Source: Planctomycetota bacterium
Lineage (GTDB): Bacteria; Planctomycetota; Phycisphaerae; UBA1845
Assembly (NCBI GenBank): GCA_030616775.1
Contig: JAUWWQ010000037.1
Location: 1 to 41,617, forward strand
Direction: 5' to 3'
Length of the DNA stretch: 41,617 bases
Under the pieces are notes generated by a model. That model was given only the letters and a program-made list of their open reading frames with translations, did not search any database and had not been told where the DNA came from. Below, in pieces: positions 1 through 41,617 of the stretch. Each line of letters starts with the position of its first letter. Position 1 is the stretch's first letter. Position numbers and translations under genes: made by a program.

Positions 1-167
1 CATGACCCTATTCTCCTGCACTGAAACCTGCCCGCTGTCGCGCCAACCTCCTGTCAACACCACAAACCTGGCTCACGTCCACTTGCCACGACCTTACCAC
101 ACAGACAAAATGTGGGTAATAGCAAGGCTAAAGCCCGCGGCTCGGGGTAGGATCATCGACGCACTAC

Positions 168-1619
168 TCATGAAACACGGCAGCAGTCTGCTCTCGCTCT
201 ATCAATCTTGTCAGTCACAAATTTGAATACACACAAAGCCAAGAACGCGGCCACTCCGATGCCGGCGAAGACGAACCAGATGTAATGGGCATTGGCATAT
301 GCCTCGGGCATCGCGCTGCTGGCTTGTATCGCCGTCTCCCACTGGGCGTGAACTTCGGCGCTGAGCGTTTTCGGATCGGGGCAGAAACGGTCAAGCAGGT
401 GGCCGGAAAGGGCAAACCCAAACGCCCACGCAGGAAAGTTGGTCAGGTGCTGGTAGCCCATGTACAACCCCACCTCACCTTCCGGAGCCTGCTTGGAGGC
501 GTATTCCAGAAACTTCGGCGACAAGAAGCACTCCGCCAGGCCTTGCAGGCCGACCCCGAGAATCACCATCAACGTAATCGGGTGCAGCGAAAACAGACCG
601 AAGACGGAGACGGAGTTGCCGGTGGCCGCCTCGATTGTGGGGCTCAGCGCGATGCTAAAAGCCGACAGCGGGATGATGAACAAGGCGATTCCGATGGCGC
701 TTTCGGGCTTGAGCTTCCGGACAAGATGTGTGATCGGGACCACCAGGACCACCACCACAAATGGGTTGATGTTCGCCAGCCACTCCGGTCTGGCCCCTTC
801 GCCCAGCAGGCGCAGGATGTATTTGCTCATGGTTGCGTACAGTTGTCCCTGGACGACCCAGAAGCCCGCGACGATCAGTATCAACGCCATGAAACGTGCA
901 TTCTTACAGACTCTGAGCAGGCCCCTCAGCAGCTCTCCCACCGTCTTGCCGGTCCCCTTCGTATCGACGTTCTTGTAGAAGAAGGCCACCCAGAGAAGGG
1001 CGAGCAATGACATCGCCGCGGCATAGAAGTTTATGTATTGCAGGCCAAGCTCGAGCTCACCGAAGTACGGAAGCCTGAACCCCGTGCGTAACGGCGCCGC
1101 CACCGTCTTGCCCGTGAACCCACCGATGTTGACCACCCAATAAAAGATCGAGAACGCCCGAGCCCGGTGTCTCTCGTCGGAGCACTTGGCGACCGTCCCC
1201 GAGATCACCGGCTTGATGATCGCGCCGCCGAACATGATCACAACCAGCGACACGATGGCTGCGCCCTTCGCCGCAAACACACCCGACATGATACGACTTG
1301 CCTCGGGGGCGGCGCCAAGAAGGGAGTAGCCGATGGTCAACAGCCCAAACGCCAGCATGAGTGCCCGGCGGAATCCGATCTTATCCGCCATCGCCCCCAT
1401 GAACGTGGGAAGGAGGTATAAGAGGGAGGCGAAGCCGGCCGCTACGTACCCGGCTTCAACATCCGTGAAACCGATCTCGCGCGTCAGGTACAGGACCAGG
1501 GCGATAAACATGCCGTAAAAGGCTGCCCGCTCGAAGAGCTCAGCTATATTGGCGATCCAGAACATCCGCGGGAAACGCCAACTGAGCTTTTCGGCCGGCT
1601 TAATGAAGTCGTCGGTCAT
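168..1619 (-). CDS. POT/PTR-like MFS transporter
   Basis: A 483-residue polytopic membrane protein, probably a proton-coupled major facilitator of the POT (oligopeptide) branch. The N-terminal helix carries ELFERAAFYGMF (about residues 27-38), which matches the POT signature ExxERFxYYG. A long run of hydrophobic segments, about 12, fills the chain to the C-terminus. The loop after the second or third helix, MADKIGFRRALML, fits the MFS loop 2-3 motif (DxxGRR). A GGAGG ribosome site lies about 12 bases upstream of the ATG. It stands alone on the minus strand, so the substrate cannot be read from context; peptides are the family default, but POT members also carry nitrate or other solutes. No truncation is visible. 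Family assignment is fairly firm, substrate is not. Confidence 0.8.
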   Translation of the reverse strand: MTDDFIKPAEKLSWRFPRMFWIANIAELFERAAFYGMFIALVLYLTREIGFTDVEAGYVAAGFASLLYLLPTFMGAMADKIGFRRALMLAFGLLTIGYSLLGAAPEASRIMSGVFAAKGAAIVSLVVIMFGGAIIKPVISGTVAKCSDERHRARAFSIFYWVVNIGGFTGKTVAAPLRTGFRLPYFGELELGLQYINFYAAAMSLLALLWVAFFYKNVDTKGTGKTVGELLRGLLRVCKNARFMALILIVAGFWVVQGQLYATMSKYILRLLGEGARPEWLANINPFVVVVLVVPITHLVRKLKPESAIGIALFIIPLSAFSIALSPTIEAATGNSVSVFGLFSLHPITLMVILGVGLQGLAECFLSPKFLEYASKQAPEGEVGLYMGYQHLTNFPAWAFGFALSGHLLDRFCPDPKTLSAEVHAQWETAIQASSAMPEAYANAHYIWFVFAGIGVAAFLALCVFKFVTDKIDRARADCCRVS

Positions 1620-1837
1620 GGCTTGATGGTCCCTCCGTAAACAGAAGGCGGCGCTTCGATACCGGCGGCGGATGCTACCCGGGTTTGGCCCCAGCGCCTA
1701 TCGACGCTCACCGGGTAGACAAACGTGACGACCCAGCATCCGAACAACCAAGCTCTCCCCAGTAAAAAGCCGGAAAAAGGTAAGAATGTGTAATGGCGTT
1801 AAGGTACGCGACAACTGAAGATGCCGGGATTGGCTAT

Positions 1838-2767
1838 CTATGCTTCCTGGGAGAGGCTGAGCAAGGCCCGTAGGACACCGAGGCACTCACCTTTCTTCTT
1901 GACGGCCAGCACGGGGACCGGGCTCTTGCGGATGAGCTGCTCGGTGACGTTGCCCAGCAGCACACCCGCCGCACCGGTACGACCCCGAGCGCCGATCACC
2001 ACCAGATCGGCCGAAAGGCTGGTGATCGACTCCAGGAAGGCTTGCACAGGTTTGCCGTGCAGGTCCGGCGTGCACTTGCATTGTACGGCCAACGAACGAG
2101 TCTCTACCCGTTTAAGAAGGCTGCCGCACTCCCGCTGGGCGGCTTCATCGAGCAGCACCTGATGCTGTTGAAGAGTCACGCCGGATCGCGAGTACCCCGC
2201 ATGCACCTGATAGACGTTAAGGGCAATGACCGTGGCATTGGTCGCTGCTACAATGCCGCAGGCCACATCGAGCGCATTCGCCGAGCACTCGGAATCCCGT
2301 ACCGGCACCAGTATCGTATCTGCCTTGATCTGGTGCTCCTCGGGAAGTACCAGAACGGAACATGTGGCTTTCCGGGTGATCCGTCGGGCCTGGAGGGCAT
2401 CATCGTCCGTGTCAGCGACCTCACCATAATGGCGGCCAACAATGATAAGATCGATATCCTTCTCGTACGCGAAACGCAAAATCTCCAGAAGCGGCGATCC
2501 GTGAACCACCTCGCATAGACACTTCTGCGCTGCAGGCTCTTTGACATATTCGCTGGCAAGAGCGCGCAACGTTTCACCGGTGACCTCATCCGACATCGAT
2601 GACACACGTGGCAGATCCTCAGACTCGCGCGTTTTGTCCTCCGAGACGTGGAGCAGGTGTATCTCCCTGGATTCGGCCAGACGGGCGACGGTCCAAGCAT
2701 AGCTGAGCATGCGAAGATCGCGCTCAGGCTGGCCGATACAGACCAGGATACGCTGGTATCGCTTCAT
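1838..2767 (-). CDS. Tandem universal stress protein (two Usp domains)
   Basis: A 309-residue cytoplasmic protein made of two UspA domains, about residues 1-145 and 148-295. Domain 1 starts MKRYQRILVCIGQ and domain 2 starts with ADTILVPVRDSE, the usual first beta strand of each unit. Domain 2 keeps the nucleotide-binding pattern G-x2-G-x9-G in GARGRTGAAGVLLGN, with Asn where Ser or Thr is usual. Domain 1 has a degenerate version (GRHYGEVAD) and probably does not bind ATP. Tandem Usp proteins are generally linked to stress survival and energy limitation. It is monocistronic, with about 210 bases of empty DNA upstream of it as far as the uppS stop. Confidence 0.85.
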   Translation of the reverse strand: MKRYQRILVCIGQPERDLRMLSYAWTVARLAESREIHLLHVSEDKTRESEDLPRVSSMSDEVTGETLRALASEYVKEPAAQKCLCEVVHGSPLLEILRFAYEKDIDLIIVGRHYGEVADTDDDALQARRITRKATCSVLVLPEEHQIKADTILVPVRDSECSANALDVACGIVAATNATVIALNVYQVHAGYSRSGVTLQQHQVLLDEAAQRECGSLLKRVETRSLAVQCKCTPDLHGKPVQAFLESITSLSADLVVIGARGRTGAAGVLLGNVTEQLIRKSPVPVLAVKKKGECLGVLRALLSLSQEA

Positions 2768-2981
2768 GTAGATAGTCCGTGTATCGAAACACCCGGCAAA
2801 TGGCTCATATGAGCACTGTCCTTATTGTATCGGCACACCCGCGAGCAAGGTACTGGCTAAGCTGACGCGACTCTTGGACCACCTTTCATACCAGGTGCGG
2901 TGTGAGACAGCCCAACGCCCCCTGCCGAGCTGCGGGTTTGGGCCCAGGCGGTACCGAGCATTCCGGAACACGAAAACCCGG

Positions 2982-3755
2982 TTACCCGGTCGGTTCTTCA
3001 GTCGCCGGCCCGATGTCCCCGAAGCGCCGCTCGCGGCTGGCGAAATCTTTGATGGCGGCGTTGATGTCCTCAACGGAGAAATCAGGCCACAGGCTCTTGC
3101 ACACGTGGATTTCCGCGTAGCTGATCTGCCAGAGCAAAAAGTTGCTCACGCGGCGCTCGTTCGCCGTGCGGATCAAGAGGTCCGCGTCTGGCAAGCCGGC
3201 AGTGTATAGCGAATTGGAGATCAATTCTTCATCGATTGTGTCCGGAATGAGGTTGCCTGTTTGCACATCTTTGGCGATGGCTCGCACCGCGTCGATCAAC
3301 TCGTTGCGTGAGCCGTAGTTCAGCGCCAGACACAGCGTAAGCCCGGTATTGCTCCGACTCATTTCCACCGTCTTGTCCATCTCGCTCAACACCGATTCAG
3401 GCAGGCCCTCCCTGCGCCCTATGTGGCGGAACCGTACGTTGTTGTTCATGATCGTGCCGCGTTCGGCGATCAGGTAGCGCACGTACAGGTCCATGAGGAA
3501 GTCGACCTCGTCCTGGGGGCGTTTCCAGTTCTCGGTGCTGAAACTATACAGCGTCAGAACATCAATCCCCAGCCGGGCGCAATGCGTCACAACGGCGCGT
3601 ACCGCCTTGGCTCCCTGCTCATGGCCGTCAATGCGCGGCAAACCTCGCTGCCTGGCCCAACGCCCGTTTCCATCCATGATAATTGCGATGTGACGGGGAA
3701 GTTGCTTCGGGTCAAGGCCCAGGACTTCTTGCGGATCAAGCGGCGGTTCGCTCAT
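2982..3755 (-). CDS. uppS: Undecaprenyl diphosphate synthase
   Basis: A cis-prenyltransferase that adds isopentenyl units to farnesyl diphosphate to make the C55 lipid carrier for peptidoglycan and O-antigen. At 257 residues it has the normal length. The signature HIAIIMDGNGRWARQRG (about residues 22-38) holds the catalytic Asp. It is followed by LTLYSFSTENWKRP and by the C-terminal substrate region DLLIRTANERRVSNFLLWQ; most homologues read RTGGEQR at this last site, so RTANERR is a mild variant. Its start codon overlaps the purA stop as ATGA, so the two are probably translated together. The common downstream partner cdsA is absent. Confidence 0.95.
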   Translation of the reverse strand: MSEPPLDPQEVLGLDPKQLPRHIAIIMDGNGRWARQRGLPRIDGHEQGAKAVRAVVTHCARLGIDVLTLYSFSTENWKRPQDEVDFLMDLYVRYLIAERGTIMNNNVRFRHIGRREGLPESVLSEMDKTVEMSRSNTGLTLCLALNYGSRNELIDAVRAIAKDVQTGNLIPDTIDEELISNSLYTAGLPDADLLIRTANERRVSNFLLWQISYAEIHVCKSLWPDFSVEDINAAIKDFASRERRFGDIGPATEEPTG

Positions 3756-5107
3756 GATGCCTGTTGCGTAGTCGTGTTTCCCGGCGCTCCAACCAGACTA
3801 GCTACACGACCGCGAATGAGGATCTGGGAGCGTTCCGGACCGACCCCGATGATAGAGACCCTTGTACCCACTAGAGCCTCGATTCGCTCTACGTAGGCGC
3901 GTGCGGCAGCCGGTAGATCTTCGAACCGCGTAACAGAACCCAGATCCTCGCGCCAGCCGGGGGCAAACTCGATCACCGGCTGAGCCCGTTCGAGAAGCCG
4001 GGCATCGGCGGGCACGGTTGTGAACGTGTGGTTGTTGACACGGTAGGCAACGCAAATACCGATCTGATCAAGCCCGCTGAGCGTATCCAAGTGCATCAGT
4101 GCAATGTCAGTGACATCACTGAGGCGGGCGGTGTAACGGCACGAAACCGCGTCGAACCAACCACAGCGGCGAGGCCGACCGGTCGTCGTTCCGTATTCCT
4201 TGCCGCGCTTTCGGATCAGATCACCGGTCTCATCGTTCAGCTCACTTACAAACGGACCGGAACCCACCCGAGTGGCGTACGCCTTAGCCGTTCCAATAAG
4301 GCAGGTGACGCGCGAAGGCGGCACGCCGGCGCCCGGTCCGATTCCGTGCGGCCCGGTGCTGCTCGAAGTGACAAACGGGTAAGTCCCGTGATCGACATCC
4401 AGCAGCATGCCGTTGGCCCCTTCAAAGAGCACTGACTGCCCGGCATCCATGGCCGTGTGCAGCAACTCGGTGGTATCGCAGATGAAGGGCGCCAGACGTG
4501 ACCTTGCGGTCATAAGGTCAGCGAGCACCGCGTCCGCATCGATTTCAACCTCCTCACCGCACATGGCGGTCAGCGTCGCCTGTCGGTCAGTGATGATCCG
4601 CCGGACCCGCTCGGCAAGATCGTCCTCATGCAGCAGGTCTGTGAAGCGGACGGCGGTACTGCGTCTCATTTTGTCCGCGTAACACGGGCCGATGCCCCGC
4701 GCCGTGGTGCCAATACGCTCTCGGGCAGCCGCGGCACGTTCGCTGAGCTGGTCCTCCAGTTTGTGGTAGGCGAGGACCACATGAGCGCGCTCGCTGATCC
4801 TCAACCTTCCAGTTACGTCGATACCCCGCTCGGCTAGCTCGTCGATCTCCGATAACAGCGTCTGGGGGTCCACAACGACGCCGGGCCCAATTACTGCGGT
4901 TACGTTAGCGTGAAGCGCACCGGTGGGCAGCAAATGCAGGGCGAAGGTTTCGGTGCTCACACACACGGTGTGGCCCGCATTGGCCCCGCCGTTGTACCGG
5001 ACCACGACATCGAACGCCGGACAGAGCAGGTCGACGACCTTCCCTTTGCCCTCGTCGCCCCAACTAAGGCCGTAGACACACGCATGCTGTTGGTTGGCTG
5101 CGTTCAT
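3752..5107 (-). CDS. purA: Adenylosuccinate synthetase
   Basis: Catalyses the GTP-dependent joining of IMP and aspartate, the first committed step to AMP. The start was placed at MNAANQQHAC rather than at an ATG 21 codons upstream, because the family begins just before the GTP-binding loop GLSWGDEGKGKVVDLL. Other family blocks are GGANAGHTV, GTTARGIGPCYADK and TTTGRPRRCGWFDAV. The enzyme is 451 residues, slightly longer than usual. Its end (VGPERSQILIRGRV and a short tail) differs from the standard VGPDRxQT ending. It leads a two-gene unit with uppS. A terminator-like hairpin sits about 50 bases upstream of the start, in its own reading direction, which suggests attenuation. Confidence 0.95.
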   Translation of the reverse strand: MNAANQQHACVYGLSWGDEGKGKVVDLLCPAFDVVVRYNGGANAGHTVCVSTETFALHLLPTGALHANVTAVIGPGVVVDPQTLLSEIDELAERGIDVTGRLRISERAHVVLAYHKLEDQLSERAAAARERIGTTARGIGPCYADKMRRSTAVRFTDLLHEDDLAERVRRIITDRQATLTAMCGEEVEIDADAVLADLMTARSRLAPFICDTTELLHTAMDAGQSVLFEGANGMLLDVDHGTYPFVTSSSTGPHGIGPGAGVPPSRVTCLIGTAKAYATRVGSGPFVSELNDETGDLIRKRGKEYGTTTGRPRRCGWFDAVSCRYTARLSDVTDIALMHLDTLSGLDQIGICVAYRVNNHTFTTVPADARLLERAQPVIEFAPGWREDLGSVTRFEDLPAAARAYVERIEALVGTRVSIIGVGPERSQILIRGRVASLVGAPGNTTTQQAS

Positions 5108-5156
5108 CGCCACAACTCTCTCGGACGTTTCAGGGCTCCCGGGCCAGTGCGGGCAC

Positions 5157-5182
5157 AAAAACGGGGCCAAGCAGCGGCCCCG
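5157..5182 (-). terminator. Intrinsic terminator-like hairpin in the purA leader (possible attenuator)
   Basis: Read on the minus strand, a 7-bp GC stem (CGGGGCC/GGCCCCG, loop 7 nt) is followed at once by five T residues. It ends 50 bases before the purA ATG, and no minus-strand gene lies upstream of it. Transcripts starting in the shared purA/glnA intergenic region would have to read through it, so attenuation is the simple inference. A purA promoter located between the hairpin and the ATG would remove that role; I see none. Confidence 0.55.
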
Positions 5183-5275
5183 AGATTATCCGACTGCACT
5201 TTTTCGCACGCTATCAATACCCGCCGGCGGTGTCAACAATCATTGCGCAAATATATGTGTTGCATTAGTTAGCGT

Positions 5276-5343
5276 TATTTCACAAGTATTAGTGCTAATT
5301 CACGTGAAATATAGTTGACTTTGTGCCGGATTTGTATTAATCA
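5276..5343 (+). promoter_or_regulatory. Putative glnA promoter and operator
   Basis: The AT-rich DNA before glnA contains TTGACT at 5315-5320 and TAATCA at 5338-5343, spaced 17 bases apart, a fair sigma-70 pattern. Just upstream lies the inverted repeat TATTTCAC (5276-5283) / GTGAAATA (5304-5311), a likely operator overlapping or abutting the -35 box. No sigma-54 consensus (GG-N10-GC) is visible. The regulator is unknown. Confidence 0.45.
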
Positions 5344-5399
5344 TCAGCTAAGTCGTTCAGGGTGAACCCCAAACGTCGGCTTGAAAGGCGGGTGTGACC

Positions 5400-6842
5400 A
5401 TGGAAAACACGGCCCTGCGCAAGTTTCTGGAAATACCGTACGACCAACTAGAGGAAATGAACCTGGAGGCTAAGCAGCAGCGCCTTGAACGCGTCGACCG
5501 CGGCACGATTGAGGAGGCTCGGCGGAAGTACTTGACGGACGAGAAGCGCGTAAAGGCGGTTACGGTCTGTTTCTCGGACCTGGAAGGTCGCTTCCACATG
5601 CTGGACTACGATAAGAAGTTCCTCCTGCGGGCCTGCAACAACTTGACGTTCGACGGGTCCTCGATTCGCGGCTTTGCCCAGATCAGCGAATCTGATCTCA
5701 AGCTTTCGATCGATTGGCCGGCGTTCTATTGGCTTCCGGCAGACATCTTCGGTCCCGGTAAAGTGGTCGTCTTCGGTGAAGTGCAATCGCAGGATGGCTC
5801 GCCATACCCCTCGGATTTTCGGCCGCGGTTACGGCTGTTTACCGAGGAGCTTCGCCGCAAGGAGGGCATGGTGCTCCACGTTGCGCCGGAGATCGAGGGG
5901 TTTCTATTCAAGGAAGTCGACGCGGAACGGTGTTATTACGAAACCGGCCGGTTCGAGTTCATCTCCACCGGCGGCTACTATCACTCCCTCCCACAGGACC
6001 CGCTTCGCCAATTCATGGATCGTGCGGCCGAAGTACAGCGAGCGTTGGGCCTGGCCAACGAGAAGGACCACCCCGAGGTGGCCCCGTCACAGTTCGAGAT
6101 GAACTTCGGATTCTCGGAGGCTACGGTCACCGCGGACCAGATCCAGTTGTACAAACTGACCTGCCGGCAGGTGGCCCGCAACATGGGGCTGACAGCCTCG
6201 TTTCTGCCCAAGCCGGTCGCGGGTGTGAACGGCAACGGCATGCACTGCAATATTTCGCTGAATGGAAATGGCAAGAACCTGTTCTACGACGCCGACGGCG
6301 AGCATCAGCTATCGAAGTTCGCCTGGCAGTTTGTTGAGCGCCTTCTCAATAATGCTGTGGATATATGTCTGGTTCTCAACTCCAGCGTCAACGCGTACCG
6401 CCGGCTGGATCCAAACTACGAGGCCCCGAACCAGATCAAAGCGTCGGCTGTAAATCGCGCCGCGATGGTTCGTATTCCCCTGGGCGACGAGCGCTCCGCC
6501 CGGATTGAGTTCCGCTCGGCCTCGCCCGACACCAACCCATACCTGCTGCTCTACACGCTGCTTCGGACCGGGTTGGAAGGGCCGCTCCCTGACCCCGCCG
6601 ACACGGAAGGTAAGCGCACCCGAACACGGTTCCTGCCCGACAACATCCATGATGCCATTCGTCTGTTCAAGAGTAGCCGCCTGGCACTGGAGATCCTGGG
6701 TGAGGAGTCCCAGGGGAAATATGTGGAGCTCAAGCAAACGACTGCGGACCGTTGCCCGAAGGCCCTCGGGAACCAGGTCAAACGGGGCGAGGTCATGTTC
6801 CATCACGACGTCACCAACCAGTTCCTATGGAACCAGTTTTGA
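5400..6842 (+). CDS. glnA: Glutamine synthetase, type I
   Basis: ATP-dependent amination of glutamate to glutamine, the main route of ammonium assimilation. The ATG at 5400 is preferred over a GTG at 5394 because AAAGG lies at a normal distance. The beta-Grasp domain is seen in VCFSDLEGRFHMLDYD and FDGSSIRGF. The catalytic domain has VAPEIEGFLF (metal-binding glutamates), NGNGMHCNISLNG, LNSSVNAYRRLDPNYEAP and RIEFRSASPDTNPYLL. At 480 residues it matches bacterial GlnA. Where adenylylated enzymes carry the Tyr of the NLYDL/SLYEA motif, this protein reads DNIHDA, so His replaces the modifiable Tyr; adenylylation is therefore unlikely (inference from hand alignment). It stands alone, with a hairpin repeat 14 bases after the stop. 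Confidence 0.95.
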   Translation: MENTALRKFLEIPYDQLEEMNLEAKQQRLERVDRGTIEEARRKYLTDEKRVKAVTVCFSDLEGRFHMLDYDKKFLLRACNNLTFDGSSIRGFAQISESDLKLSIDWPAFYWLPADIFGPGKVVVFGEVQSQDGSPYPSDFRPRLRLFTEELRRKEGMVLHVAPEIEGFLFKEVDAERCYYETGRFEFISTGGYYHSLPQDPLRQFMDRAAEVQRALGLANEKDHPEVAPSQFEMNFGFSEATVTADQIQLYKLTCRQVARNMGLTASFLPKPVAGVNGNGMHCNISLNGNGKNLFYDADGEHQLSKFAWQFVERLLNNAVDICLVLNSSVNAYRRLDPNYEAPNQIKASAVNRAAMVRIPLGDERSARIEFRSASPDTNPYLLLYTLLRTGLEGPLPDPADTEGKRTRTRFLPDNIHDAIRLFKSSRLALEILGEESQGKYVELKQTTADRCPKALGNQVKRGEVMFHHDVTNQFLWNQF

Positions 6843-6855
6843 GTTGAGTGCACGC

Positions 6856-6878
6856 CACTGGTGGCTCGCCCACCAGTG
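6856..6878. repeat. Palindromic hairpin repeat, copy 1 (ACTGGTGG family)
   Basis: A perfect 9-bp inverted repeat, CACTGGTGG/CCACCAGTG with loop CTCGC, lies between the converging ends of glnA and a membrane-protein gene. The 24 bases at 6854-6877 recur exactly at 13108-13131. It may serve as a two-way terminator. Confidence 0.75.
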
Positions 6879-6898
6879 TTGTTAATTGAGTCGTGCAT

Positions 6899-7399
6899 TT
6901 ATTTGATGAACGTAACCACCCACGCAAGCAGCAACGCCAAGACACTCTGAAGAACGGTCCCGCGCAGGTGTGCTCGAATCTGATGCCCGTAGTTCTTGTA
7001 GCCTGGAAGGCCCTCCGTGCCCGGGATGACCACGAATTTCGGTGTGATGGTGCAGTAGATGAGGCAGTCGAGAATCAGCAGGTCAACGAGGTTGAAGACG
7101 AAGATCACGCCGAAGATGTGGAGGAACAACACCAGGAAGGAGACCTGTCCGCCATCTGGAGCTTCCAGCGTGAGGCCGGACAACAGCGGAATGAAAACGA
7201 CGAGTGCGAAGAAAGGAACTGCCAGTGCCAGGGCCTGCCACTTTTCCCTCTTGCTCAGCGGCGGCGTTGCGTCCCGGATGTCCTTGGGAAGATCTTGCCG
7301 CGCGAAGCGCGGATTAAAGTACACCGCTCCCATCAGGATGAGCGACCCGAGTGCCGATAGCACCGCTCCATGCAGAAGGATTCTTCCCAGATCGAGCAT
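6899..7399 (-). CDS. Conserved integral membrane protein, function unknown
   Basis: A small membrane protein of about 166 residues with four predicted helices. The segments include LHGAVLSALGSLILMGAVYF, LALAVPFFALVVFIPLLSG, FLVLFLHIFGVIFVFNLV and a C-terminal LQSVLALLLAWVVTF. A polar loop with ITPKFVVIPGTEGLPGYKNYG separates helices 3 and 4 and looks like the conserved core of a small uncharacterised family that I cannot name. The ATG at 7399 is chosen because GGAG stands just before it; an in-frame TTG at 7450 would add 17 residues. It is a single gene facing glnA, and no function is inferred. Confidence 0.6.
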   Translation of the reverse strand: MLDLGRILLHGAVLSALGSLILMGAVYFNPRFARQDLPKDIRDATPPLSKREKWQALALAVPFFALVVFIPLLSGLTLEAPDGGQVSFLVLFLHIFGVIFVFNLVDLLILDCLIYCTITPKFVVIPGTEGLPGYKNYGHQIRAHLRGTVLQSVLALLLAWVVTFIK

Positions 7400-7479
7400 A
7401 ATCTCCGCCCCTATCCAGCCATACGGGACTACGAACACACCGTCTGACAATAATCATACACGAACCGGCAAAGACGCCT

Positions 7480-7600
7480 TGTCTCTTTCTGTACAAACAT
7501 GCGAGCCCTTCGTCCCTTCTTCCCGGCTTCTGTTCGTTCCTCCGCCCCTTCGACCCTTCCTCCTTCCGTTCCTTCTCGGCCGAGCTCCGTGTGCCGACGC
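7480..7600. other. Polypyrimidine/polypurine tract
   Basis: About 120 bases are strongly pyrimidine-biased on the plus strand, with imperfect repeats of short blocks such as CCCTTC, CCTTCC and CGTTCCTC. ORFs through it are low-complexity Arg/Ser/Pro or Gly/Arg products and are not credible genes. It lies in the gap between the membrane protein gene and the IS4 element. Such tracts can form triplex DNA or, on the G-rich strand, quadruplexes; no function is evident. Confidence 0.55.
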
Positions 7601-7706
7601 GCGGGAATCGAGAGGGCTCGCCCTGCAACGGCGCCTTCGCATTCCCGGATGCGGCGGCCAGCGGTGCGATCCAGCATTGGGCGTTGAATTCCGAGCGACC
7701 TGTCAA

Positions 7707-7738
7707 GAAATAGGTGACCGTCCCAATTCTGTTCGGCA
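7707..7738 (+). repeat. IS4 left inverted repeat
   Basis: Left terminal repeat, beginning GAAATAGGTGACC. It pairs with 9167-9198 with two mismatches. Confidence 0.85.
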
Positions 7739-7828
7739 CACAGTTTGCCCTGTGATGGGGACTCGTTCGAGGGTTTGCGCCACACTTCATTTGCGCGGGC
7801 CCGTTCCGTAGCGCATACTGTATGGTAG

Positions 7829-9025
7829 ATGGCACGGAAGCGAAAACCGAAAATCAAGGAGAAAGACCTCCACGGTTTTAAGCACTTCAAGTTGCTTATA
7901 CCGGTGCTCGAACAGCTACACGACAACGCCTGCCAGCGCGACCGGGCCGGGAACCGCAAGCTTCACTACGATCAATACGCCGCCCTGATCCTCCTGTACT
8001 TCTTCAACCCCATCATCACCAGCCTGCGCGGCATTCAGCAGGCCAGCGAGCTGAAGAAGGTACAGCGTATCCTTGGCTGTCCCCGGGCGGCTTTGGGTTC
8101 GTTGTCGGAAGCGGCGCGGGTGTTTGACGCCGATTTGCTCCGTGGGATCATCGGGGAACTGCTCGACAAGCTTCCCCCGATTGGGAGAAACACCCCCTTC
8201 GATGAAATCAAAGGCATCATCACCCTGGTCGACGGCACCCTTCTGCCGGCCCTGCCCAAGCTGGTGGAGGCCATGTGGCAGGACGATCAGCACAAAGCCT
8301 TCAAGCTGCACACACACTTCGAACTACTCAAGGGCGTGCCCACCCGGATGGATCTGACGGAGGCCAACGCCAGCGAACGCGACGTGCTCGCCGCGTCCCT
8401 GGAGCCTGCCCGGGTGTATGTGATGGATCGGGGCTACGTGCGATTCAACCTGTTCAAACAGATCATGGACATTGGTTCGTCACTGATCTGCCGGGCCCGG
8501 GACAACACCCTGTTCGATTTGATCGAAGCTCGCGCGCTGTCGGCTGAGGCCACACACGCCGGCATCGTGCGTGATGGGGTGGTGCGTCTTACAGGGGGCC
8601 AGGCGGTCGAGGCTGGTCTGGACCGCCCCATGCGGATCATCGAAATCAAGTGCAAGGCCCATCGCAAGGTGAGCGGCAAAACGGGGCGCGGGGGCCCGGA
8701 ACAGGGTGAGACGATCCTGATCGCCACGGACATCCTCGATGTTCCCGCTGAGATCATCGCTTTGGTCTACAAGCACCGCTGGGCTATTGAAACGTTCTTT
8801 CGATTCTTCAAGCATGTGCTAGGGTGCCGTCACCTGCTCAGTCACAGTCCCAACGGGATTGAGATTCAGACTTACGCAGCAATCATCGCGTGCTTGCTGA
8901 TCGCCTTGTGGACAGGGAGAAAGCCGACGCTGCGGACGTATGAGATGATCTGCTTATATTTCACCGGCTTGGCCGACGAGGAGGAACTACTCGCCCATAT
9001 CGCCAAACTCGTCCCGCAGTCCTGA
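7829..9025 (+). CDS. IS4-family DDE transposase
   Basis: A 398-residue transposase. The RNase H-like core shows the first Asp in TLVDGTLLPA (about residue 136), the second in VYVMDRGYVRF (about residue 199), and the Glu in the family signature Y-x2-R-x3-E-x6-K, seen here as YKHRWAIETFFRFFK near residue 314. All three catalytic acids are present and the frame is uninterrupted, so it may be active. The N-terminal part (KHFKLLIPVLEQLHDNAC) matches the usual IS4 helical domain. It lies inside matching terminal repeats. Confidence 0.92.
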   Translation: MARKRKPKIKEKDLHGFKHFKLLIPVLEQLHDNACQRDRAGNRKLHYDQYAALILLYFFNPIITSLRGIQQASELKKVQRILGCPRAALGSLSEAARVFDADLLRGIIGELLDKLPPIGRNTPFDEIKGIITLVDGTLLPALPKLVEAMWQDDQHKAFKLHTHFELLKGVPTRMDLTEANASERDVLAASLEPARVYVMDRGYVRFNLFKQIMDIGSSLICRARDNTLFDLIEARALSAEATHAGIVRDGVVRLTGGQAVEAGLDRPMRIIEIKCKAHRKVSGKTGRGGPEQGETILIATDILDVPAEIIALVYKHRWAIETFFRFFKHVLGCRHLLSHSPNGIEIQTYAAIIACLLIALWTGRKPTLRTYEMICLYFTGLADEEELLAHIAKLVPQS

Positions 9026-9166
9026 CCGACCGTGCACCCTGCCCGCGCCGGACGTTGATGCTGCGCGCCGATCGTCCCAGCCCCCTCGATAGCCACCCGC
9101 GCTCGTTCCCCCTTGCACCTCACCCCGTCCAACGACTCGTGGCCCATACACCCAACGCAATCGCCG

Positions 9167-9198
9167 TGCCGAACAGAATTGGGACAGTCCCCTATTTC
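9167..9198 (-). repeat. IS4 right inverted repeat
   Basis: Right terminal repeat, reverse complement of the left end with two mismatches. Confidence 0.85.
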
Positions 9199-9207
9199 CC
9201 TCAGCGG

Positions 9208-10254
9208 TTACGGAAGTTCGCGCTCAATCGCATCGAGGACGGGGGCAAGGGCGGGCTTGGGGTGGCGGCGCATATTCATGTGGTACGTTTCCATTCCCTC
9301 CGCGAACTCCCCCATGGCCTTCACGGTGAGCTTGTCAACGGAGCAGCCGATGCCCATCCGCGTGACGTAGTGCGCGTTGAGCCGCTGCTCGAACTGGCGG
9401 GCGAAGGGCACGAGCAGCATCGGCTTGTCGAGGTACTGACACTCGCCGATCAGACTGTGTCCGGCCGATGACACAACGGCGGCACATCCCGCAAGGTCGT
9501 CCAGGAACTCGTCGGCGGACGTGGGCTTATAGGTAACCCGACCGTGCTGCCCGACGATCCCGAAGCCGTAGGCGCGGATCGGTGCATCCGTATAGGACTC
9601 GAGCACGCGGCGCATCCGGTCATGTTCCCCGGAGCCGCCGAGATAGGCGACCCAGTAGTCGCGGCGCTCGCTCGTGCGTTTGTACACTTCACGGCGCAGA
9701 ATCGGCGGAACGAGCGTGGCGGGCTGATGCCGGATGGGTGCGTCGAAGAAGGTTGAAATCAGATAACGACGCGCTCCCATATGATATGAGCGGACGACCG
9801 CGTAGGCGTTCAGGAAATCCTTCGCGGATCCCGGCGGCCTGTCGATCTCGCAGTGTGTCAGCAAGTGCTGATTGTCCAAGCTGACGAAGGGAATGAGAAG
9901 CAGCTTGGCCATCGCTGGCGCAAACCACTCGGCGTCGGTGATCACCAGTTCGGGCTTATAGTCGTGGAAGACGCGCCGGACCCGGCGGAGCGTCGGACGC
10001 GCATACCGAGCCATACCTAGCGTCAAATCCAGAAACGTTCGGAGCTGACGGACGCGCCCATGGTCGTAGCTGAGTTGAAAGCCGAAGATGTCGGTCACCA
10101 GGCCCGGAAAATGTTCGCCAAGGTAACGGGTGCCTTTCAGACTGGATACGAAGCGCACCTGATGCCCGCGAGTCATCAGCCCTTCGGCCACACTGTGCGC
10201 TCTGGTGGCATGACCGAGGCCGTCGCCGTGGACAGAGTACAAAATCCGTGCCAT
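9208..10254 (-). CDS. MJ1255/VC2487-type glycosyltransferase
   Basis: A GT-B fold transferase of 348 residues. The start was set at MARILYSVHGDGLGHATR, the conserved opening of the family, giving up 47 upstream in-frame codons that lack family likeness. The N-terminal donor-loop GDGLGHATRA resembles MurG and related GT28 enzymes. The C-terminal half has AYLGGSGEH and the nucleotide-sugar site AAVVSSAGHSLIGECQYLDKPMLLVP, where a Gly/His and a Glu contact the UDP moiety in relatives. The sugar and acceptor are not known; cell-surface glycolipid or polysaccharide is the likely setting. It is a single gene next to an IS element. Confidence 0.8.
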   Translation of the reverse strand: MARILYSVHGDGLGHATRAHSVAEGLMTRGHQVRFVSSLKGTRYLGEHFPGLVTDIFGFQLSYDHGRVRQLRTFLDLTLGMARYARPTLRRVRRVFHDYKPELVITDAEWFAPAMAKLLLIPFVSLDNQHLLTHCEIDRPPGSAKDFLNAYAVVRSYHMGARRYLISTFFDAPIRHQPATLVPPILRREVYKRTSERRDYWVAYLGGSGEHDRMRRVLESYTDAPIRAYGFGIVGQHGRVTYKPTSADEFLDDLAGCAAVVSSAGHSLIGECQYLDKPMLLVPFARQFEQRLNAHYVTRMGIGCSVDKLTVKAMGEFAEGMETYHMNMRRHPKPALAPVLDAIERELP

Positions 10255-10587
10255 GGACCCTGTTTTTACCCATTTCAGGGCGGGAGGGCAATATACTCCA
10301 CACCCATAGACGCGGGAGAATGACAGACCGATCGTCGCCCCTGGCACGTCGAACCAGTCGAGACCGGCCCCCACACGCCGGTGCCCACCGGCCAATCATT
10401 GTGGGCGAGGATTGCGTTCACATTGATGCGGTGTTGTGCTGACGGCACAGTGTCGCGTTTCCGATGGTCCGCAGGTTCGCGAAGGGACTGAACCCGGATT
10501 TCCCAGATGGAGCGTTCGCGATGGCCTGATTCGTGCAGTTTCGCCCCGTGCTTCAAGGGCCTCCAGCAATTTTGAGAGGAGCACCCG
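10255..10587. other. Gap upstream of the glycosyltransferase; includes the IS1380 leader
   Basis: No gene seen. The part nearest the glycosyltransferase should hold its promoter, although no clear boxes were found. The part from about 10525 starts with CCTGATTC, which recurs inverted at 11594-11601, and is taken as the left end of the decayed IS1380 element. Confidence 0.4.
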
Positions 10588-11601
10588 ATGGGTGATGGGC
10601 GAAAACAAGCACTTTGTGTGCAATCTGATAGCAAGCTCAGGCTCGAATTCCGCGGAGCGAAGATCACGAGTGACGCGGGCTTACTTGCGTTCCGTGAACT
10701 CGACGAAGCCTTCCGTTTGACTGAGAAGGGAAGCACGAGGCTGTCGGATTGCCGACGGGGAAAGAACACACGACGTTCGTTGCTGGGCATGTTGCGGCAG
10801 AGTGTCTACGGGCGTTTGGCGGGCTACGAAGATGTCAATCCCGGCGCGCCGGGACAGAACATCTGCGCATCCGCCCGGCGATGCGTCGCATACCCGTCAT
10901 CGAATGATACCGCGATCGCGATATTCCGACATACTTCCGAGGTGATGCGGCGTTCGCCATCCCGGCGCTGTACCGTCCCCTTGAGGCCGAAAGCTTCGAG
11001 TACACCATCCGCATCCCGGCCAATGATGTTCTGATCGCCGGTATCAGCCATCTGTTGACCCGTCCGGTGGGACGCCCTTCGTACAAGCCCAAGGTGTTCT
11101 ACGAGAGCTCTTCGTATCACGCGCAGAGTTGGGACCATCCTTTCCGCGTGGCGGCCAAGGTGGATTGGCGCTGCGACGAACTGTTCGCTCTGCCCTACAA
11201 CCTCGGAAACTTTCTGCGGAGATTGGCGCTGCTGAGGGCGGTGAAGCACTGGTCGTTGACCACGCTTCGGGAGAAGCTGATCAAGATCGGTACCAAGGTG
11301 GTTCGGCACGCGAAGTACGTGACGTTTCAGATGGCGGAAGTCGCGGTGCCACGCGATCTGTTCGCAGCGATCATGGAGCGCATCCAGCGGTTCGGTGTGC
11401 CTCCGCCGTTGGTGCAGCGCGGCTGACGCGGCAACCGGCCGAAACGCTGAAGATTGGCAGGGCAAGGGTTTGTGCTGCGCGGAGATGGCGTAAGACCGTC
11501 GTTCGGATGGCGGGAGCGCCCGAATCAGCGACTCGGCGGGTCGGGAGGTCGACTCGCTGGCACAAACAAGGGCATGGTAGGCGGTTCTCGCTTGAATCAG
11601 G
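10525..11601 (+). mobile_element. Decayed IS1380-family element
   Basis: The element is defined by the transposase remnant inside and by a short, uncertain inverted repeat: CCTGATTC at 10525-10532 against GAATCAGG at 11594-11601. IS1380 elements commonly begin CC and make 4-bp target duplications. The flanking tetramers (ATGG and TGGC) do not match exactly. Length is about 0.6 kb shorter than a complete element, as expected from the internal deletions. Confidence 0.5.
10588..11426 (+). pseudogene. IS1380-family transposase remnant
   Basis: Three pieces of one transposase are readable in different frames. The N-terminus (LRLEFRGAKITSDAGLLAFRELDEAF, through GRLAGYEDVN) runs from 10588 to about 10845. 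A short LRIRPAMRR piece follows in a shifted frame. A C-terminal stretch then resumes at about 10927 (PTYFRGDAAFAIPALYRPLEAE) and continues through LLTRPVGRPSYKP to FLRRLALLRAVKHWSLTTLREK. The centre of the protein is missing, and a second deletion lies between DELFALP and YNLGNF. It cannot make an active enzyme. Confidence 0.8.
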
Positions 11602-11717
11602 TGGCTCGCCTGGGTACGGTGGCGGCTTGAGGCTCGATAAATGGGAAACCCTATTTGAATCGAGAGGCTTCTTGCGGCAGAATGATGATCGAAAATCCGG
11701 CAAACGGGAAATCTAGG
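11427..11717. other. IS1380 right flank and radical SAM leader
   Basis: No gene seen. It holds the 3-prime untranslated part of the IS1380 remnant up to about 11601, then about 115 bases before the radical SAM start. A TAGGATG arrangement directly at the start gives only a weak ribosome site. Confidence 0.4.
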
Positions 11718-13241
11718 ATGAACATCCTTCTTATCAACCCACCCCTCGGCGCACGCACGATCGGATTAAAGAACCTCGCCTGTATCGAGCCACTTGGACT
11801 GGAGGTGATCGGTGCGGCGGTGTCGCGCCATCATACAGTGCGCTTGGTGGACATGATGGTACGCCCAAACGACCTCCGCCGGTCGTTGCGAGAATTCAAG
11901 CCGGACATCGCTGGGGTGACCTCCGATATCATCCATCTGGAAACGGCCATCGAAGCGCTTCAGGTTGTAAATCTGCACGCTCCGCAGTGCCTGACGGTCG
12001 TAGGTGGTCACCATGCAACACTTTGCCCGAGGGACTTTGACCATCCGGCGGTGGACTTGGTGGTTGTGGGAGAGGGGGTCGATACTTTTGCCGAGATCTG
12101 CTCAGCCAAGGCAAGTGGGTCGAACGGCTTCGACGAGATTCCCGGTATCTGTTTGCGCACACCGGACGGGTTGAAGCTGACTCGTCCGCGCCCGCTGCCG
12201 TCTACTCTGGACGACCAGCCGTTTCCGGATCGCTCGTTGGTGGACCGCTACCGCAAGCATTACTATTACCTGTTCGAGCCCTCCGTAGCCGCCGTACGAA
12301 CGTCCGTAGGGTGCCCGTTCGCGTGCGTTTTCTGTTCGTGCCGGGTCTATTCACACGGGACTTTCATTCCCCGGTCTCCGGATTTGGTACTCGAGGAGAT
12401 CCGCGGTCTGAAGGAGGAGTTCGTGTATTTTTGCGACGATCATTCATTCTGTGATCCGCAGCGCATGCGTGTTCTCGGCGAAATGCTACTGCGGAACGGT
12501 GTGAAGAAACGCTATTTCGCATATTCCCGCACCGACTGCATCGTCGAGAACAAAGACGTGTTCGCATTGTGGGCAAGGGTCGGGCTCAGCCTGGTGATGA
12601 CGGGACTCGAGGCGCTTGACGACTCCACGCTCCGTCGCACTGGAAAGGACATCGAACAGAAGCAGAACGAAGAGGCCTTGCGGATCACGCAGGAGCTGGG
12701 TATCCATGTCGCCGCCGGATATTTGATAAACTCCGACTTTGGCGTCAGGGAATTTAAGGCCATCGACCAGCACATAAAGGAGCATCCCTCGATCCTCATT
12801 GCGGAATTGACTCCGCTCACGCCCTTTCCCGGTACGCCCCTGCACCGAAGGCTCGAGAACCGCATTCTTACCACTGATTACCAGCTCTACGATATGCAGC
12901 ACTTCGTCACCGAAACCGATCTGCCACCCAAGGAACTCCATCGGCTGATACTGAGGAGCTACGGAAAGCTCATCGGGCGGTTGATATTGAAACTTGGCCT
13001 ATGGCGGCCAGACCGGGCTTTCTCCCGACACAACTTGAAGCTTCTCGTAGGCGTGCTGCGGAGTCTTGGGCCCTACATGCGAGCCCATCAGAGCATACGT
13101 GCCGGGTGCCACTGGTGGCTCGCCCACCAGTTCGATGATCCGCTGTACAGGGGGACGGGAGGGGGGTTGGCCGCTTCCTCACGGGTGCGGTTCGGTTCTG
13201 TTGGGCGCTCTATTAGTCCTGTTTGCAGATCTCGCGGGTGA
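11718..13241 (+). CDS. B12-binding radical SAM protein with a repeat-derived C-terminus
   Basis: A radical SAM enzyme of 507 residues. The N-terminal cobalamin-binding domain opens MNILLINPPLGA and includes VVGGHHATLCPRDF. The radical SAM core has the [4Fe-4S] motif CPFACVFC (CxxxCxxC) and downstream FVYFCDDHSF and LVMTGLEALDD. It resembles the large BchE/HpnJ-like class that modifies lipids, tetrapyrroles or natural products; the substrate is unknown. The last 45 or so residues are abnormal: from about residue 464 the frame runs through a palindromic repeat (reading GCHWWLAHQF) into Gly/Arg/Ser-rich sequence and overlaps the converging truD stop by 29 bases. The original stop was probably lost when the repeat arrived. 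Confidence 0.8.
   Translation: MNILLINPPLGARTIGLKNLACIEPLGLEVIGAAVSRHHTVRLVDMMVRPNDLRRSLREFKPDIAGVTSDIIHLETAIEALQVVNLHAPQCLTVVGGHHATLCPRDFDHPAVDLVVVGEGVDTFAEICSAKASGSNGFDEIPGICLRTPDGLKLTRPRPLPSTLDDQPFPDRSLVDRYRKHYYYLFEPSVAAVRTSVGCPFACVFCSCRVYSHGTFIPRSPDLVLEEIRGLKEEFVYFCDDHSFCDPQRMRVLGEMLLRNGVKKRYFAYSRTDCIVENKDVFALWARVGLSLVMTGLEALDDSTLRRTGKDIEQKQNEEALRITQELGIHVAAGYLINSDFGVREFKAIDQHIKEHPSILIAELTPLTPFPGTPLHRRLENRILTTDYQLYDMQHFVTETDLPPKELHRLILRSYGKLIGRLILKLGLWRPDRAFSRHNLKLLVGVLRSLGPYMRAHQSIRAGCHWWLAHQFDDPLYRGTGGGLAASSRVRFGSVGRSISPVCRSRG
13108..13131. repeat. Palindromic hairpin repeat, copy 2 (ACTGGTGG family)
   Basis: Identical over 24 bases to 6854-6877; 8-bp stem ACTGGTGG/CCACCAGT, loop CTCGC. 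It also lies at a tail-to-tail junction, but here inside the 3-prime end of the radical SAM reading frame. Confidence 0.8.
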
Positions 13242-14448
13242 CGCTGGTTGCGTAGGCGCCCGGAGGAAGTTGGAAGGACAGGCGTAGGTATGGACCGTGA
13301 TCGTCGTTGTCGGCGTCGAGGTCCGGGCTCAGGAGTGGTACGCGTAGTGGGCGCCGGGCTCCGTCAAGTTTCGTGCCCTCCTTAGCGTGCATCTGCTCTT
13401 TGCCAAGACCGGACTCGTTTAGAACCTCGGCTTCGAGTTGACCCGGGGCGCCGTGAGCTTCGGTCATGCGGCGGCCAAACAGCGGGCCGGTGGGAGATAT
13501 CTCAAACGTGTAGCAGCGGACCTGCTCCCCGGCGGCATCCTCGACGCGAAAGCAGGCACCGTTGCGGTGCTTCCAGGCGATGTCACCGGTTTCCAGTCGG
13601 TCGATGCCGGTGATGCGCCGGGCAAGAACTCGGTTGAACAGTTCGCTTTGAACCGCGGAGACATATAGCTTGCGCAGCGTATGCTGGACGGCTTGCCAGG
13701 CCCTGCGCGCGTCACCGCTGCTTTTGATCAGCGCCCTGCAAATCCGTGCTTGCTCGGGAAACGCACGTTTCCAAGCGACGGCTGACGCTTCCAGATCGCC
13801 GGCGTCGAACAGCTCGCGCGCTTTACGTACATCGGCCTGGTCCATGGAGCCGAGCCGACCGAGGATCAGGGCAATCGCTTGGTCATAGTTGCCCTGGAGA
13901 ACGGCCCGGCCAATGAGAGCGTTATCGCCCCGAACGCCGAAGCGCTGGGGCCCGAAGTAGTTCGGCACGCCGCGTTTCGCTAGCACATCCATAATTGGTG
14001 CTGCCCGAGACAGCGGTGAAGCGACAGTACGGCGAATCTTGATCGTGAAGCGGTTTCCGGAGAGATGACCAAGCTTGATTTTGTTGCCGTGCCGGGAGAC
14101 GGAGAGCACACGAATTCGGCTCAGCCCGAGCGATTTGATGCGCGTAGGCTCCACGTGCTCAATGCTCAGCATTTGCTGCGTGACCGCGTGGGCGTCCTTG
14201 AGTCCGGCGTAACCGATGTCGCGGGCGTTCCGGCCAAGCGCTCGGGCGATGAGCCGGATCGCAGCCAGCGTGGTAAGGCCGCGTTTCTCAATGGTGAAGT
14301 AGGTGTGTGTCCCCTCTCCGCTGACCGAGTAGAGCGGAATTTCCTCGACAAGAAAGTCTTCGTCGTAACGCTTGATGACGCCACCAATGCCGGACAGGTC
14401 GGTGGTGAGGTAGGGCAGCTCTGTTTGGTGCCGGGAATTGGCTTCCAT
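13213..14448 (-). CDS. truD: tRNA pseudouridine synthase D
   Basis: Isomerises uridine 13 in tRNA-Glu to pseudouridine. Family landmarks are KRYDEDFLVEEIPLY near the N-terminus, DIGYAGLKDAHAVTQQMLSI holding the catalytic Asp of the GLKDxxA motif, GNRFTIKIR, and VPNYFGPQRFGVRGDN. The start at MEANSRHQ is preferred to an ATG 28 codons upstream, because that extension would be encoded by the repeated intergenic sequence shared with waaA. The length, 411 residues, is within range for TruD with its inserted domain. It diverged originally from waaA, but an RM module now separates them. Confidence 0.92.
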   Translation of the reverse strand: MEANSRHQTELPYLTTDLSGIGGVIKRYDEDFLVEEIPLYSVSGEGTHTYFTIEKRGLTTLAAIRLIARALGRNARDIGYAGLKDAHAVTQQMLSIEHVEPTRIKSLGLSRIRVLSVSRHGNKIKLGHLSGNRFTIKIRRTVASPLSRAAPIMDVLAKRGVPNYFGPQRFGVRGDNALIGRAVLQGNYDQAIALILGRLGSMDQADVRKARELFDAGDLEASAVAWKRAFPEQARICRALIKSSGDARRAWQAVQHTLRKLYVSAVQSELFNRVLARRITGIDRLETGDIAWKHRNGACFRVEDAAGEQVRCYTFEISPTGPLFGRRMTEAHGAPGQLEAEVLNESGLGKEQMHAKEGTKLDGARRPLRVPLLSPDLDADNDDHGPYLRLSFQLPPGAYATSVTREICKQD

Positions 14449-14470
14449 GCCAGGGAGTCTACCGGGCGGA

Positions 14471-14566
14471 CGCGCAAGGTGGAATGGGCTATCGGTTGAA
14501 CGCGCGAGTTGGCGCTTTGCGGGCCAGGGCATACGATTCGCAGCCCATGCGATGGATAGCGGACCT
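14471..14566. repeat. Long direct repeat, copy A (duplicated truD-waaA junction)
   Basis: About 96 bases that recur at 16360-16455 at a constant offset of 1,889 with about nine mismatches; 42 bases in the middle are identical. It includes the DNA upstream of truD and a stub of waaA: its ATG at 14547 encodes MRWIAD, matching MQWIAN at the real waaA start. Homology ends at about 14566. Confidence 0.85.
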
Positions 14567-14585
14567 AGCTATCCGGGGTACACCA

Positions 14586-14607
14586 GTGCGCGCCACCGGG
14601 CGCGCAC
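14586..14607. repeat. GC-rich hairpin near the left edge of the RM insert
   Basis: Perfect 8-bp stem GTGCGCGC/GCGCGCAC with a 6-nt loop, 20 bases inside the left edge of the inserted RM segment. Role unknown. Confidence 0.6.
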
Positions 14608-14613
14608 AACGGG

Positions 14614-14642
14614 TTGGTACCGACGGCTTGACGTTGTATAGT
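14614..14642 (+). promoter_or_regulatory. Putative methyltransferase promoter
   Basis: TTGGTA (14614-14619), a 17-base spacer and TATAGT (14637-14642). Transcription would begin near 14649. The small palindrome GTATAGTAATAC overlaps the -10 box and is a candidate site for the controller protein. Prediction only. Confidence 0.4.
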
Positions 14643-14674
14643 AATACTCCGTGAAGCAGTCGAAGGACAGCGCG

Positions 14675-15481
14675 ATGGGTGCTAGCAGTGAGTCATCTAG
14701 GCGTCACGAACAACTGATACTCCCCGGAATGGCGGGGAATGCGCGCAACAAGCGGGTTCAGGGAGGGATTACCACCTCGAACGTTGTCGTCTCAGCCCAC
14801 GTCGGCGGTAACGCAGAGGTCTTCCCCCATATTCTTGCGTTGCACGTACCCGAGGGCTCGACGGTTGCCGACGTAACCTGGGGCAAGGGCGTTTTCTGGC
14901 AAAACGTTCCGTCCGGGCGCTATATCCTCAAGGCTAGCGATATATCGATCGGCGTGGACTGTAGGGCGCTGCCATACGCCGACGGTTCTATTGACTGTGT
15001 CGTGTTGGATCCGCCCTACATGGAGGGACTGTTTCGCAGGTCGCGCGAGCACATGGCCGGATCCGGAAGTCACAAGGCGTTTCGGCAAAACTACTCGGAC
15101 GGAGAGCCGTCCCAGGGCGGGGCAAAGTGGCACAACGCGGTGCTGGAGCTGTATTTTGCTGCCGGACGAGAAGCATACCGAGTGTTACGCAACGAAGGCG
15201 TCCTGATCGTCAAGTGTCAAGATGAGGTTAGCGCTAACGTGCAGCGCCTTACCCACCTCGAGCTGATCAATGAGTACGAGCGGACCGGGTATTACACGAA
15301 GGATTTGTTCGTCGTGGTCCGGAGGAACCGACCCGTCGTTAGCCGTCTCAGGAAGCAGGTGCATGCTCGAAAAAACCACTCGTATTTTCTCGTTTTCATC
15401 AAGACGCGTGGCAAGAAACGCCGTCATCACTTCGAGCGCTCACGTACTAGGTCTTCCAGGATGGGAGAGACATCGGGATAA
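14675..15481 (+). CDS. Type II DNA methyltransferase (amino-group class, DPPY)
   Basis: The modification half of an RM system. Motif I-like [12 protein letters not shown] binds S-adenosylmethionine, and the catalytic motif IV is [10 protein letters not shown], so the target is an exocyclic amino group (N4-cytosine or N6-adenine). The sequence [13 protein letters not shown] follows, then a basic tail with [14 protein letters not shown]. The ATG at 14675 has GAAGGA seven bases upstream; a GTG at 14651 would be nearly leaderless from the predicted promoter. The 3-prime end overlaps the converging endonuclease gene by 55 bases. The gene lies wholly inside the segment bounded by the 96-bp direct repeat. 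Recognition sequence unknown. Confidence 0.85.
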
Positions 15482-16068
15482 AACGGGGGCTGGGGTGGCC
15501 ACGTCACGGGGACCAGCGTAGCCAGCAATTGTCTTTGCTGTTGCGGAGTATAGCGCCGGTACCTGGAACGAGGGAGGTCCTTGTTCTTGGCGAAGACAAA
15601 CCGCCACTTGTTCTCAAAGGCGAACAGGTTGACGGCAAGGATGTCGAATTCGCCGACGCGGAGGCACGTAGTGTGTAGCGTGCTTCCATCGGGGAAGGTA
15701 ACCTCACGCTTGTCGCTCGCGTCCACCTGAACCTTACCAGTCCATCGGCCCTTCTCGTGCCGTACGGTGTTCGTTTGAAGCGACTTGCACTCGACGACAA
15801 ACCTGCGCCCCTTGCACACGATCACTCGATCACCCTTCTTAGTTCGATCGTGGTCATCGCACTTCATCGAGTGGGAGACGTGCGCAATCGCTTCGAGAAG
15901 CTTCGTGAGCTTCATCTCTGCTACATAGCCCAACATCATCCCGCGAAGGCTAGGGTTGGCATCAACGATCGCAGTCAGCTGTCCCACCGTGACCTTCCAC
16001 CGGTCAAGAATCGTCTTTGAGCCCGGATTCGAGCTCGAGGAGCCGGCTGGTTGGCTAGAGCTGCCCAA
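15427..16068 (-). CDS. Probable type II restriction endonuclease (PD-(D/E)XK)
   Basis: A 213-residue protein assigned as the cognate endonuclease from position and motif. A PD-(D/E)XK-like core is readable: an acidic residue in [10 protein letters not shown], then the strand [11 protein letters not shown] carrying the E-x-K pair (about residues 93-96). The region [13 protein letters not shown] that follows fits the next core strands of such enzymes. The first 18 residues are Ser/Gly-rich. The start is a TTG that overlaps the end of the controller gene by 14 bases, so translational coupling is likely. I cannot match it to a named enzyme; catalytic assignment is by eye. Confidence 0.7.
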
Positions 16069-16282
16069 GGATGTTCCCCGCGTCGACGTTGAGGGCTTCC
16101 GCCACTTCCAGGAACTCGATCAGGTCAAGCCGGCGTTCGCCCCGCTCGTACTTTGAGACGAAGGATTGAGGACGTTGCAGTTTTGCCGCAAGGGTAGCCT
16201 GGGTGAGTCCGGACGCTCTGCGGGCTTCGATCAGACGCTGCCGAAGTCGCTTGTACCTTGTTGTGAACACCGACTTGGTCAT
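16055..16282 (-). CDS. XRE-family controller protein of the RM system
   Basis: A 75-residue helix-turn-helix protein of the lambda-repressor/XRE type. RRASGLTQATLAAKLQRPQSFVSKYERGER is the complete DNA-binding unit (residues 21-50), written here with its recognition helix at PQSFVSKYE; the length is that of restriction controller (C) proteins. It precedes and overlaps the endonuclease gene, the usual C-R order, which lets the controller delay endonuclease expression until the host is methylated. AAGGGA stands eight bases before the ATG. Its operator was not identified. Confidence 0.8.
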   Translation of the reverse strand: MTKSVFTTRYKRLRQRLIEARRASGLTQATLAAKLQRPQSFVSKYERGERRLDLIEFLEVAEALNVDAGNILGQL

Positions 16283-16331
16283 GCGTTGGGTCCCTTGTTA
16301 ATATTCATGCCTTCATAATGCCACTCTGGGA

Positions 16332-16349
16332 TAAACCCAAAATGGGTTT
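16332..16349. repeat. Small hairpin near the right edge of the RM insert
   Basis: AAACCC/GGGTTT arms around an A-rich loop, ending 10 bases before the second long direct repeat begins. Together with 14586-14607 it places a palindrome at each edge of the insert. Confidence 0.5.
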
Positions 16350-16359
16350 CCGAGGATGG

Positions 16360-16455
16360 CGCGCAAGGCGGAATGGGCTACCGGATCATCGCGTGAGTTG
16401 GCGCTTTGCGGGCCAGGGCATACGATTCGCAGCCCATGCAATGGATTGCGAACCT
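16360..16455. repeat. Long direct repeat, copy B (native waaA start)
   Basis: Second copy of the 96-base repeat. It contains the present upstream region of waaA and its first six codons. See copy A at 14471-14566. Confidence 0.85.
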
Positions 16456-17776
16456 TGTGTACCTTGTGGCAGGGTTGCTCTACCTGCCGTTTGCGCTGTA
16501 TCAGGCGCTGATCGTGGGCAAGAACCGTCGTGGGTGGGGCGAGCGGTTCGGGTTTGTGAGGGAGTTCGATCCGAACAAGCAGCGGATCTGGATTCACGCG
16601 GTCTCACTCGGTGAGGTCAATGCCACTCCCCGCCTGGTGGAATCGCTTCGCCGGCGCCTAGCCCACGCCGAGGTTGTCTTCTCTACGACTACCGATACCG
16701 GCTACGCCCGGGCTGTTCAGCTTTACGGTACCGACCGCGTCTTCCGTTTTCCGCTCGATTTCAGCCCGGTCGTTTCTCGCGCTCTGCGGCGGGTGAGTCC
16801 GTCGATGATCGTGCTCGTGGAGCTGGAAGTCTGGTACAACCTGGTGCGGATGGCGACACGCCGCGGCATTCCCGTGGTGGTGGTTAACGGTCGACTGACA
16901 CCCCGCAGTGCCGTCCGCCTGCGTCGGCTCGGCCGCACTATACAGTGTATATTCCGCAACCTTGTGTGGGTTGGCGCCCAGGATGAGGCGATCGCCTCAC
17001 GTTTTCGCTCACTCGGTGTCCCAGCGGATCGCGTTGAGGTCACCTCTTCGCTCAAATGGGATTCAGCGGCGGTGACCGACCAGGTTGAAGGTGCAGAAGC
17101 GCTGGCTTGCGCGCTGGGGATTGACCGACGTCGCCCCCTATGGGTGTGCGGTAGTACGGGGCCGGGCGAAGAGACAATGATTCTCGACGCGTACCGTCGC
17201 TTGCTTGATGACTGGCCATGTCTGGCACGTGGCGTGCAAGCTGGGTCAACGGAGAAGAGTGATGTGGCGGGACCGTTACTGGCAATCGTTCCCCGAAAAC
17301 CGGAGCGCTTTGACGAGGTCGCTCGGATCATAGAGCGAGCGGGTTTCAGGTGCATCCGCCGCAGTGACTGCTGTGACGGTATCCAGGTTGTCCCGAAGCC
17401 CGGACCAGTAGTGCTTTTAGGTGACACTATGGGTGAGCTTCGCAAGTTTTACTCGCTTGCCGATGTGGTTTTCGTGGGGCGCACATTGGTGCCGTTGGGT
17501 GGCTCGGACCCGATGGAAGTGGCGGCCTTGGGGAAACCGATAGTCATAGGGCCGCATACGGAGAACTTTCAGTTACCGGTGATCGCGTTGCACACGGCGG
17601 ATGCGATACGAATTGTCGAGTCTGCAGACGCGCTGCCTTCTGCAATCGAAGCGTTTTTGCAGGACGAAGATGCGGCTGCAGAAATAGGATTGCGGGCCCG
17701 AGAAGTGGTAGTCGACAATCAAGGAGCGACGAAGCGAACGGCTGATGCCATAGTCGGATTGCTCGAAGCCGGTTAA
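16436..17776 (+). CDS. waaA: 3-deoxy-D-manno-octulosonic acid (Kdo) transferase
   Basis: Transfers Kdo from CMP-Kdo to lipid A precursor at the inner membrane. The protein (446 residues) opens with a membrane anchor, MQWIANLVYLVAGLLYLPF, then the family blocks WIHAVSLGEVNA (catalytic Glu), STTTDTGYARA, LVELEVWYNL and NGRLTPRSA in the N-terminal GT-B domain. The C-terminal domain has VVFVGRTLVPLGGSDPMEVAALGKPIVIGPHT, noted here by its core GGSDPMEVAALGKP. The 5-prime end, including the first six codons, is present a second time 1.9 kb upstream, beyond the RM genes. Its presence implies an LPS-type outer membrane. Confidence 0.93.
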   Translation: MQWIANLVYLVAGLLYLPFALYQALIVGKNRRGWGERFGFVREFDPNKQRIWIHAVSLGEVNATPRLVESLRRRLAHAEVVFSTTTDTGYARAVQLYGTDRVFRFPLDFSPVVSRALRRVSPSMIVLVELEVWYNLVRMATRRGIPVVVVNGRLTPRSAVRLRRLGRTIQCIFRNLVWVGAQDEAIASRFRSLGVPADRVEVTSSLKWDSAAVTDQVEGAEALACALGIDRRRPLWVCGSTGPGEETMILDAYRRLLDDWPCLARGVQAGSTEKSDVAGPLLAIVPRKPERFDEVARIIERAGFRCIRRSDCCDGIQVVPKPGPVVLLGDTMGELRKFYSLADVVFVGRTLVPLGGSDPMEVAALGKPIVIGPHTENFQLPVIALHTADAIRIVESADALPSAIEAFLQDEDAAAEIGLRAREVVVDNQGATKRTADAIVGLLEAG

Positions 17777-17945
17777 CGCAACAGATCGGCTGAAGCCGCT
17801 GATATGGAAATAACCGAGGTCGGGCCACACCGCTGGTTAGCACTCTCGAGGTACCGTAGTGCCCTAAGCAAACGCTGCGACACGAAACACGTTGGAAGCG
17901 CGCATTCGTGGCCGGCTATATTCATAAACGGAGGAATCCCGAACC

Positions 17946-19928
17946 ATGACCGAAACTATCAGCCCTGAGTCTGTTGTGACCGTACCCCAGACCTTTGCAC
18001 CGTCAAAGGATTTTGCCGCCCGGGCGCATATACGGTCGCTCGAGCAGTACAAAGAGATGTACAAGCGATCGATCGAGGACCCGGATGGATTCTGGAGTGA
18101 GATCGCCGGAGACTTCTTCTGGCAGCGGAAGTGGACCAAGGTCCGTGAATTCGATTTCAAGGACACACTCTCCATCAAGTACTTCATCGGGGCCAAGACC
18201 AATATTACCTACAACGCAATCGACCGGCACCTCGACAAGCGCGGCGATCAGGCGGCCATTATTTGGGAAGGCAACGAACCCGGCGAGGATGGTAGACTGA
18301 CCTACCGGGAACTTCACCGCAAGGTCTGTAAACTGGCCAATGTGCTCAAGTCGTTCGGTGTCAAAAAGGGAGATTGCGTTTCCATCTACATGCCCATGGT
18401 CAAGGAGTTGGCCGTTACCATGCTGGCCTGCGCCCGGATCGGAGCTATCCACTCGGTAGTCTTCGGCGGATTCAGCGCCGATTCGCTGGCTGATCGTATT
18501 GTTGACTCGGCCTGCCAATTCCTGGTCACGACCGACGGTGTGTTCCGGGGTGCCAAGGCTGTGGCACTAAAAGCCAACGCCGATAAGGCCATGGGTTTAG
18601 CAGCCGGCCGGGGTGTTACCGTCAAGACCTGCCTGGTGCTGCAGCGACTCGGTTCCGAGCACATGTCCGTGACCATGAAGGCCGGGCGAGATCATTGGTG
18701 GCACGAGGTGATGAAGGATGCTTCGCCTGAGTGCGAGCCGGAGTGGCTGGACTCGGAAGATCCGTTGTTCATCCTGTATACATCCGGATCGACCGGCAAG
18801 CCGAAGGGTGTGCTGCATACCACCGGCGGCTATATGGTCTTTACGGCTACCACTTTCAAGTACGTTTTCGATTACCACGACGGGGACATCTTCTGGTGCA
18901 CGGCTGATATCGGCTGGGTCACCGGGCATTCCTATGTAGTCTATGGTTCGCTGTTGACCGGGGCGACGACGGTAATGTTCGAAGGTATCCCGACCTATCC
19001 GGACGCGGGGCGATTCTGGGATGTCGTCGACAAGTACAAAGTGAATCAGTTCTACACGGCCCCGACTGCGATCCGAGCGATCATGCGCGAGGGCGATGAG
19101 CCGGTGAAGAAGCGCGACCTTTCCAGCCTGCGAGTGCTCGGCACGGTCGGTGAGCCCATCAATCCCGAAGCGTGGATGTGGTATCATCGCGTCGTCGGCA
19201 AGGGGCGATGCCCGATCGTTGACACTTGGTGGCAGACCGAAACCGGAGGCATGTTGATCACACCGCTACCCGGTGCCATTGCCACCAAACCCGGATCCGC
19301 GACATTGCCGTTCTTCGGTATTAAGCCGGTCATCATTGACGAGAACAACAAGCGTTTGGAAGGTGTGGCCTCCGGCGCATTGTGCATCGAGGAGCCGTGG
19401 CCGGCGATCATGCGCACCGTCTACGGCCAGCACGAACGGTTCAAAGAGACGTACTTTACGCGCTGCCCGGGTATATTTTCCACCGGCGACGGCTGCCGGC
19501 GCGACGAGGACGGATACTACTGGATCACCGGGCGGATCGACGACGTGATCAACGTCTCCGGCCACCGGATGGGTACGGCCGAGGTGGAAAGCGCTCTGGT
19601 TTCACACCCCAAGGTGACGGAGGCGGCTGTGGTGGGCTTCCCGCATGAGATCAAGGGGCAGGGCATCTACGCCTACGTAACGCTCAAGACGGGCGAGGAA
19701 TATGCGGATGAGCTCAAGAAGGAGCTGGTCAAGCACGTGCGTGCGGAGATAGGCCCCATTGCAGCTCCGGATGTCATACACTGGGCACCGCGCCTCCCCA
19801 AGACGCGATCCGGTAAGATCATGCGGCGTATCTTACGCAAGATCGCCGAGGGTAAACCGGAAGACATTGGCGACACGTCAACCCTGGCCGACCCCAGCGT
19901 CGTGGAGAACCTGGTGAAAACACGGTAG
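17946..19928 (+). CDS. acs: Acetyl-CoA synthetase (AMP-forming)
   Basis: Activates acetate to acetyl-CoA by way of acetyl-AMP. At 660 residues it has the full family length. The phosphate-binding loop [14 protein letters not shown] (about residues 278-291), the adenylate motif WWQTETGG, and the hinge [18 protein letters not shown] are all present. The C-terminal [16 protein letters not shown] holds the lysine that is acetylated in regulated Acs enzymes. GGAGGAA lies ten bases before the ATG. It is a single gene followed by a complex hairpin repeat that separates it from a converging gene. Confidence 0.97.
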
Positions 19929-19964
19929 TCGGCTCGGCTGTTGTCAGACGTGGCAGAAGCTGAC

Positions 19965-20049
19965 CGGGTGGCATGGGCAAGCGGTAGCTTGCTCGTGCAA
20001 ACGGCTCTCACGGGCAAATCCCGACGTACGTCGGGACCAGTGCCACCCG
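19965..20049. repeat. Nested-hairpin repeat, copy 1 (GGGTGGCATG family)
   Basis: Outer arms GGGTGGCA/TGCCACCC enclose two hairpins: GCAAGC/GCTTGC and the 18-base perfect palindrome TCCCGACGTACGTCGGGA. It lies between the converging acs and SGNH genes. Related copies are at 21353-21451 and 38317-38389. Confidence 0.75.
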
Positions 20050-20062
20050 AAATTGCAACCGG

Positions 20063-20965
20063 CTAATCTCTTAACTTCCCGGGCGACCGCTTCGCCGAGC
20101 TCTTCTCAATGGCATCACAGAAAAGGTGCGCTACCACTTCGTTGCCCGACGCACTGAGATGATTGCAGTCGAAATAGTTCGCCGGATTCTCTTGCAGTAC
20201 GTCTGCGCTTGCTTCTACGTCGACAATAGTCGCCCCCTGCTTCGCCGCAGCACCGCGTATGTGTTCGTTCAACATCATCAGGTATGAATTCGCATTCCCC
20301 GCCTGTAAAGGCAGTATGATGTCAAGCGGCAGTGCATCGCATTCCGCGGGACCTGGAGCCAGCGGAAAATAGGTCGCGATATACACGGTAAGACCCGCAT
20401 CCGCCGCAGAGCTGATGGCTTGTTCGATGTTCGTCTGAACCTTGGCCAAGACTCCCACCAGCTCCTCAGTATAGGGGTAGGAAGGATCATCAGCGGCGAA
20501 GAAAAGAAGCGGGTCGTGATCCTGGATGAAGTCAACGATTTCTTTACCGCCCTCCCAATAGAGTAGCACACGTGCGTTGGGATAAATACGTTCCGACAGC
20601 AGCATGCCCAGGCGCATCAGGCCCTCCTCAGTGGACTCGCCGCTTTTCCCCTCGTTTGCGAAAGCCCCGACGGGCTCGTCCAAGAGTTCCCTTAAAATGT
20701 CGGGATAATCCCGCTCCGTTGGTCCCGCAGTAGTCGAGTCGCCAAACGCAATATAATGAACAGCCGGGTCGGGCACCCGCATGTTCATCTGAATGCCGCA
20801 TCCTGATAGGCCAAGGATGAGCCAAACGCTTGCGAGAACACGGGAACATGCCGGTAACCGCCTGTGGCGGCACGACCCAGGTCCTCGCCGTAGCGCGTAC
20901 GACAACGTGTCCGATGTACGGCTTTGTATGTATTGCAACGTTGACGACTCCTTTCTCTCTGGCAT
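20063..20965 (-). CDS. SGNH/GDSL-type hydrolase lipoprotein
   Basis: A secreted, probably lipid-anchored esterase-like protein. The hydrophobic segment VLASVWLILGLSGC ends in a lipobox with Cys as the lipidation site. The mature part opens with YIAFGDSTTAG, the block I GDS motif with the nucleophilic Ser. Near the end, FDCNHLSASGNEVVA supplies the DxxH pair that completes the triad. NEGKSGES is a fair block II; a clear block III GxND is missing, with LLYWEGGKE in that place. The start is uncertain: ATG at 20965 gives about 50 residues before the Cys, which is long, and a closer TTG with AAAGGAG is possible. The substrate is unknown. Confidence 0.75.
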   Translation of the reverse strand: MPERKESSTLQYIQSRTSDTLSYALRRGPGSCRHRRLPACSRVLASVWLILGLSGCGIQMNMRVPDPAVHYIAFGDSTTAGPTERDYPDILRELLDEPVGAFANEGKSGESTEEGLMRLGMLLSERIYPNARVLLYWEGGKEIVDFIQDHDPLLFFAADDPSYPYTEELVGVLAKVQTNIEQAISSAADAGLTVYIATYFPLAPGPAECDALPLDIILPLQAGNANSYLMMLNEHIRGAAAKQGATIVDVEASADVLQENPANYFDCNHLSASGNEVVAHLFCDAIEKSSAKRSPGKLRD

Positions 20966-21072
20966 TGCCGTGACACGAAATACGGCAATGACGGCTTTGC
21001 GGATCAAGCTCGTTAACGCTCGCCGGTTGGCTCGTTGCGCCGGCAGATTATCGTACCGATAGGGCGCGTAGT

Positions 21073-21390
21073 GTGCAGGAGCAGTGGTCCTACGGGACAG
21101 GTCTGCTTAAAGAGGGCAACGAAGTCGAGATCGCGATGCAGGCGGTCGATGGATACTATCCTGCGACGGCCGGTATCACGTTGATGGCCGATGTCGTCGA
21201 TTACGCGCCGTACACCATGCAGCCGTTCGTGGGTGCGCCAAGTCTGGAGTTATACACGGACGAGGAGCTTGTCGAAGGCGATCGTCGAGCACCACGTCGG
21301 CGTAGCTTGTCCGTTCCGGTCGCGGTACGGATCCGTACCGTCCACCGCGCGTGGGTGGCATGGGTAAGCGCCGGCTTACCCGTGTCTTGA
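21073..21390 (+). CDS. Doubtful small ORF or gene fragment
   Basis: A GTG-initiated frame of 105 codons. The first 75 residues (QEQWSYGTGLLKEGNEVEIA to LELYTDEELVEGD) have a natural composition and could be a fragment of a secreted protein. The last third is Arg/Val-rich and runs into a palindrome (21323-21340) and the second nested-hairpin repeat. No signal peptide, no clear ribosome site, and no family recognised. Probably a remnant rather than a working gene. Confidence 0.3.
   Translation: MQEQWSYGTGLLKEGNEVEIAMQAVDGYYPATAGITLMADVVDYAPYTMQPFVGAPSLELYTDEELVEGDRRAPRRRSLSVPVAVRIRTVHRAWVAWVSAGLPVS
21323..21340. repeat. Perfect 18-base palindrome
   Basis: CGGTACGGATCCGTACCG, fully self-complementary, just upstream of the second nested-hairpin repeat. 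Role unknown. Confidence 0.6.
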
Positions 21391-21451
21391 CATCCCAGCA
21401 CGGGCAAATCCTCCCGACGTACGTCGGGATACGTCGGGACCCATGCCACCC
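21353..21451. repeat. Nested-hairpin repeat, copy 2 (GGGTGGCATG family)
   Basis: Outer arms GGGTGGCATGGGT/ACCCATGCCACCC pair without mismatch. Inside are GGGTAAGC/GCTTACCC and a TCCCGACGTACGTCGGGA palindrome followed by an extra TACGTCGGGA. It lies beyond the stop of the FGE-fold protein gene. Confidence 0.8.
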
Positions 21452-21463
21452 GGCGCCGGCGGA

Positions 21464-22783
21464 TCAACGAACGGCGATAGCGCGACGCCGGGCGAGCACC
21501 ACCGTCCCCGCCGCCAGCACGAGTAGGCCCATCGTAACAAGACCCCATTCGGAGACAGTGGGGATTGGACAGGCGGTGCCGTCGCATACCGTTCCATCTT
21601 CAAGGTAGACGCCGTTGCTATCTAGACACAGGTTTTGGACGAGCTGGAGACAACCGACGACTCCAAAACTGCCACAGCACGCACCGCACTCGTCGGGGAT
21701 CCCATCACCGTTGTCGTCGTCGCTCTGCCCGCAGGCAGGCGCCGGGTAGAGGTCGCTACATGACCCACCTCCCAGGGCAGTGGTTGCTCCACAATCAAGG
21801 TCGCATTCATCGGGAATACCGTTACCGTTGCAGTCGGCGAACGTGGCGACACGAAACCCGATGTAGCCGTACGCGCTCGTCGGGGCGTAGCTGCCACGCG
21901 CCGCGGCGCGCAGGGAGCCGGGGTAGACGTAGAACGACCCGCCGCGCAGGCCGCGACCCGAACCGTAAACCACGGCTTCATTCCACTCCGAGACGTTCCC
22001 GCCCTGATCGAACGTGTTGTAGGGGCTCTCGGACAGCCCAAAGAAGCCCGCCCGCGTCCGGTAGTAGGGGCTCCCAATCGTATAGTCGCCATCGTAGAAG
22101 TTTGCCGAGTTGCCCGTGTCCCCCTCTGGGTTCCCGTTGTTCAAAAGCTCGTCCGTGCTGGGCGGATAATCGTAGTAGTTGCTCGTCGCGCCGTCGTTGT
22201 AGTGATACGCCGCCTTATACCACTCGTCCTCCGACGGGATCACCCATGTCGCGTCCGGATCACGCCCGACAGCCATGAGCCTGTCGTAGCTCGTCGCACC
22301 GTTCAAGTAGTAAGACCCGTCTTCGGTCGTGGTCAGGTCTTGGACACCCTCCGGCTGGCCGTTGTGCAGCCAGTTGCAAAACCGCGCCGCGTCGCCCCAG
22401 CTCACGTAGTTCACCGGCCGGCCCGCCCAGTCCGGTGCCACGCTGTAGCTGAAATTGGGCCAGGAGCCAGTGCGTTCGATCTTGCACCCGTACTCTGAAT
22501 TCCACATGTTGGCGTTGTAAAGCCCGAAGGTGTCCTCGTCGGCCACGGCATTGAGAAACTCCGTGTACTGCCCGGCGGTCACCTCGAACGTGCCGATGTT
22601 GTACACGTAGTCCACCGCCCCGCAGATGCGGTCCGGGCCGTAGCCGCCAGCACCTTCGCCCGACCACTCCCCGGCGTTGCCGGGGCTGCCGACGGTGACC
22701 AATTCCATCTCAACCGCCTGCGCCGTCGAGACGCAGGCCAACACCATTCCTGTCGCTGCCGCGAATTTTGCTACGCTGCTCAT
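21464..22783 (-). CDS. Secreted FGE-fold (SUMF1) protein with IPTL-type sorting signal
   Basis: An exported protein of 439 residues. The signal peptide is MSSVAKFAAATGMVLACVSTAQA; AAAGGAG lies at a good distance from this ATG, so 46 upstream in-frame codons are rejected. Residues about 25-310 are a formylglycine-generating-enzyme domain: YNIGTFEVTAGQYTEFLNAV, PVNYVSWGDAARFCNWL, WVIPSEDEWYKAAYH, GNVSEWNE, LRGGSFYVYPGSLRAAAR and GFRVA. The paired cysteines of true FGE are not evident, so binding is as likely as catalysis. A linker with DCNGNGIPDECD repeats follows. The tail IPTVSEWG, a hydrophobic helix and ARRRA is an IPTL-CTERM sorting signal. Confidence 0.85.
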   Translation of the reverse strand: MSSVAKFAAATGMVLACVSTAQAVEMELVTVGSPGNAGEWSGEGAGGYGPDRICGAVDYVYNIGTFEVTAGQYTEFLNAVADEDTFGLYNANMWNSEYGCKIERTGSWPNFSYSVAPDWAGRPVNYVSWGDAARFCNWLHNGQPEGVQDLTTTEDGSYYLNGATSYDRLMAVGRDPDATWVIPSEDEWYKAAYHYNDGATSNYYDYPPSTDELLNNGNPEGDTGNSANFYDGDYTIGSPYYRTRAGFFGLSESPYNTFDQGGNVSEWNEAVVYGSGRGLRGGSFYVYPGSLRAAARGSYAPTSAYGYIGFRVATFADCNGNGIPDECDLDCGATTALGGGSCSDLYPAPACGQSDDDNGDGIPDECGACCGSFGVVGCLQLVQNLCLDSNGVYLEDGTVCDGTACPIPTVSEWGLVTMGLLVLAAGTVVLARRRAIAVR

Positions 22784-23194
22784 TGCCACATTCTCCTTTG
22801 CACGAAATGAAGGGACCTTCGCTCCCAGGCTGCCCCTCGTTCGTCCCCAGAAGCGTAGTTTGGGCATGGCTTCGTCAGCCAATCTGGGTGGGGAAGACAC
22901 TTCCCCTCCATCGCCTACCATGAGCCATGATTCTAACCGAATCGCGGCCCGTGCACCAACAGCCGGATTCCAGCCCGCCTGCCCCGCGACGGCTGTGAGG
23001 CGGATGCGGTCCTCGACTCATCGGGCGTACCCGGTGTCGGTGCCGTTGTGTCAGTGCGCCTACGGCGCCGGGGCCCAGGAGCGGCTGAGAGGTTGAACGC
23101 CGATCCCCCTCTTTCACACTGGTGGTTGGAGTGTAGGATACACGTAATGAGCACCGACGTAGCACGAACAATAGAAAACGAGGAGACGATTTCG
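22784..23194. other. Divergent intergenic region
   Basis: About 410 bases between two divergent secreted-protein genes. The ribosome sites of both are at its ends. ORFs across it are overlapping shadows with no family likeness. No convincing promoter pair or RNA gene was seen. Confidence 0.4.
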
Positions 23195-23833
23195 ATGCCA
23201 TTGAAGCATCTTCGCTGGATCCTACTTAGCCTGCTGCCGTTTGTCGTGTCCTGCAACCTGCTAACACCGCTGGTCTTCATCGGTGAGCACAAGAAGAAGG
23301 TATCACCTGAGTTCGATAAGCTGGCCGGCCGTCGGGTGGCGATTCTGGTATGGACGGACCCATCCACCCTGTTCGATTATCCTTACGCCCGGTTTGAGCT
23401 GGCGACATACGTCGGCGACAAGCTCTACGCCGAAATGACCCGGCGTGAACTGGACACCGAGGTCGTTGATCCTCGCGATGTTGAGGATTTCATACAGAAA
23501 AATGTCAACGCCCAGATCTATCCCCACGCCGTAGGGGAAGCGTTCGATGCGGACTATGTGGTCTATATGGAAGTGCTGAGATTCCAGTTTCGCAATCCGG
23601 AGCAGCCGCAGTTTCTGCGCGGCCAGATCCACGCTTCCGTGTCAGTCCATGACATCCGAGCTGATCCCGATCAGCTCCGGCGGTATGAGTTGGCGCCAGT
23701 CAAGTGTCAGTATCCCGATGGGGCGCCTGTCCTGATGACCGCGACTAACGCCCCCTTGATCCGCGAAGCCACCTACCGCAAGTTCGCCGAGCAGGTTGCA
23801 AGGAAGTTCTATGAACACACCGTGGAACTGTAA
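23195..23833 (+). CDS. Lipoprotein of unknown function (first of a pair)
   Basis: A 212-residue exported lipoprotein. MPLKHLRWILLSLLPFVVSC is the signal peptide with the lipidated Cys. AGGAG stands about nine bases before this ATG, so longer starts are rejected. The mature part RRVAILVWTDPSTLF, then YVGDKLYAEMTRRELDTEVVDP and YVVYMEVLRFQF has the alternating pattern of CsgG/LpoB-like alpha/beta lipoproteins, an inference from pattern only. It ends AEQVARKFYEHTVEL, like the end of the next gene (AVEIAKLFYDRR), which suggests the two are diverged paralogues. It overlaps the next gene by 23 bases. Confidence 0.7.
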   Translation: MPLKHLRWILLSLLPFVVSCNLLTPLVFIGEHKKKVSPEFDKLAGRRVAILVWTDPSTLFDYPYARFELATYVGDKLYAEMTRRELDTEVVDPRDVEDFIQKNVNAQIYPHAVGEAFDADYVVYMEVLRFQFRNPEQPQFLRGQIHASVSVHDIRADPDQLRRYELAPVKCQYPDGAPVLMTATNAPLIREATYRKFAEQVARKFYEHTVEL

Positions 23834-24572
23834 GCGCAAGTCCACATCGGCCCCAGCAGGCCGGGCCCTTCCTGCCCCGCGGTTGTCGCGGCAGGCTTTA
23901 AGCAGCGATATAGGCCGATCTGCTCTGTGGGTCGTCCTTGCCGTTGCGTTCAGTCTTCCGCTTGGCGGGTGTACGTACTCCGGCGGCGAGCTGCTGTATT
24001 TCCTCGGGTTCGGGCAGGGACAGAAGGTCAAAGCCAAGTTCCGCATGACCGAGGGGCCGATCATGATCCTGATCGACGACGTTTCGGAGCGTGTGGATTG
24101 GCCTGCGGCCACCCGTTATCTATTTGACGATCTTGCTCAAGAGCTGCTCAAGCACAAGGCCGCTTATAAGATCATCCCGCAACAGACTGTGGATCATCTG
24201 CGGCAGTCGGTTTCCGGTTTTGACAAGCGTGGGTGTCGTGAGATCGGCGAACTCGGCGGCGCCGAACAGGTGCTTTGGATTGAGGTTCAGGACTTTTTCG
24301 CCGAGGAACAGATCCGCGACGCGATCACAGCTGCGTACTTCTCCGTCACTGTCAAAGTCATCAGCGTACTCGAAAAGAAGAGTCGCTCTCGCGTGCGCCT
24401 CTGGCCGACCAGCCCCCAAGGATATCCGATGACCGTCAGCATGAGCGGCAGCGAAGTGAGCAGGGCCAAGAGCAAGGACGCGATCTCGAAGGAGCTGGGC
24501 AGCAGGCTTGCGGTCGAGATCGCCAAGCTCTTCTACGACCGCCGGCTGGGCGACTTCGAACGCGAAAGATGA
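23811..24572 (+). CDS. Lipoprotein of unknown function (second of a pair)
   Basis: A 253-residue protein whose N-terminus is basic and long, followed by a hydrophobic stretch, LWVVLAVAFSLPLGGC, with lipobox LGGC near residue 54. The mature chain IMILIDDVSERVDWPAATRY, YKIIPQQTVDHLRQ, AEQVLWIEVQDFF matches the layout of the preceding lipoprotein. It is translated from an overlap with that gene, and its own stop overlaps the start of a glycosyltransferase (ATGA), so the three formed one operon, perhaps for envelope assembly. Function unknown. Confidence 0.68.
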   Translation: MNTPWNCKRKSTSAPAGRALPAPRLSRQALSSDIGRSALWVVLAVAFSLPLGGCTYSGGELLYFLGFGQGQKVKAKFRMTEGPIMILIDDVSERVDWPAATRYLFDDLAQELLKHKAAYKIIPQQTVDHLRQSVSGFDKRGCREIGELGGAEQVLWIEVQDFFAEEQIRDAITAAYFSVTVKVISVLEKKSRSRVRLWPTSPQGYPMTVSMSGSEVSRAKSKDAISKELGSRLAVEIAKLFYDRRLGDFERER

Positions 24573-24982
24573 CGCAGGTCGGTCACTTGTTCGACGGTTC
24601 GGCGGGCTGGGAGCAGCGCGTCGGCATATCGCAACTCATCGATGGATTGCCGCGGGGTGGTTACGTCAGCAGCCTGGCTACGATCGACCTTGTAGCCGCA
24701 ACTTCGCTGCGCTGGTTAGCCCGTCTTTCGCACGATGGCGATTCCAGTATTGGGATAGTCGGTTGTGTAGTGCAGACTTTCGCCCTTCCCAGTATTGAAA
24801 GCGGGGATCGCGGCTTCAAAGTGCGAAAGTTGGGTTAGAGCAACCGGTTGACGTGCTGCCCCGGTTCTATGGAATCGCATCGCTTGCCGCCCCGGTGGTG
24901 GCCCGCTTCGTAATGCGACGGCGGATCGATCTGATTCACGCGTGGGGGATAGGCGCAGCCGCTGCGGCGCGGACCCTGCACT
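24569..24982 (+). pseudogene. Truncated glycosyltransferase (GT4-like), split by a small insertion
   Basis: The N-terminus TQVGHLFDGSAGWEQR and SSLATIDLVAATSLRWL reads normally to codon TTA at 24716. A 119-base insertion then shifts the frame. On the far side, from GAG at 24838, the reading EQPVDVLPRFYGIASLAAPV and RRRIDLIHAWGIGAAAAAR continues the same protein in the restored frame. The remaining two thirds, including the sugar-donor domain, is absent: homology fades near 24982 and hairpin repeats begin at 25033. It was the third gene of the lipoprotein operon. Two separate lesions make it a dead gene. Confidence 0.75.
24719..24835. mobile_element. 117-bp MITE-like element with TA target duplication
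   Basis: Terminal inverted repeats GCCCGTCTTTCGCAC and, from the other end, ACCCAACTTTCGCAC (12 of 15 identical) are flanked on both sides by TA (24717-24718 and 24836-24837). Removing the element and one TA joins TGG TTA to GAG CAA and rejoins the interrupted glycosyltransferase frame exactly. It has no coding capacity. TA duplication is typical of IS630/Tc1-mariner transposases, which would have to act in trans. Confidence 0.7.
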
Positions 24983-25032
24983 ACTGCCCCACCTCAAAGC
25001 CCGCAATCCACAATCGACAATCGATAATTCAA

Positions 25033-25113
25033 GGAGCCCGGCGAGTGTCACCCGCCGGGCTCCAAGGTTAAACCCATCCATTCATGCCCATCCATGGTCC
25101 GCAACAGCGGACC
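25033..25113. repeat. Composite hairpin repeat, copy 1
   Basis: Two hairpins: GGAGCCCGGCG/CGCCGGGCTCC (25033-25063) and GGTCCGC AACA GCGGACC (25096-25113). It lies between the truncated glycosyltransferase and the converging DUF4926 gene. Copies 2 and 3 follow at 25982 and 26954. The 24983-25144 stretch holds no gene. Confidence 0.75.
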
Positions 25114-25144
25114 CGAAAACGAGTGGAGCGAGCAACCCCCATCG

Positions 25145-25354
25145 TCAGGCGACAAGCGAGATGAGGTTTAGGCGCAAGAGCTGGGACCCCAACAGTGTCG
25201 CCACACCCTTGCTTCGCCCCTGATCGTCCAAGAAGTCCACCTCGTATGCGTCCCGATCAGGATAGCAATGTACGATAGCACCGACATCACCCGGCGATAA
25301 CCTCTCAGCAGGCACATCAACCGTAACGGTTACTACGTCGTGCTCCTTCAACAT
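25145..25354 (-). CDS. DUF4926 domain protein
   Basis: A 69-residue small beta-barrel-like protein. MLKEHDVVTVTVDVPAERL, SPGDVGAIVHCYPDRDAYEVDF and VATLLGSQLLRL follow the DUF4926 pattern along its whole length. The ATG at 25354 is chosen because the domain begins there; 25 upstream codons belong to the preceding gene in another frame. The gap to the upstream DUF6883 gene is four bases, and these two domains are commonly paired, possibly as a toxin-antitoxin-like or immunity pair. That role is inference. Confidence 0.75.
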   Translation of the reverse strand: MLKEHDVVTVTVDVPAERLSPGDVGAIVHCYPDRDAYEVDFLDDQGRSKGVATLLGSQLLRLNLISLVA

Positions 25355-25358
25355 GAGC

Positions 25359-25691
25359 CTACTCCACGTAACACGTGACGAGTCGCGGCCGCTCGCTCGT
25401 CTCATCCACAATCCACACCGATACGACACGCTTAGCGCCCAAAGGGCTCGTCAACTCGAAGCGAACCTCATACTATCGGCCATACGGCGTTGCAACCTCG
25501 CGAGTCACCACTTCATTCGCCGCCACCCGCAGCAGCGCGTCCTTGAGCACCTCGGCGTTGCCGAGTTCAATCCCCAACAGCCGTTCGAACAAGGCCGCGT
25601 GATGCCTGCCCACTGGATGCCGTGGATTCAAGACGTAATCGCGAAGCTTCGCATCCTCGACCAGCGCGTGATCGCCGTTTGGCAGCTTCAT
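25359..25691 (-). pseudogene. DUF6883 protein gene with an in-frame amber codon
   Basis: The frame from ATG 25691 reads MKLPNGDHALVEDAKLRDYV and NPRHPVGRHHAALFERLLGIELGN, a DUF6883 N-terminus, up to TPYGR. A TAG at 25473-25475 (codon 73) follows, and the same frame then continues YEVRFELTSPLGAKRV and PRLVTCYVE to a TAG at 25359-25361, which is the normal DUF6883 ending. Family members read YGQRY or similar here, so one C-to-T change of a Gln codon CAG explains the stop. The full product would be 110 residues. Without readthrough it makes a 72-residue fragment. Confidence 0.75.
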
Positions 25692-25882
25692 CAGTCAATT
25701 ATAGCACGCCGGCACGTGAACGCCAACCGGACGCCCCGAAGAGCGTGTGTCGCGTCCTTGCGCAGCAAGATCGAAGATCCCGACTTGTTGGAGGTGGGGG
25801 ACAGATGGACCAGACGACCGTTCCGTCTCCCATCCTTCGCCTGCGGCAAAGAATGGGGTACCCGCGCCGGCTCTGATCCGAG

Positions 25883-25965
25883 CCGCGGGCGCCAGCCCGC
25901 GGACATGATCCGAGCCGTGGGCGCTAGCCCACGGACATTCCGCGTCACCGGGCTCGCGCCCGGTG
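25883..25965. repeat. REP-like hairpin cluster, left of the RAYT gene
   Basis: Three hairpins: CCGCGGGC GCCA GCCCGCGG (25883-25902), CCGTGGGC GCTA GCCCACGG (25915-25934) and CACCGGGC TCGC GCCCGGTG (25946-25965). The first two differ by paired changes in both arms, so the stem has been conserved by covariation. The rest of the 25692-26095 gap holds copy 2 of the composite repeat and no gene. Confidence 0.85.
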
Positions 25966-25981
25966 CTCCGTCCGCGCCCGA

Positions 25982-26088
25982 TGCTCTGTCCGGGGTGTTT
26001 GCGCAGCAAAGGAGCTCGGCGAGATCAACCCGCCGGGCTCCGCGTTAGAACCTAAGTTGTCTACCGATGGTCCGCAATGGCGGACCCT
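25982..26088. repeat. Composite hairpin repeat, copy 2
   Basis: Begins TGCTCTGTCCGGGGTGTTTG and contains the two hairpins of the composite family (26011-26041 and 26069-26086, loop AATG). It matches 26954-27061 closely along about 107 bases and abuts the 3-prime end of the RAYT gene. Confidence 0.8.
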
Positions 26089-26095
26089 GCGTGAC

Positions 26096-26602
26096 TTATG
26101 GCCTTTGCGAGTCTCGGAACCGGCTCGCGTCCTGCCCCTCTACGACATACGCGACGACTGGATCGAGGTCCCGTTTCTTCCACACGTAACGGGTGCTTCC
26201 GTGTCGTGTCCACACCGTCTGCCCCGGACCCGCCAAACCCCGCTCCCGAAGTCGACGCGAACTCCATGCCTTCCATTCGCCCATCATCATCTCCGGTGCA
26301 ACACCCGCAAAACCAACCACAACGTGCACATGGTTGCTCCGTGCATTCACGGCCAGGAGTTCCCAGCCGCGCTGACGGCAATGTTCTTCAATGGTGTTGG
26401 TAACCAGATCCCTCGCCGCCTTCGTCAACCGAAACGGTGGATGCCCCATCCGTCGATGCAATCCCGCGACGCGTCCCTTGTCCGGAGGTATGTATGGCGT
26501 CCCATAGGCATTGTGTTCATCATCCACGGACCCGCGCTCGTCGCCGTAGAGCCACGTGCCGTAGCACGTCCAGGTAATCAGAAACCCCACCGGTTCCGCC
26601 AT
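26096..26602 (-). CDS. REP-associated tyrosine transposase (RAYT, Y1 family)
   Basis: A single-strand DNA nuclease related to IS200/IS605 TnpA, of 168 residues. The sequence FLITWTCYGTWLYGDERGSV is the family opening. The metal-binding HUH motif is in NARSNHVHVVVGF (about residue 98), and the catalytic Tyr is in VVAYVVEGQ near the C-terminus. WTRHGSTRYVWK is also typical. The ATG at 26602 is preferred to a GTG six codons upstream, as neither has a clear ribosome site. The gene is intact and flanked on both sides by REP-like hairpins, the normal companions of RAYT enzymes, and by copies 2 and 3 of a longer direct repeat. Confidence 0.88.
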   Translation of the reverse strand: MAEPVGFLITWTCYGTWLYGDERGSVDDEHNAYGTPYIPPDKGRVAGLHRRMGHPPFRLTKAARDLVTNTIEEHCRQRGWELLAVNARSNHVHVVVGFAGVAPEMMMGEWKAWSSRRLRERGLAGPGQTVWTRHGSTRYVWKKRDLDPVVAYVVEGQDASRFRDSQRP

Positions 26603-26638
26603 GACAGTCATCATACCCACTCAGAGACATGATCCGAG

Positions 26639-26917
26639 CCGCGGGCGCCAGCCCGCGGACATTCCGCGTCACCGGGCTCGCGCCCGGTGCTCCGTGCGAG
26701 CCCACGGACATTCCCTGTCACCGGGCTCGCGCCCGGTGCTCCGTGCGAGCCCACGGACATGATCCGAGCCGCGGGCGCCAGCCCGCGGACATTCCGCGTC
26801 ACCGGGCTCGCACCCGGTGCTCCGTGCGAGCCCACGGACATTCCGCGTCACCGGGCTCGCGCCCGGTGCTCCGTGCGAGCCCACGGACATTCCGCGTCAC
26901 CGGGCTCGCGCCCGGTG
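26639..26917. repeat. REP-like hairpin array, right of the RAYT gene
   Basis: Five copies of CACCGGGC TCGC GCCCGGTG start at 26670, 26719, 26800, 26849 and 26898, the third with a base change breaking the stem. Spacing is 49 bases, except where a CCGCGGGC/GCCCGCGG hairpin (26769-26788) is inserted; another lies at 26639-26658. Units are separated by the spacer CACGGACATTCCGCGT. Short degenerate copies continue to about 26950. No gene occurs in 26603-27079. Confidence 0.9.
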
Positions 26918-26953
26918 CTCTATCCGCGCCCCGGTGCTCTATCCGCGCCCCGG

Positions 26954-27061
26954 TGCTCTGTCCGGGGTGTTTGCGCAGCAAAGGAGCCCGGCGAGTCGCA
27001 CTCACCGGGCTCCGCGTTAGTACCTATGTTGTCTTACCCGTGGTCCGCAACAGCGGACCCT
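26954..27061. repeat. Composite hairpin repeat, copy 3
   Basis: Same layout as copy 2, with hairpins at 26983-27013 and 27042-27059 (loop AACA). It stands just past the stop of the RTX protein gene. Confidence 0.8.
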
Positions 27062-27079
27062 ACGTCATTACGTCGCCTA

Positions 27080-30025
27080 CTACTGGAAGTCAGCGAAATT
27101 CGTTGCGCTCAGTGCCGTTCGAGCCGCCGTGTCGACACCCGTCCACGTGGCAACCAGCTCGGCGGTATCGAAAGTAGTATCGACGCCTCCCTCAGTGACG
27201 AGATAGACGGCCGTGTCGGTCGCGGTTCCTGCCACCAGATAGATAATGTCGCTAATGGCTGTACCGGTCAGGGCATTCGCAGCCGCAAGTGCAGTAGCGG
27301 GCAGTAGATCGGCCATCGCGGTCGTCTGGAGGAACAGCCCGGTGTTGGCACCTAGCGCCGAAGCCGCAGCGCCTTCCTGGTAATCTACCCCCGTGCCGCG
27401 AAGGTTCGCGTTCGTCAGGTCGGTCCAATCGATCATGTCCGTTCCTGAAGTCGCGAAGTCGGAAACCGTATCGGCATCCGCCGTCACTTCCGCGATCAGG
27501 TAGTTGTACGTGTCGCTGCCGTCACCGCCAGCGATCGTATCGGCGCCCGCACCGCCGGTGATGATGTCGTTGCCGGCGCCACCGTTGATGGTATCAACGC
27601 CGGTCCCGCCGGTGATAGTATCGGCCCCGCCATTGCCGTTGCATGTGTTGACGAAGTTGCCCAGCGTAATGACGTCGCTATTGGAACCGCACTTGACTGT
27701 GACCGCCTGCTGCCACGTAGCAGCCGGAGCAGTCAGAATCCCGGTCATCCCTGTCGCGTCGAGGTCGGTGAACACAATCGAATCGGTGAGCAATACCGAG
27801 AGGGTGACGTTCTCCGAGCCCATGAAGTTGATCGTCTTGAGGGTCTCAGTAGCCCCTATGTCCTCAAACGTCTGCGCACCGGCGCCGCTGTCAACAACCG
27901 CACCGCTGTTGAAGGTGCAGTTGAGCATACTGTATCCGGTGAGCGTCGGCTCCGGGGCAGCACCGCCGAGCGTCAGCGCGCCTTGCCCGGTGAACTCCAG
28001 GTTCAGGGTATCGGTTGTCCCCGACTTCACGGCGAAGTCGGAAGTTGTGCCGATGGCCACGGCGTTGCCGCTGGTCACCTTGATGGTCGGATTCGGCGGC
28101 AGCCCGGTGAAGCTCAAGTCGGTAATCGCACCGAAGGCGCCGTCGATGTTGACCTGAGTGATCTCCTGCGCGTTGGTCAGGACGGCCGCCGGCGTCGCGT
28201 CGTCCTTGATGTTCAGCGTCTCGATCGCCGACACGGTAGCGGCGCCGAGATCGCCCGTGATCTCGAGCGTGTCGTCGCCGGCACCACCGTTGATCGTCGC
28301 CGAGGCGGGGATCGCGCCGGCGCGGACCGTGTCATCACCGCCCGAACCGGTAAACGTATAGGCGGTCAAGCCGGAAACGCTCACGTCGACCGAAACACCG
28401 GTGTCCATGCCGAACGCGTTGACCGTCTTGCAGGTCGTACCGATGGGCCCGTCGATCCGCAGGTTCTGGCTACCCACAGTGTTGAGCGTGACGAAGTCGT
28501 CCTGGCCGCCGTCGTCGATACCGTCGATCCGGTTGGCGGCGGACCCGATCGAGTTAAGCACGATCGTATCGGGGCCATTCCCGCTGGCGCCCGCAGTAGT
28601 CGAACCGACAATGATACTCACGCCCTTCTCGGCGCCGTCCAGGAAAACCTCCACGATCCCGCTCGCGAACAGCGAGTTCTTGTACGTAGCCGTCAGATCC
28701 TGGTCGGTGTTCCTGACACCGAGGTCGGCGAGCTCGTTGATCGGGTTGATGGTCAGGGCGTTGATGCCGCCGTTTGCCCACCATGTCTCGACGCCGGTCA
28801 TGTTGGCGCCGCTAAACGTCGCCGCTCCGCCGAACGCTCCGATGAAGACCTCTTCGACGTTGCTGACCGTGGCAACTGGAGCGTAGGTTGTGTTGGACAT
28901 AACCACGACGAGGTCGTCGTCGCCGTCGCCACCGTTAATGTTGTCGCCGGCCGACAGAGTGGGATTAGTGGCGGCCGTGACGCCACGAATCGTATCGTCA
29001 CCGTTCGTGCCGGGCACATTGTCCACATCGGCCGTAAGCACGTACTCCTGCCCCGACACGACGCAGTCGCCCGTGGCCGGGTCGCACTCGAAGCCCTGGT
29101 CACAGGTCACGTCGTCGCACAGACCGAGCGAGACACAATCGCCGGTGTCGGCGTCACACTCGAAACCGGGGTCGCAGGTGACGCCGAAGCACAGGTCCAC
29201 CACGCAATCACCGGTGGCGACGTCGCAAACAAACCCTTCGTCGCAGGTGACATCGGCGCACAGATCCCCGCCGCACTCGCCATCGGTGCAGACCTCGCCC
29301 GCAGCGCAATCGGCGTCGGTCAGGCAGTCGACGCACGCATCGTTGTCCTCGTCACAGGTCTCGTCTGCCTCGCAGGGATCCGGTCCATCCACGCAAAGCT
29401 GCTCGATACAGGCTTCCTCGCCGTTGCAGAACAGCCCGTCACCACAGTCGTCGTTGGTCGCGCACTCGATCTCGGTGCACGTACCCAGCTCCTCCCGGCA
29501 AACCTGCGTGTCGGGATCGCAGGGGTCGGTGCCCGCGACACAGGTGTTGTCGGCACCACAGGTCTCGGCGCCGTTGCAGAACACGGCGTCGTCGCAGTCG
29601 GCGTCGGCCAGACACTCGACGCAGGCCTCATTGGTCTCGTCGCAAACCTCGTCGGCCGCACACGGCGACGTGCCGGCGACGCATTCGGCATCGGTGCACG
29701 TCTCCACGCCGTCGCAGTACAGACCGTCATCGCAGTCGGCGTCAACGGTGCACTCGTCGCAGTGATCCGTGACCTCGTTGCACACCTCGCCCGCGTCGGC
29801 GTCACACGGATCACCGCTGTGGCCGCACACTTCGGTGTCCAGGCAAATCTCGTCCCCGTTGCAAAACACCTCGTCGTCGACGCAGTCGGCGTCCTCCGTA
29901 CACGGCGTCACCGGCGGCGGCAACGGACACCCCGTGACAAACACAAGCATGGCGAACACGCCACAAAGCATGCCCCAGCGAGACACCCGAAGCTTTGTGT
30001 TTCCTTCAAATTTCAAACCTAGCAT
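27080..30025 (-). CDS. Large Cys-rich and RTX-repeat surface lipoprotein
   Basis: A 981-residue exported protein. The segment MLCGVFAMLVFVTGC ends in a lipobox. Residues about 35-250 are imperfect repeats of the type DADCDDGLYCDGVETC, with regular cysteine spacing as in many planctomycete and myxobacterial surface proteins. About 255-330 holds three to four units of the type CDDVTCDQGFECDPATGDC. From about 335 to the end is a calcium-binding beta-roll region, starting VPGTNGDDTIRG and ending with GGAGNDIITGGAGADTIAGG and a DxxSDF-like block (ADTVSDFATSGTDMIDW). Few cysteines occur there. S-layer or adhesin is the likely role, by analogy. GGAGG precedes the ATG. Confidence 0.8.
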   Translation of the reverse strand: MLGLKFEGNTKLRVSRWGMLCGVFAMLVFVTGCPLPPPVTPCTEDADCVDDEVFCNGDEICLDTEVCGHSGDPCDADAGEVCNEVTDHCDECTVDADCDDGLYCDGVETCTDAECVAGTSPCAADEVCDETNEACVECLADADCDDAVFCNGAETCGADNTCVAGTDPCDPDTQVCREELGTCTEIECATNDDCGDGLFCNGEEACIEQLCVDGPDPCEADETCDEDNDACVDCLTDADCAAGEVCTDGECGGDLCADVTCDEGFVCDVATGDCVVDLCFGVTCDPGFECDADTGDCVSLGLCDDVTCDQGFECDPATGDCVVSGQEYVLTADVDNVPGTNGDDTIRGVTAATNPTLSAGDNINGGDGDDDLVVVMSNTTYAPVATVSNVEEVFIGAFGGAATFSGANMTGVETWWANGGINALTINPINELADLGVRNTDQDLTATYKNSLFASGIVEVFLDGAEKGVSIIVGSTTAGASGNGPDTIVLNSIGSAANRIDGIDDGGQDDFVTLNTVGSQNLRIDGPIGTTCKTVNAFGMDTGVSVDVSVSGLTAYTFTGSGGDDTVRAGAIPASATINGGAGDDTLEITGDLGAATVSAIETLNIKDDATPAAVLTNAQEITQVNIDGAFGAITDLSFTGLPPNPTIKVTSGNAVAIGTTSDFAVKSGTTDTLNLEFTGQGALTLGGAAPEPTLTGYSMLNCTFNSGAVVDSGAGAQTFEDIGATETLKTINFMGSENVTLSVLLTDSIVFTDLDATGMTGILTAPAATWQQAVTVKCGSNSDVITLGNFVNTCNGNGGADTITGGTGVDTINGGAGNDIITGGAGADTIAGGDGSDTYNYLIAEVTADADTVSDFATSGTDMIDWTDLTNANLRGTGVDYQEGAAASALGANTGLFLQTTAMADLLPATALAAANALTGTAISDIIYLVAGTATDTAVYLVTEGGVDTTFDTAELVATWTGVDTAARTALSATNFADFQ

Positions 30026-31012
30026 TCTCGATGACCTCCAGCAAAAAGGTTGTGGCGTGCTCCCGTTTCACACGCTGATCGTTCTGAACCCTAACACTCT
30101 ATACAAATGTCCAAAAGTGTAGTCCCTGTCCCGCACCTCGCCACGCGCGAGGCGCGCGACAAGGACCGCCCAAATCCCTTGGTGACAACCCGGTCGTTGC
30201 AATAGCGCCGCTGACAGCGACTTCCTCCTTGCGCCACTTAATACAATTCCAAGTCCTTCCAGCACCTTCTGAATTGGGGGCTCCCGTCGCTCCGGTCACG
30301 CGCCAGCTCCAGAACGACTGCCTCCCTCAGCGCTGTCGAATCCGCGCTCTTCCCCCTGCGGACAAAGGCACGAACTCCGAGGAGTACCGTGGGCGAATTG
30401 TAGGAATCGGCCCAGGTAAGTCAACCACCAATTTCAAAAGATTTCGCCCGGAAAAACCAATACCGCGCAACCCCGTGGAACCCTCGCGCGGGGGGGGAGG
30501 GTAGCACAGGACGTTGATTCGTCATCGGCCCACCCTGTCCCGAACCTTGAACAAACATGCCAAAAACGAACGCTACCCGGGCAGTCCGCATGAGTCCCGC
30601 ACACCCGACCCCGCTCGCCGGTGGACCGTCGGGCACACTAACCCATTGCTTCCAGGGCCATTATGGTTAGATTGGCCGATCGTCCTCCATGATCACCGTA
30701 AACGATGGCAATGAAGAAGCCTGTGCCCACCGAGTGCGGTCCCGGAAGTGTTACCCCCATCGACAGCCCCGAAACCGAGTATTCTGCCGCTCGAAAAATG
30801 CTGCTTCGGTGCGTAGGACTGTCCAACGAGCGTCTAAGTTAACCCAACCAGCCAAAGTAACACCTCACAACTCTGCCTATTTTGCCACAAAGTAGACCAA
30901 GTTGCCTCGGCTCCCACCGCTCTGACGAGTGCGTTGCGGCAGCGAACACATGCAAAGCCGGATACAACAGACCCGGCGGCTCCAGCGCGACAAGAGCCGG
31001 CCACCGGTGGAT
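30026..31012. other. Gene-free region of about 1 kb
   Basis: No credible gene on either strand; the ORFs are short and lack family likeness. The first 100 bases should hold the promoter of the RTX gene. There is a nine-G run near 30489-30497 beside CGCGCG-type palindromic sequence, and a GC-rich hairpin-like stretch around 30140-30160. No tRNA, RNase P or other known RNA could be recognised. Confidence 0.4.
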
Positions 31013-31642
31013 CTAGCGGCGGGCGGCGAACAGGGACTCGAGCAGGTCCAGGACGGCGGCTGCGATCTGCCCCTTCGTACCCGACAGGGGCGGTGACCAG
31101 CCTGTATCCGCCCGCAGGATTTCGACCTCGGCTGAATCGGAGCCGACATTGCCAAGCCCGTTGAGCACGATGGCGTCGCACCGTTTGCGCCGCAGCTTGG
31201 CTTCAGCGTTTACGTGGTGCTCGTGATCCTCGATGGCAAAGCCGATCAGCACCCGGTCGCCTTTGATCTTGCCCAGGTGCGCGAGGATGTCTTCCGTAGG
31301 CTGCAATTGAATCGACCGGGAGCGGTTTTGTTTTTTCAGCTTGTGGCTCAGTCGTCTTGACGGGCGATAGTCGCAGACGGCGGCGGTCATGACGGCAGCC
31401 TGACACTTTTCAAACTCCGACGTGACCGCCTCCAACATCTCGTGTGCGCTGACCACGTGGATCACTCTAGCCCCGCCGGGTTCGGAAAGCTCCACGGGGC
31501 CCGACACCAACACCACCTGATGCCCGCGCCGGACCGCTTCCGCGGCGACCGCGTAGCCCATTTTTCCGCTGGAGGGGTTAGAGATGAAACGGACCGAGTC
31601 GAAATACTCTCGCGTAGGGCCGGCGGTAACGAGAACTCGCAT
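31013..31642 (-). CDS. coaB: Phosphopantothenate-cysteine ligase (CoaB, separate protein)
   Basis: Condenses 4-phosphopantothenate with cysteine in CoA synthesis. A 209-residue protein equal to the C-terminal half of the usual CoaBC fusion. VLVTAGPTREYFDSVRFISN is the nucleotide-binding opening, PSSGKMGYAVAAEAVRRGH follows, and AAVCDYRP, KLKKQ and DRVLIGFAIE match the active-site blocks. The decarboxylase half is a separate gene directly upstream, 85 bases away, with a 17-bp inverted repeat between them. Last gene of the tpiA cluster. Confidence 0.9.
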   Translation of the reverse strand: MRVLVTAGPTREYFDSVRFISNPSSGKMGYAVAAEAVRRGHQVVLVSGPVELSEPGGARVIHVVSAHEMLEAVTSEFEKCQAAVMTAAVCDYRPSRRLSHKLKKQNRSRSIQLQPTEDILAHLGKIKGDRVLIGFAIEDHEHHVNAEAKLRRKRCDAIVLNGLGNVGSDSAEVEILRADTGWSPPLSGTKGQIAAAVLDLLESLFAARR

Positions 31643-31666
31643 GATTGAACTGAATCAAAAAATGTC

Positions 31667-31733
31667 GAATAGCAAATAGCGAAAAGGAGGCAGACACTCG
31701 GTGTCCCCTGGTGTCCTTCGCTATTCGCTATTC
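31667..31733. repeat. 17-bp inverted repeat in the coaC-coaB gap
   Basis: GAATAGCAAATAGCGAA (31667-31683) and TTCGCTATTCGCTATTC (31717-31733) pair at 16 of 17 positions around a 33-base loop. One arm overlaps the last codons of coaC. It could slow or end transcription before coaB, or be a mobile remnant. Confidence 0.65.
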
Positions 31734-32336
31734 TACCTTTGCCATTCTCTTTGCCGGGTTAGCCTCGAGCATCGGGATGACCACACTGACGATTTCCTCG
31801 GCTTCGGCCATGCGTCCCGGGCCGACCCGGCCGCAGGCCAACCACCCTTCACCCGGCCCGATGAACTTATATCCCTGCTCAGTCAGCGTGGCGACATTTC
31901 TCTGAACGATCGGGTTACCCCACATGCGGTCGTTCATCGCCGGCGCCAACACGACAGGCGATGCCGCGCCGATCACCAACGTGCTCACCAGGTCGTCGGC
32001 GATCCCGCAGGCCATCTTGCCAATGATATTAGCCGTCGCCGGAGCGATCAGCATCAAATCAGCCGCATCCGTGAGCGTAATGTGCTGCATGTCGGCAACG
32101 TCTCGACCGTGCCACAGGCTTGTCAGAACGCGGCGGCCGGTAAGGGCCTGGAAAGTGACCGGCCCGACGAACCTCCTGGCCGACTTGGTCATGGCCACAG
32201 TGACAGCCGCTCCGCGCTGCACCAACGAGGAAACGACCTCGCACACCTTGTAAGCTGCGATCCCTCCGCAGACGCCGACGAGCACTTCATAGCCGGTAAG
32301 ATCCGTCCGGCCAAGTGTGTCAGGACTGCTCTTCAT
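31728..32336 (-). CDS. coaC: Phosphopantothenoylcysteine decarboxylase (CoaC, separate protein)
   Basis: An FMN-dependent decarboxylase of the flavoprotein (HFCD) family, 202 residues, equal to the N-terminal half of CoaBC. EVLVGVCGGIAAYKVCEVVS is the flavin-binding opening, ALTGRRVLTSLW carries the region with the substrate clamp, ITLTDAADLMLIAPATANIIGK is typical, and VLAPAMNDRMW has the conserved PAMN motif. It contains the cysteine of the flexible flap region, seen as GWLACGRVGPGRMAE. It begins inside the end of rpoZ (17-base overlap). Confidence 0.92.
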   Translation of the reverse strand: MKSSPDTLGRTDLTGYEVLVGVCGGIAAYKVCEVVSSLVQRGAAVTVAMTKSARRFVGPVTFQALTGRRVLTSLWHGRDVADMQHITLTDAADLMLIAPATANIIGKMACGIADDLVSTLVIGAASPVVLAPAMNDRMWGNPIVQRNVATLTEQGYKFIGPGEGWLACGRVGPGRMAEAEEIVSVVIPMLEANPAKRMAKVE

Positions 32337-32550
32337 CCTCGCTCTTGCCCTCGCCCTCGGGCAGCTCCATGTCGAGCTTGCCCTCGACGATCTCTTTCAC
32401 CACGACCTCCAGATCGGTGAGCCCCCTGGTCTGGACCATCGGCCTGGCACCTTGCAGCAACTGAAGCCAGCGGCGCTGGATCAGGGCGCAAAGCTTGAAG
32501 CGTCCACCAAACTTGTTGATGATTTCGTCATCTCGGAACACGTCAATCAT
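32320..32550 (-). CDS. rpoZ: RNA polymerase omega subunit
   Basis: A 76-residue protein matching the RpoZ core: a short lead, then GRFKLCALIQRRWLQLLQGARP, where most homologues read RFxLVxxAxxRAxQL, then TDLEVVVKEIVEGKL and an acidic tail. It lacks the canonical first 'ARVT' block, so it is somewhat divergent. The gmk-rpoZ order with an ATGA overlap, followed by coaBC genes, is the standard bacterial arrangement and supports the call. Confidence 0.85.
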   Translation of the reverse strand: MIDVFRDDEIINKFGGRFKLCALIQRRWLQLLQGARPMVQTRGLTDLEVVVKEIVEGKLDMELPEGEGKSEDEEQS

Positions 32551-33152
32551 GCCGTCCCGCTCTCCTTGTTAATGATGGCCTTGACCTCTTCGATCGTGGT
32601 TTCCAGACAATCATTGACCACAAAGTGTTGGTAGGCACCGCTGTCTCGTGCGATGGCGATCTCGCCGTCGGCTTTGGCCAGCCGCTTGGCGAGCTGTTCG
32701 GCCGCCTCGGTCTTTCGCCCCTCGAGGCGCGCCCGAAGCGATTCCATGTCGGGGGATAACACAAAGAGCCGCACTGAATCGGGGATCTTTGCAGCCACCT
32801 GCATCCCACCCTGAACGTCAATTTCCATAACTACGTTTTGACCGCGGGCAAGTGCATCTTCCACAGGCTTTCGCGGCGTCCCGTACCGCTGGCCAATGTA
32901 CTCTGCGGTTTCCAAAAACTCCCCGGCGGCCTCGCGGGCCTCGAACTCCTCCCGCGTGGCAAACTCATAACAGTGTCCGCCCTCTTCGCCGGCCCTTGTT
33001 CTTCTCGTGGTGACCGACACGCTCCACACGGTGTCGGGCAATTGCGTGAGCAGAGCCTCGCATATTGACGTCTTCCCCACGCCCGACGGACCGCTGATTA
33101 CAATCAGGTTGCCCTGCCGCCTGTCGGACGGCACGGCGCTGCTATTCGACAT
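32547..33152 (-). CDS. gmk: Guanylate kinase
   Basis: Phosphorylates GMP to GDP with ATP. A 201-residue protein with the P-loop VISGPSGVGKTSI, the GMP-binding block VSVTTRRTRAGEEGGHCYEF, EFLETAEYIGQRYGTP, and the Walker B-like VVMEIDVQGGMQV. All catalytic blocks are complete. The stop overlaps the rpoZ start by four bases, and the start lies within the yicC end by 11 bases, so it sits in a tightly coupled operon. Confidence 0.96.
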   Translation of the reverse strand: MSNSSAVPSDRRQGNLIVISGPSGVGKTSICEALLTQLPDTVWSVSVTTRRTRAGEEGGHCYEFATREEFEAREAAGEFLETAEYIGQRYGTPRKPVEDALARGQNVVMEIDVQGGMQVAAKIPDSVRLFVLSPDMESLRARLEGRKTEAAEQLAKRLAKADGEIAIARDSGAYQHFVVNDCLETTIEEVKAIINKESGTA

Positions 33153-34026
33153 TTTGGACCTGTTCCTTCAGGCGATCGATCAACCCCTTGATCTGAACTA
33201 CGCTCCGGGCGATGTCCGCGTTGTTGCTTTTCGACGCGACGGTATTCGCCTCCCGCAGCATCTCCTGGCTCAGAAACTCGAGCGTTCTACCGACCCGATC
33301 CTCCCGGTCACAAAGCTGAGTAAACTGATCCAAATGGGACCTCAAACGGGCAATCTCCTCGCTAATGTCGCATCGCTCGGCGAAGACGGCCACTTCGCGC
33401 ATCAGCCCTTCCGCCTCGAGCTCGAACCCGCCGGCACGCATCAACGTCTCCACACGCGTTTTCAACCGCTGGTGGTATTCATCCACCACCTTGGGTGCCT
33501 GAGCCGCGATCTGGGATAAATGATCTCGGATGGCGTCGCAGGACCCTAATAGGTCGCGACGAAGTGCCTGCCCCTCCTCGCGGCGCATTTCGATCAGCGC
33601 ATCAATGGCCCGATCTGCCAGGTTGGCGATGATTTCCAACTGACGCTTGCGGGCCTCGTCGTCGAGATCCGGCGCCTCGCAAACCCCGGGAAGCAGAGCG
33701 ATCGTCGCTAAGTCGATAGTCGCATGGGCTCCAGCCGGGGGCTGAGTCTGCGACAACTGCTCGACATATCCCTGCAGAGCAGCCATGTTGATCGGACGCA
33801 GAACCACTCTCCCTTCGCTGCGGACCCGGAGCGTGAAAGTAATGGTGCCTCGGGCAATGCGGCTTCGCACATGCCTATCGACGTCGCTTTCCAGGAACTG
33901 CAAGTATTCCGGCAGCTTGATCGACAGCTTGAGATAACGGTTGTTGAAGCTGCGAATCTCCAGCGCGTAGCTCACGCCGTCTTCGACGTGTTGCGCTGCA
34001 CCATAACCCGTCATGGACTGGATCAT
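33142..34026 (-). CDS. yicC: YicC/YloC-family endoribonuclease
   Basis: A 294-residue protein of the YicC family, shown in other bacteria to be an RNA endonuclease. It opens [12 protein letters not shown] and has [20 protein letters not shown], then near the C-terminus the diagnostic [19 protein letters not shown] and a [24 protein letters not shown] segment, of which [13 protein letters not shown] is the core. A central coiled coil is likely. Its start overlaps the secG stop as ATGA. Position beside gmk is conserved in many bacteria. Confidence 0.93.
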
Positions 34027-34508
34027 GGACTGGGCTGTTCCTTGTCAGTGTCCAAGGGAGGGTTTGTCTCTTCCGTGGTCGAATCAGGGGTAGGTGCCGC
34101 CCCTTCCGTCCCCGTGTCACTTTCCGCCTCGCCCGTCGGCGTGGGCGGAGGGATCTCACCGGGCGTCACCTCAATAGGTAGTGTAGTTTCTTCACCGGAC
34201 GTCTCGGTTGTGACCGGCGTCGTCTCTGCGGCCGTCACCTCGCGCTGCTCCGGCGACTGGTCGAACACGAAGTTGGAGGCCACGGCCAGGAGAACGAAGG
34301 CGGCGGCCACCACCACCGTGATCCACGTGAAGACATCGCCGGTTTTAGCACCGAACGCGCTGGTACCGCCGCCACCACCAAATGCGCCCGCCAGTCCACC
34401 GCCGCGACCCCGCTGCAACAATATGACGATCATCAGGAAGCCACAGACCAAGATCAGGAGCAGCGCCAGCAAGCCTTGACCGCAATTCATCTGAGCGAGC
34501 ATGTTCAT
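34023..34508 (-). CDS. secG: Protein translocase subunit SecG with an acidic tail
   Basis: The small membrane subunit of the SecYEG channel. [20 protein letters not shown] is helix 1; [19 protein letters not shown] is the typical cytosolic loop with Gln-Arg and glycines; [20 protein letters not shown] is helix 2. After residue about 85 comes a Thr/Pro/Glu-rich tail of some 75 residues, absent from short SecG proteins and probably disordered. AAGGA stands in front of the ATG at 34508. It lies between tpiA and yicC, a common order. Confidence 0.9.
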
Positions 34509-34632
34509 CAACACATCCTTACTGCGGCAACAACCGGCCCCGCGGTCCGCCATCCGTCGCAATCACGGGCGCCACCGTACGAGGAGAAGAGGGGTCATGC
34601 TCCAAGCTTCTGCCCCAACCACCGGGCATTGT

Positions 34633-35403
34633 CTACGACGACGCGGCAGCCCGGATTCCGGCGGCCTTTATGATAGCCGCAAAGTCGGCGGCCACCAAGC
34701 AGGCCCCGCCCACCAACGCCCCGTCGATGTCCGGCTGAGCAAGTAGATCCGCGGCATTGCTCGGCTTGACACTCCCACCGTAGAGGATGCGGACGGCATC
34801 AGCCATCGCCTGCCCATACGTGGAGGCCAGCATGCTACGTATGAACGCTTGCACCTCCTGAGCCTGGCCCGGGGTGGCTGTCCTACCCGTTCCAATCGCC
34901 CAGACCGGCTCGTAGGCGATAATGAGCCGCTCGGCGGGCACGTCGGCCCTTATCACGTCACTGATATGCCGCTCCACCACCGCTTGGGTACGACCGGCCT
35001 CACGCTCCTCGAGGATCTCGCCCACGCAAAAAATGGCGTTCAGGCCGCCCGCGACCGCGGCACGAACCTTCTTGGCCAGCAGAGGCCCGCCCTCGGCGAA
35101 GTACTGCCGACGCTCGCTGTGCCCAAGGATCACATGTGTGCAGCCAGCGTCTTTCAACATCGGGACCGACACCTCGCCGGTAAAGGCACCCTGCGGTTCG
35201 TAATGGGCGTTTTGGGCACCGAGCATGATAGGTGAGCCGTCGATGGCTCCAGCCATCGGTAACAGATGCTGAAACGGCGGACAGATCAGAACCTCCACGC
35301 CGCTGATCCCCTCGATGCCCTCGCGGATTCCCTTCACCAGCTCACGTGCCTCGGTGAGCGTCTTGTGCATCTTCCAGTTGCCGGCAATCAACGGTGTTCT
35401 CAT
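34633..35403 (-). CDS. tpiA: Triosephosphate isomerase
   Basis: Interconverts dihydroxyacetone phosphate and glyceraldehyde 3-phosphate. The ATG at 35403 places MRTPLIAGNWKMHKT at the start, so the catalytic Lys is in GNWKMH. The catalytic His is in HVILGHSERRQYF and the Glu in IIAYEPVWAIGTG. Phosphate-gripping blocks VRILYGGSVKPSNA and DGALVGGACL complete the barrel. 256 residues, normal length. It heads the minus-strand cluster tpiA-secG-yicC-gmk-rpoZ-coaC-coaB. Confidence 0.97.
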   Translation of the reverse strand: MRTPLIAGNWKMHKTLTEARELVKGIREGIEGISGVEVLICPPFQHLLPMAGAIDGSPIMLGAQNAHYEPQGAFTGEVSVPMLKDAGCTHVILGHSERRQYFAEGGPLLAKKVRAAVAGGLNAIFCVGEILEEREAGRTQAVVERHISDVIRADVPAERLIIAYEPVWAIGTGRTATPGQAQEVQAFIRSMLASTYGQAMADAVRILYGGSVKPSNAADLLAQPDIDGALVGGACLVAADFAAIIKAAGIRAAASS

Positions 35404-35838
35404 AACCTCACCATCCATCTGGTAGATCTCTAAGCGTCTGAAGCCTCACGTCGCCTGGAGCCTCCACGAATCTCGAGGATAACACTCTACAACGTGCCGG
35501 CTCAGGCCCAACTCCCGGGTGCTGTCGGCCAAACGCTGAACATCGTCCCGAGCAACACGGACCTTCGCAAAAAACCATCCCGTCTACCGGGAGCACCCGT
35601 GAATCCCGGCAACATTGACGCGGTACTCGGGACTACGCGTCGGTGACTGAAACGCGCAACTTCCGCTCATGTATGACGTTACGCGCAGGCCTACCGGGGT
35701 CTCACTCTACCACAGGTAGTGACAAGATGTCAATCAGAATCGCTGACACACCATTCGCAGACGGGAGCGCGGCTCGAGGGAAGCGAGCTGGATTGCGATG
35801 GTTTGCTCCGTACAACGCACGTAGGTACTGTCAGCAGC
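35404..35838. other. Divergent tpiA/aroA intergenic region
   Basis: About 435 bases with no credible gene. It should carry the promoters for the tpiA cluster and for aroA. The ORF upstream of aroA is an in-frame extension of 40 codons without family likeness. No RNA gene was recognised. Confidence 0.4.
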
Positions 35839-37143
35839 ATGTCCTCGTATCATTGTTCGCCAGCCGCCGGATCGATCGACGCCACCGTCACGGTGCCGGG
35901 GTCGAAGAGCATCACCAACCGGGCGCTTGTCGCGGCAGCGCTGGCGGACGGGAATAGCCTGCTTAAAGGAGCCCTTCTCGCGGAGGATACCTACCTGATG
36001 ATCGAGGCCCTCCGCACCCTGGGCATCGCCATAACGGTCGACGAAGCCGACTGGGCGATCGAGATCACCGGCTGCCGGGGCTTTATCCCCGCCGGCGAGG
36101 CCAAGCTTTTCTGCGGCAACGCCGGGACGGTTATGCGATTCTGCACCGCGCTTACGGCGCTTGGCCACGGGCGGTTCGAGCTGGACGGCGTCGAGCGGAT
36201 GCGGCAGCGGCCCATCGGGGAGCTTGTCGACGTACTGCGGGCTCTGGGCAGCGGCGTTGAATACTCAGGAGCCGAAGGGTATCCCCCGACCGCCGTCTAT
36301 GCCACTGGCCTTCGTGGCGGGCAGGTATCCTTCCACTCGCCCGAGTCAACCCAGTTCGTAAGTGCCCTGCTTCTGGCGGCTCCCTATGCCAGGGGAGACG
36401 TATTCATCGAGGTAACCGGGAAAGTGCCGAGCATCCCGTATCTGAAATTGACTACCGCTGTGATGGAAGCGTTCGAGGTGGCGGTCATCGAACAGCACGA
36501 CAGCACGAGCACAAAGTTCATCGTGGCAGCGCCCCAACGATACCGAGGTGTGGGCTATGCGGTGGAACCCGACGCTTCCAACGCCACCTATTTCCTTTCG
36601 GCCCCGGCCATAGCCGGCGGACGGGTTACCGTCGAAGGGCTGGGTACCGACAGTGTTCAGGGCGACTGGCGGTTCGTCGACGTGCTCGAGCAGATGGGGT
36701 GTCGCATCGAGCGCAGCCCCAAACGGCTCACCGTGGTCGGCCCGGCTGAGGGCGAAGGCCTGCGCGGAATCGACGTGGACCTCAGCGATATGCCTGATAC
36801 GGTCCAGACGCTCGCGGTGCTGGCCTTGTTTGCCGATGTGCCGACCACGATTCGCAACATTGGAAATCTACGTATAAAAGAGACCGACCGGCTTGCTGCA
36901 TTGAATAACGAGCTAACGAAACTGGGTGCCGCCGTTGAGGAACGGCCCGACGGTCTGCAAATCACCCCGCCGGTGCGGATCACCGCGGCGGCAATCGACA
37001 CCTACAACGATCACCGTATGGCCATGAGTTTCGCCCTGGCAGGTCTGAAATGCCCGGGCATGGTGATCAACGATCCTGAATGCTGCGGGAAGACCTTTCC
37101 GGACTTCTTCGACCGTTTCGAGCGCTTAGCTATCGCTCGATGA
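35839..37143 (+). CDS. aroA: 3-phosphoshikimate 1-carboxyvinyltransferase (EPSP synthase)
   Basis: Joins phosphoenolpyruvate to shikimate 3-phosphate in aromatic amino acid synthesis. 434 residues. Landmarks are TVPGSKSITNRALVAAALAD, LFCGNAGTVMRF (phosphoenolpyruvate site), RMRQRPIGELVDVLRALG, PESTQFVSALLLAAPYA, LRIKETDRLAAL with the catalytic Glu, and TYNDHRMAMSFALAGL. The ATG at 35839 begins just before the first conserved block. It stands apart from other aro genes and ends 100 bases before fliM. Confidence 0.96.
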   Translation: MSSYHCSPAAGSIDATVTVPGSKSITNRALVAAALADGNSLLKGALLAEDTYLMIEALRTLGIAITVDEADWAIEITGCRGFIPAGEAKLFCGNAGTVMRFCTALTALGHGRFELDGVERMRQRPIGELVDVLRALGSGVEYSGAEGYPPTAVYATGLRGGQVSFHSPESTQFVSALLLAAPYARGDVFIEVTGKVPSIPYLKLTTAVMEAFEVAVIEQHDSTSTKFIVAAPQRYRGVGYAVEPDASNATYFLSAPAIAGGRVTVEGLGTDSVQGDWRFVDVLEQMGCRIERSPKRLTVVGPAEGEGLRGIDVDLSDMPDTVQTLAVLALFADVPTTIRNIGNLRIKETDRLAALNNELTKLGAAVEERPDGLQITPPVRITAAAIDTYNDHRMAMSFALAGLKCPGMVINDPECCGKTFPDFFDRFERLAIAR

Positions 37144-37243
37144 GGCTATCAGCGGTCAGGACCCCTCAAGTTCGATTTTGGCATGTCCCGATATAGCAGT
37201 GGGGCTCGCCGAGGTACGGGCACCCGAAGTGAAGGTTGCGCCC

Positions 37244-38248
37244 GTGACTGAAGTACTAGATCAACACGAAGTCGACGCGTTGCTGGCGGCCGTTGAGGCC
37301 GGCGGCGTAGAGCCGCCTGCGGAAGCAGTCGGCGGCCAAGCTGCCCGGATGACCAGGGAGGTACACGCTTACGACTTCAAGCGACCGGAACGCGTCAGCA
37401 AGGAGCAAATGCGGGCCTTAGAGGCCATTCATGACTCCTTCGCCCGCAACTTCGGGGCCTCGCTTTCCGGTTTCCTCCGGACCATTGTCGAAGTCCGGGT
37501 GGCCACGGCGGAGCAGCTCACCTACAGCGAGTTCATCAACTCGCTTCCCAACCCGACCAATTTCAACCTGTTGACGGCCGAGCCGCTGGAAGGGCAGCTC
37601 TGTCTGGAGATCAGCCCGCTGATCATTTACCCGATCATCGACCGGCTGTTGGGCGGCTCCAGTTCGGAACTGTATGTCCCCCAGCGGCCCTTGACGATGA
37701 TTGAACAGCGCCTGGTGGGGCGCATTACGGACCGGGCGCTCGCCAGACTGACGGAAACGTGGTCGGAACTCGTCGAAGTCAACTTCAAGATCACCGAGGT
37801 TGAGAGCAACCCGCAGCTTGTTCAGATCGTCGCCCCCAATGAGGTTGTCCTGGTCCTCGGTTTCGAGATCAAAGTGGGCGGGCGCGCTGGTACCATGAGC
37901 CTGTGCATTCCGTTCAACGTGATCGAGCCGGTGATGGGGAAACTACTATCCCAGGGATGGCTGGCCTATCAGCGACGGGGAGCACCTGAGGACAGGTCGC
38001 AGGACATCGGCCGTGCCGTGGCAGCGACGTATGTCGACCTGGTCGCCTATCTGGCCGAGACGACAATAACCGTCGGCGAGCTGCTGACCCTCCAACCCGG
38101 TGACATCATTCAGACAGCCAAACCGGACGACGGGGAGATCATTCTGCAGGTGGAGGGTGAGAACAAGTTCGCCGGCAAGATCGGCCGGCACAAGGACAAT
38201 CTCGCCGCCAGAATCACCCGCCTCGCCGAAATCGAAGAACCGCTGTAA
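37244..38248 (+). CDS. fliM: Flagellar motor switch protein FliM
   Basis: Part of the C-ring that binds phosphorylated CheY and sets flagellar rotation. The GTG at 37244 gives VTEVLDQHEVDALLAAVE, matching the FliM N-terminal CheY-binding peptide (LSQxEIDALL). Then come YDFKRPERVSKEQMRALEAIHDSF, GASLSGFLRTIVEV, TYSEFINSLPNPTNF, and in the middle domain ISPLIIYPIIDRLLGG; the last 70 residues are the FliN-like SPOA domain (TTITVGELLTLQPGDII). Starts further upstream are possible. No other flagellar gene is in the window. Its 3-prime end is duplicated 155 bases downstream with the pilT end. Confidence 0.93.
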   Translation: MTEVLDQHEVDALLAAVEAGGVEPPAEAVGGQAARMTREVHAYDFKRPERVSKEQMRALEAIHDSFARNFGASLSGFLRTIVEVRVATAEQLTYSEFINSLPNPTNFNLLTAEPLEGQLCLEISPLIIYPIIDRLLGGSSSELYVPQRPLTMIEQRLVGRITDRALARLTETWSELVEVNFKITEVESNPQLVQIVAPNEVVLVLGFEIKVGGRAGTMSLCIPFNVIEPVMGKLLSQGWLAYQRRGAPEDRSQDIGRAVAATYVDLVAYLAETTITVGELLTLQPGDIIQTAKPDDGEIILQVEGENKFAGKIGRHKDNLAARITRLAEIEEPL

Positions 38249-38314
38249 GCAATCCGTCCACCCGTCACGCCTGGTCGAGAATCCCGTCGGGGTCCTTGGC
38301 GAAACGTCGGGCGG
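38241..38314. repeat. 74-bp direct repeat, copy A (fliM-pilT junction)
   Basis: Covers the last codons of fliM and a copy of the 3-prime end of pilT. It matches 38396-38469 at a constant offset of 155 with about nine differences. The 81 bases between the two copies hold the third nested-hairpin repeat. Confidence 0.8.
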
Positions 38315-38316
38315 AC

Positions 38317-38389
38317 GGGTGGCATGCTCGGCGCAGGCGAGCATGTTCTCACATTGAGCATGTCCGCGCTTTGCCCGGACATGCCACCC
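38317..38389. repeat. Nested-hairpin repeat, copy 3 (GGGTGGCATG family)
   Basis: Outer arms GGGTGGCATG/CATGCCACCC pair perfectly. Inside are CATGCTCG/CGAGCATG and CATGTCCG/CGGACATG. The inner stems differ in sequence from copies 1 and 2 but keep the same layout. It lies between the converging fliM and pilT genes. Confidence 0.85.
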
Positions 38390-38395
38390 ACCACC

Positions 38396-38469
38396 CGCTG
38401 TAAGCAAGCGATCTAGCCGTCACGCCCGATCGAGGATCCCGTCGGGGTCCTTGGCGAAACGCCGGGCGG
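38396..38469. repeat. 74-bp direct repeat, copy B (native pilT end)
   Basis: Contains the working pilT stop (38420-38422) and its last codons, preceded by CGCTGTAAGC, which copies the fliM end. See 38241-38314. Confidence 0.8.
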
Positions 38470-39520
38470 TCTCCGGGGTGATCTTGCCGGCTGTTACCAG
38501 CCGCTGAAGATCCTCATCCAGCGTCATCATCCCGTCACGTTTGCCGGTTTGGATCGCGGACTCGATGGAGTCGATCTTGCCGAACTTGATGCCCACGCGC
38601 ACCGGGTTGTTCACGTGCAGGATCTCGATGGACAAAGCGCGCTTACCGGATCCGCCGGCCGGCGGCAATAGATGCTGGCTGACCACCGAGCGAAGGCTTA
38701 AGGAAAGCTGCGTGCGAACATCGTCCTGAGCCTCGTGCGGGAAAAGGTCGACGAAGCGAGTCACCGCGCCTTTTGCGTCCTTAGTATGCAGGGTGGTCAG
38801 AATGAGATGCCCGGTTTCCGCGGCGCTGAGCGCCATCTGGGCCGTATCCCGATCCCGAATCTCGCCGATCAGCAAGACGTCCGGGTCCTGTCGCAAGCCG
38901 TATTTGAGGCCGTCAAAGAAGGAATCAACGTCCCGTCCGACCTCGCGCTGGGTAATCACGGTCGAGCTGATGCGCTCGTGTACATATTCGATCGGCTCTT
39001 CCACCGTGATGATGCGATACCCGCCCTGCTCGTTAAGCAGGTTGATCAGGGCGGCCAGGGACGTCGATTTACCGGATCCGGTAACGCCGGTGATGATGAC
39101 CAGACCGTTGGTATGCGAGATCAGCCGCTGGGCCAGTGCCTTCGGAAAGTTCATCCATTCGAACGAGGGAATCTCGTTGGGTATATGTCGCAGGCTTGCG
39201 CACCATTGTCCCTGTGCGAGATATACGTTGGCCCGGAACCGGCAGGGCTTGCCCTTGTGTTCCAGAGCGACGGAGAAATCGAAGTTCTTATCTTCACCCA
39301 GGCGTCCGCGGATTCGCTCGGGTATGATCGATTCGACCATCCCTCGAAGCTCATCCGCTTCCAACACATCGCCGACCGGCTCCAACCGGCCATGGACCCG
39401 ATAGGTCACCGGATGCCCCGCCACCAGATGGACATCCGACGCCTCCCGATCCGCCGCCGCATGCAGCAGAGCCAGCATCTCCGCATCAGCACGGCAACCG
39501 TCATTACCCGTCGTCTTCAT
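38420..39520 (-). CDS. pilT: Type IV pilus retraction ATPase PilT
   Basis: A hexameric secretion-type ATPase powering pilus retraction. 366 residues from the ATG at 39520. The N-terminal PAS-like domain has ADREASDVHLVAGHPVTYRV; the core has Walker A GVTGSGKSTSLAALINLLN, the Asp box RIITVEEPIEYVH, Walker B DPDVLLIGEIRD, and the His box HLILTTLHTKDA. The downstream VRTQLSLSLRSVVSQHLLP is typical of PilT rather than PilB. A TATAAT lies 11-16 bases before the ATG, so the transcript could be nearly leaderless, or the start could be the ATG seven codons upstream. Confidence 0.93.
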   Translation of the reverse strand: MKTTGNDGCRADAEMLALLHAAADREASDVHLVAGHPVTYRVHGRLEPVGDVLEADELRGMVESIIPERIRGRLGEDKNFDFSVALEHKGKPCRFRANVYLAQGQWCASLRHIPNEIPSFEWMNFPKALAQRLISHTNGLVIITGVTGSGKSTSLAALINLLNEQGGYRIITVEEPIEYVHERISSTVITQREVGRDVDSFFDGLKYGLRQDPDVLLIGEIRDRDTAQMALSAAETGHLILTTLHTKDAKGAVTRFVDLFPHEAQDDVRTQLSLSLRSVVSQHLLPPAGGSGKRALSIEILHVNNPVRVGIKFGKIDSIESAIQTGKRDGMMTLDEDLQRLVTAGKITPETARRFAKDPDGILDRA

Positions 39521-39891
39521 GGCACCTATTATACCAAACATGCCGGCCATAGCTGCACCGGCCAACGATCGGTCCGACGGGCCCGAGGGGGGCGTTCGAG
39601 AGTAGCCCCGGCGCCAGCCTGGGAGTCGGCCGGCGTCTATCGCCGCAATCCCCCGTGGGATCGGTAGAGCGTGAGGCGCACCCCCAAAACGGGCGAACCT
39701 GTAACGAGAGCCGATGACCTGCCGGACCGGTAAGCCGCCACGCATCATCGCATCCCCCACGTCTGAAGACATGGGCCACCCGACCTGTAACGAGGATCGG
39801 GTGTTATCCGCATTCCGGGATTGGCTTTCGCGCCCAATTACGCTAAGATGCAGGCACAGGTCACTACAGGCTTTGTGGAAGGAGGTTTGTT
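39521..39891. other. Divergent pilT / beta-helix intergenic region
   Basis: About 370 bases without a credible gene. The left end carries GGTATAAT reading towards pilT. The right end carries a good sigma-70 promoter for the beta-helix gene. The middle is GC-rich, with no structured RNA recognised. Confidence 0.4.
39821..39849 (+). promoter_or_regulatory. Putative promoter of the beta-helix protein gene
   Basis: TTGGCT (39821-39826), 17 bases, TAAGAT (39844-39849). The start of transcription would be near 39856. A strong AAGGAGG ribosome site at 39879-39885 lies six bases before the ATG. Confidence 0.5.
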
Positions 39892-41262
39892 ATGTTCCGC
39901 TCTTGGTTCGCTATTGTACCGGTCATGGTTTCGCAATCGTTCGGGCAGGTCATCATCCACGTTCCAACGGATGCCCCAACGATTCAGATTGCAATCCAGC
40001 AGGCCCAGCCGTTCGACACCATCATCGTGGCGCCGAACACGTACTTCGAGGCCATCAACTTCCAAGGGAAGGTCATCGCCCTTCAATCGGAGAATCCGAA
40101 CGACCCCCAGACTGTGGCCGACACAATCATCGACGCCGGAGGGCTCGGAACGGTCGTCACGTTCGCGGGCACGGAGGGCGACCTTCATACCACGCTGAAC
40201 GGTTTCACGATCATCGGGGGTACCACCGGCATCGACGGACATGGCACGATGGTCACGATTCAGAATTGTGTCATCCGGGACAATTCATCATATGGGGTTT
40301 ACCGTGTGCATGGGAGTATCAGTAGTTGCGTAATTCGAGACAACGAGGGTGCCGGCTTGGTAGACTGCGACGGGACGATCAAGCTTTGCACCGTCGATAA
40401 CAACAAGGGCTCTGGGATGAACGACTGTGATGGACTGATCTCGGACTGTCGCATCACGAATATGCGCGGCAGCAACGCTGGGTTAGCAGAATGCAATGGT
40501 CGAATTGAACGATGCGTGATTTCAAACAACAACTACTTTGGGCTGTACAGGTGTGACGCGTATATCAAGCAATCCATCATCTCCGGAAGCCACAACGACG
40601 GGCTGCACCAATGCCACGGGAGCACGATCGAAAACTCGATTGTCGCTGGCAATAAGGGAGACGGATTCGAATCGTGCTCCGTCGACGTCTTGAATTGCAC
40701 GGTCACCGGCAACAAAAACTATGGTTTTCGCAGTCATTCCGGGTCGATTAAACATGCAATTATCTGGGCCAACATGGACGGAGCGCTTTATTCGTCGACA
40801 ACCCCAATTCTCTCAGGTACTTCAAACCCGTTCTTCGTCCAGCCGGGGCATTGGGACAGCATCAACGACGTTTGGATTGACGGTGACTATCATCTGACGG
40901 CCGACTCGCCGTACATCGACACGGGCGACCCGTTCTATGGCGATGATCCGAACGATCCGGAGGAGGACCTCGACGGCCGCCCGCGCGTTGTAGATGGCAA
41001 CGGGGACGAAGTAGCTGTTGTTGACATAGGCGCGTATGAGTTTCAGGCCCCGTGCGAAGGCCCAGACTTCGACGAGGATGGTACGCCCGACATCTGCGAC
41101 CGGGACATCGACGACGACGGCGTGAGCAACACGCTGGACGCTTGCGACTTTACGCCAGTCGGCGTGCCCGTGGATTCCGACGGACGTCCGCACGCGGACC
41201 TCAACCTCGATTGCGAAGTCAACCTGCGCGACTACGCCGTGTTTCAGTTGAGTCTTCGTTAA
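39892..41262 (+). CDS. Secreted right-handed beta-helix protein with dockerin-like tail
   Basis: An exported protein of 456 residues. MFRSWFAIVPVMVSQSFGQ is a signal peptide. IHVPTDAPTIQIAIQQAQPFDTI begins the pectate-lyase-like helix, which continues as about nine PbH1-type turns (for example NCVIRDNSSYGVYR, SCVIRDNEGAGLVDC, RCVISNNNYFGLYRC) with a Cys, often DC, near the end of many turns. The VDIGAYEFQ block closes the helix as in many planctomycete proteins. The end has a DFDEDGTPDICDRDIDDDG calcium-binding stretch and DLNLDCEVNLRDYAVFQ, like one dockerin half. Function is probably polysaccharide binding or cleavage, not certain. Confidence 0.85.
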   Translation: MFRSWFAIVPVMVSQSFGQVIIHVPTDAPTIQIAIQQAQPFDTIIVAPNTYFEAINFQGKVIALQSENPNDPQTVADTIIDAGGLGTVVTFAGTEGDLHTTLNGFTIIGGTTGIDGHGTMVTIQNCVIRDNSSYGVYRVHGSISSCVIRDNEGAGLVDCDGTIKLCTVDNNKGSGMNDCDGLISDCRITNMRGSNAGLAECNGRIERCVISNNNYFGLYRCDAYIKQSIISGSHNDGLHQCHGSTIENSIVAGNKGDGFESCSVDVLNCTVTGNKNYGFRSHSGSIKHAIIWANMDGALYSSTTPILSGTSNPFFVQPGHWDSINDVWIDGDYHLTADSPYIDTGDPFYGDDPNDPEEDLDGRPRVVDGNGDEVAVVDIGAYEFQAPCEGPDFDEDGTPDICDRDIDDDGVSNTLDACDFTPVGVPVDSDGRPHADLNLDCEVNLRDYAVFQLSLR

Positions 41263-41307
41263 GACGCCTATAGGAGGACCGGGTCTTACGGTGATTTCCT
41301 GTCCCTG

Positions 41308-41574
41308 ATGGGACAGAGAAGCGCAGGACGTACAGGCATTGAAGATACACCCCCAAGGGGAATCGAACCCCTGTTGCCGGATTCGCAACCTGTTGCCAAC
41401 AAAGCACTTACGTCAAGTGAGCCGGGCGTCTTGCCGGAATGCTTGCCGGATTCTCTGCAAAACAACCCCGATCTAGCGGCTGTGATTCGGGCCTGGCCGG
41501 AGCTGCCGGAAGCCCTGCGCAAGGGCATCGTGGCCATGGTCAAAGCGGCGAGTGGCAATACAACAGATAGTTGA
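41308..41574 (+). CDS. Small ORF over a tRNA-like fragment
   Basis: An 88-codon frame. The second half, DLAAVIRAWPELPEALRKGIVAMVKAA, given here in part as RAWPELPEALRKGI, has strong codon bias and a helical pattern that I recall from small proteins near mobile elements in planctomycetes; that recollection is not checked. The first part, TPPRGIEPLLPDS, is the plus-strand reading of a T-arm-like sequence, so translation may start later. No clear ribosome site. Function unknown. Confidence 0.4.
   Translation: MGQRSAGRTGIEDTPPRGIEPLLPDSQPVANKALTSSEPGVLPECLPDSLQNNPDLAAVIRAWPELPEALRKGIVAMVKAASGNTTDS
41346..41372 (-). other. tRNA T-arm-like fragment, possible attachment site
   Basis: On the minus strand AGGGG TTCGATT CCCCT forms a perfect 5-bp T-stem with the standard TTCRANN loop, followed by TGGGGGT like an acceptor 3-prime strand. 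The other arms, and a matching ACCCCCA, are absent within 100 bases upstream, and no CCA follows. It is not a whole tRNA; it may be a tRNA 3-prime end left by integration. Confidence 0.5.
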
Positions 41575-41617
41575 GCAGAAACGAAAACGATAACGCTCTT
41601 TGCTGGTCGAGGTCGCC

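Follow-up and report, generated by a model that had tools for sequence, protein, structure and literature searches.

Ever since Helicobacter genomes were compared in 2000, it has been asked how restriction-modification (RM) genes without a transposase move. According to passages in two papers (PMC3031569 and PMC3874152, citing Nobusato et al. 2000, Gene 259:99, and Furuta et al. 2010), the insertion of an RM system can be accompanied by a target duplication that is long, on the order of 100 bp, and variable in length. In the window, which is the whole stretch of 41,617 nucleotides analysed here from a planctomycete of the class Phycisphaerae, three RM genes lie between truD and waaA, both of which are intact; how did they arrive there? 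Very probably, a 1.8-kb type II RM module was inserted into the truD-waaA interval of approximately 98 bp and duplicated approximately 96 bp of its target, such that each neighbour kept a promoter and a start, by a joining mechanism that we infer.

The repeat pair and the module-free site

The 96-bp direct repeat originally noted at a constant offset of 1,889, with about nine mismatches, was reproduced exactly by a repeat search: 87 of the 96 positions were identical (91%; Table 1). The copies shared 45 consecutive identical bases, with all nine mismatches lying elsewhere (permutation p=0.024). A search of the whole assembly of this organism (G000; a draft of 4.45 Mb) gave two matches in all, the second copy with E=3.9e-32, and the repeat is therefore neither a chance match nor a dispersed element; the latter reading was ruled out by the finding of just two copies in the genome. 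The assembly is a draft in 108 contigs, which would leave room for an artefact, but the copies differ at nine sites and have distinct flanks, and the same gene order was found in the independent assembly G001; together with the E value, this makes an assembly artefact or chance repeat exceedingly improbable. The only genes among the open reading frames of the insert were those for the methyltransferase, endonuclease, and controller (C) protein, with no transposase or integrase among them, as had been claimed for the transposase. The GC content of the insert was 57.4%, versus 60-61% in the neighbours.

Table 1. Features of the truD-waaA locus (positions in the window).
Feature	Position	Strand	Basis
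truD (intact left neighbour), tRNA pseudouridine(13) synthase	13213..14448	-	PF01142 E=3e-112, TIGR00094
Repeat copy A: truD upstream region and first codons of waaA stub (MRWIAD)	14471..14566	+	
Insert, 1,793 bp	14567..16359	.	Repeat search, comparison with G002, open reading frames
GC-rich hairpin GTGCGCGCC-ACCG-GGCGCGCAC	14586..14607	.	Read from sequence
DNA methyltransferase of N6/N4 type with DPPY motif; GTG start	14651..15481	+	PF01555 E=2e-7
Putative restriction endonuclease, PD-(D/E)XK-like, TTG start	15427..16068	-	Alignment; weak NERD PF08378
Controller (C) protein, HTH_3	16055..16282	-	PF01381 E=5e-11; PADLOC Control_protein
Palindrome AACCCAAAATGGGTT, upstream of C gene, probable C-protein operator	16332..16349	.	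Conservation in G001; similar sequence in G041
Repeat copy B: restored intergenic/promoter region plus start of the working waaA (MQWIAN)	16360..16455	+	
waaA/KdtA (Kdo transferase), right neighbour, intact	16436..17776	+	PF04413, NF004388; 87% to G002

It had been proposed that truD and waaA were divergent neighbours before the insertion, and that a relative should retain the two genes close together with one copy of the repeat. Among the three genomes sampled from the genus (G000, G001, and G002), G002 carried this allele: the starts of truD and waaA were 98 bp apart, and the repeat was single-copy. In nine more genomes, which represent further genera of the family, the module was absent and the two genes were 77-182 bp apart; no module-free relative carried both copies. 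Since truD and waaA are adjacent without the module in G002 and in these nine genomes, the module-free arrangement is ancestral and the module a newcomer, and its arrival with the copying of approximately 96 bp was supported. In comparison with the empty site of G002, copy A was collinear with truD and copy B with waaA. The duplication accounts for both neighbours staying functional, with the upstream region of truD preserved in copy A and a promoter and start for waaA restored in copy B. The assignment of a waaA stub to copy A and of the working start to copy B was borne out by the waaA sequences of G002 and G001; because these also begin MRW(I/L)AD, the MRWIAD stub is the ancestral form and the working MQWIAN start the derived one.

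The congener G001 and the age of the insertion

The more distant congener, G001, carried a homologous module at the same site with the same gene order (waaA, 72% identity), and a shuffle-tested search for a second repeat copy in this genome gave a best match of 13 bp, which was not significant (p=0.11). Per 96 sites, copies A and B of G000 differed at 9, A and the G002 sequence at 16, and B and the G002 sequence at 20. Taken plainly, the duplication would postdate the split between G000 and G002, because the two copies are closer to each other than either is to G002. On the other hand, the homologous module of G001 occupies this very site, so the insertion may predate the split, with later homogenisation of the repeats; the run of 45 identical bases suggests the trace that partial gene conversion would leave.

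In its fuller form, the older date supposes that the ancestor of the genus acquired the module between truD and waaA, that G000 and G001 inherited it vertically, that G002 lost it through recombination between the repeats, and that gene conversion keeps A and B alike in G000. We regard this history as falling somewhat short of an even chance. It accords with the site and architecture shared by G001, with the possible conversion patch, and with a similar pattern for hicAB at ffh in G000 and G001 (described below). The identities between the G000 and G001 RM proteins (methyltransferase, 76%; endonuclease, 71%; C protein, 62.5%) also resemble those of the host genes (truD, 73.5%; waaA, 72.4%), and in the RM tree the two modules were weakly sister (0.72) inside a clade that G004, in which the copy is located elsewhere, joined at 0.994. 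However, extensive conversion would be needed to make A and B more alike than either is to G002, and G001 is without a significant second copy. The RM proteins of G004 were closer to those of G000 than the host proteins of G004 were, so this RM module family does move horizontally. The alternative to one old insertion with loss in G002 is a recent insertion, or a re-entry, of the module.

The RM module and its occurrence at unrelated sites

The presence of a methyltransferase, endonuclease, and controller between the repeat copies, as originally read, was confirmed by Pfam and NCBIfam for the methyltransferase and the HTH controller, the nuclease being just weakly NERD-like (PF08378, E=3.5e-4, below the cut-off of Pfam). 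The methyltransferase was 55-72% identical to six homologues, and the DPPY motif and motif I were invariant across the seven. The alignment of the nuclease revealed a conserved D..ExK pattern (GDRV-YKG-VExKSLQ). The methyltransferase and nuclease genes are convergent and overlapping, and the start of the nuclease gene overlaps the end of the controller gene. By these sequence criteria, the insert is a type II RM module of 1.8 kb with a methyltransferase, a putative endonuclease, and a C protein. It resembles known C-protein-controlled type II RM systems in the methyltransferase, putative nuclease, small HTH controller, and upstream palindrome; it differs from them in that a search with the methyltransferase and nuclease profiles against solved structures gave no match. 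In G001 (L033 3560-4405), a single uninterrupted reading frame covered both controller and nuclease and may represent a C-R fusion.

A hairpin had been described at each edge of the insert. Both sequences are present, but that on the right most likely serves as the operator of the controller: AACCCAAAATGGGTT, located upstream of the controller gene, was conserved in G001 as AACCCAAATTGGGTT, and a similar AAGCCCAACTTGGGTT was found in G041 (a Phycisphaerae genome; see below). Because of this conservation, it is probably the (predicted) C-protein operator, and a role as the end of a mobile element was ruled out for it. The GC-rich left hairpin had no counterpart at the equivalent edge of the G041 insert.

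When genomes of 84,980 species were scanned, the methyltransferase had 80 relatives, spread over many phyla. Of the 80 loci, some of which had too little flank to tell, only those of G041 and of Dolichospermum sp. FACHB-1091 (G150) had long flanking repeats (at least 80 bp). In G041 (JAJVHU010000063.1), the module lies downstream of a class I aldolase gene, whose 3' end supplies the flanking 95-bp repeat (96% identical); this end is single in the congeners G031 and G049. The aldolase end occurs five times in G041 (L061 2714-8871), with RM, Fic, a secreted protein, and a NikA-like protein as cargo between the copies, and twice in G047 (L180 4340-5413), around a DUF6932 gene and a small open reading frame. 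In Dolichospermum FACHB-1091, the module is flanked by a 110-bp repeat, and this sequence is single-copy in the other 12 Dolichospermum genomes that have it; one of these, G163, represents the empty allele, in which a single copy joins the left flank directly to the right. The two copies in FACHB-1091, T1 and T2, are not sisters: T2 grouped with G163 (0.996) and T1 with G151/G157 (0.991). Since T1 and T2 come from different haplotypes, allelic recombination or an older duplication took part in this case. Just upstream of the RM module in this strain, nifH (L103 9265-9705) stops after 146 residues and looks truncated. The same three-gene module was also found on the 3.6-kb, Rop-bearing E. coli plasmid pYLPK5b (NZ_CP074026.1, L306), in which the nuclease is annotated as a hypothetical protein.

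Inserts of other genes and the route of insertion

A filter for unique direct repeats of 75-350 bp with at least 85% identity and inserts of up to 5 kb was applied to G000, sampled in stretches (about 1.5 of 4.45 Mb). It yielded seven cases, including that of the window, whereas 1.14 Mb of mixed loci from other genomes yielded one and 0.4 Mb of G002 none, this control being unmatched in that it consisted of RM neighbourhoods and short pieces. Two of these, at accD and ffh, are clear non-RM cases. A 200-bp copy of the 3' end of accD flanks a gene for a TSP3-repeat protein (L206 7215-9586, contig C25). At this site in G002, the left flank, one copy, and accD are contiguous; G001 likewise has one copy, and the cargo is absent in both. 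The repeat copies were 97.5% alike and 91-93.5% identical to G002, making this a clean case, in which the duplication would have been formed by the insertion event itself. At ffh, a 267-bp copy of the 5' end is followed by hicA-hicB and an intact ffh (L216 16175-18022, contig C35); hicA is also present at ffh in G001, with a 59-bp copy, and ffh stands without hicA in G004, G021, and G013. Around an 88-bp Mur-ligase repeat (L202), the flanks lie apart in G002, leaving no clean empty site, and three further repeats in G000, of 90 bp (L198), 153 bp (L214), and 243 bp (L201), count as candidates. Because these other inserts bear the same kind of duplication, the insertion process is not confined to RM genes.

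Other repeated sequences were also observed: a short sequence at L216 ~15816-15945 had approximately 40 dispersed matches in G002 and probably belongs to a family of interspersed repeats in this genus, and the window contains more direct-repeat families at 25902-27034 and 29061-29794, with 49-bp-spaced units and ~70/~140-bp repeats that look coding.

Two routes fit the entry of the RM module into the interval of approximately 98 bp between the divergent truD and waaA. In staggered-break capture, two nicks on opposite strands, approximately 100 bp apart, would be filled in after the module had been joined, giving the duplication; alternatively, a small circle carrying the module and the target would recombine once with the target, giving the same product. 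Homologous modules were found on small circles, such as pYLPK5b. The repeats could later exchange sequence by gene conversion, and could also delete the module cleanly.

As a variant of the route, an RM-bearing allele of a relative may have been imported by homologous recombination, one copy being the resident junction and the other having come with donor DNA or with a circle of module and junction. The different haplotypes of T1 and T2 in Dolichospermum point in this direction, as do the 9% difference between A and B, with an identical core in which the crossover could lie, and the module on the E. coli plasmid. We nevertheless consider such an import unlikely, at something under one chance in three, since copy A matches G002 at six of the nine differing sites, at both ends, which is not hybrid-like, and since similarity to G002 is unbroken along truD and waaA.

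A tyrosine or serine recombinase could have integrated an island site-specifically, with later loss of the recombinase gene, but this is far less probable still. The reuse of the aldolase 3' end with different cargo in G041 and G047 does recall integrase sites. However, neither an integrase gene in the insert nor a constant att core across the cases was found: the targets resemble one another neither in sequence nor in position (they include 5' ends, 3' ends, and intergenic DNA), and repeat lengths span 59-267 bp. An integrase is unlikely because the lengths vary (95, 96, 110, 200, and 267 bp in the long-repeat cases) and the targets share no obvious site. In sum, the original observation was confirmed and its interpretation, insertion with target duplication, was supported, with corrections concerning the right hairpin, the restriction to RM genes, and the age of the insertion.

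The module belongs to a known kind, RM insertion with a long variable target duplication. As far as the Helicobacter cases are described in the passages cited at the outset, the RM cargo, a variable duplication of approximately 100 bp, and detection by comparing related genomes are shared with them. The present cases differ in their hosts (Phycisphaerae planctomycetes and a cyanobacterium), in the occurrence of one RM family at three unrelated sites, and in the same scar around toxin-antitoxin and other genes of one genome. What is new is the extension to planctomycetes and a cyanobacterium and, most of all, the presence of non-RM inserts in the genome that carries the truD-waaA module. The minimal mobile elements of Neisseria are small cassettes, often RM, that lie between conserved genes and are present or absent among relatives. 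The truD-waaA module is alike in being a small RM cassette of variable presence between conserved genes, but the Neisseria elements are exchanged through their flanking genes and, unlike it, need no target duplication.

We suggest tentatively, with rather less than even confidence, that the Phycisphaerae of this family possess a general route of gene capture without a transposase, by which modules of 1-2 kb (RM, HicAB, Fic, DUF6932 pairs, and secreted proteins) would be placed beside housekeeping genes, with approximately 90-270 bp of the end of the neighbour duplicated and the neighbour left whole. A dozen or more such scars per genome would be possible, and some sites, the aldolase 3' end for example, would be used again. 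With the prediction borne out in another phylum, one RM family found at several sites that have no relation to each other, and the scar shared by non-RM cargo in one genome, the mechanism by which such genes move becomes testable.
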